Below are positions 1 through 55,991 of a stretch of DNA of 55,991 nucleotides, one piece after another; position 1 is the stretch's first letter; every line of letters begins with the position of its first letter. The DNA comes from Longimicrobiales bacterium (GTDB lineage Bacteria > Gemmatimonadota > Gemmatimonadetes > Longimicrobiales > RSA9). Made by a program: the position numbers and the translations under genes. The DNA lies in the NCBI GenBank assembly GCA_035764935.1, contig DASTYK010000099.1, positions 1-55,991 on the forward strand, in the 5' to 3' direction. Under the pieces are notes generated by a model, which was not told the DNA's origin, made no database searches, and worked only from the letters and a program-made list of their open reading frames with translations.

Positions 1-194
1 AAGTTGCCGTCCTGGCGCAAGGGAATTACCGACGCACCAGCGTGACAGACATTGAGTGTCGGCAAGTCGACGCGAGATGATTCCTGGTCGTGGCACTCGA
101 GGGCGGCCTGTTTCCGTGCAAGACCTGATCTCGGCGGGCCTGGAGGCGACGCTGAACGGGAGAAGCTGCGCGTGGCTCGCCGCTGCCCTGCTGA
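1..194. other. Window edge, no confident gene
   Basis: This stretch lies downstream of the minus-strand YcaQ-like gene. Frame 1 on the plus strand reads a short peptide ending at a TGA at 43-45, which could be the tail of a gene cut by the window edge, but it is too short to identify. I see no other convincing coding signal, terminator or RNA gene here. Confidence 0.3.
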
Positions 195-1424
195 TCAGGT
201 CTTTGCGAGCGCGCTGCGCAGCGAGCGCGCGAACCCGGCGGGCGCGGTACGGCTCACGACCACGTCGGGCGTCTCGTGCCAGTCGGCGAACGCCCGGAGC
301 GACGTCGCAAGGGCGGCAGCCAGCTCGTCGCTCGCATCGACGCCATCTTCCAGGTACAGGCTGCGGATCTCCATGCGGCCGTCCGCGCGATGCGCCTTGG
401 GATCCAGTCGGCCGACGAGCCTGCCCCGGTGGAGGATCGGCAGCGTGAAGTAGCCGTAGACACGCTTCGGTGCGGGCGTGTAACACTCGAGCCGGTAATC
501 GAAGCCGAAGGTCGTGAGCGCACGACGGCGATCCCAGACGAGCGGGTCGAACGGGGAAAGCAGCGTCGTGTGGCGGGGCCGGATGCGTCCACCGGCAGCA
601 CGCTCGATGAGCTCGGCGCTATCGGCGTGCGTGTACGCGGGTTCCTTCCAGCCGGCGACGTCGATGCGCAGCAGCTTCCCTTCCCGCGCGAGTGCCTCGA
701 CGCGCATGGCCGTTTCACCGGGCCGTGTCCGGTAGTAGTCAGCGATCCATCGTGCCGTCGCGACGCCGAGCGCCTGCACCGCCTGCAGCACGAGCGTGCG
801 CTCCGCGGTCTCATGATCCGGCAGCATGGTGTCGTCCCAGTCGGGCAGCACGCGTTCGCGCAGATCGTAGACGCGCTGGAAGTTGTCGCGTCGCCTGACC
901 ATCAGGTGGCCGGCGGTGAGCATCACCTCGAGCGCACGCTTCTCCGGCTTCCATCCCCACCATGCTCCGCTGCCCTGGTCGATGCGCTCGAAGTCCGCGG
1001 AGCGCACCGGCCCATGCTCGCGGATCACGTCCAGCACGTGCGCGATGGTGTCGCGATTCTTCTCGACCCAGTCGTGCCGGTACTTCCAGCCCTTGCCATC
1101 CAGGTCGAGCATGCGGTGGCGCAGCAGCGGATAGTCCTCGATGGGCAGAAAGCTCGCCTCGTGCGCCCAGTACTCGAACAGGTTGCCCTTCGCGAGGTGC
1201 GCATCGAGCCAGCCCTGCCGGTAATCGCCCAGTCGGCTCCAGAGGACGAGGTACGGGCTGCGCGCGACGACGTGGATCGTGTCGATCTGGAGCACGTGCA
1301 TCGCGCGTATGGCGGCGAGCACGTCCTTCATGCGGGCGCGGCGCCGCGGCGGTTTGGCGAGCCCGAGCGCTTCCAGCTGCGCGTGGCGCGCGGCGGTCGG
1401 GGTGATGCGGAGCGGCGCGCTCAC
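195..1424 (-). CDS. YcaQ/AlkX-type winged-helix DNA glycosylase family protein
   Basis: About 409 residues, matching the HTH_42/YcaQ family, whose studied members (E. coli YcaQ/AlkX, Streptomyces AlkZ) are DNA glycosylases that unhook crosslinks and bulky alkyl lesions. The family's catalytic QxD motif is visible as LQIDT (Q46, D48), followed by the conserved ARSPYLVLWSRLG and WAHEASFLP segments. Near the C-terminus are the conserved LLSPFDPLVWDR and GRLDPKAHR stretches. The open frame runs on to 1619, but that extension overlaps the VOC gene and is arginine-rich. I chose GTG at 1424 because the protein then begins about where relatives begin and QxD falls at the expected depth. It is last in the minus-strand run after dnaE2 and the VOC gene, so a DNA-repair neighbourhood is plausible. 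Start moderately certain, family well supported. Confidence 0.85.
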   Translation of the reverse strand: MSAPLRITPTAARHAQLEALGLAKPPRRRARMKDVLAAIRAMHVLQIDTIHVVARSPYLVLWSRLGDYRQGWLDAHLAKGNLFEYWAHEASFLPIEDYPLLRHRMLDLDGKGWKYRHDWVEKNRDTIAHVLDVIREHGPVRSADFERIDQGSGAWWGWKPEKRALEVMLTAGHLMVRRRDNFQRVYDLRERVLPDWDDTMLPDHETAERTLVLQAVQALGVATARWIADYYRTRPGETAMRVEALAREGKLLRIDVAGWKEPAYTHADSAELIERAAGGRIRPRHTTLLSPFDPLVWDRRRALTTFGFDYRLECYTPAPKRVYGYFTLPILHRGRLVGRLDPKAHRADGRMEIRSLYLEDGVDASDELAAALATSLRAFADWHETPDVVVSRTAPAGFARSLRSALAKT

Positions 1425-1491
1425 GCTCGCCCCGAGGATCGCTCGCCTCCGCCGCGCGCGACCGGCGATCCGGTATGATCTGCGTGAACGC

Positions 1492-1905
1492 TCATGTGGC
1501 CGGCAGTGTCGGATCGATCTCCTGCTGCGTCGCGACCCACCATGTGTGGCCGGTGGGGTCACGGAACCCGCCGCGCTTGTCGACGTCCCCGCGCCGAACC
1601 GGCTCCTGGACGGGCTCACCGCCCGCCGCGAGTCCGCGCGCGTACACGGCGTCCACGTCCTGGACGTAAACGTGGATGTTCGCAGGCGACGAGGGCCATT
1701 CCGGCACGGCGTCGGACATCATCACGACCGTGTCGTCGATGCGCACTTCGGCGTGCATGACGCGGCCGTCCGCATCGAAGCGACGCAGCTCCTGCGCACC
1801 GAACACCTCCTTCAGGAAGTCGATCAGCTTCTGCGCCCCGTTCACGCCCAGGTACGGTGACACGGAGTTGAAGCCCTGCGGTTTCCAGTCCACTGCGTCT
1901 GCCAT
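1492..1905 (-). CDS. VOC (glyoxalase/bleomycin-resistance) family protein
   Basis: A 137-residue protein with one vicinal-oxygen-chelate fold unit of the PhnB/glyoxalase-like type. It shows an N-terminal beta strand (SVSPYLGVNG), the helix AQKLIDFLKEVFGA, a central MHAEVRIDDTVVMMSD strand pair and a C-terminal FRDPTGHTWWVAT segment, where family members carry metal or substrate ligands. VOC proteins include glyoxalases, dioxygenases and drug-binding resistance proteins, and nothing here fixes the substrate. The ATG at 1905 follows a GGGAGG-like ribosome site. It lies 24 bases after the dnaE2 stop and 67 bases before the YcaQ-like start, so it may share a transcript with them. Confidence 0.85.
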   Translation of the reverse strand: MADAVDWKPQGFNSVSPYLGVNGAQKLIDFLKEVFGAQELRRFDADGRVMHAEVRIDDTVVMMSDAVPEWPSSPANIHVYVQDVDAVYARGLAAGGEPVQEPVRRGDVDKRGGFRDPTGHTWWVATQQEIDPTLPAT

Positions 1906-1929
1906 CCCGTCCTCCCCTGGTTCACTGGT

Positions 1930-4900
1930 TCAATGGAAATCCCGCGACCGGTAATTCACCTTCTCCACCTGCGGCCGGTAGTTCACCGTCTCACGCTGCG
2001 GCCTGTGCACACGCAGCTCGCGGAACCGCCGCCCGACGATGCTGACTGCACGATCCTCGCGCTCGAGCCGCCCCTCGATCAGCAGGAACGGCGCGTGGCG
2101 GACGACTTCCCGGTTCGCTGCATACAGATCACGTGAGACGATTACGTTCAGAAAACCGAACTCATCCTCGAGCAGCACGAATACCGTGCCCTTGGCAGTG
2201 GACGGATGCTGGCGTGCGACGACCAGCCCGCCGACACACACCCGCCCGCCGTCCGGCACCCCGTCCAGCTCCGCACTGGAGCACACGCCCGCCTCGTGCA
2301 GCCGCGCGCGCAGGTGCTGCATCGGGTGGCCGTTCGTGCTGATGCCGGTCGCGAGATAATCGAGGAAGATCATCTCCGCGCCTTCCAGCTCGCGCGGCTC
2401 GAAAGGCAGCACGCGCGCGGGCGCCAGCGGCAGCAGGTCGCCTGCCACCCGCAGCGCCTCCCACGCCGCACGCCGACGGCCGGGCTCGAACGCCTCGAAC
2501 GCGCCGGCGCGCGCCAGGTGCAGCGCGTCCGCCCGGGAAAGTGAGGCACGCCGCACGACGTCCGCAATCGATTCGAACGGGCCGTCCTGGTGGGCTCGCT
2601 GGAGGGCGTTTCTGGTTTTTTCGCCCAGGCCACGGATATGGCGCCAGCCTATGCGCAGGGCTGGCTGTTTTTCTACCACGGAGAGCACGGAGGACACAGA
2701 GTCGCTTTCGGTATCGTTCTGCGACTCCGCACGTTCATTAACGGCATTTACCGCATCGCTCTGCGACTCCGCACGTTCATTAACGGCATTCACCGCTGAG
2801 AGCGCAGAGGACGCTGAGGATTGTCGCTGAGAAGCTTCTGCAGTGCTGATTGAGTCGTCTGCCGCTGAGCTCCGGCCACCATTCAGAACAGGATTTGTAG
2901 CTGCTTCATCCTCTGCCGCAGGTCCGCGGCCATTGTATAGAACATTGTTTGTGGTTGCTTCGTCGCCGAAGTCGTGCGGCCGGCGAGAAACATCACTGTT
3001 CGTATCTGTTGAGTCTCTGTGAGCACTGTGTTCTCTGTGGTTGAAAGCTGTTCCGCTCTCCGCGTGCAGTTCTCCGCGCTCTCTGCGCTCTCCGCGGTGA
3101 AACTGCTGTTCTCCGGAAGCAGTCTGCCCATCAGACTCCAGCTCGATCGTGCAATCCCACTCGCCGTGCGCGAGGCACGGTGGCCGTACGATGACACCGT
3201 GGCGCATGGCGTCGTGGACGAGCGTGGCCGGCGGGTAGAAGCCCATGGGCCAGGCGTTCAGCATGCCGAGGTAGAACTCCGTTGGAAAGTTGGCCTTGAG
3301 CCAGGCCGTCGCATACGCGATCAGCGCGAAGCTCCACGCGTGCGACTCGGGGAAACCGTAGTTCGCGAAGGAGACCAGGTCGTGCGTGATCTGCTCGGCG
3401 ACCTGCTCATCGATGTCGCGCGCGACGATCGCACGCTTCAGCTTTTCCAGCGCGGCCTGCAGCTTCGGGAGCTTGCGGTGGTGACCCATCGTCCGGCGCA
3501 GCTCGTCCGCTTCGCTGGCGCTGTAGCCGCCGAGCGCCATGGAGATGGCCATGGCCTGCTCCTGGAAGATCGGCACGCCGTAGGTGCGGCGCAGGATTGG
3601 CTCCAGCAGCGGGTGCGCGTAGCTGACGTCCTCCCTGCCGCGGCGTCGCTCCGTGTACGGATGGACGAAACGCGCCTGGATCGGGCCGGGGCGGATGAGC
3701 GCGACCTGCACGACGATGTCGTAGAGTCGCTCGGGTTTCGTGTGCAGGATCGACTGGATCTGTGCGCGGCTCTCGATCTGGAACGTGCCGACCGTGTCAC
3801 CGGCACTGATCATCTCGTACGTCTTTCTGTCGTCGACCGGCAGCCGGTACATCTCCATCTTCTCGCCCGTGCGCTTCTCGATCGCGTCGAAGGCGAGGTG
3901 GACGGCGGAAAGGCCGCCGAGCCCGAGGAAGTCGAACTTGGGAACGCCGGCGGCGTCGAGGTCGTCCTTGTCGAACTGCAGGATCGTCCGACCCATCGAC
4001 GTGTGCTCGATCGGCAGGTACGCGCCGAGTGGATCGGACGAGAGGACGAAGCCGCCGGGATGCGTCGAGCGCATGCGGGGGACGTCGTCGAGGGATTGCA
4101 GTGACGAGAGCAATGCGCGGCCGCGCGGATCGTCCAGCTCGAGGCCGTACTCCTTTGCCATGCCGCCCTTCAGCTCCTCCGCGAGCTGCGACGGCTCCCA
4201 GTGGTGCGAGCGCTTCGACAGCGTGAACGCGAGGTCGGCCGGATAGCCGAGCGCGCGCATCATGTCCTGCAGCGCGGTCGGTGCATGGTAGAGCTGCGTG
4301 ACCGCCGTGATCGCCGAGTGCGCGCGGCGGTAGCGGTCGTACATGTAATCGAGCACCTCCTCGCGACGGTGCATCTCGAAATCGACGTCGATGTCCGGTG
4401 CTTCCGTGCCGCCGTCCGTGCGCACTTCCGAGAGGAAGCGCTCGAAGAGCAGACCGTGTCGCACCGGATCGACCGCCGTGATGCCGAGGCAGTACGCGAC
4501 CGCGCTGTTCGCGGCGCTGCCGCGCCCCTGGCAGAGGATGCCGCGCGAGCGCGCGAAACGCACTGCGTCCCACATCACGAGGAAGAAGCCCGCAAAGCCG
4601 AGACTGCGGATCACCCGTAACTCGTGCTCGAGCTGCGCGCGCTGCCGCTCGTCCGGCTCGCCCCACCGCTCGCGTGCACCCGCCCACGCACACTGCGCGA
4701 GGAACGAGTCGTCGTCGTGGCCGGCTGGAACGTCGAAATGCGGAAGCGGCGGCCGCAGCCAGCGCAGATCGAACGCGGCACAGTCGGCGGCGATGTCGCA
4801 GGAGAAGCGAAGGCCGGCTTCCCTGCCCTTCCACAGCGACGCCATCTCGCGCGGCGACTTGAGCCGCCACTCGCCGTTCGGCAGCAGCAGCCCCCACGAC

Positions 4901-5733
4901 GCCGCGGTGTTCACGCACACGTCCGCGCGGTTCGCGGTCAGCAGGTCGTGAACCAGACGGCCGCCGTTGTCCAGATAGCGCGGATCGTTCGACACGACCC
5001 ACGGCAGCCGCTGCCGCTCCGCCAGCTCGATCAGTGCATTCGCGAGCGCCGACTCGCGACCCGAGACGTGATGGAGCTGCACCTCGATCGTGAGACGGTC
5101 GGCAAAGACATCGCGCCAGCGCTCGAGCAGGAACATCGCTTCCGACGTACGCTCACTCCCCACGTACGTCGCCACCTCGCCCGATGCGGGACCGGTCATG
5201 CACCACAGGCCGTCCGCGCACTCGGCCACGTCCTCGAAGGTGAGCTCCGGCCGGCCGCGATCGGGCAGCGGCGTCGCATAGCGCTTCACCAGGTCGTGAC
5301 CGCGGCGATCGACTGCCGGGCGCGCACTCGTGTGGTGCAGCACCGGCTGTTCTGGGGAGTGCAGAACGTTGCGCCCGCCATGCGACGTCCCGTCCGCAGC
5401 ACCAGCCGCCTCCTCGCCATCCCGCAGCCGCCACGACTCGACCCGGCCGATGCGCGCGCGCGTGACCAGCCTGGCGAGGTTGCGGTAGCCGCGCTCGTTG
5501 CGCGCAAGGAAAGCCGTCGGATACCCGTCCACCTTCAATTCCGCGCCAACGACCGGCTTGATGCCCTGCGCGTTCGCCTCCAGCGTGAACCGGATGATCC
5601 CGCCCAGGTCCGACGTGTCCGTCAGGCCGAGAGCGCCGTAGCCGAGCTCGGCCGCCCGCGAGACCAGCTGCTCGGGGCTGCTCGTTCCGTCGCCGAAGGA
5701 GTAGGCACTGTGGGCTCGGAGCTCTGCGTACAT
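1930..5733 (-). CDS. dnaE2: Error-prone DNA polymerase III alpha subunit DnaE2 with a large internal insert
   Basis: C-family polymerase for translesion and SOS mutagenesis, normally working with ImuA and ImuB. The protein starts with MYAELRAHSAYSFGDG, a PHP domain with degenerate metal motifs as usual in DnaE2. The polymerase metal site PDIDVDFE lies near residue 445, followed by palm/thumb segments, a helix-hairpin-helix, an OB fold and the typical C-terminus ending RDFH. I chose ATG 5733 because PHP begins there; the open frame to 5898 adds unconserved sequence over a likely operator. At about 1267 residues it is 150-200 longer than usual DnaE2. The excess is mainly an insert at about residues 865-1020 (bases 2671-3140), built from dispersed repeats and richer in A/T than its flanks, with a smaller extra loop near bases 5270-5410. 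The insert stays in frame, so the gene is probably intact. Confidence 0.93.
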   Translation of the reverse strand: MYAELRAHSAYSFGDGTSSPEQLVSRAAELGYGALGLTDTSDLGGIIRFTLEANAQGIKPVVGAELKVDGYPTAFLARNERGYRNLARLVTRARIGRVESWRLRDGEEAAGAADGTSHGGRNVLHSPEQPVLHHTSARPAVDRRGHDLVKRYATPLPDRGRPELTFEDVAECADGLWCMTGPASGEVATYVGSERTSEAMFLLERWRDVFADRLTIEVQLHHVSGRESALANALIELAERQRLPWVVSNDPRYLDNGGRLVHDLLTANRADVCVNTAASWGLLLPNGEWRLKSPREMASLWKGREAGLRFSCDIAADCAAFDLRWLRPPLPHFDVPAGHDDDSFLAQCAWAGARERWGEPDERQRAQLEHELRVIRSLGFAGFFLVMWDAVRFARSRGILCQGRGSAANSAVAYCLGITAVDPVRHGLLFERFLSEVRTDGGTEAPDIDVDFEMHRREEVLDYMYDRYRRAHSAITAVTQLYHAPTALQDMMRALGYPADLAFTLSKRSHHWEPSQLAEELKGGMAKEYGLELDDPRGRALLSSLQSLDDVPRMRSTHPGGFVLSSDPLGAYLPIEHTSMGRTILQFDKDDLDAAGVPKFDFLGLGGLSAVHLAFDAIEKRTGEKMEMYRLPVDDRKTYEMISAGDTVGTFQIESRAQIQSILHTKPERLYDIVVQVALIRPGPIQARFVHPYTERRRGREDVSYAHPLLEPILRRTYGVPIFQEQAMAISMALGGYSASEADELRRTMGHHRKLPKLQAALEKLKRAIVARDIDEQVAEQITHDLVSFANYGFPESHAWSFALIAYATAWLKANFPTEFYLGMLNAWPMGFYPPATLVHDAMRHGVIVRPPCLAHGEWDCTIELESDGQTASGEQQFHRGERRERGELHAESGTAFNHREHSAHRDSTDTNSDVSRRPHDFGDEATTNNVLYNGRGPAAEDEAATNPVLNGGRSSAADDSISTAEASQRQSSASSALSAVNAVNERAESQSDAVNAVNERAESQNDTESDSVSSVLSVVEKQPALRIGWRHIRGLGEKTRNALQRAHQDGPFESIADVVRRASLSRADALHLARAGAFEAFEPGRRRAAWEALRVAGDLLPLAPARVLPFEPRELEGAEMIFLDYLATGISTNGHPMQHLRARLHEAGVCSSAELDGVPDGGRVCVGGLVVARQHPSTAKGTVFVLLEDEFGFLNVIVSRDLYAANREVVRHAPFLLIEGRLEREDRAVSIVGRRFRELRVHRPQRETVNYRPQVEKVNYRSRDFH
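2671..3140. repeat. Repeat-derived insert inside dnaE2
   Basis: This in-frame segment contains several blocks of the accca/gaggac-type dispersed repeat: ACCACGGAGAGCACGGAGG near 2677, CACCGCTGAGAGCGCAGAGG near 2791, and reverse-orientation blocks near 3017-3105 (CTCTGTGAGCAC, CTCCGCGGTGAA). It also holds a direct duplication of about 42 bases at roughly 2719-2800 (the CTGCGACTCCGCACG pair) and a looser duplication at about 2883-2965. Related blocks occur between genes at 15673-15715 and 30261-30668. No DnaE2 motif falls inside it. Confidence 0.75.
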
Positions 5734-5798
5734 CGGGTTCCTGCGGTCGAAGGGCCGGGCGGCCGCCTGGCAGGTGCGGCTCGCTTCGGGAGCATACC

Positions 5799-5813
5799 GA
5801 ACAAATCCCGAAC
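5799..5813 (-). promoter_or_regulatory. SOS-box-like direct repeat upstream of dnaE2
   Basis: Read on the minus strand this is GTTC-GGGATTT-GTTC, an exact GTTC-N7-GTTC direct repeat ending 66 bases before the dnaE2 start. That is the LexA operator form known from Alphaproteobacteria. A near-identical arrangement precedes imuA, the functional partner. LexA binding here is inferred, because no lexA gene is in the window. Confidence 0.55.
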
Positions 5814-5954
5814 CTGCAACGGGCTGCGGCCGGCAAGGGACGAACGTCGTTCTCCTGTCTGCGCTCCGCGCTTGCGCGCGGCGTGCATCGTATACCAACT
5901 TGTCGACAGCTTGCCCGCTGACATTGCCGATACGTCCGCTGCCCAGGACCCATC

Positions 5955-7919
5955 ATGAAAACCGCGATCCCATTCGGCCTGGCGCTCCTCCTGTCCGCCG
6001 GCCCTGCCGCCGCGCAGCAGCCGCGCCTCGAGGTCGGCCAGACTGCAAACGCCACGGTGTCGCCGAGCGACACCGTCCGCTACGCGCTCGACCTGCCGGC
6101 CGGTCATTTCGTTGCCGGACGCGTCGAGCAGACTGGAGCCGATGCCACCGTGACGGTTACGAGCCCGGGCGGTGAGCGTGTGCTGCGTGCCGCACGTGTA
6201 GGTCGCGGCGGCCCGGAGGCGTTCGCGTTCGCTACGGACTCGGCCGGTCGCTACGTGATCGAGGTCGCTCCCGGGGACTCCGCTGCGAGCGGCGCGGTGA
6301 AGGTGCGCCTCACGCGATCCGAGCCGGTCGCGACGACGCCGGAGGGCAAGGTGGACCAGGCGGCGGCGTTCCTGTACGAGGACACGCCGGGCGCCGTCGT
6401 CGGCGTGATCCGGGATGGCGAGCTGGCGTTCGTGAAGGGGTACGGCGCTGCCGACCTCACGTACGGCATGCCGTTCACGCCGGAAACGCCGACCAACATC
6501 GGCTCCACGTCGAAGCAGTTCACCGGCTTCGCGCTGGCGGTGCTCGAGTCGCGCGGCGCGCTGTCGCTGGACGACGACGTGCGCCAGCACATCCCGGAGC
6601 TGCCGGACTTCGGCACGAAGATCACGCTGCGTCATCTCCTGACGCACACGACCGGGTACCGCGAGTTCATCAACACGCTGATCATCGCAGGCCGGCAGGT
6701 GCTGGAGGGCGACTACATCGGTCCCGACGAAGTGATCCGGGTGATCCAGAATCAGCCGGAACTGCAGAACGAGCCCGGCACGGAGTTCAACTACAACAAC
6801 TCGGCGTTCAGCCTGGCGACGATCGTGGTGGAGCGCGTCACCGGCCGTCCGTTCGCGGAGTGGATGCGCGACGAGGTGTTCCTGCCGCTCGGCATGACGA
6901 GCACGCGCGTGCGCGCGAATCCGGGACAGATCATTCCCGGCCGCTCGATCGGCTACATCCCCGGCGAGGGTGGCTTCCGCGAGGTGCGCGACCTGCACGG
7001 TTCGGCTGGCGCGGGCGGCATCTACACGACGCCGGGCGATGTCGCGAAGTGGATGGGCAACTTCCGTACGGCGAAGCTCGGAGGGCCGGAGGTGATCCGG
7101 AAGCTGACGACGTCGTACGTGCTCGAGAGTGGAGACTCGACGAACTACGGCCTGGGCCTGTTCGTCGGCACGGACCGCGGGCTGCGCCGCTGGCAGCACG
7201 GCGGCAACGACATCGCGCACAGCTCCACGTTTGTTTACTACCCGGATCTGAATGCGGGTTACGTCGTGTTCAGCAACTACCAGGGCGTTCCGGGCAGGAT
7301 CGCGTCCGTGGTGGCGGACGCGTTCTTCGGCGAGCACATGACGGAGGCCGAGCGTCCGACGGCAGCATCCAGCGTGGACGTGCCCGTTGCGACGCTGCGT
7401 CGTTACGCCGGCAAGTACGAGATGACGACACTGGGCGGCATGCTCGTCACGGTCGAGCTGGAGGACGGCGAGCTGCGCGTGGAATTGCCCGGCCAGCCGC
7501 CGCTGCCGCTGCAGGCGACGTCCACGACATCGTTCCAGGTCGTGGGTGCACCCGCGCAGATCTCGTTCGAGACGGCGGACGACGGCACCGTGGAAGGGAT
7601 CGTGTTCCACCAGGACGGCGAACATCCGGGCCGGCCCGTCGCCGCGGCCACGCCGCCCGACTTCGCCGCCTATGAAGGTCGCTACTTCAGCGAGGAGCTG
7701 GAGACGTTCTACGACCTGGTCGTGGAGGACGGAAAGCTCGTGATCCGCCACCGGCGCTTCGGTCCGGCACCGCTGACCTGGACGGAGGGGGACAGTTTCT
7801 CGGGCACGATGCCGGTTTCGCAGGTGGTCTTCCAGCGCGATGCGCAGGGCAACATCACCGGCTTCCTGGCAGGCAACGGGAGAGCGCGCGACATCCTGTT
7901 CGAGAAGGTCGGGCAGTAG
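5955..7919 (+). CDS. Secreted serine hydrolase, class C beta-lactamase fold
   Basis: A 654-residue protein with a Sec signal peptide (about residues 1-22, cleavage after AAAQQ). A beta-rich N-terminal domain (about 25-120) is followed by a beta-lactamase/penicillin-binding-protein-like catalytic domain. The SxxK nucleophile motif is STSK (S184, K187), the second motif is YNN (Y280), and the HGG triad is near residue 415. Two repeated C-terminal lobes, each opening with a YAGKYE/YEGRYFS-type segment (near 480 and 570), resemble the DUF3471-type tails of such hydrolases. These enzymes range from esterases to D-amino-acid peptidases, so the substrate is unknown. It is transcribed away from dnaE2 and ends before a hairpin at 8037. 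The ATG is preceded by AGGA. Confidence 0.9.
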   Translation: MKTAIPFGLALLLSAGPAAAQQPRLEVGQTANATVSPSDTVRYALDLPAGHFVAGRVEQTGADATVTVTSPGGERVLRAARVGRGGPEAFAFATDSAGRYVIEVAPGDSAASGAVKVRLTRSEPVATTPEGKVDQAAAFLYEDTPGAVVGVIRDGELAFVKGYGAADLTYGMPFTPETPTNIGSTSKQFTGFALAVLESRGALSLDDDVRQHIPELPDFGTKITLRHLLTHTTGYREFINTLIIAGRQVLEGDYIGPDEVIRVIQNQPELQNEPGTEFNYNNSAFSLATIVVERVTGRPFAEWMRDEVFLPLGMTSTRVRANPGQIIPGRSIGYIPGEGGFREVRDLHGSAGAGGIYTTPGDVAKWMGNFRTAKLGGPEVIRKLTTSYVLESGDSTNYGLGLFVGTDRGLRRWQHGGNDIAHSSTFVYYPDLNAGYVVFSNYQGVPGRIASVVADAFFGEHMTEAERPTAASSVDVPVATLRRYAGKYEMTTLGGMLVTVELEDGELRVELPGQPPLPLQATSTTSFQVVGAPAQISFETADDGTVEGIVFHQDGEHPGRPVAAATPPDFAAYEGRYFSEELETFYDLVVEDGKLVIRHRRFGPAPLTWTEGDSFSGTMPVSQVVFQRDAQGNITGFLAGNGRARDILFEKVGQ

Positions 7920-8036
7920 CGAGGAAACGAACAGGCGGCGCGCCCGCACGCGGATACGCGCGGGAGTCGATTCCAACGCCGAACGTCAGCGGCTCCTTGC
8001 GCTGCGCGGACCTTTCCCATCAAATGAGATGAGACT

Positions 8037-8076
8037 GCGGCCGGTCGCACTCCACGTGCACCGGCCGCTCGTTTTT
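8037..8076 (+). terminator. Rho-independent terminator
   Basis: Perfect 9-bp stem GCGGCCGGT/ACCGGCCGC with a 14-base loop, then a T-run (TTTTT at 8072-8076). It lies after the serine hydrolase and just before the ribosome site of the aldehyde dehydrogenase, so it separates the two transcripts. Confidence 0.75.
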
Positions 8077-8096
8077 CGAACAGTGAGGCAGTGACG

Positions 8097-9500
8097 ATGG
8101 CAACGGCCACGATCAACCCCGCCACGGGTGAAACCCTCGAGACCTTCGACGAGCTGAGCGACGCCGGCGTCGAGCGCGTACTCGAGCGCGCATGGCGGAC
8201 GTTCCTGTCCTACCGCGAAACCAGCTTCGCCGACCGTGCGACGTGGATGCACGCCGCCGCGGACATCCTCGAGCGCGAGAAGGAACAGTGGGGCGAGCTG
8301 ATCACGACGGAGATGGGCAAGCTGCGCTCGGCCGCGATCGGCGAGGTCGAGAAGTGCGCGTGGGTGTGCCGGTTCTATGCGGACAACGCGGAGCGTTTTC
8401 TCGCGGACCGCATCGTCGAGACGGACGCGGAAGCCAGCTATGTTAAGTATCAGCCCCTCGGCCCCGTGCTCGCGGTCATGCCCTGGAACTTCCCGTTCTG
8501 GCAGGTCTTCCGCTTCGCCGCGCCGGGGCTGATGGCCGGCAACGTCGGGCTGCTCAAGCACGCGTCCAATGTGCCGCGCTGTGCGCGCGCGATCCAGGAG
8601 ATCTTCGAGCGCGCCGGCTTCCCGGAAGGCGCGTTCCAGAGCCTGGTCATCGGCTCGAGCCGTGTTGCCGCGGTCATCGATGACGATCGCGTGCGTGCGG
8701 TCACGCTCACCGGCAGTGAAGGCGCCGGCAGCAGCGTGGCGGAGCGCGCGGGCAAGCGGCTCAAGAAGGCCGTGCTGGAGCTGGGCGGCAGTGACCCGTT
8801 CATCGTCATGCCGAGCGCCGACCTGGAGCGCGCCGTCGCGACTGCGGTCAAGGCGCGAACGGTGAACAACGGCCAGTCCTGCATCGCGGCGAAGCGATTC
8901 ATCGTCCACCGTGACATCGCCGACGAGTTCACCCAGCAATTCGTCCGCGCGATGGAATCGCTGCGCGTCGGGGATCCGATGGATGCGGACACGGAGATCG
9001 GCCCGCTTGCAACGCCAGCCATCCGCGACGAGCTGCACGAGCAGGTGCAGCAGACCGTGCGTGCCGGCGCACGCGTGCTGACTGGTGGCGAACCGCTGGA
9101 CGGCAACGGCAACTACTATCCGCCGACCGTGCTGGTCGACGTTCCCGAGAACTCACAAGCCTGGCGCGACGAGCTGTTCGGGCCGGTTGCATCGGTGTTC
9201 GTCGTGCGCGACGTCGACGACGCGCTGCGCGTCGCGAACGCGACCAGGTTCGGGCTCGGCAGTGCGGCGTGGACGCAGGATCCCGACGAGCAGCTGCGCT
9301 TCATCGAAGGCATCGAGGCGGGCGCCGTGTTCATCAACGGCATGGTCGCATCCGATCCGCGCCTGCCGTTCGGCGGTGTGAAGGCGTCGGGCTTCGGGCG
9401 CGAGCTGGGCGAGCACGGGATCCACGAGTTCGTGAACATCAAGACCGTGGTCGTGAATCCTGCGCAGCAGTCGAAGGGGAAGACGGCCGCGCCGGAGTAG
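8097..9500 (+). CDS. NAD(P)-dependent aldehyde dehydrogenase, succinate-semialdehyde type
   Basis: A 467-residue aldehyde dehydrogenase superfamily enzyme oxidising an aldehyde to the acid. The catalytic cysteine is in NNGQSCIAAKR (C262), the general base is in LELGGSDPF (E228), and the nucleotide-binding motif is TGSEGAGSSVAE. The PWNFPFWQ segment and the C-terminal PFGGVKASGFGRELG are typical. Overall it looks most like the succinate-semialdehyde dehydrogenase branch (GabD/Sad), but substrate is not proven. A GTG at 8091 is in frame, but GAGG at 8085-8088 is ideally placed for the ATG at 8097. It converges on imuB and sits between dnaE2 and imuAB. Confidence 0.92.
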   Translation: MATATINPATGETLETFDELSDAGVERVLERAWRTFLSYRETSFADRATWMHAAADILEREKEQWGELITTEMGKLRSAAIGEVEKCAWVCRFYADNAERFLADRIVETDAEASYVKYQPLGPVLAVMPWNFPFWQVFRFAAPGLMAGNVGLLKHASNVPRCARAIQEIFERAGFPEGAFQSLVIGSSRVAAVIDDDRVRAVTLTGSEGAGSSVAERAGKRLKKAVLELGGSDPFIVMPSADLERAVATAVKARTVNNGQSCIAAKRFIVHRDIADEFTQQFVRAMESLRVGDPMDADTEIGPLATPAIRDELHEQVQQTVRAGARVLTGGEPLDGNGNYYPPTVLVDVPENSQAWRDELFGPVASVFVVRDVDDALRVANATRFGLGSAAWTQDPDEQLRFIEGIEAGAVFINGMVASDPRLPFGGVKASGFGRELGEHGIHEFVNIKTVVVNPAQQSKGKTAAPE

Positions 9501-9589
9501 GGGCGGACGCCGGCCCAGGAATCCCGGGACGATCTGTTCGCCGGGCGCCTCTTCGATCGCGTCGGCCGTCCGGCAGAGTTCGTTGATGG

Positions 9590-10969
9590 TCAGTCCCACC
9601 AGCCGTGCAGGTACCACTGCGCCTGCACGGCGTCGCGGAAGATCCAGAGCAGCAGTCCATCCTCCGTCACGACCCGAAAGTACTCGCGCGCGTAGCTGCG
9701 ATCCCACTGCCCGCCCGACAGCCGGTCCGGCCCCGCTACGTCCATGATGCGCTTCCACGCGCCGTCATGACAACGCACTGGTGCCTCGTGATCGCGACGT
9801 CGTACGGTTTCCACTTCGATCGGCTTCGGCTTCGCGAGAAGCTGCAGCGTGAGCTGGTCGGGCCGGCCGTCGAATGCGTCCGTCGCGATCGCATCCGCAT
9901 TGCGTGGCGCGCTGACGCGCGAGGAGCCTGCAGCTGCGTCGCGTGCTGCAGGCGACGTCGCACGCGAGCGTACCGCGTCGCTTTCCTTCACTCTCCGCTC
10001 CGCCACCGCCGCGAGCGGCACCGGCTCCAGGACGGTGCGCTTTTCCGCCAGCGGGTGCGCGTTTGCATCCGGCTCGTATACGACGCCGCCGATGCTCTCC
10101 AGCAGGCGCGCGACAGCGGCCTCGACCGCCGCGGCGGTTGCGAAGCCGGCGTCGAAGAGATCACCCTGCACCGCCCGCGCGGGCTCGGTCGCGCCTACCT
10201 CGAGCGCGATGCCCGCGATCGAGTCGGGTACCGTCAGCTTCTCGAGCAGAGAGCGCACCAGCCGCAGCCATGCACTCCGGCTCGCGGTCGGTCGCGCCGC
10301 GCGCAACGTGCGACGCCACTCGCTCCCGTTCGCCAGCGACAGCGTGAGCAGCAGCGCACGCGCGTGCAGCCCGCGCGCGACCAGCTCGTCGCACAGCCGG
10401 CCGAGCAGCGCGTTCACCGTGAACGCGAGCCGCTCCGGGTCGCTGACCACGTAATCGACGAAGTCGAGCGATGCACGCGCACGTTCGGGCACCGGCGCGC
10501 CGAAGAGCATGCGGTCATCTTCCGCACGCGCGCGTCGCCAGAGCTCCACCGCCTCCGCGCCGAAGCGCACTTCGACCGCTTCGCGTGCGAGCGCGGCGAG
10601 GTCGCCACACGTCTCGATGCCGACGCCGAAGAGCAGCGTGCGCAGTCGCTCCTCCGGTTCGAGCACGTCGATCGGCTGACCCGCGATGAACGATGCCTCC
10701 TCGCCGGATGCAATGACACGCACGTCGTCGCCCGAGCCCGCTGCAACCCATGCAACGATCGGCACGACGGACACACCGCAGCCCACTGCGACCTCGATGC
10801 GCTCACACGCCGCGCGTGCAACCACGGCGGCATCGAGCCCGCGCGCATCCAGCCACACGCAATCGTCCGCATCCACCGCGACGCGCGGCGCCACGGCGAG
10901 GAGGACCTCGGCGGCGCCCTCGGCCCAGCCGGCCGGCGCTTCGTCCCTGCGTCGCAGACAGACGATCAT
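9590..10969 (-). CDS. imuB: ImuB-like non-catalytic Y-family polymerase protein
   Basis: A 459-residue member of the DNA-polymerase Y family in its ImuB form: a non-catalytic adaptor thought to link DnaE2 to the sliding clamp during induced mutagenesis. The N-terminus lacks the aspartate and DE catalytic acids of DinB. A helix-hairpin-helix region near residue 100 (LLFGVGIETCGDLAALA) and a little-finger-like part follow. QGDLF, a plausible beta-clamp motif, lies just after the finger region. The C-terminal 60 residues (WDRSYAREYFRVVTEDG to YLHGWWD) match the DUF6504 domain common at ImuB ends. Its ATG overlaps the imuA stop in an ATGA, so the two are translationally coupled. Confidence 0.85.
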   Translation of the reverse strand: MIVCLRRRDEAPAGWAEGAAEVLLAVAPRVAVDADDCVWLDARGLDAAVVARAACERIEVAVGCGVSVVPIVAWVAAGSGDDVRVIASGEEASFIAGQPIDVLEPEERLRTLLFGVGIETCGDLAALAREAVEVRFGAEAVELWRRARAEDDRMLFGAPVPERARASLDFVDYVVSDPERLAFTVNALLGRLCDELVARGLHARALLLTLSLANGSEWRRTLRAARPTASRSAWLRLVRSLLEKLTVPDSIAGIALEVGATEPARAVQGDLFDAGFATAAAVEAAVARLLESIGGVVYEPDANAHPLAEKRTVLEPVPLAAVAERRVKESDAVRSRATSPAARDAAAGSSRVSAPRNADAIATDAFDGRPDQLTLQLLAKPKPIEVETVRRRDHEAPVRCHDGAWKRIMDVAGPDRLSGGQWDRSYAREYFRVVTEDGLLLWIFRDAVQAQWYLHGWWD

Positions 10970-11823
10970 GCTTCACGCACGCGACGCTGCACGTCGCCCT
11001 CGCGGTTGAGGTTCGATTGCTCGTCGTGGGCAGGACGCGCGGTCGTGCTCGCATCCATTGCCGCACGACGTCGGGCGGCCAGCTCCGCCATGCGCTTCGC
11101 ATACGCACGCCGCCACGCCGTTCGCCGGTCCGTGACGCCGCGGCGGTCGACGAGCAGGTCGTCCACGCCGCTGCGCGGCGCATGCGTCCATACGGGCAGA
11201 TCGAACGACGTCGCACCGCTCCAGCCGAGTGCACGCGCCTCCAGTCGCAGGCGCACACTCACCAGCTCGCCCGGACCGCCGAACGGATCGCGCCGCCAGC
11301 GCAGACCACCCTCCTCGATCCGGCACCCGACACGCAGTGCAGCTACTTCGGCGGCATCGCCCACGAGCACGAGACCGCTGCCACCCGCCTTCGCCGCGCG
11401 CGAAAGCCTCACGCTGCAGCGCGCACCATGGCGGCCAAGCCCCGTCACGACGACCAGGCCGAAGCCACCGCTCTGCAGCAGCTCCTCCGCACACGCCAGC
11501 GCCTCGACCTCGCCGTTCGGCCGCAACAGCAGCGGACCGCGCGTCCAGCCGTCCGCCGTCACCGTGTGCGCACCATCGATCCACGCCGCGCGTTCACCAC
11601 GCGCGATCACCGCACTGCACGTGGAACGCAGCACCGCACTCGAACCGCCACCCGGCGCCCACGACGTGAGCCGGCCACGCGGCAGCCCCGAACCGGGCAG
11701 CAGCGCGTCCACCGCGCCGATGCCAGTGGGCACGGACGATGGGGTCGCCGCATGGTGCAGCGGCAGCGCGTCGGGAAAGCGCTGCTCGATCGCCTGGCGG
11801 AGTGCGGTCAGTGGGGAGGCCAT
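10966..11823 (-). CDS. imuA: ImuA-like RecA-fold protein
   Basis: A 285-residue protein in the position and general form of ImuA, a RecA/SulA-related partner in the ImuA-ImuB-DnaE2 mutasome. The N-terminus (ALRQAIEQRFPDALPLHH, then a segment giving TGIGAVDALLPGSGLPRGRL) is the usual ImuA opening. The P-loop position reads APGGGSSAVLRS and lacks the Walker lysine, so ATP use is doubtful. The C-terminal 50 residues are basic and unconserved. The open frame continues upstream through repeats to 12594, but the ATG at 11823 matches the family start and is preceded by a promoter-like, SOS-box-like region. It overlaps imuB by four bases. Confidence 0.8.
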   Translation of the reverse strand: MASPLTALRQAIEQRFPDALPLHHAATPSSVPTGIGAVDALLPGSGLPRGRLTSWAPGGGSSAVLRSTCSAVIARGERAAWIDGAHTVTADGWTRGPLLLRPNGEVEALACAEELLQSGGFGLVVVTGLGRHGARCSVRLSRAAKAGGSGLVLVGDAAEVAALRVGCRIEEGGLRWRRDPFGGPGELVSVRLRLEARALGWSGATSFDLPVWTHAPRSGVDDLLVDRRGVTDRRTAWRRAYAKRMAELAARRRAAMDASTTARPAHDEQSNLNREGDVQRRVREA

Positions 11824-11838
11824 GAACCGAATATAAAC
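11824..11838 (-). promoter_or_regulatory. SOS-box-like direct repeat at the imuA start
   Basis: On the minus strand this reads GTTT-ATATTCG-GTTC, one mismatch from GTTC-N7-GTTC, with the second half touching the imuA ATG. A protein bound here would cover the start region. The exact version lies upstream of dnaE2 at 5799-5813. Confidence 0.5.
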
Positions 11839-11998
11839 CGAAATGGCGGGGCGGACGAGGGTTCGTTGAAGGCGGGCCGGGGCCCCGGGCCAGGGCCTGG
11901 GCCAGGAACTGCCGGTAGTTCGCAGGGGATCGCGGGACGCCGGAGCTTTGTCGGATCGCGGACCCTGGACCTTTGGACTTCTTGGGAACCGCGGAATC

Positions 11999-12096
11999 GC
12001 TGAACCGCTGAACCGCTGAACCGCTGAACCGCTGAACCGCTGAACCGCTGAACCCCTGAACCCCTGAACCGCTGAACCGCTGAACCGCTGAACCCC
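11999..12096. repeat. Octamer tandem array, about 12 copies
   Basis: About 98 bases of the 8-mer GCTGAACC in tandem, with two or three units reading CCTGAACC. It lies about 175-275 bases upstream of imuA. A GC-rich block (GGCGGGCCGGGGCCC) lies between the array and the gene. A related octamer array with the same GC-rich block is at 53444-53516. Confidence 0.95.
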
Positions 12097-12250
12097 CTGA
12101 AACCTTTGCCGTGGACCGGCGGACCGGACCGCGCACCGGCGACCTCGAGGACGAGTTCGAGGCGAGGCCACTATGGCCTCAACCCCGGAGCCAGAACCGT
12201 GGATGGCCCCACCCTGGAGCCTGAGTTCCCTGGCGAGCAAGGCGCCACCC

Positions 12251-12386
12251 GTGCGCCGCCACGGATAACAACCTCTGCGACTCCCCGGCGCTTTAGCGGT
12301 CCCGGTGACCGCTCCGCCGCCAAGGATATGCGGCCGATCCGAGAAGAGTGGCGGCAAATCGGTGTTGCCGACCATCCCGACGCCAC
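12251..12386 (-). repeat. 136-bp inverted repeat, copy A
   Basis: The reverse complement of this segment aligns without gaps to 13886-14021. Shared stretches include TGCCGCCA near one end, GGCGG(C/A)GAGCGGT in the middle and CCGTGGCGGCGCAC at the far end. By eye identity is about 70 percent. The two copies face each other across the DUF559-type gene. Confidence 0.8.
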
Positions 12387-12692
12387 GCATCGGCTGGGCA
12401 CGCCATCCTTGGCGCCGCACCGGTTGAGAGCCTCCTTCAAGCCCGTCGCACCCGGGCTGGTGAAGCCGCAACGGCACCCGTGCCGGTCGCCTGGCCCAGC
12501 TCGAGGTGCCGGACCTACGCCCCCGACCGGCCCGCCGCCACGCATCGGCTGGGCACGCCATCCTTGGCGCCGCACCGGTTGAAGCCTCCTTCAAGCCCGT
12601 CGCACCCGGGGCTGGTGAAGCCGCAACGGCACCCGTGCCGGTCGCCTGGCCCAGCTCGCGGTGCCGGACCTACGTCCCCGACCTTCCCGGCG
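12383..12692. repeat. 155-bp tandem duplication
   Basis: Two head-to-tail copies starting at CCACGCATCGGCTGGGCACG (12383 and 12538). They are nearly identical over about 146 bases, differing by a 2-base indel, one extra G and a few substitutions, which suggests recent duplication. It overlaps the end of inverted repeat copy A and runs into the 37-bp array. Confidence 0.9.
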
Positions 12693-12843
12693 CCACCGGT
12701 GCCGACCTGCGCCCCCGACCTTCCCGGCGCCACCGTGCCGACCTGCGTCCCCGACCTTCCCGGCGCCAACGGTGCCGACCTGCGTCCCCGACCTTCCCGG
12801 CGCCAACGGTGCCGGACTACGTCCCCGACCTTCCCAGCGCCAG
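12657..12843. repeat. 37-bp tandem array, five units
   Basis: Five adjacent 36-38 base units containing CCCCGACCTTCCC(G/A)GCGCCA, with no spacers between them, so this is not a CRISPR array. The last unit contains the final codons and TAG stop of the DUF559-type gene, which suggests the array grew from the 3' end of that gene. Confidence 0.9.
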
Positions 12844-13716
12844 GGCCACCTTCACCAGCGTAGCCTGCGAGCGCGTGGTCAGGTCGGTCCAGGTGAAGCG
12901 CAGCACGCGGATACCGGCTGCTCCCAGGCTGCTGTCACGGCGACGATCGCGCTGCTGCGCAGCGGGCGTAGCGTGGTAGGCGAACCCGTCGATCTCCACC
13001 GCGACCGCATGCGAACGCCAATAGAAGTCGATCTCGAATCCATGGACACGCACGTTGACCTGCGGCACTGGGAGTTCGCCGCTCCGGATCAGCGCAAGGA
13101 AACGCTCTTCGGCCTCCGAGCGTGTCATTGCCGGCTGCTGCTCAGCGGCGAGGATCGCGCGCAGCCTCGGCGCTCCTGCTCGACGCGGGTAGCGTGCGAT
13201 GATGCGCCGCAGCTCCAGCTCCGTCACTCTGCCAAGCCGAAGGCCACGCGCCATTGCCTGTTCCAAACTGCGATTCTGGAGCACGGCAGCCAGATCGAGA
13301 ATGGTGCGGGCAACGGATGTGACAGGCACACCGTCGCAGACTGTGCGTTCATCAGCAGGTAGTTGCACGCGGTGCAGCTCCACGCCGTCACGCCGAGCGG
13401 GGTGGCCGCGCCACGTGCTCACGACAACTGGCGTTGTGATGTCCACCAGCAGGTCGTGGAGACGTCCGGCGGTCTGGTGGCTTCCGACGGCGTGCGGCCC
13501 GAAGCCGTAGACGCTGGCGAGCACGTCGCGATGCGGACCGTCGAGTCCCGGCACGCGATATACGCAGTGCCCGACCCGCACCAGTCTCCCGCTCTTGACC
13601 CGTTCGTCGATCAGCGTGCGAGGCACACCGGATGACACGAGTTGCCAGCGTGTAACGACGCCGTGCTGCGCCTGGCCGAGCGCGAGAATCCGTTCATCTG
13701 CATGGAGCGAGCGCAT
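12817..13716 (-). CDS. AbiEi-like winged-helix plus DUF559 nuclease-fold protein
   Basis: A 299-residue two-part protein. The N-terminal 60 residues (HGVVTRWQLVSSGVPRTLIDERV, then LVRVGHCVYRVPG) resemble the winged-helix domain of AbiEi-type antitoxins. The C-terminal part (about 205-295) has the DUF559/very-short-patch-like PD-(D/E)xK pattern: EIDFYW, then AVEIDGFAYH, then RVLRFTWTDL. Such fusions are common in Actinobacteria and related lineages, usually as solitary genes of unknown role. No AbiEii-type toxin gene is beside it, so a toxin-antitoxin role is unsupported. The last eight codons lie inside a 37-bp tandem repeat, and inverted 136-bp repeats flank the gene, which suggests a mobile or rearranged island. 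Confidence 0.8.
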   Translation of the reverse strand: MRSLHADERILALGQAQHGVVTRWQLVSSGVPRTLIDERVKSGRLVRVGHCVYRVPGLDGPHRDVLASVYGFGPHAVGSHQTAGRLHDLLVDITTPVVVSTWRGHPARRDGVELHRVQLPADERTVCDGVPVTSVARTILDLAAVLQNRSLEQAMARGLRLGRVTELELRRIIARYPRRAGAPRLRAILAAEQQPAMTRSEAEERFLALIRSGELPVPQVNVRVHGFEIDFYWRSHAVAVEIDGFAYHATPAAQQRDRRRDSSLGAAGIRVLRFTWTDLTTRSQATLVKVALALGRSGT

Positions 13717-14123
13717 GCACCATGATCAACGGCGAACGTGTGCGTGAGTATGGCTCGACGGGTCGGGCATGGGCATGTCGGCCGGCATGGAGTTCGGCGG
13801 AAACCCAGCGTCGCAGTGACGCTGCAGCCCGCACGCAGAGAGCATTCACCGATGCGTCGCCAGGAACGCGGTGCATGGGAGATCCGTGGCGGGTAAACGG
13901 TTGCCAGACCCGATCTGCCGCCATTCATCCCGACCGGCCGCCCGATACCTGGCGGCAGAGCGGTGGCGAGGACCGTTGGCACGCCAAACAGTCGCAGAAG
14001 TTCTGTTCCGTGGCGGCGCACCGGGATGTCAGGGGCCAGTCCGTACGGCCGCCCTCGGCCTTGGCACGATGCCGCGTCTACGCACTGCCGCAATCGCCGC
14101 AGACCTCTACGGGCAGCTGCCGG
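13717..14123. other. Intergenic region with inverted repeat copy B
   Basis: About 400 bases between two divergent genes. Apart from the 136-bp repeat copy I see no convincing gene. The plus-strand frame through the repeat gives a peptide resembling that from copy A (shared CRHSS and LAAER), which reflects the DNA similarity and is not evidence of a protein. Confidence 0.55.
13886..14021 (+). repeat. 136-bp inverted repeat, copy B
   Basis: Ungapped counterpart of 12251-12386 in opposite orientation, ending GTGGCGGCGCAC at 14010-14021. The pair brackets the DUF559-type gene at a distance of about 1.5 kb. Confidence 0.8.
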
Positions 14124-14152
14124 TTGCCTCGCGGCCTCGCCTTCGCTACGAT
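14124..14152 (+). promoter_or_regulatory. Sigma-70-like promoter of the TetR gene
   Basis: TTGCCT (-35) and TACGAT (-10) are separated by 17 bases. The -10 directly abuts a palindrome at 14153-14166, the usual layout for autorepression. Confidence 0.55.
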
Positions 14153-14166
14153 TGAACAATCGTTCA
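14153..14166. promoter_or_regulatory. Palindromic operator, probably for the TetR regulator
   Basis: TGAAC-AATC-GTTCA, a perfect 5-bp inverted repeat with a 4-base centre, placed between the predicted -10 and the TetR start codon. TetR-family operators often have this size and position. The core GAAC-N4-GTTC also resembles the LexA box of Gram-positive bacteria, so an SOS role cannot be fully excluded. Confidence 0.55.
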
Positions 14167-14197
14167 TTCAACCGTCGCCAGCACCCCGTCGAGACGC

Positions 14198-14803
14198 ATG
14201 CCCCGAACGCCCGAACAGCTCGAGACCATCCGCGCCGAAAGCCGCGAGCGCATCCTGGAGGCGGCGCTGCGGCTCTTTGCGCGCCAGGGCTACGCAGCGA
14301 CGTCGGTGCGCAGAATCGCCGAGGAGGCCGGGGTCTCGCAGGGGTTGCTCTACAACTATTTCGAGGGCAAGGAAGCGCTGCTGCGGGCGATGTTCGAGCG
14401 GAGCACGACGGACGTGGAGCAGTCGCTGTCGGAGGCGGAGACCGGTGCAGCGCCACAGGAGCGGATCGAGCGGCTGGTGCGCTCCGCGTTCGCGATCGTG
14501 GGCGAGCATCTCTCGTTCTGGCGGTTGTCGTACCAGCTGCGGATGCAGCCGGGAGTACTGGAAGGGCTGGAGGAAGCGACCACTGCCTGGACGGAGGCGA
14601 CGCGAGCGCGCATCGAGCGGCTGCTTGGCGGTGCGGGTGTGCGCGATGCGGCGATCGACGCGCGGGTGTTGTTTGCGGCGATCGACGGTGCGGCGCAGCA
14701 CTTCGCGCTGGACCCGGAGGGATATCCGGTGGAACAGGTGACGCGCGCGCTCGTGCGGCGCTTCACTCGAATCGAGCAGCACGAGCAGAACGGGAGGGAG
14801 TGA
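14198..14803 (+). CDS. TetR/AcrR family transcriptional regulator
   Basis: A 201-residue regulator with the typical N-terminal helix-turn-helix (about residues 12-58: RILEAALRLFARQGYAATS, then RRIAEEAGVSQGLLYNYFEGKEALL). The C-terminal ligand domain is variable and gives no clue to the effector. It probably represses its own promoter through the palindrome at 14153-14166. Its stop overlaps the hydrolase start (TGATG), so the two are coupled and the hydrolase is a likely regulated target. Confidence 0.92.
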   Translation: MPRTPEQLETIRAESRERILEAALRLFARQGYAATSVRRIAEEAGVSQGLLYNYFEGKEALLRAMFERSTTDVEQSLSEAETGAAPQERIERLVRSAFAIVGEHLSFWRLSYQLRMQPGVLEGLEEATTAWTEATRARIERLLGGAGVRDAAIDARVLFAAIDGAAQHFALDPEGYPVEQVTRALVRRFTRIEQHEQNGRE

Positions 14804-15672
14804 TGGGTGGACGTGAGTGGGTGGATCGGGATCTCTATCCGTTTGAATCCAGGTACCTGGACGTCGGTCCGGGCCGCATGCACTACGTTGATGAGGGCAG
14901 CGGTCCCGTCGTGCTGATGGTGCACGGCACACCGACGTGGTCGTTTCTGTACCGCGAGCTGATCCGCGACCTCGCGCGCGATCATCGTGTGATTGCACCG
15001 GATCATCTCGGTTTCGGTCTGTCGGACCACCCCGACGAATTCGGTTACCGTCCGGAAGACCACGCGCGCGTGCTGGAGCAGTTCATCGAGCGGCTCGGTC
15101 TGCGCGACATCACGCTGGTCGTTCACGATTTCGGCGGACCGATCGGGCTCTCGTACGCGGAGCGGCATCCGGAGAACGTGCGCGCGCTCGTGCTGTTCAA
15201 CACGTGGCTGTGGTCGCTGGCGGGATCGAGCGCGGAGCGCGTCGCACGCGTCATGGGCAGCGGGTTCGGCCGTTTCCTGTACACGCGGCTCAACATCTCC
15301 CCACGCATGATCGTGCCCGCTGCGTTCGGCGATCGCCGCCGGCTCTCGAAGGCGGTACATCGCCACTACATCGACGCACTCGACACACCGCGGGCGCGCT
15401 ACCCGTCCTGGGTGTTTGCGCGGGAGGTGCTCGGCTCAGGCGAGTGGTACGAGCAGCTGTGGAAGGACCGCGGCACGCTCGAGCAGCACCCCGCGCTCCT
15501 GATCTGGGGCAGAAAGGACCCTGCCTTTGGCGGCGCCCTGTCCCGCTGGAAGGAGGCCTTCCCCGCGGCGCGCGTTGTCGAGCTGCCGGATGTCGGCCAC
15601 TTCGTGCAGGAGGAAGCGCCGCGCGAGGCGACGTCGGCGATCCGCGAGTTCCTGGCGAGCCTCACGTTCTGA
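14803..15672 (+). CDS. Alpha/beta hydrolase, haloalkane-dehalogenase-like
   Basis: A 289-residue alpha/beta hydrolase. The oxyanion-hole motif HGTPTWS (41-47) and the nucleophile elbow VHDFGG (Asp109 in place of Ser) match the haloalkane dehalogenase/epoxide hydrolase branch. The C-terminal LPDVGHFVQEE holds the catalytic histidine. True haloalkane dehalogenases usually have Trp after the nucleophile as a halide ligand; here it is Phe, so dehalogenase activity is uncertain. The ATG at 14803 overlaps the TetR stop by one base. Plus-strand sequence upstream in this frame is a non-coding extension. Confidence 0.88.
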   Translation: MGGREWVDRDLYPFESRYLDVGPGRMHYVDEGSGPVVLMVHGTPTWSFLYRELIRDLARDHRVIAPDHLGFGLSDHPDEFGYRPEDHARVLEQFIERLGLRDITLVVHDFGGPIGLSYAERHPENVRALVLFNTWLWSLAGSSAERVARVMGSGFGRFLYTRLNISPRMIVPAAFGDRRRLSKAVHRHYIDALDTPRARYPSWVFAREVLGSGEWYEQLWKDRGTLEQHPALLIWGRKDPAFGGALSRWKEAFPAARVVELPDVGHFVQEEAPREATSAIREFLASLTF

Positions 15673-15715
15673 AACGGAATTCACCGCAGCGAGCGCTGAG
15701 AGCGCAAAGGTACGT
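15673..15715. repeat. Dispersed repeat fragment
   Basis: Contains ATTCACCGCAGCGAGCGCTG followed by AGAGCGCAAAGG, close to the block inside dnaE2 near 2786-2815. Also related to the repeats at 30261-30668. Placed directly after the hydrolase stop. Confidence 0.6.
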
Positions 15716-15789
15716 GACTTCGAAATGAACGCCATTACGGAGTGAGTCCAACGTGCAGGTAGCAATCGACAGACTTGGCACCTGCGTCG

Positions 15790-15830
15790 AAAAAAAGGCG
15801 CCGAAGACGAAACTCCGCGTCCTCGGCGCC
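15790..15830 (-). terminator. Rho-independent terminator of the EF-G paralogue
   Basis: The stem GGCGCCGAAGAC/GTCCTCGGCGCC has one A-C mismatch and a 9-base loop. Seven A residues at 15790-15796 become a U-run on the minus strand. It lies about 55 bases beyond the EF-G stop. Confidence 0.85.
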
Positions 15831-15885
15831 CTATGCGGTGAAATGACGTTCCTCCGGTGAAAGTCTTCCTGCGGAGGAAATACCG

Positions 15886-17994
15886 CTATGCGTGCACTTC
15901 CACTTCCTTCTCGCGCTTCGCCTCCTCGACGATCTTCCCGGTCACGTGCTGCGGCGCCTCCTCGTAGCCGTAGAAGCGGCGCGTGTGCACCGCGCGGCCC
16001 TGCGTGAGTGAGCGCAGCATCGTCGCGTACTTGTAGAGCTCGGCCTGCGGCACGAGTGCCTTGATCCGCGTTTTGGCGCCTTCCTGCTCCATGCCGAGGA
16101 TGCGGCCGCGGCGGTGGTTCAGGTCACCCATCACGTCGCCCATGTACGCTTCGGGCGTGATCACTTCGACTTCGACGATCGGCTCGAGGAGCACGGGATC
16201 GGCACTGGCGGCCGCCTTCTGGAAGGCGAGCGACCCGGCGATCTGGAACGCCATGTCGCTGGAGTCGACCGAGTGGTAGGAGCCGAAGAACAGTTCCGCC
16301 TCGAAGTCGACGACGGGGTAGCCGGCGATGATGCCGCGGCGGGCGGCTTCCTGGACCCCCTTGTCGACGGACGGAATGAACTTGCCCGGTACGACACCGC
16401 CCGTGATGGCGTTGGTGAACTCGTAGCCCGCTCCGCGCTCGCGGGGACGGAGCCGCACGTGGGCGTCGCCGAACTGGCCGTGGCCGCCCGTCTGCTTCTT
16501 GTGCTTGCCCTGCGCCTCGGCAGGCTTTCGGATCGTCTCGCGGTACGGGATGCGCGGCTCTTCCGTGACCACCTCGACGTGGTACTTCCGCTTGAGCCGC
16601 TCCATCTGCACGTCCAGGTGCAGCTCGCCGAGCCCGCGGATGATCGTCTGGCGGATCTCGGGGTCATAACCGAACACGAACGTCGGGTCCTCCTCGTGGA
16701 GGCGGTTCAACGCGCCGCCGATCTTGTCCTCGTCGCTGCGCGAGGCCGCGCGGACGGCGAGGGCGATATCGGGCTCGGGGAAGCGGATCGGATCCAGCTC
16801 GACCGCGTCGTCCTCGGCGCTCAGCGTGTCATTCGTGTGGCTGTTCTTCAGCTTCGCGACGACGCCGATGTCACCGGCGTGCAGCCGCTCGACCTCGATG
16901 CGATCGCGCCCGATGGGCACGGAAAGGTGCGCGAGCTTCTCGGCCGCGCTGCGCGTCGCATTGTAGACGTCCTGCCCGTTGGCGACGGTGCCGCTGAAGA
17001 TGCGGAAGTAGCTGAGCTCGCCGACATGCGGCTCGGCCATGGTCTTGAAAATCAGCGCGGCGAACGGGCCCTCATCGGTGCCGAGCAGCTCCATCTCGTC
17101 GTCGCGACCGACATGGTGCGTGAACTCGTGGTGTGCCTGCGCGGGATTCGGCACGATCTCGACGAGTGCCTCGAGCAGCGCACGCACGCCCCAGGTCTTT
17201 TCGGGGGCGCCGCAGAACACCGGAAACAGCTGGCCGTGCAGCATGGCGTCGCGGCAGGCGGCGAGCGCTTCCGCCGTGGTGATCTCGCCGCCTTCGAGGT
17301 AGCGCTCGAGCAGGGCATCGTCGGTTGCCGCGATCGCTTCGAACAGCTCCGTGCGCAGCTGGTTGGCGCGCTCTTCCAGCCCGGCCGGGATCGGCTCCGC
17401 CGTGTACTCGCCTGTTTCTGTGCCCTTCCGGTAGATGTGGGCCTGGCCCGTGAACAGGTTCACGATGCCGCGGAAGTCCTCCCCTTCCCCGATCGGCAGT
17501 TCCGCCGCGAAGGCGTTCGGCGTCATGTGCCGCTTCAGCTCGTCGAGCACCTTCTCGAAGTTGGCGTGCTCGCGGTCCATCTGGGAGATGAAAAAAAGCC
17601 TGGGAATCGACCGCGCCTCGCAGTACTCCCAGACCTTCTCGGTCCCGACCTCGACGCCCGTGGTGGCGCCCACCACGATTACAGCCCCATCGGCGACCCT
17701 GGTCGCGGCGACGGCGTCGCCGGTGAAGTCCAGGTATCCTGGCGTATCGAGCAGGTTGACCTTGACCCCATTCCAGTCGGCGAATGCGACGGCGGTCTGT
17801 ATCGAGATGCCGTGCTCCGTCTCCTCGTCGGTGTACATCGTCAGCGCGGTGCCGTCCCGCACGCTGCCGTGCCGGCGCGACGTCCCCGTCGCGAAGCAGA
17901 GCGCATCGATGAGAGTGGTCTTTCCGGAGCCGCCGTGGCCGAGCACGGCGACGTTGCGGATTCGATCCGAGGTGTATTCCTTCGCAGCCGCCAT
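15886..17994 (-). CDS. Elongation factor G paralogue with altered G4 motif
   Basis: A 702-residue translational GTPase with the EF-G domain series: G domain (GHGGSGKTTL, then LLDTPGYLDF), beta barrel, and domains III-V through a C-terminal RAVHTRRFYGYEEAP. Canonical EF-G drives ribosome translocation. The G1 sequence GHGGSGKT, rather than AHIDAGKT, places it with EF-G-2-type paralogues, whose roles are less clear. The G4 motif that fixes guanine specificity is normally NKxD but reads SQMD (near residue 140). I checked the codons TCC CAG ATG GAC. It is the last gene of a minus-strand run and has its own terminator. I leave the symbol blank because it may not be the housekeeping fusA. Confidence 0.9.
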   Translation of the reverse strand: MAAAKEYTSDRIRNVAVLGHGGSGKTTLIDALCFATGTSRRHGSVRDGTALTMYTDEETEHGISIQTAVAFADWNGVKVNLLDTPGYLDFTGDAVAATRVADGAVIVVGATTGVEVGTEKVWEYCEARSIPRLFFISQMDREHANFEKVLDELKRHMTPNAFAAELPIGEGEDFRGIVNLFTGQAHIYRKGTETGEYTAEPIPAGLEERANQLRTELFEAIAATDDALLERYLEGGEITTAEALAACRDAMLHGQLFPVFCGAPEKTWGVRALLEALVEIVPNPAQAHHEFTHHVGRDDEMELLGTDEGPFAALIFKTMAEPHVGELSYFRIFSGTVANGQDVYNATRSAAEKLAHLSVPIGRDRIEVERLHAGDIGVVAKLKNSHTNDTLSAEDDAVELDPIRFPEPDIALAVRAASRSDEDKIGGALNRLHEEDPTFVFGYDPEIRQTIIRGLGELHLDVQMERLKRKYHVEVVTEEPRIPYRETIRKPAEAQGKHKKQTGGHGQFGDAHVRLRPRERGAGYEFTNAITGGVVPGKFIPSVDKGVQEAARRGIIAGYPVVDFEAELFFGSYHSVDSSDMAFQIAGSLAFQKAAASADPVLLEPIVEVEVITPEAYMGDVMGDLNHRRGRILGMEQEGAKTRIKALVPQAELYKYATMLRSLTQGRAVHTRRFYGYEEAPQHVTGKIVEEAKREKEVEVHA

Positions 17995-18102
17995 GAAGCC
18001 TCCTGACCGGAAGAGCCCCTGAGGGTGGGTGGGGATCCGGATCGTACCGCAAGCGCCGACGAGGCGTCAAGCGTCGCTGCTCACAGCACGGAAAGATCCG
18101 GG

Positions 18103-18148
18103 AAAAACCACCATCCGGTCGGGAGAACCCGGGTAGTGGATGGGGTTT
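18103..18148 (-). terminator. Probable terminator after the rhomboid gene
   Basis: Arms AAACCACCATCC and GGATGGGGTTT pair, with one bulged base, around a loop of about 20 bases. An A-run on the plus strand gives a U-run for the minus-strand transcript. Located about 100 bases after the rhomboid stop. Confidence 0.5.
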
Positions 18149-18245
18149 CGACCGACTGGTCAGGACGCAGGAATGACGCCGGGCAGGCGGGCCAGCGCGC
18201 GAGGGGAGCGGCGGCCTCGATTGACGGCCGCGCTCCGGGCAGCGC

Positions 18246-19115
18246 CTAGTTCTGTCGGTACCGCTTCGATGCCTCGTCCAGCAGCCGCCGCTCGTCCGCG
18301 GTAAGGCTGGCGATGCCCTGGGTGCTGATCTTGTCCAGCACGCGGTCGAGCTGATCGAGCATGCGCGCATCGTCGGCCCGCCGCTGCTGCGGCGGCGGCT
18401 GCTGCGGTGGCGGCGGCGCGGCGCTGCTGCTGCCGCTGCGCCCGCCGGGAACGACCGTGAGGTTCTTGTTCCGGCGCTTCGGCATCGCCCCGCGGATCCG
18501 GGACATCATCCCCCCGCTTCCGTAGCGTCGGTGTCCGGCGAAGCGCAGGTAGAGGTAGCCACCCGCGAGGCCGCCCAGGTGGGCGAAATGTGCGACGCCG
18601 TCTCTCGCTCCACCGACCGCGTTCATCAGGCTGAGCACGAACATGAACGCAACGAGCCACTTCGCCTTCACGGGCAGGATGCCCCAGATGTAGATCGGCA
18701 TGTCCGGATAGAACATGGCGAACGCGAGCAGCACGCCGTAGACGCCCGCGGAGGCGCCGATGATGGGCGCATCGTAGGCGAAGAAGAACGAGAGGGCCGC
18801 GCCGCCCAGCCCGGACACGAGCCAGAAGATGAGGAAGCCCCGCGAGCCGAGCCGGTCCTCCAGCGGCGGCCCGAAGAAGAACAGGGCGATCATGTTGAAG
18901 ATCAGGTGCCCGAACCCGCCGTGCGCGAACATGTACGTGATCAGCGTCCACGGCCGCACGAGTGTGAGTGCGGGGACGAACGCGAGCTGCATCGTGAGGG
19001 ACGGAATCACGTTCTGCAGCAGAAACACCACGGTGTTCGCGATCAGCAGCCGCCCCACCCAGGGAGACATGCTGAAGCCGCCGAAACCGCCGAAGGAAGA
19101 ACCTCTGTACGCCAT
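18246..19115 (-). CDS. Rhomboid family intramembrane serine protease
   Basis: A 289-residue membrane protein with about six membrane segments. The catalytic serine is in IIGASAGVYG (S122) and the histidine in VAHFAHLGGLAGG (H176). HGGFGHLIFNM (about 65-75) forms the oxyanion-side motif. Rhomboids cleave membrane proteins within the bilayer. After the membrane domain comes a basic stretch, a Pro/Gln-rich linker and a C-terminal helical segment (LDQLDRVLDKISTQGIASL) of the DUF6576 type found in many bacterial rhomboids. It lies 60 bases after ddl on the same strand. Confidence 0.92.
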   Translation of the reverse strand: MAYRGSSFGGFGGFSMSPWVGRLLIANTVVFLLQNVIPSLTMQLAFVPALTLVRPWTLITYMFAHGGFGHLIFNMIALFFFGPPLEDRLGSRGFLIFWLVSGLGGAALSFFFAYDAPIIGASAGVYGVLLAFAMFYPDMPIYIWGILPVKAKWLVAFMFVLSLMNAVGGARDGVAHFAHLGGLAGGYLYLRFAGHRRYGSGGMMSRIRGAMPKRRNKNLTVVPGGRSGSSSAAPPPPQQPPPQQRRADDARMLDQLDRVLDKISTQGIASLTADERRLLDEASKRYRQN

Positions 19116-19175
19116 CTGATCGTCCTGGTGCGCGCGACCGCACGCACCTCGAATTTCGTTTGTCGGAAGAGAGTG

Positions 19176-20207
<1,032 letters not shown>

Positions 20208-20305
20208 TCAGGGGCCCTGCCCCTCTCGCTCCACTCGCCTCGTTGCAAACCGATCTACCCTGTTCACGAGCTGGCCGCCGCACCCGACGGGCCGCAGCGG
20301 CCCGC

Positions 20306-21697
20306 TTACTGGGTCAAGTACCGTACCACGTCGTAGCGTGTGATGATGCCGCGCAGCTCGCCATTCGACGCCACCAGCACGGCCGGGTTCTGCCGAGTCA
20401 GCATGCGACCCACCCCGCTCATGGGCGTGGCCGCATCCACGACGGGGAGCGGCTCGTCCATCACTTCCTCGACGGTCCGGTCGAGCACGGCCGGGTCCTC
20501 GATGACGCGCGCCATGAGCGACGACTCGGCGAGCGAGCCCACGCAGCGGCCGTCGTCGCAGACCGGAAGCTGTGAGATGTTGTACGTATTGATCAGCGCG
20601 AGTGCCTGGCGCAGCTTCGCGTGCGGCTCGACGGACACGAGTGCCGGCGCCGGGCCCTCCTTGCGCTCGATCATCTCCTCCGCGCGCAGGCGCTCGGGCT
20701 CGAGCAGCCGGTTCTCCCGCAGCCACTCGTCGTTGTAGACCTTGCTCAGGTAGCGCTCGCCGGTGTCCGGCAGCACGCAGACGACGAGCGCGTCCGGATC
20801 GTCCACCTGCTGCGCGACCTGGACAGCGAGCGTCGCGATCAGCCCCGCGCTGCCCCCCACGAACAGGCCTTCCTCGCGCGTCAGCCGGCGCGCCATCCGG
20901 AAGGCGTCGCGATCGCTCACGGAATGGAACTCGTCGATGATCTCGAAGTCCAGCGTCGAGGGCAGCTTGTCGTTGCCGATCCCCTCCACCTTGTACGGTG
21001 CGCCCTCCCCCTTCTCGTGCGTCGCGTGGTAGTGCGCGAAGATGGAGCCGACCGGGTCGCCGGCGATCACGCGCACCTTCGGGTTGCGCTCCTTCAGGTA
21101 GCGCGCGACGCCGCTGGTCGTGCCGCCTGTCCCGGCCGAGCCGACGAAGTGCGTGATGCGCCCCTCCGTCTGCTCCCAGATCTCGGGGCCCGTCGTACGG
21201 TAGTGAGCCTCGGGGTTGACCGGGTTGTAGAACTGGTCGGCGAGGATCGCACCGGGCGTCTCCTGCACGATGCGCTTGGCTGTCTGCACGTAGTTGTCCG
21301 GGTGATCGGGCGGCACGGCCGTCGGTGTCACGACGACGTCCGCGCCGAACGCCTTGAGCAGCCGCACCTTCTCCTGGCTCATCTTGTCCGGCATCGTGAA
21401 GATGCAGCGGTAGCCCCGGATGGCGGCGGCGATCGCGAGCCCCACACCCGTGTTGCCGCTCGTCCCCTCGACGATGACGCCACCCGGCTTCAGCCTGCCG
21501 TCCCGCTCGGCCGCCTCGATCATCGCGAGGCCGATGCGGTCCTTGACCGAGCCGCCCGGATTGAAGAACTCCGCCTTGGCATACACCGGCGTACGGGCGG
21601 TGCCGGTCACCCGGTTGAGGCGGATGAGCGGCGTCCACCCGATCGTGTCCAGCACGTTCGCGTACGGGCGCGCATGTGCACGCGGTGCATCACTCAT
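20306..21697 (-). CDS. Cystathionine beta-synthase with CBS pair
   Basis: A 463-residue PLP enzyme of the beta-family. The PLP lysine lies in NPGGSVKDR (K52), the substrate loop in EGTSGNTGVGLA, and the cofactor phosphate loop in GSAGTGGTTSG. A C-terminal pair of CBS domains follows (about 335-463: SVEPHAKLRQALALINTYNI to RYDVVRYLTQ), the layout of cystathionine beta-synthases rather than plain cysteine synthases. It would condense serine or O-acetylserine with homocysteine or sulfide. The CBS pair may sense adenosyl ligands. The ATG is eight bases inside the end of the TonB-domain lipoprotein gene, so they are coupled. Confidence 0.9.
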   Translation of the reverse strand: MSDAPRAHARPYANVLDTIGWTPLIRLNRVTGTARTPVYAKAEFFNPGGSVKDRIGLAMIEAAERDGRLKPGGVIVEGTSGNTGVGLAIAAAIRGYRCIFTMPDKMSQEKVRLLKAFGADVVVTPTAVPPDHPDNYVQTAKRIVQETPGAILADQFYNPVNPEAHYRTTGPEIWEQTEGRITHFVGSAGTGGTTSGVARYLKERNPKVRVIAGDPVGSIFAHYHATHEKGEGAPYKVEGIGNDKLPSTLDFEIIDEFHSVSDRDAFRMARRLTREEGLFVGGSAGLIATLAVQVAQQVDDPDALVVCVLPDTGERYLSKVYNDEWLRENRLLEPERLRAEEMIERKEGPAPALVSVEPHAKLRQALALINTYNISQLPVCDDGRCVGSLAESSLMARVIEDPAVLDRTVEEVMDEPLPVVDAATPMSGVGRMLTRQNPAVLVASNGELRGIITRYDVVRYLTQ

Positions 21698-22082
21698 CCG
21701 AGCCTCCGGTCGGGGTGCCCATCGCGTCGAGCGTATCCACGCGGAAGCGCACCGGCACACGCGTCCACGCCGGCACGCGACGATCCGCCCGACGAGCCGG
21801 CGTGAAGCGCAGCTTCCACGCGCCGCGCACGGCGGCGGAGTCGAACTGGTTCACGCCGCTCGACACGTCGACGCTCACGCTGTCCACGTCGCCGCGCTCC
21901 GTCACGTGCACGAGCAGCATGGTCTCACCCTCGGCCTGCGCGTCCCACAGCTCACCCGCGGGATACTCGAAGGGGGTACCATCCGGGATGAGCGCGGGTG
22001 GCTCTTCGGACGACTGCAGCTCACCCTCGCACGCGGCCAGGAGCGCGGGCACCAGGAGAAGCAGGGGCAGGCGGATCTTCAT
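21690..22082 (-). CDS. Lipoprotein with TonB C-terminal-like domain
   Basis: A 130-residue protein with a lipoprotein signal (MKIRLPLLLLVPALLAAC, lipobox LAAC). A single TonB-C-like fold is recognisable by ETMLLVHVTERGDVDSVSV and GAWKLRFTPARR, then VPVRFRV. TonB-C domains usually contact receptor plugs, but stand-alone lipoprotein versions are of unknown role. It starts 11 bases after mutS and overlaps the CBS gene by eight bases. Confidence 0.8.
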   Translation of the reverse strand: MKIRLPLLLLVPALLAACEGELQSSEEPPALIPDGTPFEYPAGELWDAQAEGETMLLVHVTERGDVDSVSVDVSSGVNQFDSAAVRGAWKLRFTPARRADRRVPAWTRVPVRFRVDTLDAMGTPTGGSDE

Positions 22083-22093
22083 CGGTCCTCGGG

Positions 22094-24727
22094 TCAGGGG
22101 TTGTGCCGCGTCGGCGTGCCGGGGGCAGCGCCGATCATGTCGTGCAGCTCGGCAAGGATCGTCAGTGCCTGGATGGGGGTCAGCCGGTCCACGTCGAGTC
22201 GACGCAGGCGCTCCAGCACCGCCGGCTCCGGCTGGTGGAAGAGCGAAAGCTGATCACGCGCCGCTGCGGCCGGCGCATGAGCGCCACTGCGGCCGAGCCC
22301 CGCACCCGCGCCGCCGTGTGCGCCCTCGAGCTCGTGCAGGATTTCGCGGGCCCGTGCGACGACCTCCGCCGGCAGCCCTGCCAGCCGGCCGACCTCGATG
22401 CCGTAGCTGCGGTCGGCGCCGCCCGGCTGCAGGTGGTGCAGGAACACGATGTCGTGACCGACTTCGCGCACCGCGACATTGAAGTTCACGAGTGCCGCCA
22501 GCAGCTCCGACAGCTGCGTCAGCTCATGGTAGTGCGTCGCGAAGATCGTCTTGGCGCCGGTCGTCTCGTGCAGGTGCTCGGTGACCGCCCATGCGATGCT
22601 CACCCCGTCGTACGTTGCCGTACCGCGGCCGATCTCGTCGAGCAGCACGAGCGAGCTGCGTGTGGCGTTGTGCAGGATCGCCGCGGTCTCGTGCATCTCG
22701 ACCATGAACGTCGACTGCCCGCGCACGAGATTGTCGCTCGCCCCGACCCGCGTGAAGATGCGATCGCACACCGGCAGCCGCGCCCGTCCCGCAGGCACGA
22801 AGCTGCCGATCTGCGCGAGCAGCTGGATCAGTCCGACCTGGCGCAGCAGCGTGCTCTTGCCGGCCATGTTGGGGCCGGTCAGGATCATGATGCGCTGGTC
22901 TTCGTCGAGCACCACGTCGTTCGGGATGAACGCTTCGCGCGGCATCATCGTCTCGACGACGGGATGGCGGCCCGCCCGGATCTCGAGCGCGTAGCCGCTG
23001 TGCACCTCCGGGCGCACGTAGTCGCGACGTTCGGCAAGGTGTGCAAGCGTGCAGAGCACATCGAGCTCTGCAACCGACGCGGCGGTATCCTGCAGCCGCG
23101 TCGTCTGCTCCGCCACCTGCGCGCGCACCTCACCGAACAGTCTGACTTCGAGCGACGCGATGCGCTCCTCGGCGGTGAGCACCTTCTGCTCCCACGACTT
23201 CAGCTCCGGCGTGACGTAACGCTCCGCATTGGCGAGCGTCTGCTTGCGCTCGTAATCGGCCGGCACCCGCTCGGCGTTCGCGCGCGTCACCTCGATGAAG
23301 TAGCCGAACACCTTGTTGTACCCGACCTTGAGCGAGCTGATGCCGGTGCGCTCGCGCTCCTGCGCCTGCAGCCGCGCGATCGTGTCCTGCGCACCGTCGC
23401 GCAGCAGGCGCAGCTCGTCCAGCGCCTGGTCGTACCCCTCGCGGATCACGCCGCCACTGCCGGCCGCGGGATCGGGCGTGTCCGCAAGGGCACGCGCGAG
23501 GAGTGCGTGCACGTCGCCCAGCGTGTCCAGTGCCGAGATGCGGTTCAGCATCGGCGCGCGCACACCCTCGAGCGCGCCATGCAGTGCAGGCAGTCGCTGC
23601 AGTGCCGCGCGCAGTGCGCCGAGATCGCGGGGCTGCGCGCGGGCCGCACCGACCCTGGCCGCGAGCCGTTCCAGGTCGCGGATCTCCTTCAGCTCGGTCC
23701 GCACCGCCCGCCGGCGCGGCGCGTCCTCCAGCAGCTCGGCAACCGCGTCCTGCCGCGCCCAGATCCGCTCGGCGGAGAGCAGCGGGCGGAGCACCCAGCG
23801 ACGCAGCAGACGGGCGCCCATCGCGGTGAGCGTTTCGTCGATGACGTCGATCAGGGTCGCCGCACGACTTCCCCGCGCATCGGAGCGCAGCGGCTCGACC
23901 AGCTCGAGGTTGCGGCGGGTCATCTCGTCCAGCGCCATGGCAGCGCCGCTGCGCTCCAGGCGGGGCGGCCGCAGCGCCGCGAGCGCCCCGGGCTGCACCT
24001 CGCCCAGGTACGCGACCAGGGCGCCCAGTGCGCCGATGCAGGGACCGTCCTCGGGCTGGAACCCGAACCCCGCGAGGCCGTGGACACGGTAGCGGCGCTG
24101 GAGCTCATCGGCGGCCGCGTCGGCCTCGAACAGCCAGTCCGGCCGGAAGGTCCGGACGGGCAGCGGTCCGGACCACTCCCGGCTCTCCCACGACGCCGGC
24201 AGCAGCAGCTCCGCCGGCTCCAGCCGCGCCAGCTCCGCCTCCAGCGCCGCCTGCTCCACCTGCAGCGCGATCACCTCGCCCGTGGAGATGTCCGCGGCCG
24301 CAATCGCCAGCTCCCCGGCACCCGCCTCGCGCAGCGCGACGAGGAAGTTGTTGCGCCGGTCGGACAGCAGTGAGTCCGACAGGAGCGCGCCCGGCGTGAC
24401 GGTCTCGAGCACCTCGCGGCGGACGATGCCCTTCGCCTCGGCCGGGTCCTCGACCTGCTCGCAGATCGCGACGCGCTGGCCAAGCCGGATCAGGCGCTCG
24501 ATGTACTCGTCGCGGGCCCGCGCCGGCACACCCGCCAGCGGGACGTTCGCCGCGCCGCCGTTGTTGCGGGACGTGAGTGTCAGGCCGAGCAGCCGGGCCC
24601 CTTCCTCGGCGTCCTCACAGAACATTTCGTAGAAGTCGCCGACGCGAAAAAATACGAGCGCATCCGGGTGGCGCGACTTGGCGTCGCGCCACTGTTGCAT
24701 CAGCGGGGTGTCGTCCGACTTCGGCAT
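22094..24727 (-). CDS. mutS: DNA mismatch repair protein MutS
   Basis: An 877-residue mismatch sensor. The N-terminal mismatch-binding motif is VFFRVGDFYEMF, preceded by MQQWRDAKSRHPDA. Connector and lever regions follow, then the ABC-type ATPase with P-loop TGPNMAGKST (near residue 615), the DEIGRGTATYDG Walker B region and ATHYHELTQL. Length is normal for MutS1. I chose ATG 24727, since the open frame beyond is unconserved. First gene of the minus-strand run through the EF-G paralogue and divergent from sucA. No mutL is present. Confidence 0.96.
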   Translation of the reverse strand: MPKSDDTPLMQQWRDAKSRHPDALVFFRVGDFYEMFCEDAEEGARLLGLTLTSRNNGGAANVPLAGVPARARDEYIERLIRLGQRVAICEQVEDPAEAKGIVRREVLETVTPGALLSDSLLSDRRNNFLVALREAGAGELAIAAADISTGEVIALQVEQAALEAELARLEPAELLLPASWESREWSGPLPVRTFRPDWLFEADAAADELQRRYRVHGLAGFGFQPEDGPCIGALGALVAYLGEVQPGALAALRPPRLERSGAAMALDEMTRRNLELVEPLRSDARGSRAATLIDVIDETLTAMGARLLRRWVLRPLLSAERIWARQDAVAELLEDAPRRRAVRTELKEIRDLERLAARVGAARAQPRDLGALRAALQRLPALHGALEGVRAPMLNRISALDTLGDVHALLARALADTPDPAAGSGGVIREGYDQALDELRLLRDGAQDTIARLQAQERERTGISSLKVGYNKVFGYFIEVTRANAERVPADYERKQTLANAERYVTPELKSWEQKVLTAEERIASLEVRLFGEVRAQVAEQTTRLQDTAASVAELDVLCTLAHLAERRDYVRPEVHSGYALEIRAGRHPVVETMMPREAFIPNDVVLDEDQRIMILTGPNMAGKSTLLRQVGLIQLLAQIGSFVPAGRARLPVCDRIFTRVGASDNLVRGQSTFMVEMHETAAILHNATRSSLVLLDEIGRGTATYDGVSIAWAVTEHLHETTGAKTIFATHYHELTQLSELLAALVNFNVAVREVGHDIVFLHHLQPGGADRSYGIEVGRLAGLPAEVVARAREILHELEGAHGGAGAGLGRSGAHAPAAAARDQLSLFHQPEPAVLERLRRLDVDRLTPIQALTILAELHDMIGAAPGTPTRHNP

Positions 24728-24874
24728 GCCGGCACGATAACCGCAGCGTGGATCGGGCGGCAACACGAGCACACGCGTGCGCTTTACTTCCCTCTGTGGC
24801 AGGGTCATCTTTCAGTGCTTTGTCCGGGCGCCGGAGTGGCGCCACAGAATTCGCCCTTCACGGGCGTCGATCAA

Positions 24875-27679
<2,805 letters not shown>

Positions 27680-27716
27680 TCCGGGCGGTCCCGGGCTGCC
27701 GGGCAGGCCTCACGCG

Positions 27717-27745
27717 ACGGCCGGCGGTACAGTACCGCCGGCCGT
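27717..27745. terminator. Strong hairpin after sucA
   Basis: Perfect 13-bp stem ACGGCCGGCGGTA/TACCGCCGGCCGT with a 3-base loop, 38 bases after the sucA stop. There is no long U-run, so it may be a weak terminator or a 3'-end stabiliser. Confidence 0.6.
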
Positions 27746-27819
27746 TCGCTCACTGCCCCGCTGCAGGGCACGCGACTTGCCCCCGCAAAGCGCCGATCGT
27801 GCACATTCCAGGAGGCGCC

Positions 27820-27999
27820 ATGTCCTCGTTCGGCATCTACATCATCGGCTTCGTCATCCTCATCATCGGTCTGGCCATTGCCGCGACCCTGCTCGGCGTA
27901 CCGACGGTGTGGATCGGTGTGGGAATCATCGTGCTCATCGGGCTGGGCATCCTCAGCGGCGTATCCCGCACGCGGAACCCGGATCCGCCGGAGTCGTAG
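27820..27999 (+). CDS. Small two-helix membrane protein
   Basis: A 59-residue protein: a short N-terminus, then hydrophobic segments FGIYIIGFVILIIGLAIAAT and VWIGVGIIVLIGLGIL, with a polar basic tail. An ideal ribosome site (AGGAGG) lies just before the ATG, supporting expression; a GTG at 27799 in the same frame lacks one. I do not recognise a named family and assign no function. Confidence 0.75.
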   Translation: MSSFGIYIIGFVILIIGLAIAATLLGVPTVWIGVGIIVLIGLGILSGVSRTRNPDPPES

Positions 28000-28030
28000 G
28001 CCACGAACTTGGCCGGGGCGCGAACCGGCC

Positions 28031-28096
28031 TTCCGCGCGGTGTGCGAGACCGCCCGCGATGCCTGCTGACACGGAACGGCCGCGCGGAACGTTTTT
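28031..28096 (+). terminator. Possible terminator with long loop
   Basis: TTCCGCGCGG at 28031-28040 pairs with CCGCGCGGAA at 28080-28089, followed by CGTTTTT. The loop is about 40 bases. Located after the small membrane protein gene. Confidence 0.45.
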
Positions 28097-28149
28097 CCTG
28101 AAGTGGGGCTAAATTTCCTTCTGCGTACACAGGTTCACCGGGAAGGAAC

Positions 28150-28710
28150 GTGGATTCGCTGGTCGTTGTCACGCATCCGCAGCCGCTGCTGCTCGAGGCC
28201 CGTCCGATCCGACACCCGGACACCCCGCCCGGGAGTGCCGCGCTCGCGTATTACCACGAGAACCGACTCGTTGCGCGCGGCGTCGTCGCGGAGACGGCGG
28301 TGCCGGCGATCCGCAGCCTGCTGCGCATGCCGGTCGCCGTCGCACTGGCGGCGACGGAGGATCCCGATCACAACATCGAGGCGCGTGTCTGCCTCGTCCT
28401 GCCCGTGGATGCGGGCGAGCTGCAGCGTTTCATCGAGGACGACGAGGAGGAGCCGGACGAGCCGTGGAAGGCCAGCGTGCCGGCGCCCCCGTTCGAGACG
28501 GAGTCTTCTTCCTCCTATGAAGACGACGACGAGGAAGATGACCAGGCGCGGCTCGCGCTGCTGCCGATCGGCAACGTCGTACGCGGCGCAGGCGACCGGC
28601 ACCATGAAGACGTTGCTGCAGACGCGCGTGAGATGCTGCAGAACCTGCTGGCCGGCCGCGCTCGCGGTGCAGTGGACAAGGCCATTGACGATCTGCTCGA
28701 CAGCCTCTGA
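28150..28710 (+). CDS. Acidic hypothetical protein coupled to a UDG-like gene
   Basis: A 186-residue soluble protein I do not recognise. It has two strongly acidic patches, FIEDDEEEPDEPW near residue 97 and SYEDDDEEDDQ near 121, and a C-terminal amphipathic helix (ADAREMLQNLLAGRARGAVD). The GTG start follows GGAAGGAA. Its TGA overlaps the likely CTG start of the uracil-DNA-glycosylase-like gene, so both are probably made together. The acid-rich profile recalls DNA-mimic proteins, but that is only a compositional similarity. Confidence 0.75.
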   Translation: MDSLVVVTHPQPLLLEARPIRHPDTPPGSAALAYYHENRLVARGVVAETAVPAIRSLLRMPVAVALAATEDPDHNIEARVCLVLPVDAGELQRFIEDDEEEPDEPWKASVPAPPFETESSSSYEDDDEEDDQARLALLPIGNVVRGAGDRHHEDVAADAREMLQNLLAGRARGAVDKAIDDLLDSL

Positions 28711-29654
28711 GTAAGCTGGCCCCTGCGAACGCGGAGACGCAGGCCGCGGAGGAGCGACGCTTCCGTCGCATCTTCCGTCGCGTGCATGCCGGACACCCCG
28801 CGTGTCTGCGAGACGAGTGGGTGAGCGAGACGTGCCGCACTGCCGGCGGCGACGTCGTCCAACGCCCGATGGTATGGAGCCGGCGCAACGGCCCATGGCG
28901 CCGCGTGCCGATCCTGTTCGTCGGGGCTGCGCCGGGCAATGCGGGTGGTCGCGGGCGCGGTGAGCTGGGTGCGCACGGCACGCGGATCCCGTTCGGCGGT
29001 GACATCGCGGGCGCAAACCTGGATGCGCTGCTCGGCAGCATCGGCCTGGACCGCAACCAGGTGTTCCTGACCGCATCGTACAATGCGCTGCCCGCTGCGG
29101 GCGGTGGCGAGCCGACGCCAGCCGAGCTGCGCGAGCCGGTCGGAGAGTACGAGAGCAGCCTTCACCTGCTGCGCGATACCATCCTTGCAACCGGCGCGCC
29201 GCTGCTCGTGGCGCTTGGCAATGTCGGCATGCGCTCGATCGCGACGGCTGCGCGCCTCGCGGATGATGAACGGATTGTCACGCAGAACGCGCTGGCAAAG
29301 CGCGGTGCGACGCGCAACATTGTATTCGATCTCGCGCTGCTCGAGCCGGACGCAGGGTTCCGACGCACGTGGGAACGCGCGTGGACATCGCCCCTGCCAC
29401 GGGTGCTCTGGACGACGCATCCCAGCGCGCAGAACATGAGCCCCTTCGCACGCACGGAAACACTGTTCCACGCGCGCATGCTCGAGACGCGCGCAGCGCT
29501 GCGTGAGGCAGCACACAGCGTCCTCGGCCTCCCGCTGCCGGAGGAGAGACCGCATCCGGAACCGGTGGGGATCTACGCTCTGCCCGAATGGCGGGAGCGC
29601 GTAGCACCGCACCATGAGCGGCTCGACAGGCTGTGGCGGGAGAAGGGCGTCTGA
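28707..29654 (+). CDS. Uracil-DNA glycosylase superfamily protein
   Basis: About 315 residues. Motif A is GAAPGNAGGRGRG (near 73) followed by TRIPFGGDIAGANLDALL and the FLTASYNALP strand; motif B is HPSAQNMSP (H238). These match the UDG superfamily (family 4/5-like uracil glycosylases), although some members have other roles. Start choice: the first ATG/GTG/TTG in frame is GTG 28782, but coding-like sequence (AAEERRFRRIFRRVHAGHP) extends upstream to CTG 28707 in a CTGA overlap with the previous stop, and a stop lies at 28686. I therefore favour CTG 28707, with GTG 28782 (290 residues) as the alternative. Confidence 0.78.
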   Translation: MSKLAPANAETQAAEERRFRRIFRRVHAGHPACLRDEWVSETCRTAGGDVVQRPMVWSRRNGPWRRVPILFVGAAPGNAGGRGRGELGAHGTRIPFGGDIAGANLDALLGSIGLDRNQVFLTASYNALPAAGGGEPTPAELREPVGEYESSLHLLRDTILATGAPLLVALGNVGMRSIATAARLADDERIVTQNALAKRGATRNIVFDLALLEPDAGFRRTWERAWTSPLPRVLWTTHPSAQNMSPFARTETLFHARMLETRAALREAAHSVLGLPLPEERPHPEPVGIYALPEWRERVAPHHERLDRLWREKGV

Positions 29655-29702
29655 TCAAGACCGTTGCTCCCGCTGCGCCACGCGGTTAGCGTTCAGAGCG
29701 AA

Positions 29703-29942
29703 ATGGTTTACTACGCTCGTACCCCGCTGCGCCGGCTGATCCCCACCGTGCTCGTCCGCCTCGCCACCGATGATGGTGAGGTGACGTTCCGGGCACGCTG
29801 GCGACAGACGCCAATCGAGTTGCAGCGGATGATCATGTTCCGCCTGCGCCGCGGTCACCCGCTCTGGTTCGAGGATGATCGAGGCCGGGACCTGTGCTTC
29901 AAGCCTGAAGCGGTCTGGGCCGCAGTCGTCGACGGTCGGTAG
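29703..29942 (+). CDS. Small hypothetical protein
   Basis: A 79-residue basic protein with no recognised family. It contains LVRLATDDGEVTFRARWRQT and a C-terminal GHPLWFEDDRGRDLCF segment suggesting a small beta fold. The ATG at 29703 is favoured over TTG 29664 because upstream codons look random. It ends eight bases before the SHOCT-like gene, so they are probably in one transcript. Confidence 0.6.
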   Translation: MVYYARTPLRRLIPTVLVRLATDDGEVTFRARWRQTPIELQRMIMFRLRRGHPLWFEDDRGRDLCFKPEAVWAAVVDGR

Positions 29943-29950
29943 GAGGTTTC

Positions 29951-30253
29951 ATGTCACAACTCATCGTTGCCGTCATGCAGGCGGCTGCCAGTGGCGCGGA
30001 TGCCGTGCCCACGCCGGGCTGGTGGCAGTGGCTGATGGACTTCATCGACACGCCCGCTCCGTACTCCCCGTTTTCCGAGTACCTCCTCGTCCTCTTCGTC
30101 CTGTGGCTGATGGCACGCCGCGACGCGCGCAAACAGGGCGACTTCGGCCGCCAGGCGCAGGAGGTGCTGGACGAGAAGTACCAGGCGGGCGAGATCAGCG
30201 AAGCGGCCTACAACAAGTATCGCCAGGACATTTCGTTGCGCCCCAAGCACTAG
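29951..30253 (+). CDS. Small membrane protein with SHOCT-like C-terminus
   Basis: A 100-residue protein with one hydrophobic helix (about 43-56, EYLLVLFVLWLMARR). Its C-terminal segment VLDEKYQAGEISEAAYNKYR fits the short SHOCT motif often found at protein ends. The ATG has a perfect AGGAGG ribosome site. Function unknown. Dispersed repeats start directly after its stop. Confidence 0.75.
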   Translation: MSQLIVAVMQAAASGADAVPTPGWWQWLMDFIDTPAPYSPFSEYLLVLFVLWLMARRDARKQGDFGRQAQEVLDEKYQAGEISEAAYNKYRQDISLRPKH

Positions 30254-30260
30254 GTTTCTT

Positions 30261-30346
30261 TGTCTACCACAGAGGGCACAGAGGCCACAGAGTTTTTTTC
30301 ACCGCGGAGGCGCTGAGGTTTTTCGCGGAGGTCCGCTGAGGTTTTT
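30261..30346 (+). repeat. Dispersed repeat, left arm of a long inverted repeat
   Basis: Begins GTCTACCACAGAGGGCACAG and continues through a T-run and CACCGCGGAGGCGCTGAGG. Its counterpart in opposite orientation is 30580-30668, about 85 percent identical by eye over some 85 bases. The same family occurs at 15673-15715 and within dnaE2. Confidence 0.85.
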
Positions 30347-30353
30347 TTATCGA

Positions 30354-30391
30354 CGACGCTGCGTTCCGGTGGGACGCAGCGTTTCGTTTTT
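30354..30391 (+). terminator. Rho-independent terminator
   Basis: Stem GACGCTGCGT/ACGCAGCGTT with a 9-base loop, followed by TCGTTTTT. It lies just inside the left repeat arm and could end the SHOCT-like gene's transcript. Confidence 0.7.
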
Positions 30392-30579
30392 GTGGTTGGT
30401 TCGCGGTGCGGATGGTTGCCGGCGTTTCCGCTTAATCTGAGCAGCAACGTTGCAGTTTCCGCGCGATGACAGCGCAGCAGGATGCGGGGATGAAGCCAGC
30501 GTCGCGACGAAGCAACTACAACAAAAAGCGCGTGCGTTCGGCGCGGACATCGAAGTGCGCGAAGAACATGCGCAACAGG
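30392..30579 (+). other. Spacer of the long inverted repeat with a possible small ORF
   Basis: The spacer holds an ATG at 30466 opening a 53-codon frame that ends at TAA 30625-30627 within the right arm. The peptide is very basic (for example KPASRRSNYNKKRVRSARTS) with no recognised family and no strong ribosome site. I regard it as unproven. Confidence 0.3.
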
Positions 30580-30668
30580 CAAATCCTCCGCGTACCTCCG
30601 CGAAAAATCTCAGCGCCTCTGCGGTAAAAAAAAGCTCTGTGCCCTCTGTGTCCTCGGTGGTAGATAAA
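30580..30668 (-). repeat. Dispersed repeat, right arm of a long inverted repeat
   Basis: The reverse complement begins ATCTACCACCGAGGACACAG and continues TACCGCAGAGGCGCTGAGA. It is the inverted partner of 30261-30346. It ends directly at the stop of the TonB-dependent receptor gene. Confidence 0.85.
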
Positions 30669-30670
30669 AA

Positions 30671-32911
30671 CTAGAACCGCCACTCGACGCCGAGCACCGG
30701 CAGAACCGGCAGGGATGCCAGCGGCTTCAGCTCCGTACCGGATGGTGTACGATCGTAGTGGTAGAAAATCGCGTCACGGCGGTTCAGCGCGTTGAGCAGC
30801 TTCAGGTATGGCGTGACATCGAACACGGCACCGTTCAGCTCGCCACTCCACGTGTGCTCGACGCGTGCATCGACGCGCAGGTAGGGACGCTCGGGCTGCT
30901 CGCTGGTCGCGCTCGGGATGGACGCGACTTCGGTGTGGATGTGCGGGCCGGGTGTGCTGGCGCTCATGGTCGAGAACACGGGCGCGGCATTGTCGGGCTC
31001 GGGGATCGCGGTGTACGGCAGCCCCGAGCCGTAGGAGACGCGGACGTCGAATGCGCCGCGTCCGAAGGTGGGCCCGGCTACGCCGGCGCTGATCAGGTGG
31101 CGTCCTGCGAAGCGGCGCGCGTCGGCCGCGTAGCGGTCGTCGGCGTCATTGGACCAGACCCAGCCCAGGGAATAGCCGAGCCAGCCGGCGATGCGGTCGC
31201 CGTCGCGCCGCACCCAGAGCTCCACGCCGGATGCCTCCGCGCGATCGCTGATCGCGCTCGGCAGGCCGTCGTATGCCTTGTAATAGCCTTCCAGTGCGAG
31301 CACCATCGCATCGCCGAGATCCTGCGCGAGGTGCATGGTGACGTGTGACGCGCGCGCGACGGTCAGCGGCGGTGTCGCGATCGCGTCGTGCACGACGGAA
31401 CCGACGAAGATGATCTCGTCTTCGGGTGCGCGGACGTACTGGTGGTAGCGGCCCCCTGCCACGGTGATCGCGGCGCGCTGGCCCAGCGCGAGGGTGAGCG
31501 AGATGCGCGGCGCGAAGCGCATGTCGTCGATCAGCTCGAAGCGATCACCGCGCAATCCGGCGCGCAGCCGGAGCCCGCGCAGCAGATTGAGCGATGCATC
31601 GACGTACGCGCCGCCCGAGTCGCCCTGCCCTTCCGCGCGCAGCAGCACGGAATCCTCCTCGGCACCGCGCACTGCGGCCGTGTAGTCGAACGTCATCCGG
31701 TCGATGGACGCGCCGTACGCCAGGCGAACCGGGCCGGCCATGCGCTCGAAGTCGGCCGCGATGCGCGAGCGTGAGGACTCCGCCGACGTCAGCAGCGGGC
31801 GGATCCCGCCGATCGGCAGCGTCGTCTGGAACGTGCCACCCGCGAGCGTGAACAGCGCGTTCGAGCCGAGCACCCGGCCGCGGTAGCGAAGCGACGCCGC
31901 GCGGTTGCCCCAGGCGGTCTCACCGTCCGCGCGCGAGGTGCTGTCGAGCTGTATCCCTTCCTCGTTCCAGAAGCCCGTGAGCGAGAGCTCCCCACCGGCC
32001 AGCGGTGCGTCGAAGCGGGCGATGGCGTCCCCGTAGCGGTAGGGAAACGCATCCGAGAAGAAGGGCTCCGCACCGAAGCCGTGCACGGCCCGTCCAGCGA
32101 TCAGGAACCCCGCATCGTGCGGCAGCGGGCCCTCGATGCGGCCCCGCGCCGACAGCATGTCTGCGCCGACCTCGGTGTGCACGCGCCCGGTGCGCGCGGA
32201 GCGGGACTCCAGCTCCATGATGTAGGAGAGGCCCCCGTCGAAGCGTGCCGGCGCACCGCCCAGGTACAGGTTCGCGGTGCCGAGCCAGTCCGTATCGAGT
32301 GCTGCGATCAACCCGCCCAGGTGGAAGGGGGCGTACACCGGCGCCCCGTCCAGCAGCACGAGCTTCATGTCCGCCTGGCCGCCACGGACGTACAGCACGT
32401 CCGAGGGATCGATTGGCTCATAGCCGGGAATCGCCCGTGTCATCTCGCCCAGGCCGAGCTCCGCGATGCCCGGCGACGCCTCGAGCACGTGAACACTCGC
32501 CGGCCCCAGCGCGCCTACCCCCGACGGCGTGCTGTCAGTCCGTGTCGTCGGGATCGATGCCGCGCGTGCGAACACCACGGGCAGCTGGACCGGGCGGAGC
32601 CGGAGCGCAAAATCGAGCGACACGCGACCACTGGACGGCACGGACACCTGCACGTCGAGTGGTGCGTGGTCGATGTGCGTGGCCCGCAGGACGCGCCGGC
32701 CTGCCGGCACGTTCCGCAGGATGTAGATCCCGTTCTCGTCCGTGGAGGTGCGCAGGTCGTCGCGGCCGCTCAGCGGGATCTCGACGACCGCGAAGCGAAG
32801 GGGCGCACCGCTGTTCTCACTGCGCACCTGCCCCCACACCAGTCCGGTCGCCTGGGCAGGTCCGGCCTGCAGCGACGCAATCAGGGCAAGGGCGGCGGCG
32901 ATGGGCAGCAT
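30671..32911 (-). CDS. TonB-dependent receptor with carboxypeptidase-regulatory-like N-terminus
   Basis: A 746-residue outer-membrane receptor. After a signal sequence (LPIAAALALIASLQAGPAQA) comes a CarboxypepD_reg-like beta domain (about 25-110: VWGQVRSENSGAPLRFAVV). A plug domain with VLYVRGGQADMKLVLLDGAP and a beta barrel of alternating strands follow, ending in the aromatic GVEWRF typical of outer-membrane proteins. Substrate unknown. It lies after the sigma/anti-sigma pair on the same strand but behind a strong terminator. Regulation by that sigma factor is possible but not shown. Confidence 0.9.
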   Translation of the reverse strand: MLPIAAALALIASLQAGPAQATGLVWGQVRSENSGAPLRFAVVEIPLSGRDDLRTSTDENGIYILRNVPAGRRVLRATHIDHAPLDVQVSVPSSGRVSLDFALRLRPVQLPVVFARAASIPTTRTDSTPSGVGALGPASVHVLEASPGIAELGLGEMTRAIPGYEPIDPSDVLYVRGGQADMKLVLLDGAPVYAPFHLGGLIAALDTDWLGTANLYLGGAPARFDGGLSYIMELESRSARTGRVHTEVGADMLSARGRIEGPLPHDAGFLIAGRAVHGFGAEPFFSDAFPYRYGDAIARFDAPLAGGELSLTGFWNEEGIQLDSTSRADGETAWGNRAASLRYRGRVLGSNALFTLAGGTFQTTLPIGGIRPLLTSAESSRSRIAADFERMAGPVRLAYGASIDRMTFDYTAAVRGAEEDSVLLRAEGQGDSGGAYVDASLNLLRGLRLRAGLRGDRFELIDDMRFAPRISLTLALGQRAAITVAGGRYHQYVRAPEDEIIFVGSVVHDAIATPPLTVARASHVTMHLAQDLGDAMVLALEGYYKAYDGLPSAISDRAEASGVELWVRRDGDRIAGWLGYSLGWVWSNDADDRYAADARRFAGRHLISAGVAGPTFGRGAFDVRVSYGSGLPYTAIPEPDNAAPVFSTMSASTPGPHIHTEVASIPSATSEQPERPYLRVDARVEHTWSGELNGAVFDVTPYLKLLNALNRRDAIFYHYDRTPSGTELKPLASLPVLPVLGVEWRF

Positions 32912-33002
32912 GGACTGCGCGACACTCCGTGGCAGGCGGATTCGCGGTACGGCCTGCCCGTCAGGCGAGCGGGTCGTTCAGGGCACTTACGAAGGAATAA
33001 CA

Positions 33003-33038
33003 CAAAAACGCGCGCAGGTGCAATCCACCTGCGCGCGT
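33003..33038 (-). terminator. Rho-independent terminator of the sigma/anti-sigma operon
   Basis: Perfect stem ACGCGCGCAGGTG/CACCTGCGCGCGT with a 5-base loop. AAAAA on the plus strand becomes the U-run for the minus-strand transcript. It lies 22 bases after the anti-sigma stop. Confidence 0.9.
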
Positions 33039-33060
33039 CTGCAGAACTGGCCCGGCAGAA

Positions 33061-33906
33061 TCAGGGGGCGCGGAACACGATCACGTTGTCGCTGCGCTCG
33101 ACCACATCCCCCGGCGTCTGCAGCGTCGTGCCTTCCTTTTGCAGCAGCGTCTGGCCATCTGCGACGATGCTGGCGTACGCCAGGCTGCGGGGCAGCAGGA
33201 CGTGGACGACGCCGCTGCCGAGGCCTGTCGCCTGGATGCGGCTGGGCCCGGTGCTGAAGCGTGTCGCTGCCGAGGCCTCCGTTTCGACCGTGGCGGTCGG
33301 AGCGTCGACCAGCACGACGCGGATCGACTGCACCCGCTCCGCGCCGTCGAGCAGTACGGTGAGCCTGCCGTCGACGGGCTCGATCGAGATGGAGGCGAGC
33401 TCCGTCGATGTCGCGGGTGCCGTTGCCGGCCCGATCGTGCCCGGAGCGTCCGGCTCCTGGACGCTCACGGGATCCGGCCGCGTGAGCTGGTCCCACGCGC
33501 CGATCAGCCAGCGCTGGACCGGCGAGCCGGGGATCGCCGCGGCGGCCGCGCTGGTTACCAGCAGCGCGAGCATGGCAGCCTTCAGGAAACCGACCCGCGC
33601 CGGCCGCCCCCAGGAACGGTGGGCGTCGATACGAAGCACATCCGCATCATCATTTGCCCCGACGACCTCCGTGGCACGTTCGGCCGCGAGGGCCGTTATG
33701 CCAGGCTGAATTGCAGCCGCCGTCGACGCGGGTCGATCGAGCCAGGCGAGGGCATGCGAGACGCGAACGGCCGTGGCGCGCATCCCGGCGAGCGTGTCCG
33801 TGCACACGGCACACGCCTCCAGGTGCACGGCCAGGCTGCGCGCAGCGGCGCCCTCGACTTCGCCGTCGAGGAATGCCTGAAGCTGTCCCTCACTCAGGTG
33901 GTTCAT
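33061..33906 (-). CDS. Membrane anti-sigma factor with zinc-finger domain
   Basis: A 281-residue protein. The N-terminal zf-HC2 anti-sigma domain has HLEACAVCTDTLAG (HxxxCxxC). One membrane helix (about 107-125, AAMLALLVTSAAAAAIPG) and an extracytoplasmic beta-rich domain without known motifs follow. It should hold the adjacent ECF sigma factor at the membrane and release it on a signal. Its ATG lies 17 bases inside the end of the sigma gene, so translation is coupled. Confidence 0.88.
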   Translation of the reverse strand: MNHLSEGQLQAFLDGEVEGAAARSLAVHLEACAVCTDTLAGMRATAVRVSHALAWLDRPASTAAAIQPGITALAAERATEVVGANDDADVLRIDAHRSWGRPARVGFLKAAMLALLVTSAAAAAIPGSPVQRWLIGAWDQLTRPDPVSVQEPDAPGTIGPATAPATSTELASISIEPVDGRLTVLLDGAERVQSIRVVLVDAPTATVETEASAATRFSTGPSRIQATGLGSGVVHVLLPRSLAYASIVADGQTLLQKEGTTLQTPGDVVERSDNVIVFRAP

Positions 33907-34387
33907 CCGGAACGCCCTGTGAATCCAGTGCCTCCGCGAATCTGCGGAGCGCACGTGCAATCAATGTACCGACGGAAGCGGGCGCGACTCCGACGACGCC
34001 CGCGATCTCTTCATACTTGAAGCCCTCTTCGCGCATCAGCAGCAACTGCTGGTCCCGCTGCGAGAGCGTGTCGAGCGCACGTCGCACGATGGCGATACGC
34101 TCGTTTCGTTCGACCTGCGCATCCGGCAGCGGCACGTGCGCCGAAAGGGAGGGCGCCGTCTGGAGCAGCCGCTGGCGCCGATCGGTCCTGCGCGCGCCGT
34201 CGCGCACCAGGTTCATCGCAACGGTGAACAGCCACGGACGCACTTCCTCGTCCGGCAGCGACTGGCGAAGCAGTCGCACGAAGGCTTCCTGCGCGATGTC
34301 CTCCGCCACGTCCGGATCACCGGTGAGGCGATGCAGGTAGCGGTACAGCGACGGATACAGCTCCTGGAACTGCGCCTCGAAATCCAC
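33890..34387 (-). CDS. ECF-type RNA polymerase sigma factor
   Basis: A 165-residue sigma-70 family protein with only regions 2 and 4. Region 2 is LYPSLYRYLHRLTGDPDVAE with the -10-binding AFVRLLRQ; region 4 is LDTLSQRDQQLLLMREEGFK followed by the helix-turn-helix YEEIAGVVGVAPASVGTLI. ECF sigma factors direct transcription of envelope or stress genes. Cotranscribed with its anti-sigma factor. The target promoters are not evident here. Confidence 0.92.
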   Translation of the reverse strand: MDFEAQFQELYPSLYRYLHRLTGDPDVAEDIAQEAFVRLLRQSLPDEEVRPWLFTVAMNLVRDGARRTDRRQRLLQTAPSLSAHVPLPDAQVERNERIAIVRRALDTLSQRDQQLLLMREEGFKYEEIAGVVGVAPASVGTLIARALRRFAEALDSQGVPDEPPE

Positions 34388-34449
34388 TGGCCTCCGGTCC
34401 AGACGGACTCAATCTAGGAACGCCCGAAGCGGGCCGGTCGTGACAGGGC

Positions 34450-34480
34450 GGCCGGCCGCGGCAGGCTGCCGCGACCGGCC
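34450..34480 (-). terminator. Hairpin between DUF2911 and sigma genes
   Basis: Interrupted 14-bp stem: GGCCGG, a mismatch, then CGCGGCAG, with the matching arms on the other side of a 1-base centre. No U-run. It could end the DUF2911 transcript or act as a processing structure. Confidence 0.4.
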
Positions 34481-34504
34481 GGGAAAGCGCCGGTGGCGCA
34501 ACGC

Positions 34505-35143
34505 CTAACGGGCGAGCACCGGAATGGCCACGCGGGTGTGCTCCCACTCCAGGACGAGGGTGGCCCCACTGTCGGCCGGCTCAGAACGGATGGTGAACTG
34601 CTCGACGTGGTCTTCGAGACGCTCTGCCGCGACGGTGCCGCGGCCAACCTCCTGCGCCTCGATTTCGGGCGTGTACGAGCTCTCGTGACCCCACTGGTCG
34701 ATCGCGCGGTTCACGATGACCGTCCACTCTGACTCACCCGGAATCGTGTACAGCGAGTAGGCGCCGGGCTCGACGTCGATGCCCGCGATGGAGGCGGGCA
34801 CCGACACGTGGAGGACGGTCGGCTCGTTCGCGCCGGTCCGCCAGAGCCGGCCGAACGGCACGTTCTCGCCACCGATCATGGTGCGCCCGCGCGCGCTCGG
34901 GCGGCCGTAGCACACCAGCACCTCGCCGCCGTCGATGGTGAACCGGGTCGAGTCGTAGGGGCTCGCGCGCCCGGCCGGGTCGCGCTGCGGCTCGCAGCCG
35001 AGCTGCCCCGCATCCTGGTCCTGCGTGGCGGCGAGCGGCGCCGCCTGCTCTGCCTCCGCCGCCGGCGTTCCGTCGCCGGGCTGCTCACCGCCACAGGCGA
35101 GCAGCGTAGCCGTCATCGCCCACATGGCCTGCCGCAACTTCAT
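34505..35143 (-). CDS. DUF2911 domain lipoprotein
   Basis: A 212-residue exported protein with a lipoprotein-like N-terminus (AMWAMTATLLACGG). Most of the rest is a DUF2911 domain, seen in VLVCYGRPSARGRTMIGG, PFGRLWRTGANEPT and SLYTIPGESEWTVIVNR. DUF2911 proteins are common in Bacteroidota and Gemmatimonadota; their role is unknown. The start has a strong GGGAGGGG ribosome site. It begins 48 bases after the trpS stop, so may be cotranscribed with it. Confidence 0.88.
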   Translation of the reverse strand: MKLRQAMWAMTATLLACGGEQPGDGTPAAEAEQAAPLAATQDQDAGQLGCEPQRDPAGRASPYDSTRFTIDGGEVLVCYGRPSARGRTMIGGENVPFGRLWRTGANEPTVLHVSVPASIAGIDVEPGAYSLYTIPGESEWTVIVNRAIDQWGHESSYTPEIEAQEVGRGTVAAERLEDHVEQFTIRSEPADSGATLVLEWEHTRVAIPVLAR

Positions 35144-35191
35144 CGTGCCCCTCCCCTGGTGTTATGTGGTCCGGTGCCGCCGGACGTCCGC

Positions 35192-36205
35192 TCAGCGATA
35201 ATACGTCAGCCCCATCGCATCGCGCACGCGCGTCATGGTATCCCGCGCGACCGCGCGCGCCGCGTCGTTGCCCTCCTCGAGGATGCCTTCGATCAGCCCC
35301 TGCTGCGCGGCAAAGTGCTCCCGTCGCTCGCGCACCGGGCCGAGAAAGCCCTCGAGCGCGGCGACCAGCTTCTTCTTCACTTCGACGTCGCCGACGCGGC
35401 CTTCCCGGTAGCGCACTTTGAGGTCCTCGACCTCGTCACGATCCGGGTTGAACGCGTCATGGTAGATGAACACCGGATTGCCCTCCACGGTGCCGGGGTC
35501 CGTTGCCCGCAGCCGGTTCGGGTCCGTGTACATGCGCATCACCCGTTGACGAACGACGTCGGGCGGATCCGACAGGAAGATCGCATTGTCGAGCGACTTG
35601 GACATCTTTGCCTGGCCGTCGATACCGGGCAGTGTCGGCACCTCGCTGATCAGTGCCTCCGGCTCGGTGAACACCGGACCGTACAGGTAGTTGAAGCGAC
35701 GCGCGATCTCACGCGTCACCTCCACGTGCGGCACGTTGTCCTTGCCCACGGGCACGACGTCCGCGCGCGGCAGCAGGATGTCAGCAGCCTGCAGCACGGG
35801 ATAGCCGACGAGCCCGTAGGGCAGCACGTCGAGATGTGCGGCCTCCGCCATGTCCTTGATGCTGGGCAGCCGCTCGAGCCGCGGCAGCGAGACCAGCATC
35901 GCAAAATACAGTGTCAGCTCTGCCGTCTCCGGCACGGCGGACTGCACGAAGATGCGCGCGCGCTGCGGATCGATGCCGACCGACAGGTAGTCGAGCACGA
36001 TCTCCCGGATGTAGCCGGGGATCTTCGCCACCGACTCCTTCTCCGGTTTGGTCGTGAGCGTGTGCAGGTCGGCGATGATGAAGAAGCACTCGTACTCATC
36101 CTGCAAGCGCACGCGATTCTGAATGCTGCCCAGCCAGTGACCGAGATGCAGCCTGCCCGTCGGCCGGTCGCCGGTCAGGATCCGGCGGCGTGGCGTGTTG
36201 TTCAA
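35192..36205 (-). CDS. trpS: Tryptophan--tRNA ligase
   Basis: A 337-residue class I aminoacyl-tRNA synthetase charging tRNA-Trp. The HIGH-type motif is GRLHLGHWLG near the N-terminus and the KMSKS loop is AKMSKSLDNAIF. FFIIADLHTLTT and GYPVLQAADILL are TrpS hallmarks. No ATG fits: the best start is TTG 36205, directly before the conserved RRRILTGDRPTGRLH and preceded by GGGAGG four bases away. The frame beyond is unconserved. Confidence 0.94.
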   Translation of the reverse strand: MNNTPRRRILTGDRPTGRLHLGHWLGSIQNRVRLQDEYECFFIIADLHTLTTKPEKESVAKIPGYIREIVLDYLSVGIDPQRARIFVQSAVPETAELTLYFAMLVSLPRLERLPSIKDMAEAAHLDVLPYGLVGYPVLQAADILLPRADVVPVGKDNVPHVEVTREIARRFNYLYGPVFTEPEALISEVPTLPGIDGQAKMSKSLDNAIFLSDPPDVVRQRVMRMYTDPNRLRATDPGTVEGNPVFIYHDAFNPDRDEVEDLKVRYREGRVGDVEVKKKLVAALEGFLGPVRERREHFAAQQGLIEGILEEGNDAARAVARDTMTRVRDAMGLTYYR

Positions 36206-36354
36206 CGTTCCTCCCGAATGTGGCACCTGGGGCGCGAAACATGGGGCCGGTATGCTGCCGCGTCCACCGTCCCGCGGCACGGGAACGCGTCTTGCCCCGC
36301 TGAGCCCTTGACACGGCGCGGATGCGCCGCGCCCCCCGGATCAGGAGCGGAACC

Positions 36355-36861
36355 GTGGAGTCGATGCGGGAATTGTACAGGCACCTTCTCGCGGAGGTGT
36401 ACGACGCGGAGCGGCACACGCTGATGCTGCTCGACGAAGTCGAGACACACCTGGGCGCACCCGAGGCGCGCGACCAGGCGCGCGGCTGTCGTGCGGCCAC
36501 CGGGCGCCAGCTCGAGATGCTGGAGCGCGCGATGGAGCTGCTGGGCGGCGCATGCCCGCAGGTATCGAGTGCGGCCATGGCGGGCGTCCGCGATGATCAC
36601 CGGCGGCTCGTTGCCTCCGCGGCCGCGCCCTCGGTGCTGGAGACCGGCGGCATGATCGCCCTCGCCCGCGCGAGCGAGCTCACTGGCGCGATGTACCGCA
36701 CGCTTGCCGCCCTGTCGGCGAGCTGTGGCCAGTCGGATGCCCGGCGGCTGATCGATCGTGCGATCGAGGAAGAGGCGGCCGTCGCCAGCCAGTGCACCGC
36801 CGTCGTTCCGCGACTGGTCGCAGCGGCTACCCTGCAGCGCGGACCGGCCGTCGTCGCCTGA
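36355..36861 (+). CDS. DUF892/YciE-like helical protein
   Basis: A 168-residue all-helical protein resembling the DUF892 (YciE/YciF ferritin-like) family: LYRHLLAEVYDAERHTLMLL at the start, then HLGAPEARDQARG, and a final helix DRAIEEEAAVASQC. The iron-binding glutamate pattern is only partly visible, so metal binding is uncertain. GTG 36355 follows AGGAG at good spacing. Two bases separate its stop from the Rieske-like gene, indicating an operon. Confidence 0.6.
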   Translation: MESMRELYRHLLAEVYDAERHTLMLLDEVETHLGAPEARDQARGCRAATGRQLEMLERAMELLGGACPQVSSAAMAGVRDDHRRLVASAAAPSVLETGGMIALARASELTGAMYRTLAALSASCGQSDARRLIDRAIEEEAAVASQCTAVVPRLVAAATLQRGPAVVA

Positions 36862-36863
36862 GC

Positions 36864-37190
36864 ATGGACGCACCCGGCTACGCGACCGTGCTGACCACGC
36901 CCGAGCTGGGGCCCGGTGCCATGGCGGGAGTCGAGGCGGCGGGCCGCCGCCTCGTCGTGCTCAATATCGCGCAGACGTACTATGCGCTCGATGGCACCTG
37001 CACGGGGTGCGGGCAGCGACTCGCGGAGACCGGCACGGTCCGCGGCGACGTCCTGGTCTGCACCAGCGACGACGCCAGCTTCGATGTTCACTCCGGCACC
37101 CGGATCGATGCACCGGGTGACCCCCTGCTCCGTTATGCGATCCGCATCTCGGGCAACGAGATCAGCATCGGTCCGCCGCTGGGCGACTGA
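36864..37190 (+). CDS. Degenerate Rieske-like protein lacking histidine ligands
   Basis: A 108-residue protein with the layout of small Rieske ferredoxins: a beta strand and YYALDGTC, GQRLAETGTVRGDVLVC, FDVHSG, then LLRYAIRISGNEISIG. In true Rieske proteins two Cys and two His hold a 2Fe-2S cluster (CxH and CxxH). Here the first site reads CTGC (C46, C49, Gly at the His position) and the second CTSDD (C66, Asp at the His position). A standard Rieske cluster seems impossible, though three cysteines remain. Paired with a DUF892-like gene. Confidence 0.65.
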   Translation: MDAPGYATVLTTPELGPGAMAGVEAAGRRLVVLNIAQTYYALDGTCTGCGQRLAETGTVRGDVLVCTSDDASFDVHSGTRIDAPGDPLLRYAIRISGNEISIGPPLGD

Positions 37191-37670
37191 TCACCAGTCG
37201 CGATTCCGGCGGTCCCGCCGCTTCGGCTCCTGGCGCGGCTGCTCACGATTGATCGGGGTCGCCTTCTCGAACAGCGCGCGCAGCTCCTCGTCGTAGAGGC
37301 CCGCGAAGCGTCCTCGTGCAAGCAGCGCCTCGCGCTCCGGCTGCTCGGCTGTGCCCGCCGGCGCGAAGTGGATCGCGACCACCATGCCGAGTCCGTACGC
37401 ACCGGAGCCCCACGCGCCCTTTCCTGCCACCCACGCGACCCAGGGAGCGCCGTTCACCTCGAACGTGCGACGCTCCGCGGGATCACGGTCCAGTTCGCGC
37501 GGCGGCCGCGGCTCCACCCCGTTCCTGGGCGGCTGCGACTGCGGCGATGCCGGTACGGGCGTGCGGCCTTCGCGAGCGGGTCCGGAGCCACGGCCATGAC
37601 CGCGGTTGCGGTGCGAGCGGCCGTCACCGCCGCCGCTACCCCTGGGTGGACGGCCCGGCATAATCGACAT
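37191..37670 (-). CDS. Hypothetical protein with low-complexity N-terminus
   Basis: A 159-residue protein. The first 65 residues are Gly/Arg/Pro-rich and probably disordered. A conserved-looking core (RRTFEVNGAPWVAWVAGKG, then LGMVVAIHFAPAGTAEQP and GLYDEELRALFEKA) follows, with a very basic tail. I do not recognise the family. The start overlaps the end of queD by 35 bases, so a later start is possible. Its stop adjoins that of the convergent Rieske-like gene. Confidence 0.6.
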   Translation of the reverse strand: MSIMPGRPPRGSGGGDGRSHRNRGHGRGSGPAREGRTPVPASPQSQPPRNGVEPRPPRELDRDPAERRTFEVNGAPWVAWVAGKGAWGSGAYGLGMVVAIHFAPAGTAEQPEREALLARGRFAGLYDEELRALFEKATPINREQPRQEPKRRDRRNRDW

Positions 37671-38070
37671 ACAGACTCTCGTCCTCGCGCAGTCTCAGGC
37701 GAACCAGTTTTGCACCCTGCGGCAAACCTTGCTCGATGCGAGGCCACAGCCATGCCGCGATGTTCTCGCAGGTCGGGATCGCGCGACCCGGACCGAACGC
37801 GTCGACGGCGTGATTCAGGTGCTGGTGATCGAGGCGCGCAACGACCTCGCGCTGCAGCAGCGCATCCAGCTCGCCGAGGTCGACGGAAAAGCCGGTCTGC
37901 TCGTCGATCTCGCCTTGCACCCGTACCTCGAGCACGTAATTATGCCCGTGTCCATGCGGATTGCTGCACGCGCCGAAGCGCTTTCGATTCTCCGCCTCGC
38001 TCCACTCCGGACGGTGGTAGCGGTGCGCGGCAGAGAAGCGGACTGTGCGTGTGAGCAGTGCTGAGGGCAT
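37636..38070 (-). CDS. queD: 6-pyruvoyl-tetrahydropterin synthase/QueD family
   Basis: A 144-residue member of the PTPS/QueD family, which makes 6-carboxytetrahydropterin for queuosine or pyruvoyl-tetrahydropterin for pterins. Zinc ligands are H16 (SAAHRYHR) and H41/H43 in NPHGHGHNY, with the catalytic cysteine C35 just before. The C-terminal CENIAAWLWP carries the substrate glutamate region. No other queuosine gene is near, so QueD is the more general but unproven choice. It may be cotranscribed with the overlapping hypothetical gene. Confidence 0.88.
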   Translation of the reverse strand: MPSALLTRTVRFSAAHRYHRPEWSEAENRKRFGACSNPHGHGHNYVLEVRVQGEIDEQTGFSVDLGELDALLQREVVARLDHQHLNHAVDAFGPGRAIPTCENIAAWLWPRIEQGLPQGAKLVRLRLREDESLYVDYAGPSTQG

Positions 38071-38240
38071 GGGTCAAGCTACGCCGCTGCGCCCGATCTC
38101 GTCCAGCCTGCGGGGTGAGTGGGCGCGGGATTTGCGGCGCGGCGTGCGGACGTGTTCGCGCCGATCGCGCCGTGGCGCTCGGCGAAGTCAATTCCAACTG
38201 GTCTCGCCGCGCATTGCGTGTAGAACCTGGACTGGGCCTG

Positions 38241-38666
38241 TTGCAGCCGATTCGAGCCGAGCTGAGGTCGGAGCACGACCTGAGCAATAGATCGCCGACG
38301 ATCCTGATCGCCGAGGACCATCTCGACAGCCGCGATGCCATGCGTGCGCTGCTCGAGGCATTCGGCTTCCAGGTCATCGTCGCCGTGGACGGCCGCCAGG
38401 CGGTCGATGTCGCGCTCGCGCAGAATCCCGACCTGATCCTTATGGACATCATGATGCCGGAGCTGGACGGCTTCGAGGCGACGCGCCAGCTGCGCCAGCA
38501 TCATGCGACGGCGAGCATCCCGATCATCGCCGTCACCGCGATGGAGGGTGCGCAGCGGCTCGCGCTGCAGGCCGGCGCCAACGACTATGTCCGCAAGCCG
38601 ATCGATATCCGGGGCCTCATCGCAAAGGTACACGACTGGCTGCCGAATTCGGATCCGGAGAACTGA
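38241..38666 (+). CDS. Single-domain response regulator
   Basis: A CheY-like receiver domain with no output domain. TILIAEDHLDSRD supplies the acidic pocket, LILMDIMMPELDG the phosphorylated aspartate, IIAVTAMEG the switch threonine and DYVRKPID the conserved lysine. A histidine kinase partner is not in the window. The start is unclear: the frame is open from 38058, but the domain begins near 38290. I give TTG 38241 as a placeholder. Its stop TGA overlaps the apparent CTG start of the Yip1-like gene. Confidence 0.85.
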   Translation: MQPIRAELRSEHDLSNRSPTILIAEDHLDSRDAMRALLEAFGFQVIVAVDGRQAVDVALAQNPDLILMDIMMPELDGFEATRQLRQHHATASIPIIAVTAMEGAQRLALQAGANDYVRKPIDIRGLIAKVHDWLPNSDPEN

Positions 38667-39310
38667 ACAGCGCGCCACCTGAAGCGGGTGAGCCGACGTC
38701 CAGTGCGAGCTGGCCGCCGCCACCGGGCGCGTCCCTGCTCGACGCCGTCGCGCATGCGTGGAAGGAAAGTGTCTTCGCGCCGCGCCGGTTCTTTCCACAG
38801 CTCGGGCGCGAGCAGCAGCTTGCGCCCAGCCTCTGGTACTACATTGCGCTGGGCCTGATAGTCAGTGGTGTCGGGCTGTTCTGGCAGATGGTGTTCCCCG
38901 CCGCACAGCCGTCCTACCTGCTCGCCCGCATGAGCGGAGCGGCCGTGGAGCAGATGAACCCGCTGCAGGACTTCCTGCTCGCCCCGCTCGTCCTGGTTCT
39001 CTCGCTGTTCATCACGACGGGCGTCGTGCACGTGATGCTGTTGATCATGGGTGGCGCGAAGAACGGGTTTCCGACGACCGTTCGTGTCTTCTGCCACGCC
39101 TACAGCCCGCAGATCGCGGTGATCATCCCGTTCGTGGGTGGCGTGATCGGCGGGGTGTGGATGCTCGTGGTCGCGGTGGTCGGCGTGCGCGAGGCACACG
39201 GCACGACGAGCGCACGCGCCGCGATCGCCGTGCTGCTGCCGGCCTTTCTGCTCATCGTGTTCGGGATCCTGGCGGCCCTGCTGCTGATGGCGGGCTCGGT
39301 CGCTCTCTGA
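38663..39310 (+). CDS. Yip1-like multi-pass membrane protein
   Basis: About 215 residues with a Pro-rich N-terminus, then DAVAHAWKESVFAPRRFF and five hydrophobic segments, as in bacterial Yip1 family proteins of unknown role. The first in-frame ATG (38888) falls inside the first membrane helix, so it cannot be the true start. Upstream sequence is clearly coding back to CTG 38663, which overlaps the response regulator stop in a CTGA and follows CCGGAG. No ATG, GTG or TTG occurs between. A CTG start is my best reading. Confidence 0.75.
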   Translation: MNSAPPEAGEPTSSASWPPPPGASLLDAVAHAWKESVFAPRRFFPQLGREQQLAPSLWYYIALGLIVSGVGLFWQMVFPAAQPSYLLARMSGAAVEQMNPLQDFLLAPLVLVLSLFITTGVVHVMLLIMGGAKNGFPTTVRVFCHAYSPQIAVIIPFVGGVIGGVWMLVVAVVGVREAHGTTSARAAIAVLLPAFLLIVFGILAALLLMAGSVAL

Positions 39311-39316
39311 GGCCGG

Positions 39317-39898
39317 TCAGGCCGCCTCGTCTGCCGGCAGCGGCTGCAGCGCGCGCAGCACTTCCTCTCCGTAGAACATCCGGATGTACTTGGCCTGCAC
39401 GCTGGTGATGCGCCGCACCGCCCAGACCAGCTCGACGTAGTTCGGCTCGAGGGGCGGATGCAGCGGATGCATCGCCACTTCGATCGGCAGGTGGCTGCCC
39501 TTGCGGTTGTTGCAGGGGGAGCAGGCCGTCACGACGTTGTGCCAGGTGTTCGTCCCGCCGCGCGACATGGGCACGACGTGATCACGCGTCAGGAACTCCC
39601 GGTGCCGCAGGTCGGTGCGATGGCGCCCGCAGTACATGCAGCGGTAGCCGTCGCGAGCAAAGAGGAATGTGTTGGTGACCTGGCGGCGGAACTTCCTGGG
39701 AACGTGAACGAAGCGAACGAGGCGGATCACGGCGGGACAGGCGAGCTGTCGTTTCTCGGACCTGAACGTTCTACTCTCGTCCACCTCGAGGATTTCGGCC
39801 TTGCGGTCGATGACGAGGCGAAGTGCCCTGCGGATCGGCAGGATCGTCAGAGGCTCGAACGATGCGTTCAGCGCCAAACACCCCATGGCCAAGCGCAT
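39317..39898 (-). CDS. HNH endonuclease
   Basis: A 193-residue HNH nuclease. The zinc knuckle is CMYCGRH and CSPCNN, enclosing the active site TRDHVVPMSRGGTNTWHNVV. The N-terminal half (LALNASFEPLTILPIRRALRL) is typical of the stand-alone RecB-unrelated HNH proteins found in many aerobic bacteria, of unknown biological role. It converges on the Yip1-like gene six bases away and follows priA on the same strand by 168 bases. Confidence 0.88.
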   Translation of the reverse strand: MRLAMGCLALNASFEPLTILPIRRALRLVIDRKAEILEVDESRTFRSEKRQLACPAVIRLVRFVHVPRKFRRQVTNTFLFARDGYRCMYCGRHRTDLRHREFLTRDHVVPMSRGGTNTWHNVVTACSPCNNRKGSHLPIEVAMHPLHPPLEPNYVELVWAVRRITSVQAKYIRMFYGEEVLRALQPLPADEAA

Positions 39899-40066
39899 TC
39901 CTCCTTCACTCGGGTGCGCCCTTCAATACAACGGCCGGGCCCGATGGTTCACACGACCGGCGTGGCGGCGTGCGGGACGCGCTGGCAGGGAGAGCGGATG
40001 CGGCCGGCGCGCGGCCCATCCAACAGTAGCACCGGCCGGTGCCGGAGATCAATACAGGGGTGCGAG

Positions 40067-42430
40067 TTACAGGAGCGATACCGGATCGCGGTCGAGGATC
40101 AGGCGCAGCTCCGCTCGACCGGGCCGGAGGGGGTAGCGCTGCAGCAGCCGGCCGGCCGCACCGATCGCGCGCGCTGCGCTCGAGCGCACCACGAGGTGCC
40201 AGCGCCAGCGGCCGCGCACCCGGTCGATGGCGCAGGGCGCAGGCCCGATCAGCTCGACCGGGGCCTGCGGCGGCAGTGCGGACTGCAGCCAGCTCGCGCA
40301 GTGCTGCGCCGTATCGGTGACGGCGCGCTCGTCCGTGCCGCTCAGCACCACGTTGAGCAGCCGGGCGAGCGGTGGATAGGGTGGGCTGCGCCGCTCGGCC
40401 AGCTCGTGCTGCGCGAAACCCTCGAAGTCGTGCGTGACCGCGCACTCGATCGCGTAGTGGTGCGGCAGCGACGTCTGCACGATGACGTCCCCGCCCTTCG
40501 GCCCCCGGCCGGCCCGGCCGGCGACCTGTGTCAGCAGCTGGAACGTCCGTTCGCTCGCCCTGAAATCCGGCAGGTTCATCGCGATATCCGCATTGACGAC
40601 GCCGACGAGCGTGACGCCCGGGAAATCGAGTCCCTTGGCAATCATCTGGGTGCCGAGCAGGATATCGATCTCGCCACGTTCCACGCGCTCCAGGATCTCG
40701 TGGTGCGCCCATTTCGCAGAGGTCGTGTCGACGTCCATGCGCGCGATGCGCGCGTGCGGGAAGCGCTCCGCGACCTCCCGTTCGACCTGCTCCGTGCCCA
40801 CGCCGCGATACGACAGGTCCGCACTGCCGCAGCGGTCGCAGCGTTCCGGCGGCGCTTCCTCGTGAAAGCAATAGTGGCAGACGAGACGCCGTCGGGCGCG
40901 ATGGTACGTGAGCGTCACGTTGCACTGCGGGCAGTGCCATACCGCGCCGCACGAGCGACACTGCACGAAGGTGGAGTAGCCGCGCCGGTTGAGCAGCAGG
41001 ATCGTCTGCTCGTCGCGCGCGAGTCGCTGGCGGATCGCATCGACCAGCACGGGTGAAAGGCTGCCATCCTGCCGGGGCGCGCTGCTCACGTGCGGGCTGC
41101 TCGTGCGTGCAGCCACCCCACGGCCGTGCGACTGCGCGTCCTCGATGCGCCTGCGCAGGTCGACGACCTGCACCGGTGGAAGCGGCCGCCCCTCGACACG
41201 ATCGGGCAGCCGCAGCAGCTCGTACTTGCCGCGCCCGACGTTGTGCCAGCTCTCCAGCGACGGCGTCGCACTGCCCAGCACACAGACCGCGCCCGCGAGC
41301 CGCGCGCGCACGACGGCAAGCTCGCGCGCATGGTAACGCGGCGCTTCCGACTGCTTGTAGCTCGCCTCGTGCTCCTCGTCCACGATGATCGCGCCGAGGT
41401 TGGCCACCGGGGCGAAGATCGCGGAACGCGCGCCGATCGCGACCCGCCGCTCCCCGTTGCGCAGCGCACGCCACGCGTCGTAGCGCTCGCCGTCGGAGAG
41501 CGCCGAGTGCAGGACGGCGACGACGTCGCCGAACTCGGCGCGGAAGCGCGCGACCGTCTGGGGCGTGAGCGCGATCTCGGGCACGAGCACGATCGCGCCG
41601 CGCTCCTGGCGCAGCACTTCCTTGAGCAGCTCGATGTAGACGAGCGTCTTGCCGGAGCCGGTCACGCCCAGCAGCAGGTGCGGCAGGGGTGCCGTCGATG
41701 CGGCCAGGAGCTGTGCGACGCTGTCGCCGCCGGGTTCCGTGTCCTGGGCTGCGCCGCCGAGCGGTGCTGCGGCCGCGTGCGTCGCGGCGACCAGTCGCGC
41801 GATCGCTTCCGCCTGCGCCGCCGTTGGCGTGTGCGTCGATGGCGGCTGCGGCGGCATGGACGCAAAGGGATCACGCACGAGCGGCTCGTCGTGCACCGTG
41901 ACGAGCTGCTTCTCCACGAGTCCGTTGAGCACGGCCGACGAGAAGCCCAGCTCGTCCGCGAGGTGCGCGGCATCGAGGGACCCGCCACTCGCCTCGAGCA
42001 CTTCGTAGCACTCGCGCTGGCGACGCGCGCGACCGAACGTCTCGTCACGCTGCTGCAGGCTGGGCAGCTCGCGCGCGATGCGGACGACGCGCCGGGTGCG
42101 CACGGGCTCCTTCGTGCGCGCGGTCTCGGTGAGCAGCGTGGGCACGGCGGTCCGCAGCATGATGCCCAGCGACGCGAAGTAGTAGTCGGCGGCCCAGCGG
42201 CAGAGGGCGAGCAGCTCGGGCGTGACGCTCGGTGCTTGCTCCAGTACGCGCTCGATCGTGCGGATCCTGTCCGGCGCACGGCGCCCCGGCCGCGCGGGGC
42301 CCACGACCCAGCCGATCAGCCTGCGTCCGCCGAACTGCACGCGCACACGCGTGCCGGGCGCGACCTCCTCCTCCGCACGGTAGGTGAAGGTGCGCGCCGG
42401 CGGCACCGGCAGCGCGACTTCTACGAGCAT
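40067..42430 (-). CDS. priA: Primosomal replication protein N' (PriA helicase)
   Basis: A 787-residue replication-restart helicase. The N-terminal 3'-DNA-binding domain opens VEVALPVPPARTFTYRAEEE. The helicase core has Walker A GVTGSGKT and the DEEH box IIVDEEHEASYK. Between the lobes lies the zinc cluster CRSCGAVWHCPQCN, then CHYCF and CDRCG. Motifs GTQMIAKGLDFP and QVAGRAGRGPKGGDVIVQT follow. Length is normal. The stop of the GvpL/F-like gene lies one base upstream of the ATG, so these genes are cotranscribed. Confidence 0.96.
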   Translation of the reverse strand: MLVEVALPVPPARTFTYRAEEEVAPGTRVRVQFGGRRLIGWVVGPARPGRRAPDRIRTIERVLEQAPSVTPELLALCRWAADYYFASLGIMLRTAVPTLLTETARTKEPVRTRRVVRIARELPSLQQRDETFGRARRQRECYEVLEASGGSLDAAHLADELGFSSAVLNGLVEKQLVTVHDEPLVRDPFASMPPQPPSTHTPTAAQAEAIARLVAATHAAAAPLGGAAQDTEPGGDSVAQLLAASTAPLPHLLLGVTGSGKTLVYIELLKEVLRQERGAIVLVPEIALTPQTVARFRAEFGDVVAVLHSALSDGERYDAWRALRNGERRVAIGARSAIFAPVANLGAIIVDEEHEASYKQSEAPRYHARELAVVRARLAGAVCVLGSATPSLESWHNVGRGKYELLRLPDRVEGRPLPPVQVVDLRRRIEDAQSHGRGVAARTSSPHVSSAPRQDGSLSPVLVDAIRQRLARDEQTILLLNRRGYSTFVQCRSCGAVWHCPQCNVTLTYHRARRRLVCHYCFHEEAPPERCDRCGSADLSYRGVGTEQVEREVAERFPHARIARMDVDTTSAKWAHHEILERVERGEIDILLGTQMIAKGLDFPGVTLVGVVNADIAMNLPDFRASERTFQLLTQVAGRAGRGPKGGDVIVQTSLPHHYAIECAVTHDFEGFAQHELAERRSPPYPPLARLLNVVLSGTDERAVTDTAQHCASWLQSALPPQAPVELIGPAPCAIDRVRGRWRWHLVVRSSAARAIGAAGRLLQRYPLRPGRAELRLILDRDPVSLL

Positions 42431-42431
42431 G

Positions 42432-43121
42432 TCAGGGGCTGATGTGGACGAAATCGTATGCCGGCCACGGACCGGTCACGTCGAAGCTCAGCTCGGGGTG
42501 CGCGACGCCCAGGTCGTCGGCATGCTCGACGAACTCGATCCAGCCGGTGCGCTCGACCAGGAACGCCGCGCTCACCAGCCGCCGGCCTTCGGAGGGAAAT
42601 GGCACAGCCGCGCGCGCACGGCGGCGCATCTCGGAGTAGATCTGCATCGCGGCGTCGGCAAGCTCCGGCGCGGCCTCGGCCGCTGCAGGCGAGCTGATGT
42701 GCACGCGCAGCTCCCAGTAGCCGTCGAGGAAGGAGAGGCCCTCGTCGATCGCGACGTACTGGTCCTGCATCATGTGGATGAGCTGGCGACGGCCGCGGAA
42801 CACGATGCCGTAGGGCGCGGGCAGCACGCTGCCACGGTGCATCGCGGCCTCGAGCACGCGCTGGTGCGCGAGGAGGTGCTCGTCATCGAAGGGCGGCAGG
42901 TCGTACGTCGCCGGTGCGACGAGCGCCTCCAGGTCGCGGTAGCGCACGCGCTGCACGTCGCCGTCCGTGCTGCTGATGCGGCCGCCACGCCAGCTGCGCG
43001 CGCGGGCGATGCCGTAGAAGTACAGTGCCTGGTGCGCACGTGCCCCCTGCGGTTCGCCTGCGGCGTCCAGCGTCGTGTGCGCGTCCACGGGACCGCCCTC
43101 GTGCGCGTGCGGATCGTTCAT
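42432..43121 (-). CDS. Orphan GvpL/GvpF family protein
   Basis: A 229-residue protein of the GvpL/GvpF family, known as accessory proteins for gas vesicle assembly. Features are LYFYGIARARSWRGGRISS, LEALVAPATYDLPPFDDEHL, the histidine segment LAHQRVLEAAMHRGSVLPAP and a C-terminal GPWPAYDFVHI. No GvpA shell gene or other gvp gene lies in the window. It is sandwiched between an M24 peptidase (TGATG overlap) and priA (one-base gap). I chose ATG 43121; GTG 43124 is also in frame. Confidence 0.85.
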   Translation of the reverse strand: MNDPHAHEGGPVDAHTTLDAAGEPQGARAHQALYFYGIARARSWRGGRISSTDGDVQRVRYRDLEALVAPATYDLPPFDDEHLLAHQRVLEAAMHRGSVLPAPYGIVFRGRRQLIHMMQDQYVAIDEGLSFLDGYWELRVHISSPAAAEAAPELADAAMQIYSEMRRRARAAVPFPSEGRRLVSAAFLVERTGWIEFVEHADDLGVAHPELSFDVTGPWPAYDFVHISP

Positions 43122-44308
43122 CACAGCAGTGCGAGCATCTCCGACTGGGGGCCCGGCGTGGTCACGATCGGACCGCTCTCGTCGATGTACATGTTGATCT
43201 CGCTGCGGACGCCGATCTCGCCCGGGATGTAGATTCCCGGCTCGATCGAGAACCCGACACCGCGCACCAGCCGGCGGGTCTCGTGCGTCTCGAAGTTGTC
43301 GATGTTCGGGCCCATGCCGTGCGTGGAGCGGTCGATCGAGTGGCCCGTGCGATGGATGAAGTAATCACCGAAGCCGCGCTCGCGAATGACGCTGCGCGCC
43401 GCGTCGTCCAGCTCATAGCCCTGCACATCCCTGCCGGCCTCGAACGCATCCTGGACGTACTTCACTGCGGCCTCGCGCGCGTCGCGCACCGCCTCGAAGA
43501 CCTCGCGCGCCCGTGCGGGCACGCTGCGGCCGAGGCAGGCCATCCAGGTCTGGTCCGCGTAGACCATGTCGTCGGACTCCTTGGACCAGAGGTCGAGGAG
43601 CACGACGTCGCCTTCCTTGAACTCGGCGCCGCGGCCCTCCAGCTCGTAGTGGGGGTTCGCGGCGTTCACGCCGTTGGCCGTGATCGTGTCCGCCCCGACG
43701 CCCGCGCCTCGCTCGGCCAGGTCGGCGAGGACCCATTCGCGGAGGTCGCGCTCGGTGGGACGCAGCCCTTCACGCAACGTACGGGCGAGCCGCTCGAAGT
43801 TGGAGTGCGCGACCTGCGCCAGTACCGCACTCGCCCGCTTGTGGGAGGCGAGCTGCGCGTCCGTCCAGCTCGACGCGAACTGGGAGACGAGGTCACCCGA
43901 CGTCACGACCTCGACGCCGGTGCCGCGGATCAGCTCGACGATGCCGGCGGGCACGAGGTCCATCGCGGGGACCGCACCGTTCGCGGAGATCTCCATGCCG
44001 ACGCGCTTCGCGTCGCCGATCAGCCATGGCAGCGCCGCGTGCAATTCCCGCCAGCTGCTGTACTGCTGCTTTTCCCAGGCCCAGTGTGCGAACGGGTGCT
44101 GTTCGATGCGGTGTGTCAGCGCGCGGGGGGCACCCTCGGGCGGAATCAGCACGAAGTAGCGCCTCGTCAGGTCACCCAGGCCGAGCACGCCCATCGCCGC
44201 CGAGTTGCGCGCATGCAGATCGAAGAGCAGCCACCCGCCGAGACCGGCGTCGCGCAGGGCGGCCTGGATCTCCGGAAGATGGCTGCGGAGGTGGCTGAAG
44301 TCTGACAC
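43121..44308 (-). CDS. M24 family metallopeptidase, Xaa-Pro aminopeptidase-like
   Basis: A 395-residue two-domain protein: a creatinase-like N-terminal domain and a pita-bread catalytic domain. Metal ligands are recognisable in LLDLWSK and YADQTWM (Asp), FIHRTGHSIDR (His), SIEPGIYI (Glu) and VRSEINMY (Glu). The family includes proline aminopeptidases and creatinases; the exact substrate is open. Its stop overlaps the GvpL/F start. Confidence 0.92.
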   Translation of the reverse strand: MSDFSHLRSHLPEIQAALRDAGLGGWLLFDLHARNSAAMGVLGLGDLTRRYFVLIPPEGAPRALTHRIEQHPFAHWAWEKQQYSSWRELHAALPWLIGDAKRVGMEISANGAVPAMDLVPAGIVELIRGTGVEVVTSGDLVSQFASSWTDAQLASHKRASAVLAQVAHSNFERLARTLREGLRPTERDLREWVLADLAERGAGVGADTITANGVNAANPHYELEGRGAEFKEGDVVLLDLWSKESDDMVYADQTWMACLGRSVPARAREVFEAVRDAREAAVKYVQDAFEAGRDVQGYELDDAARSVIRERGFGDYFIHRTGHSIDRSTHGMGPNIDNFETHETRRLVRGVGFSIEPGIYIPGEIGVRSEINMYIDESGPIVTTPGPQSEMLALL

Positions 44309-44412
44309 GTGCGGTCGCTCCCTCTGTCTGTCCTGCAGGTTCCGCTCAGCCGCTCTCAGTGCAGCTATCGATCCAGCAATCTAGCATGGCCGCCGCTGCA
44401 CGCATCACCGGC

Positions 44413-45384
44413 TCACAGCGGCGGCAGTCCGGCCAGGGCCCGAATGGTCTGTACGACGGCCGTGCCGGTGCGGGCGGGATCGTAGCCTCCCTCCAGCACG
44501 CACATCGTCCGGGCGCGTGCGGATGAGGCCGCCTCGCAGATCATCGTGACCAGGGCGTGGACGTCGCCCGGCTCGAGCAGCAGGCCGCCCAGCGGATCGC
44601 GAGCCATGCAATCGTACCCCGCGGACACCAGGACCATCTCGGGCGTGAACTCGTCGAGGACGGCGGACAGCGCATCCTCCATCGCGCGGAGGTACGTCGG
44701 GCCATCCGTGCCCGCGGCGAGCGGGACGTTGCGCGTCGTGTTCCTGCCCGCGCCGGCGCCGCGCTCCTGTGCCGAGCCGGTTCCCGGGTACCAGGGCGAC
44801 TGGTGCAGCGAAAGGAAATAGACGGACGGATCCTCGTAGAAGACGTCCTGCGTGCCGTTGCCGTGATGTACGTCGAAGTCGACGATCAGCACGCGACCCG
44901 CGCCGCGGTGCTGCACCGCCCGCGCGGCCGCGGCCACGTTGTTGAACAGGCAGAAGCCCATCGCGCGATCCGGCATCGCGTGGTGGCCGGGCGGCCGCGC
45001 GAGCGCGAAGGAGGCATCGGCGTCGCCGTCGTACAGCATGCGTGCCGCCTCCCATGCGCAGCCGGCAGCGGCCAGCGCTGCATCCCAGCTTGCAGCAGAA
45101 ACGACCGTGTCGGGATCCAGGCGCTGCAGCTCACCGGTGTGGGCGGCCTGCGCGGCGCACGCGCGGATGGTGTCCACGTGCCGGGGCGTGTGCACGCGCA
45201 GCAGCATGTCCAGCTCGATGGGCTGCGGCTCGACGTGCACCATGTGCTCGAGCAGCGCGGGTGTGTCCTGCTCGAGCGCGCGCACGATCGCCGGCAGGCG
45301 GCCCTGGTGCTCACTGTGACCCCAGCCGGTGTCGTGCCGGCCGCACGCCGGGTGCATGACGAGCCCGACGCGGCGGATGCTCAA
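44413..45384 (-). CDS. Histone deacetylase family (class II-like) amidohydrolase
   Basis: A 323-residue enzyme of the arginase/deacetylase fold, like bacterial acetylpolyamine or acetoin-utilisation-type deacetylases. The catalytic pair is in RPPGHHAMPD; zinc ligands are in VDFDVHHGNGTQ and SAGYD; the tail GGYDP is conserved. It removes acyl groups from amines or lysines; the substrate is unknown. TTG 45384 overlaps the amidohydrolase stop (TTGA) and fits the family start IRRVGLVMHPACGRHDTG. The open frame beyond is a shadow of the amidohydrolase. Confidence 0.9.
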   Translation of the reverse strand: MSIRRVGLVMHPACGRHDTGWGHSEHQGRLPAIVRALEQDTPALLEHMVHVEPQPIELDMLLRVHTPRHVDTIRACAAQAAHTGELQRLDPDTVVSAASWDAALAAAGCAWEAARMLYDGDADASFALARPPGHHAMPDRAMGFCLFNNVAAAARAVQHRGAGRVLIVDFDVHHGNGTQDVFYEDPSVYFLSLHQSPWYPGTGSAQERGAGAGRNTTRNVPLAAGTDGPTYLRAMEDALSAVLDEFTPEMVLVSAGYDCMARDPLGGLLLEPGDVHALVTMICEAASSARARTMCVLEGGYDPARTGTAVVQTIRALAGLPPL

Positions 45385-46976
45385 GGCTGCTGCGACGTGA
45401 CGGGTGTGGTGCGCTTCGCGTCCGCGACCATGCGTGCGACATCCTCCAGCAGCGCCGGCGCGTCGTAGACGACGCCGTCCTTGATCGTCCAGCGGACGCC
45501 ACCGACCGTCACGGGCTGCCCGTTGTCGTCCAGCCGCGTCGTGCCGGTGCCGTAGAGCACCTTGAAGTTGTGCAGCGGGTTCTCCGGCACGATGACGAGG
45601 TCGGCGAGCATACCCGTGCGCAGCATGCCGAACTGCGGGCGCTCGCCCTTCGGCTCCATCAGCGTTTCCGCGCCGCACACGGTGGCGCTGCGTACGACCT
45701 CGAGCGGGTGGAAGCCGGCCTCCTGCAGCAGCTCGAGCTCACGGATATAGTCGAAGCCGTACAGCTTGTAGATGAAGCCGCTGTCGCTGCCGGTGCAGAC
45801 GCGACCGCCACGGTTCTTGTATTCGTTCAGGAACCGCATCCACACGCGGAAGTTCTCGCGCCACTCGATCTCGTCCTGCGTGGTCCAGTCGAACCAGTAG
45901 GAGCCGTGCGCCTCACGGCTCGGCTGGTAGAACTGCCAGAGCGAGGGCAGCGTGTACGGCTCGTGCCAGTCCGCATTGCGCGCGCGCATGACGTCGCGGT
46001 TGGCCTCGTAGATCGTGAGCGTCGGGTCCAGCACGAAGCCGAGCTCGAGCAGCTCTTCCATGACCGCGTTCCAGCGGTCACTGCCCGGCTCCGCTGCCTG
46101 GCGCCAGAGTCGGCCGGCCTGCGCGAAGCGATGGTACTCGTCGTTGTAGTTGTAGTCCGCAGGGTAATGCTGCACCGTGCGATCGTCGAACAACGCCTCC
46201 GGCAGACCGTACCAGTGCTCCAGGCTGCCGAGCCCGAGGCGCGCCGCATCCAGCGCATCCATCTGTGCGACGCCCGTCTGCGCGAGATGCGCCTGCGTGC
46301 CGAGGCCGCGTGCGCGCGCCTCGTCGATCAGTGCCTCCATCACGGGCGGGTCGTAGCTGCCCAGCTTGAAGCCGTCGACGCCCTGCTCCGCCGCCCAGCG
46401 GACGTACGCGCGTGCCTGTTCCGGGGTGTCGATCCGGCCGCGGTCCCAGCCGGCTCCGGGTCGCACGTAGACGAACACGCGGGGTGCTGCGATCTCGTTG
46501 CGCGCACTGCGCTCGCGTGCACGCAGCGTCCACTCGACGCCGTTGCCGCTGCCGGGATCGCGGATCGTCGTGACACCGTGCGCCAGCCACAGCTTGTAGA
46601 CGTACTCCGCAGGCGTGCCCTGCTGGGCGCCGCCGGTGTGCGCGTGCAGGTCGACAAAACCGGGCAGTGCGTACATGCCGTGCGCATCGATCTCGCGCGT
46701 GGCGCCCTGCGGGCGGCGCTCATCGTCGATGGGCAGCCCGGGAGCACCGACGCCGCGGATCTCGGTGATGCGGTTGCGCTCGATCACGATGTCGGCCGGA
46801 CCCCAGGGCGGTGCACCGGTGCCGTCGATGATCGTGACGCCGCGGACGATCAGCCGCTCGTGCGGGCCGTGCCCCTCGTCGCGCGCAGGGGCTTCCGGGA
46901 CCGTACGCTGTCCGGCCGCCGGCGCGGCGGCTGCGATCAGCAGTGTGGCGAGTGCGGCTGTGTGGAGGCGGAGCAT
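45381..46976 (-). CDS. Secreted amidohydrolase
   Basis: A 531-residue metal-dependent hydrolase with a signal peptide (MLRLHTAALATLLIAAAAPA). The beta-sandwich opening is RGVTIIDGTGAPPWGPADIV and the metal site DLHAHTGG. Later metal or substrate residues include QAHLAQTG and TGSDSGF. A C-terminal LADLVIVPENPLHNFKVLYG segment is typical of imidazolonepropionase/prolidase-like amidohydrolases. It acts outside the cytoplasm on an unknown cyclic amide or peptide. ATG 46976 begins the signal peptide. Confidence 0.9.
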   Translation of the reverse strand: MLRLHTAALATLLIAAAAPAAGQRTVPEAPARDEGHGPHERLIVRGVTIIDGTGAPPWGPADIVIERNRITEIRGVGAPGLPIDDERRPQGATREIDAHGMYALPGFVDLHAHTGGAQQGTPAEYVYKLWLAHGVTTIRDPGSGNGVEWTLRARERSARNEIAAPRVFVYVRPGAGWDRGRIDTPEQARAYVRWAAEQGVDGFKLGSYDPPVMEALIDEARARGLGTQAHLAQTGVAQMDALDAARLGLGSLEHWYGLPEALFDDRTVQHYPADYNYNDEYHRFAQAGRLWRQAAEPGSDRWNAVMEELLELGFVLDPTLTIYEANRDVMRARNADWHEPYTLPSLWQFYQPSREAHGSYWFDWTTQDEIEWRENFRVWMRFLNEYKNRGGRVCTGSDSGFIYKLYGFDYIRELELLQEAGFHPLEVVRSATVCGAETLMEPKGERPQFGMLRTGMLADLVIVPENPLHNFKVLYGTGTTRLDDNGQPVTVGGVRWTIKDGVVYDAPALLEDVARMVADAKRTTPVTSQQP

Positions 46977-47150
46977 GGCCGGGACTCCTCTGGTGGTCGG
47001 CGCAGGAAGCTGGCGCAAGGTAGGCGGCCGGCCGAGGGGCTGGCAAATGGCGGTGAGAGCCATCGGCCTCTGGCGGTGGCAGGCGCCGCGCCTTTACTCT
47101 CCGCAGACCTGCCGATCGCCATCTCGTATCCCCCAACGAAAGGTGTCCAC

Positions 47151-48779
47151 ATGGGCAGCAAGCTGCGAACGTCGCTACCCCTCACCCTGGCCTCGGTCCT
47201 GGCCATCACCGCATGCGCGGAGACCGGTCCGCTCGCACCGGACGCGCGCGATACGGGTCTCAGCCCCACGCTCGCACTGCACGAGGCATCCCTGCAGGCG
47301 ACGCCGGCCGGCTTCATCCGCATCGGCGTCGTGCCATCGGCCACGTCCGTGCGCGTCGGCGCTGCGGGTGACTGGATCGTGCGTGACAAGGCGACCGGCG
47401 CGACGCTGCTCAGCGGGAGCGGCGATGCGGTGACGGTCCGGCTGCTTGCAGCCGGCGAGGTCCGGACGCGCCGGTGGTTCCAGGTGACGTGCAGCGGCAG
47501 CCCCTCGACCGTCGCAGACCTGGTCACGCGAGGCCAGGCGGCGGGCTTCGAGACGTTGACCGAGGACCTGGGCTTCTGCACGCGCGTGCTGTTCGGCTCG
47601 CTGCCGGTAGGCGAGAGTGCGGCGGATCGGACGGCGTTCGTGGCGTCGCTCGGCGCGGCGGGCCTGCCGACGGCGGGGGGCTACTGGCAGACCAAGACCG
47701 TAGTGAGCGGCGAATCCCAGGTGGAAGCGTCGTACGGCGACGAGGAGCGCGTTGCGAACAACCCGGTCGTGCTGGAGTCCGCCGACGGCATCGTGCTGAT
47801 CAACGGATCACCGTACCGCGGCGTCGTCGAGGTCTGGACCAACTCGGGCGGCACGCTCGCGGCGATCAACGAGCTGCCCATCGAGGACTACCTGTACGGC
47901 GTGGTTCCGCGCGAGCTGCCGCCCGGACCGTACGGTGAGCCCGAGGCGCAGAAGGCGCAGGCGGTCGCGGCACGCACGTACGCGCTCGCGAACATGGGCA
48001 AGCGCGGCGCGGACGGCTACGACCTGCTCACCACGACGTCGGACCAGGTGTATGGCGGCGTGGCCGCGGAGCACCCCGTGTCCACCGCGGCCGTCGATGC
48101 GACGGCGAACGTCGTCGCCGTCTACAACGGCACGCTGATCAGCACGCTCTACCACTCGACCAGCGGCGGGTTCACGGCGAACAGCGAGGACGTGTACGCG
48201 AACCCGGTCGCATACCTGCGCGGTGTCCCGGACGCCGAGCGCGGCAGCGCGCTGGATCATGTCCCCTCCCTGGACGTGTTCATGCGCCACGCGAATCCGA
48301 CGAACCTGCGCGCACGCGCCGAGGGCGATTTCGAGGCCGACTGGTCGATTTACCACCGCTGGGTGGTCACCTGGACCTTGGACGAGATGGCGCAGGCACT
48401 GTCGTCGAGCTTCGCCACGACCGTGACGCAGGTCGATTCGATCGTGGTCACCGACCGCGCGGATCATGGCCGCGTGCGCGCGATCGTGTTCTACACGGAT
48501 GCGGGCGCCCTGGTCGGCACCAAGGACGGCATCCGCTCGCGACTGCCATACTTCAACGCGAGCGGCACACTGTCGTCGCTGCGCAGCACGCTGTTCTTCA
48601 TCGAGCCGTGGCAGGAGCGCGGCGCGGTCGTCGGCTGGAAGGCGTATGGCGGCGGCTGGGGGCACGGCGTAGGCATGTCGCAGACAGGCGCCGTCGAAAT
48701 GGCGCAGCGCGGCCGCACCTACCAGGAAATCCTGGCGCACTACTACCAGGGCAGCACCACCGAGGTGCGCACGTACTGA
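47151..48779 (+). CDS. SpoIID/LytB domain lipoprotein
   Basis: A 542-residue exported protein with a lipobox (LAITAC, Cys22). The SpoIID catalytic domain is in the C-terminal two-thirds: INELPIEDYLYGVVPRELPP, EAQKAQAVAARTYAL, STSGGFTANSEDV and GHGVGMSQTGAVEMAQRG. SpoIID-type proteins are lytic transglycosylases acting on denuded peptidoglycan; here the domain is in a non-sporulating-type context. The N-terminal domain is unassigned. Divergent from the amidohydrolase. Confidence 0.9.
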   Translation: MGSKLRTSLPLTLASVLAITACAETGPLAPDARDTGLSPTLALHEASLQATPAGFIRIGVVPSATSVRVGAAGDWIVRDKATGATLLSGSGDAVTVRLLAAGEVRTRRWFQVTCSGSPSTVADLVTRGQAAGFETLTEDLGFCTRVLFGSLPVGESAADRTAFVASLGAAGLPTAGGYWQTKTVVSGESQVEASYGDEERVANNPVVLESADGIVLINGSPYRGVVEVWTNSGGTLAAINELPIEDYLYGVVPRELPPGPYGEPEAQKAQAVAARTYALANMGKRGADGYDLLTTTSDQVYGGVAAEHPVSTAAVDATANVVAVYNGTLISTLYHSTSGGFTANSEDVYANPVAYLRGVPDAERGSALDHVPSLDVFMRHANPTNLRARAEGDFEADWSIYHRWVVTWTLDEMAQALSSSFATTVTQVDSIVVTDRADHGRVRAIVFYTDAGALVGTKDGIRSRLPYFNASGTLSSLRSTLFFIEPWQERGAVVGWKAYGGGWGHGVGMSQTGAVEMAQRGRTYQEILAHYYQGSTTEVRTY

Positions 48780-48816
48780 TTACGCAAGCTCATCGACAAT
48801 CACGGCAGAAATGACA

Positions 48817-48854
48817 GCGAGGCTGGCAGCACGGTTTGCGTGCGCCAGCCTCGC
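48817..48854. terminator. Bidirectional terminator between convergent genes
   Basis: Perfect 11-bp stem GCGAGGCTGGC/GCCAGCCTCGC with a 16-base loop, followed by CTCTTCT on the plus strand. It lies between the SpoIID and carB stops. Confidence 0.65.
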
Positions 48855-48877
48855 TCTTCTGCCGACTGCCTGCCCCG

Positions 48878-52114
<3,237 letters not shown>

Positions 52115-52122
52115 GGCTGCGG

Positions 52123-52236
52123 CTACCCTTCCCGCTTCCGGCCCTCGAGGCGGATCGCGGTGACGGCGATGGTGATGAACCCGCCCCACACGATCCCGGC
52201 TATGACGATGAAGGTGATTACGGCGGCGCTCGACAT
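52123..52236 (-). CDS. MetS-like small subunit of an NSS-family transporter
   Basis: A 37-residue single-helix protein: [20 protein letters not shown], then [17 protein letters not shown]. The size, the WGG inside the helix and the short basic tail match the MetS-type small subunits that accompany neurotransmitter:sodium-symporter transporters such as the methionine/alanine importer MetP. A GGGAG ribosome site precedes the ATG. It ends eight bases before carB, and no transporter gene is beside it. Confidence 0.65.
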
Positions 52237-52449
52237 GTCTGCTCCCGGCAGGTGGTCAGGGACCGGTTACCGGGCGGGGAAAGTGCGGGCCGGGCGGGGA
52301 CGCCGCAAGGTGAGGTCCGAAGGCCGGTGCGACTCTTGCGCGTCTCGCACGTCGCACAGGGCAGGCATCCGCGATCAACCGGATCGGAGCCGGCGGCCGG
52401 GGCGCCGCGGCCAGCAGATAGATCGACCTACAGTCGCGGAGCTACGCCC

Positions 52450-52734
52450 ATGCTCAACCCGCTCGATACCATCGAGGAACGGCTCGGCTCGATCATCATC
52501 GATGGTCAACGCTGCGAGATGGCGGTTCGCTCACAGCCCGACGACGGCGGCACCTGGCACAATGCCCTGATCTTTCGACGCGACGGACGCGTGGCCGGCA
52601 CGGACGAGCTGGTCGCGGGCGTCGAGTGGCACGTGCCACCCGGGATCGCGCTGCAGCGCGCGCACGAGCTTCCGGAGAAGGACCGGCTCGAGCTGTTCCA
52701 GAGGGCTCTGCGACCGCGGCCGCCACTCCTCTGA
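52450..52734 (+). CDS. Hypothetical protein, 94 residues
   Basis: A small soluble protein I do not recognise. It contains NALIFRRDGRVAGTDELVAG, a strand-turn-strand pattern, and a C-terminal helix LPEKDRLELFQRAL. ATG 52450 has a weak ribosome site. Transcribed away from the MetS-like/carB pair and converging on the cytochrome gene. Codon use looks genuine. Confidence 0.6.
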   Translation: MLNPLDTIEERLGSIIIDGQRCEMAVRSQPDDGGTWHNALIFRRDGRVAGTDELVAGVEWHVPPGIALQRAHELPEKDRLELFQRALRPRPPLL

Positions 52735-52788
52735 GCGACGGCCGCCTCGTACAACCTGCCGTGCTGGTGCGCCGTCCGGCGCGCGGCG

Positions 52789-53349
52789 TCAGCGGCTGAT
52801 CGTGTAGATGTAGGCCGCGACGTCGCGGATCTGCTCGTCGGAGAGCTGGGCTCCGCCCATCGGGGGCATGGCTGCCGGGTACTGTGACGGCTGCGGCACG
52901 CCTTCGCGTACGATCCGCTCGATCTCCGGCAGCGAGCCGTCGATGTTCAGCCACTCGCTGTCGGCCAGCGGCGGGGCCAGCGGCGTACCGCCGCCGGTCG
53001 CGCCGTGACACGTGAAGCAGAAGCCCGCACCCCCGAAGACCTGCTCGCCCGCTGCGACCATCTCCTGCGTCACGCCCTCCGGCAGCTCCGCTGCAGGCGG
53101 CGGCTGCTGGCCGGGCTGCTCCGCGGGCGCCTCCTGCGCCGGCGTCGTATCCGGCATGGGCACCTCGGTGATCACCGGCGTCAGGGGCTCGCGCAGCAGC
53201 GCCATATCCGACGGCTGCTCGCCCCGGATCAGGAGCGTGGGATGCTCGAGCGGCGCCTTGGTATAGCCGCGGTCGTCGTTCGTCTCCAGGTCGCCGCAGG
53301 CTGCGGCGGCCAGTGCGCAGAACGCGAGTGTGCGGATCACTGCCTTCAT
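52789..53349 (-). CDS. Lipoprotein cytochrome c
   Basis: A 186-residue protein with a lipobox (LAAAAC, Cys18) and a Pro/Gln/Ala-rich linker (about 70-92). One class I cytochrome c domain follows: the heme site CFTCH (C111, C114, H115) and a methionine ligand within AAMPPMGG, ending DVAAYIYTIS. It would be tethered to the periplasmic side of a membrane and carry electrons, partner unknown. ATG 53349 follows GGAGG. The upstream frame is an octamer repeat, not coding. Confidence 0.88.
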   Translation of the reverse strand: MKAVIRTLAFCALAAAACGDLETNDDRGYTKAPLEHPTLLIRGEQPSDMALLREPLTPVITEVPMPDTTPAQEAPAEQPGQQPPPAAELPEGVTQEMVAAGEQVFGGAGFCFTCHGATGGGTPLAPPLADSEWLNIDGSLPEIERIVREGVPQPSQYPAAMPPMGGAQLSDEQIRDVAAYIYTISR

Positions 53350-53443
53350 CGTCTGAAATCCTCCGGAATTGGCCGGGCGGAAGATAGGGGGGCGTTTCGA
53401 TGAAGGAAAGGCGGGCCGGGGCCCGGGTCCCGGGCCGGGGCCT

Positions 53444-53516
53444 GAACAGCGGAACAGCGGAACAGCGGAACAGCGGAACAGCGGAACAGCGGAACAGCGG
53501 AACAGCGGGCGCGAAA
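53444..53516. repeat. Octamer tandem array, about nine copies
   Basis: Tandem GGAACAGC units, 95-170 bases upstream of the cytochrome c gene. As with the imuA array, a GC-rich block (GGCGGGCCGGGGCCC at about 53410) lies between the array and the gene. On the minus strand the units read GTTCCGCT here and GTTCAGCG at the imuA array. Confidence 0.95.
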
Positions 53517-53910
53517 CCGATCCTGAACGGCTTCCCCTGCCACTCGACACGCGTAGCGCCCGAACCAGCCCCTTGGCGCGGCAACGGGCATCATGACCGA
53601 CAGGGCGCCAAGCGCCCGCTCGGGAAATGGGCTACTTGTCGCTTGGCCGGTCAGGGTGACCGTTGCCGCGCCACTCATCCACCTTTGTCGTCGTGCGTGG
53701 CGCCCCAGCGGGCACGAGGAAGACGAGTTCCCCGCATTCCCGTCCGTCGACTTCGCTGCGACCGGGAAGATCGGCGGCAGCGCGCTGCACGACCTGATCC
53801 GACAGACCTCGTTTGCCGTGTCGACCGAGGAGAGTCGCCGTGGCGGCCCCCCCGCGGGGGACCGCCCGTTCCATTCTACTCGGCGCACTACAGCGAAGCG
53901 CCTGCCAGGG
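53517..53910. other. Intergenic region with long imperfect hairpin
   Basis: No convincing gene. A 100-base imperfect inverted repeat occupies 53574-53673. The rest shows no recognised motif. Small frames on both strands reflect low stop density. Confidence 0.6.
53574..53673. repeat. Imperfect inverted repeat
   Basis: TGGCGCGGCAACGG at 53574 pairs with CCGTTGCCGCGCCA ending at 53673. Further pairing follows inward (TGACCG with CGGTCA, GCCAAGCG with CGCTTGGC), leaving a loop of about 20 bases. It would fold into a long hairpin and may be the remnant of a small mobile element. Confidence 0.7.
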
Positions 53911-55365
53911 TCAGTTCGCGCCTACGGCGCGCGCGACGTTGATGCGGCCCTTGCCGTAGTAGGCGGAGTTGCCACCCGCGATCGGGTCCGCCGAGTTGCG
54001 GATGTAGGCGCGCACCTGGGCCGGGTTGCGGCCGACATCCTCGACCGCGAGCGCGGCGAGGCCGGCGACGTGGGGGGTCGCCTGGCTGGTGCCGGCGACG
54101 CCAAACACGTAGTAGCCGTCCTCGCAGAAGTACAGGAAGCTGGTCTGCGGGCAGAGGGCGTATACCCACTCGCCAACGTCGCCGCCCGGGGCAGCAACAT
54201 CGATCGCCGAGCGGCCGTAGTTGGTGAAGCTGGAGGGCGCATTCTCCATGCGCGTCGAGGACACGCAGATCACGTGGGTCGCGTCGCAGTAGGTCGCGAA
54301 GAACGAGGGGATGTGCACGCGATCGACGATGTCACCCCTCTCGTCCTTGATAGCGATGTTGTGCTGCCGGTCGAGGTCGTTCGCGTCGTTTCCGGCCGCA
54401 ACAACGATCGTGACGCCCTGCTGCTTCGCATAGTTCATGATCGCGTTGTACGCCGCGACCTGGCCCGGGAACGCCGACTTACGGAACCAGCCGCCCAGGC
54501 TCATGTTGATCACATCCGCCCCGTTGTCGATTGCGTACAGGATCCCCTCGATCACACCGTGGCAGCCGCCGAATGCGCTGCACACCTTGACCGACATGAG
54601 CGTCGTCTTCGAGGTGACGCCCGCGAATGCCCAGGCATTGCTCGACACCTGCGTCGCCACGTTGGTACCATGGTAGTGCAGGTCGGTGCTCGGGTGGCGG
54701 CCGGGGAAGACGATGGACGTGATCAGGTCATCCAGCGGCTCGAACGACGTCGAGCGACCCAGGTCGACGAGCCCGGCCAGGTCCGGCAGCCCGTAGTCGA
54801 TGCCGGTATCGAGAATCGCTACCGTGACCGAGGGACTCCCCAGCCGCCCGGCGGCCCACGCCTCCGGCGCGTGTACCTGCCGCAGGTTCCACTGGCGGGA
54901 GAACAGGATGGCTGCGGCCGGATTGTTCGCGCTGCTCACCGCATCACCAGCCTGCATCGCAGAACCCAGTCCCCGCTCCGGCTGTGCGATCGCCGCGGGA
55001 GAGATGAGCTGCAGCGCCGCCATCGACTCGACGTACTGCGCACCGACGCGCGCTCGCAGCTGCGAGGCACCCGCCTCGTCCAGCCCGAGCACGACCGCGA
55101 TCCCGGTCTCGTGATTCAACGAAACGGTGCCGCCAAGTGCAGTAACCTGCGCTTCGAAGTCGGCGGGTGCACGCCCCCTGAACACCACGACGTGCTTGCC
55201 CGGGACCTGCGCGCGCAGTGCGTCGATATCGATGCCGTCCCGCGAAGTACCGGTCTCGTACGTTGCGACGTCCGGCGACAGCGCCGGCGCGACCGGGTCA
55301 TCCGCGCACGCGGCGAGGAGCGCGCTGCCAGCCAGGGCCAACGCAGTGAGCTTGACGTGCTTCAT
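53911..55365 (-). CDS. S8 family serine protease (subtilisin-like)
   Basis: A 484-residue exported protease with a lipoprotein signal (lipobox LLAAC). An inhibitor-like propeptide (about 45-120: GKHVVVFRGRAPADFEAQV) precedes the catalytic domain. The triad is visible as ILDTGID (Asp), HYHGTNVA (His) and GVAGTSQATPHVAG (Ser), with VVAAGND as the oxyanion Asn. The His motif reads HGTN in place of HGTH, retaining the catalytic His. Two ATGs lie at 55368 and 55365; the second has AGGAGG at better spacing. Confidence 0.93.
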   Translation of the reverse strand: MKHVKLTALALAGSALLAACADDPVAPALSPDVATYETGTSRDGIDIDALRAQVPGKHVVVFRGRAPADFEAQVTALGGTVSLNHETGIAVVLGLDEAGASQLRARVGAQYVESMAALQLISPAAIAQPERGLGSAMQAGDAVSSANNPAAAILFSRQWNLRQVHAPEAWAAGRLGSPSVTVAILDTGIDYGLPDLAGLVDLGRSTSFEPLDDLITSIVFPGRHPSTDLHYHGTNVATQVSSNAWAFAGVTSKTTLMSVKVCSAFGGCHGVIEGILYAIDNGADVINMSLGGWFRKSAFPGQVAAYNAIMNYAKQQGVTIVVAAGNDANDLDRQHNIAIKDERGDIVDRVHIPSFFATYCDATHVICVSSTRMENAPSSFTNYGRSAIDVAAPGGDVGEWVYALCPQTSFLYFCEDGYYVFGVAGTSQATPHVAGLAALAVEDVGRNPAQVRAYIRNSADPIAGGNSAYYGKGRINVARAVGAN

Positions 55366-55714
55366 CATGCCTCCTGGAGAGATTGCGGGGTTGGGCGCGT
55401 AAGTGCCCTCATGTGGCAGGCGGCCGGGCTGTCTCGGAGAGACCCGTGGCTTTGCGGACCGGCCTCGCGACCGGGGTGCCTTTGTGCAGCTACGTTGCTC
55501 GATCGTACACGCGGCATCTGCTGCCCACGGTACGGCAGATCAGGACCCGGCTATCGCGCCGGACTCGAATCGGTGCATGGTTTCGTCTGACTGGCAGGTG
55601 CGAAAACGATAAGGGGCCGGCGCAGGACCCGTCAAGCCGCGATTCCGGAGGCACGCCGGGGCTTGTCAGACCCGGCAGGCTCTCACAGGTCCGCGCGCCG
55701 CCCCTCGGCTCCTC
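55366..55714. other. Intergenic region, nothing identified
   Basis: About 350 bases between the ATPase end and the S8 protease start. It presumably holds the protease promoter, but I see no strong sigma-70 hexamers or convincing terminator. A short near-duplicate of CCTCTCACAG occurs at the ATPase 3' end. Confidence 0.5.
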
Positions 55715-55991
55715 TCACAGATCTGCCCGCCTCAACAGCTGCGCATTGAGCGCGACGATCACCGTGCTCAGCGACATCAGCACCGCGCCGATCGCGGGAT
55801 GCAGCAGGATCCCCTGCCTGGCCAGCACGCCGGCCGCGAGCGGGATTGCCACGATGTTGTAGCCAGCAGCCCACCAGAGGTTCTGGATCATCTTCCGGTA
55901 GGTTGCCCTGGACAGCCGGACGATGCGTGCGACGTCGCGCGGGTCGCTGCGCACGAGTACGACGTCGCCGGCCTCCACTGCCACGTCGGTG
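55715..55991 (-). CDS. Heavy-metal translocating P-type ATPase, C-terminal fragment
   Basis: The gene runs off the window, leaving about 92 C-terminal residues. The sequence [20 protein letters not shown], then [17 protein letters not shown] and a last two-helix membrane pair ([20 protein letters not shown]), is typical of copper/silver-type P1B ATPases such as CopA. The [12 protein letters not shown] motif carries the conserved transmembrane metal-site residues. The ion cannot be fixed without the rest. Confidence 0.9.

Follow-up and report, generated by a model that had tools for sequence, protein, structure and literature searches.

The nuclease-like gene of the window (the whole stretch of DNA analysed here, 55,991 nucleotides of a Longimicrobiales bacterium) belongs to a widespread family in which an AbiEi domain is fused to a homing-endonuclease-like domain, each member accompanied by its own private palindromic element. 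Bracketing of these genes by matching repeats is not accidental, as the actinobacterial members show, and the two 136-bp inverted repeats around the window gene are palindromic modules of this kind and not conserved transposon ends. By analogy with REP elements and their RAYT transposases, the data are best explained by a REP/RAYT-like mechanism in which the AbiEi-nuclease fusion would be the enzyme, a reading to which we give a probability of roughly 55%.

The bracketed gene and its inverted repeats in the window

A sequence-only reading of the window had described 136-bp segments that align in opposite orientation on either side of one gene, an arrangement said to resemble a transposable or invertible cassette. 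Both the repeats and the bracketing were confirmed. Segments 12251-12386 and 13886-14021 aligned ungapped in opposite orientation with 92/136 identities (68%), and the gapped local score of the pair was 92, compared with at most 34 when dinucleotide blocks were shuffled 200 times. The alignment was lengthened by blastn to 12248-12424 and 13848-14024 (70% identity, E=1.5e-13). A single ORF lies between the arms, with the left arm on its 3' side and the right arm on its 5' side. Each arm is itself palindromic and consists of three blocks about 62 nt apart (right arm, 62 nt; left arm, ~62-63 nt); the DNA hairpin z score of the right-arm segment 13886-14021 was -3.2. The 136-bp inverted repeats represent one palindromic element in two copies that have diverged. 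The gap between the left arm and the gene is filled by tandem arrays with 155-bp and 37-bp units. The features of the region are as follows.

11986-12094, no strand: 8-bp minisatellite GAACCGCT, 13.6 copies, beyond the left arm (tandem-repeat detection)
12248-12424, plus strand: left arm, the module's inverted downstream copy, with block centres near 12272, 12335 and 12397
12368-12696, no strand: 155-bp direct duplication, which contains the left arm's last palindromic block (period 155, 2.1 copies, 94%)
12659-12842, no strand: 37-bp tandem array of 5 copies, overlapping the gene's 3' end (tandem-repeat detection)
12817-13716, minus strand: nuclease gene, 299 aa, AbiEi-like fold (residues ~1-190) and Vsr/EDxHD homing-endonuclease-like domain (~195-291) (Pfam, PADLOC, AlphaFold, Foldseek)
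13848-14024, minus strand: right arm, the palindromic module on the upstream side, with block centres near 13998, 13936 and 13874

More 136-bp copies, for which the sequence-only reading had proposed a search of the genome, were not found: at E<=0.001 the whole assembly, a fragmented one and the single assembly of one strain, contained just these two, leaving the window's own palindromic module without dispersed copies. The exact GTTTCCGGC hairpin was ruled out as a dispersed repeat of this genome, being present in one place only. No known RNA family was found at the window, and the other loci gave just RNase P and one tRNA.

The 299-aa protein matched AbiEi_4, MTES_1575 and DUF559 in Pfam and the AbiEi models of PADLOC. 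Its AlphaFold model had a pLDDT of 92.3 and a pTM of 0.74. In Foldseek searches with this model, the first ~190 residues resembled the AbiEi antitoxin of S. agalactiae (6y8q, E=1.3e-6, TM-score by target 0.65), and the C terminus resembled the catalytic domain of the homing endonuclease I-Bth0305I (3r3p, E=6.7e-4), with 3hrl and Vsr (1vsr) among the lower-ranked matches. A profile search agreed with the fold (3hrl, 9.8e-8; 3r3p, 8.9e-5), and residues D230, E241, D243 and H248 of the nuclease half were conserved in alignments. The protein is thus predicted to be an AbiEi fold fused to a homing-endonuclease-like nuclease fold, and the nuclease-like cargo of the sequence-only reading was borne out by a predicted C-terminal domain of the I-Bth0305I type.

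The window neighbours that we tested were an ORF without a Pfam match in the ImuA position, a Y-family polymerase, a DnaE-like protein, a TetR protein and an alpha/beta hydrolase; neither an AbiEii (DUF1814) toxin gene nor a site-specific recombinase was among them. The nuclease gene is adjoined at 1930-11826 (minus strand) by two polymerase-like genes, one for a DnaE-like alpha subunit and the other resembling Y-family polymerases, with the Pfam-less ORF between them, a layout similar to the imuA-imuB-dnaE2 mutagenesis cassette.

Family loci in Gemmatimonadota

The window gene has five paralogues on other contigs (39-59% identity). Repeat density was high around all six family copies relative to 128 control gene flanks (p=4e-5), an effect that shrank when intergenic length was matched (p=0.017 for G000 gaps of at least 400 nt) and was not significant in the complete Gemmatimonadota chromosome G032. 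The repeats around the family copies of the window genome were private to each locus. Related palindromic units of ~61 nt form an orphan array on C87 of the same genome, with further matches on C122, C72, C76, C148, C184, C172 and C13.

When 36 Gemmatimonadota family loci were compared, the inverted-repeat score of 92 was unique to the window (the next was 37; controls were at most 57), and therefore the 136-bp repeats are not transposon-like ends conserved in the family. A search for one motif common to all loci also failed, as 7-9-mer enrichment gave only weak, composition-like words, and TTTCCGGC, a lead for a shared motif, was limited to a few loci. Three-block palindromic modules were seen in several loci when flanks were read by eye. 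Upstream regions of 800 nt from 37 Gemmatimonadota family genes were scanned for palindrome triplets with periods of 45-80 nt, and a peak appeared at 60-62 nt; compared with 224 controls, triplet scores were higher upstream (p=0.002) and not higher downstream, in a scan that was exploratory because some of the same loci had been read beforehand. The window arms, with blocks ~62-63 nt apart, fit this layout. In the orthologous pair L023/L024 the module was 96.5% identical, compared with 60% and 69% for the adjacent non-coding sequence and 94.4% for the gene. A single strong palindrome within 250 nt of the gene was not significantly enriched in the G000/G032/G075 set, with p=0.12 on the upstream and p=0.15 on the downstream side, unlike in actinobacteria.

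Matching palindromes, solo copies and site turnover

The association of gene and palindrome was much clearer in a comparison set of 48-49 family loci (L141-L191), mostly from Gordonia, Mycobacterium and other actinobacteria and with one Acidobacteriota record. Matching sequence on both flanks (score at least 36) was found for 34/48 family genes, compared with 1/467 control genes (Fisher 9e-41); the matched flanks were mostly palindromes, and their copies were direct in 21 cases and inverted in 12. Palindromes exceeded those of control genes both upstream (p=2e-16) and downstream (p=5e-11), and they matched within a locus far better than across loci (p=1e-8), though kinship within a genus means that some of these p-values overstate independence. 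Palindrome similarity followed protein identity, even across differing genomic contexts (rho 0.38; the pairs are non-independent). Among Thermoleophilia members, matched flanks were found in 1/15. We regard the gene-palindrome association in actinobacteria as very probably real.

A GGAAC-N15-18-CGTC motif was present near the start of 36/49 family genes, compared with 3/523 controls; from known consensus forms we take it to be a putative ECF-sigma promoter. Its closeness to the start codon in most L141-L191 genes suggests an ECF-sigma regulon with short or leaderless transcripts.

The palindromes were also found away from the gene. Solo copies of the Gordonia palindromes lie at other places of these genomes too, and the control pattern, read backwards, gave 0 matches. 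The G032 chromosome carries, at ~40 places, a near-palindrome of ~187 nt with sharp ends, single or in tandem, and one copy abuts a family gene; L050:8517-10125 is among these places. The ~187-nt element was absent from three congeners. For an empty-site comparison of a G032 module, congeners were too diverged. Compensatory changes were looked for in this element and did not hold up, since the element varied little and only 2/65 pairs showed them. The sequence-only reading had named a common element scattered without association with the gene as what would speak against it; what we found is an element with a link to the gene, even though some genomes have it scattered.

We compared one intergenic site between convergent genes in 13 Gordonia genomes. 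The cassette was in the plus orientation in namibiensis, alkanivorans and lacunae, in the minus orientation in amicalis, oryzae, otitidis and aichiensis, cut down to a fragment in jacobaea, and absent from ABSL49_1, tangerina, OPL2 and sputi; in rhizosphera an unrelated solo palindrome occupied its place. For the convergent gene beyond the site, direct reading covered five of the 13 genomes, namely namibiensis, oryzae, amicalis, OPL2 and rhizosphera. Sites without the cassette had no matching palindrome. The cassettes were ~70% identical and their flanks ~80%. The opposite orientations can mean either inversion or independent insertion. A second Gordonia site had one palindrome type in one species, another type in two, and none in the others. 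At the left cassette edge of G. aichiensis (L272), two tandem palindromes lie ~62 nt apart, the same period as in Gemmatimonadota. The notion of a transposable or invertible cassette thus stands in part: the bracketing is real and, at one Gordonia site, the unit occurs in either orientation or is missing, but the repeats themselves are palindromic modules instead of transposon ends.

A proposed REP-like mechanism and its alternatives

REP/BIME elements are dispersed short extragenic palindromes that are paired with RAYT (Y1 HUH) transposases, whose genes are bracketed by the cognate palindromes in a private pairing. The family described here shares the bracketing of one gene by cognate palindromes, the private pairing of gene and palindrome type and, in Gordonia and G032, the extragenic dispersal, though dispersal was not found for the window's own module. 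It differs in its enzyme, a fusion of AbiEi with a Vsr-like homing nuclease that gave no HUH transposase match in profiles or fold, and in its palindromes, which are longer or form three-block modules with a ~61-nt period. Other known systems share some of these features. The AbiE type IV toxin-antitoxin systems (AbiEi of S. agalactiae, Rv2827c of M. tuberculosis) have the AbiEi fold and inverted repeats near the gene, but here no AbiEii-type toxin was among the tested window neighbours, a nuclease domain is fused to the AbiEi fold, and the palindromes lie on both sides of the gene and are dispersed. I-Bth0305I (EDxHD) and Vsr share the C-terminal nuclease fold, whereas our gene is outside any intron or intein, fused to AbiEi and bracketed by palindromes. 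The G032 element resembles a MITE with its parent in its size, sharp ends, terminal inverted repeats and copy number, but no transposase was found for it. An invertible cassette would explain both orientations at the same Gordonia site, but no recombinase was among the tested window neighbours.

In the mechanism we propose, the AbiEi half would recognise the private palindrome and perhaps also repress the promoter of its own gene, the nuclease half would cut or nick at or near the palindrome, and repair would place a copy at other intergenic sites, either of the palindrome alone or of the whole cassette with its bracketing palindromes. Because AbiEi and Rv2827c bind inverted repeats (PMC7319586), binding of the palindrome by the AbiEi half is likely by analogy.

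It could be argued that the palindromes are operators only, bound by a protein that represses itself as AbiEi and Rv2827c do, and that nothing moves. The target of AbiEi is two 23-bp inverted repeats, and that of Rv2827c is two repeat pairs with a 13-bp gap inside the pair and 4 bp between pairs (PMC7319586), a geometry of ~63 nt per pair that is near the 60-62-nt period seen here, and in most actinobacterial loci read, the upstream palindrome sits just before the GGAAC-N15-18-CGTC motif. Some of the palindromes may indeed serve as operators. In Gordonia, however, the palindrome lies outside the promoter motif and not over it, and the operator role leaves unexplained the matching copy past the stop codon, the solo copies across the genome, and the changes of presence and orientation at one Gordonia site, so that as a full account we consider it unlikely. 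The downstream copies, the solo copies and the site turnover exceed what an operator does, and they resemble REP/RAYT with a different enzyme.

Less likely still, the palindromes would be ordinary terminators or generic REP-like elements spread by another enzyme, among which the nuclease gene landed or into which it homes. Many solo copies do sit between two convergent genes, at their 3' ends, where terminators also occur, and related species carry different palindromes at the same site. Against this, no T run was evident after the copies that were read by eye, the two copies that flank one gene resemble one another but not the flanking copies of other genes, palindrome sequence follows protein identity, and matched flanks are rare around control genes. 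For the arms of the window, an inverted duplication that arose locally by chance, among the many minisatellites of this intergenic region and unlinked to the gene, would suit the two copies in the genome, the abundant tandem arrays and the lack of such gene-flanking inverted repeats at other Gemmatimonadota loci, but it is improbable given that both arms retain the three-block layout at ~70% identity, as upstream of other family genes, and that all six family copies in the genome have unusually repeat-dense flanks.

The REP/RAYT-like reading can be extended, tentatively and at somewhat less than even odds, to the whole family: fusions that now carry the label of orphan antitoxin or DUF559 protein, in actinobacteria as in Gemmatimonadota, would be the enzymes that spread private REP-like palindromes, with a period of ~61 nt in tandem forms and, in Mycobacteriales, control by the ECF-sigma-like GGAAC-N15-18-CGTC promoter. 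Our literature search returned no paper joining DUF559 with AbiEi or with an inverted repeat, which does not prove that no such report exists. If the extended reading is true, a common family of orphan-AbiEi/DUF559 genes supplies the enzyme for a system that spreads repeats, dispersed palindromes of Actinobacteria and Gemmatimonadota gain a cognate gene, and the origin of REP-like elements does not require an enzyme related to Y1 transposases.

The GAACCGCT minisatellite beyond the left arm is probably incidental. Another 8-bp minisatellite, similar in style, lies at 53444-53508 of the window and consists of eight copies of GAACAGCG.

Follow-up and report, generated by a model that had tools for sequence, protein, structure and literature searches.

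A solo GvpL/F-like gene kept beside priA in Gemmatimonadota

The locus described here raises the question of what a gene of a gas-vesicle protein family does between a metallopeptidase gene and priA. The window, i.e., the whole stretch of 55,991 nucleotides analysed from a Longimicrobiales bacterium, contains a solo GvpL/F-like gene (LF) at positions 42432..43121 of the (−) strand, with an ATG at 43121 and a product of 229 amino acids. The product matched the Pfam model PF06386 (GvpL_GvpF) with 115.2 bits (E 6e-33) against a cut-off of 23.6, in agreement with the family membership proposed in the initial annotation. The alignment consists of two stretches, covering profile positions 1–122 and 170–245, with positions 123–169 skipped.

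The solo gene and its neighbourhood

In the window, LF is preceded by a gene for an M24-family metallopeptidase (43121..44308, (−); Pfam PF00557, 126 bits), whose stop codon overlaps the LF start in the sequence TGATG (43123–43119). Downstream, a single base (42431) separates the LF stop from the start of priA, the gene of the replication restart helicase (40067..42430, (−); TIGR00595, 634 bits against a cut-off of 230; Pfam PriA domains). Both junctions were read in the sequence as initially described. The first conserved gene of the locus is a histone-deacetylase-family gene (HDAC; 44413..45678, (−); Pfam PF00850, 299 bits), and an HNH endonuclease-type gene (39317..39898, (−); Pfam HNH_5/HNH) lies 3′ of priA; the latter is kept in several, not all, of the solo-type loci described below. 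In whole-genome searches with the GvpL/F, Gas_vesicle (GvpA-type), and GvpK models, LF was the sole match on the window’s contig, so the earlier remark that these 56 kb hold no shell or other gvp gene stands for these models. An antiphage defence role was considered and rejected, as LF, M24, and HDAC had no PADLOC match at E 0.001; the PADLOC matches obtained for kinase and HNH genes were to broad families. Elsewhere in the window, a c-di-GMP-I riboswitch (55416–55490, (−); 38.2 bits, cut-off 35) was detected just 5′ of a subtilase-family gene (53911–55368) and may place a protease under c-di-GMP control.

In the bacterium’s own family, LF was located beside priA in 12 of the 12 genomes searched, far beyond chance; in one of them (G005), only the C-terminal part of LF is left, at the edge of a contig and immediately ahead of priA. 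A protein match was obtained in 24 of 41 genomes (its own and 40 relatives), some of these matches being only to gvp-cluster copies. Within the own-family loci L007–L017, priA followed LF in 11 of 11 and M24 preceded it in 10 of 11 (L016 has no M24). A scan of genomes with the alignment A1, using one motif pattern, yielded 62 loci, comprising 57 of the solo type and five of the gvp type from other bacteria; the same scan with LF as a single-protein query returned no match. All solo-type loci were assigned to Gemmatimonadota or to taxa inside it, such as Kutchimonas, Roseisolibacter, and Longimicrobiaceae, save L047, L065, L077, and L100, which are labelled “uncultured” or “unidentified bacterium”.

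The gene order over the 57 loci was HDAC, a SAM methyltransferase gene, optionally M24, LF, optionally a Ser/Thr kinase gene and an MR_MLE enolase-like gene, priA, and an HNH or ArgZ-like gene. Individual members are missing from some loci, and the following rates count only loci with enough flanking sequence. HDAC was located upstream of LF on the same strand in 33 of 34 loci (exception L064), and priA, again on the same strand, followed LF at no more than 3.5 kb in 35 of 40 (exceptions L049, L065, L089, L096, and L097, with priA of L065 on the opposite strand). M24 was directly upstream of LF in 16 of 50 loci, and a Ser/Thr kinase gene directly downstream in 34 of 50 (match start within 400 bases of the LF match end). 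Exactly one of these two arrangements was present in 42 of 43 loci and both together in none, the exception being L044; because the pattern follows lineage, it does not count as independent evidence. The initial annotation had joined LF to priA in an operon and suggested comparing the gene order of relatives. The link to priA proved real and, in L007–L017, invariant, but not exclusive: HDAC upstream and priA downstream are the more constant members, M24, the kinase gene, and the enolase-like gene vary in their presence, and LF is absent from a sister family.

The junctions around LF are tight in relatives as well. An in-frame LF start (starts were picked mechanically) lies at most 10 bases from the M24 stop in 17 of 18 relatives’ loci with M24, and in the alignment-scan set the gene after LF has its closest in-frame start −10 to +30 bases from the LF stop in 26 of 40 loci. 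Such spacing suggests coupled translation of LF and its neighbours.

In the sister family (f2), the A1 profile search gave no match in six genomes. The priA gene was located in eight f2 genomes, and among the six loci read, M24 adjoins priA in four (L138, L139, L140, and L142). The two genes overlap by 4 bases in L140 and L142, and in L139 both matches lie inside one open frame; the remaining two loci gave no clear picture 5′ of priA. As f2 loci keep the neighbours without LF, LF can be regarded as an accessory member of the locus. In a genome of genus g62 (G061), the LF C-domain has been lost by an in-frame internal deletion (L134:6212–6592, (−)), leaving the N-domain and the end of the C-terminal motif, and this genome has a gvp cluster; the LF frames of three other g62 genomes are similarly short. 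The absence in f2 and the domain loss in G061 thus indicate that LF is dispensable. The HDAC–methyltransferase–priA neighbourhood is itself a conserved feature of many loci in the phylum, both where LF is present and where it is not.

The frequent kinase neighbour bears on one alternative explanation, according to which LF is a ferredoxin-like sensor or adaptor tuning neighbouring modification enzymes, namely the Ser/Thr kinase in Gemmatimonadaceae-type loci and M24, HDAC, or the methyltransferase elsewhere. Besides the 34 of 50 loci with the kinase gene directly 3′ of LF, it draws on the same locus of a g95 genome (L133), where an extra GvpF gene is followed by a PAS histidine kinase gene, and on the resemblance of the LF C-domain to ACT, PII-like, and S6 ferredoxin-like domains. 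However, the own-family loci L040–L044 have no kinase gene at the 3′ side of LF, so no single partner is constant, and matches to ferredoxin-like domains are common and indicate no function. We consider a regulatory partnership of this kind unlikely.

Gas-vesicle genes in the same genome and in the phylum

The genome containing LF (96% complete) has a gvp cluster on another contig (C51), composed of genes for GvpF, GvpG, an ArsA-like ATPase, two further GvpL/F proteins, three Gas_vesicle-domain proteins (GvpA/J/S-type), and GvpK. The initial annotation presented LF as a GvpL/F-family gene without gas vesicle genes, a premise that fails for the genome as a whole because of this cluster. The search for gvpA, gvpN, and gvpJ that it recommended recovered the three GvpA/J/S-type genes, and no GvpN match in the genome reached the cut-off. 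It had also named a full gvp cluster missing its GvpL/F as the finding that would speak against it; the C51 cluster holds three GvpL/F genes of its own. A role of LF as the missing GvpL/F of that cluster is thereby ruled out, and with three copies already in place, the cluster needs no fourth. A further feature of this cluster is a single protein with two ArsA-type ATPase stretches (L006:9648–11540).

The C51 GvpL/F proteins belong to the same Pfam family as LF and have core residues in common with it, at an identity of 27–30%. They cover the Pfam profile in one stretch, whereas LF covers it in two, and their genes sit beside those for GvpG, GvpK, GvpA-type proteins, and the ArsA-like ATPase, whereas LF is encoded outside any gvp cluster, in the order HDAC–M24–LF–priA.

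At a threshold of 110 bits, the A1 profile detected LF in 77 of 395 genomes of the phylum, and the next match scored 81; the 77 carriers are an undercount, since cut or interrupted copies (G005, G115, G188, and G102) and the short g62 copies score below 110 bits. GvpA-type and GvpK matches were present in 44 and 40 of the 395 genomes, respectively. Among the 77 carriers, GvpA was found in 27, GvpK in 26, and neither in 50, and of the 60 carriers with a completeness of 90% or more, 42 had no match to GvpA or GvpK. In the own family, LF was present in 12 of 12 genomes and GvpA in 6 of 12. LF is therefore not restricted to genomes with GvpA-type shell genes. Conversely, 17 of the 44 GvpA-positive genomes had no LF match of 110 bits; at least two of these are probable carriers, namely G115, whose LF is divided between two contigs, and G102, whose match falls in two pieces. 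LF carriers were commoner among GvpA-positive genomes (27/44) than among GvpA-negative ones (50/351), although these are raw counts confounded by lineage, as both traits follow families.

Some genomes have gas-vesicle genes near the locus. Of the 27 genomes that have LF as well as GvpA, three (G049, G133, and G381) have them on the same contig, many contigs being short. In one genome each of genera g54, g62, and g76 (L131, L134, and L135), which are Gemmatimonadaceae-type, a gvp cluster lies about 7–15 kb upstream of HDAC on the same strand and on the same side of the HDAC–priA locus. The intervening genes in L131 encode a PAS histidine kinase, adenylosuccinate synthetase, a pyridine nucleotide-disulphide oxidoreductase, a tRNA-synthetase-like protein, and a protein with a weak peptidase M3 match. 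In genus g95, three genomes (L132, L133, and L136) carry an extra full-length GvpF gene. It is positioned between the enolase-like gene and priA in L133 (10844–14070) and L136 (3401–6450) and about 10 kb past the enolase-like gene in L132; after it comes the PAS histidine kinase gene in L133 and a gene of similar size in L136. No GvpA-type match was found near the extra GvpF in the L133 and L136 stretches read. These four genera belong to family f5, which is probably Gemmatimonadaceae, and their arrangements indicate that the locus is not entirely unconnected with gvp genes.

That proximity, the gvp cluster of the window genome, the Pfam family and fold shared with GvpF, and the enrichment of carriers among GvpA-positive genomes would fit a second alternative, in which LF assists gas-vesicle assembly, as a back-up or specialised factor, wherever a gvp cluster exists. 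It is made very unlikely by the 50 of 77 carriers without GvpA and GvpK, by the GvpA-positive genomes without a 110-bit LF (G115 and G102 being probable carriers), by the g62 genome that keeps its gvp cluster and yet has a truncated LF, and by the three GvpL/F genes already present in the window genome’s own cluster.

Fold, phylogeny and selection

An AlphaFold2 model of LF was built from 54 sequences and had a mean pLDDT of 88.4, with about 30 N-terminal residues at low confidence. Foldseek returned only three chains at E < 0.001, all from the GvpF entries 4qsg and 6l5d. With VIA-align, the model was superimposed on 6l5d with Z 21.1 (2.2 Å over 200 residues) and on 4qsg with Z 19.4 (2.3 Å over 197 residues), and the next match reached Z 9.9 over the C-domain alone; the program warned that its comparison list barely tests the LF N-domain. 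LF is thus predicted to have the complete two-domain (alpha/beta) GvpF fold. Searching PDB sequences with A1 produced a single match, at chance level (E 0.22). The GvpF proteins of Anabaena PCC 7120 (6l5d) and Microcystis aeruginosa (4qsg) have the two-domain fold in common with LF over the whole length, and their C-terminal end is placed as in LF; LF differs from them by its low identity (18–20%), by having no helical extension in the C-domain, and by its position outside a gvp cluster.

In PMC7204071, the C-domain of crystal GvpF is described as a modified ferredoxin fold, owing to a three-helix extension (alpha4, alpha5, and the start of alpha6). The corresponding site in LF spans residues 138–185 (42567..42710, (−)), as defined by the column spacing between E137 and A186. 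Of the 54 solo proteins, 52 have 45–60 residues in this segment and the remaining two have 71 and 79, versus 78–96 in 17 of 17 gvp-type proteins, and the flanking segments differ between the two groups by at most two residues. These lengths were measured from the alignment, as a pattern-based measure fitted only 26 of 54 solo and 9 of 17 gvp rows. Judged from these alignments, the C-domain helical extension of gas-vesicle GvpF/L is missing in the solo clade. The proteins of L096 and L097 were considered as long, ancestral-looking forms and rejected, because their extra residues are loops rich in few residue types and not a helical extension.

The solo proteins end in the motif TGPWP(P/A)YDF (residues 216–224; 42450..42476, (−)), in which T, G, P, W, P, Y, D, and F were invariant across all 54 solo sequences in alignment A3. 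It aligns with the C-terminal end of crystal GvpF; the tail of the cyanobacterial protein is described, again in PMC7204071, as inserted between the two domains. P103, R139, and D223 were fixed in 54 of 54 solo rows, whereas among the 17 gvp rows, P occurred in one, R in none, and D in two. The gvp rows had E at 137 and K or R at 141 in 17 of 17; in the solo rows, E was present at 137 in 46%, and H was the commonest residue at 141 (65%). R139 and D223 differ together between the two groups.

In an unrooted tree computed from 54 solo and 17 gvp-type proteins, a branch supported at 98/98 separated every solo row from the gvp-type rows; after removal of six long rows, 51 solo and 14 gvp-type proteins were likewise separated with support of 100/99 (unrooted). 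The C51 proteins fall outside the solo clade. Their second copy was the nearest row to it in the first tree (84/82), by an unsure long-branch join that the program flagged as possibly false, and was among the six rows dropped from the second tree. In 13 of 13 chosen pairs, dN/dS (Nei–Gojobori) ranged from 0.07 to 0.32, with 0.32 and 0.31 for the window gene against two relatives. LF is under purifying selection. This selection, the positions identical across 54 of 54 divergent solo sequences, and the retention of LF over several families make it highly improbable that LF is the decaying remnant of a former gvp cluster, retained between essential genes by accident, even though its absence from f2 with much of the locus intact, the C-domain deletion in the g62 genome, and the gvp clusters near the locus in some genera would fit such an origin.

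The only NCBIfam match of LF was to the GvpL equivalog NF045778, at 33.7 bits, far below the cut-off of 200. Since the C51 gvp-cluster GvpL/F proteins also fall short of 200 (65–98 bits), this cut-off alone does not separate LF from them. Sequence and fold place LF in the GvpL/F superfamily, but its context, co-occurrence, and anatomy are not those of a gas-vesicle GvpF or GvpL.

Function of the solo gene

LF has been kept beside priA, and many carriers have no detected gas-vesicle genes; it therefore very probably does a different job, outside gas vesicles. The non-vesicle role that the initial annotation had attributed to the family is supported for the LF subfamily, as one syntenic clade in which 50 of 77 carriers are without GvpA and GvpK matches, and not for the whole family, the C51 copies being members of a gvp cluster. 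Taken as a whole, the explanation that we favour, and consider probable, is that LF is a vertically inherited GvpF/GvpL paralogue working outside gas vesicles.

Such a paralogue would be produced along with the proteins of the neighbouring operon genes through coupled translation. As a small, soluble adaptor or holdase-like chaperone, it would use its two-domain core to engage a client protein at an amphipathic or hydrophobic segment. According to PMC11445434 and PMC7688916, GvpF is the main partner of GvpA, contacts its N-terminal half, and has been proposed to be its chaperone. The client of LF would differ from GvpA, and the binding mode may be like that of GvpF on the N-terminal part of GvpA. 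This adaptor or chaperone mechanism is tentative and is drawn from the fold and from analogy with GvpF.

The solo clade might also keep, or reveal, a non-vesicle function of the GvpF fold, with a compact core and a housekeeping client, from which the vesicle chaperone was possibly recruited; we regard this broader proposal as decidedly unlikely. The unrooted trees fit both directions, solo from gvp and gvp from a solo-like form, and a derived solo form is favoured because it was found in one phylum only (single-motif scan). In a search of PMC full text, none of the matches listed dealt, by title or start of abstract, with GvpF/L genes outside gas vesicles in Gemmatimonadota.

For annotation, genomes with LF alone are liable to be misread as having gas-vesicle genes, and the subfamily deserves a separate name. 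According to PMC11445434, the crystal structures of GvpF left its working in gas-vesicle assembly unexplained. LF is a natural, simplified GvpF core without vesicles, in which it may be asked what the fold itself binds.
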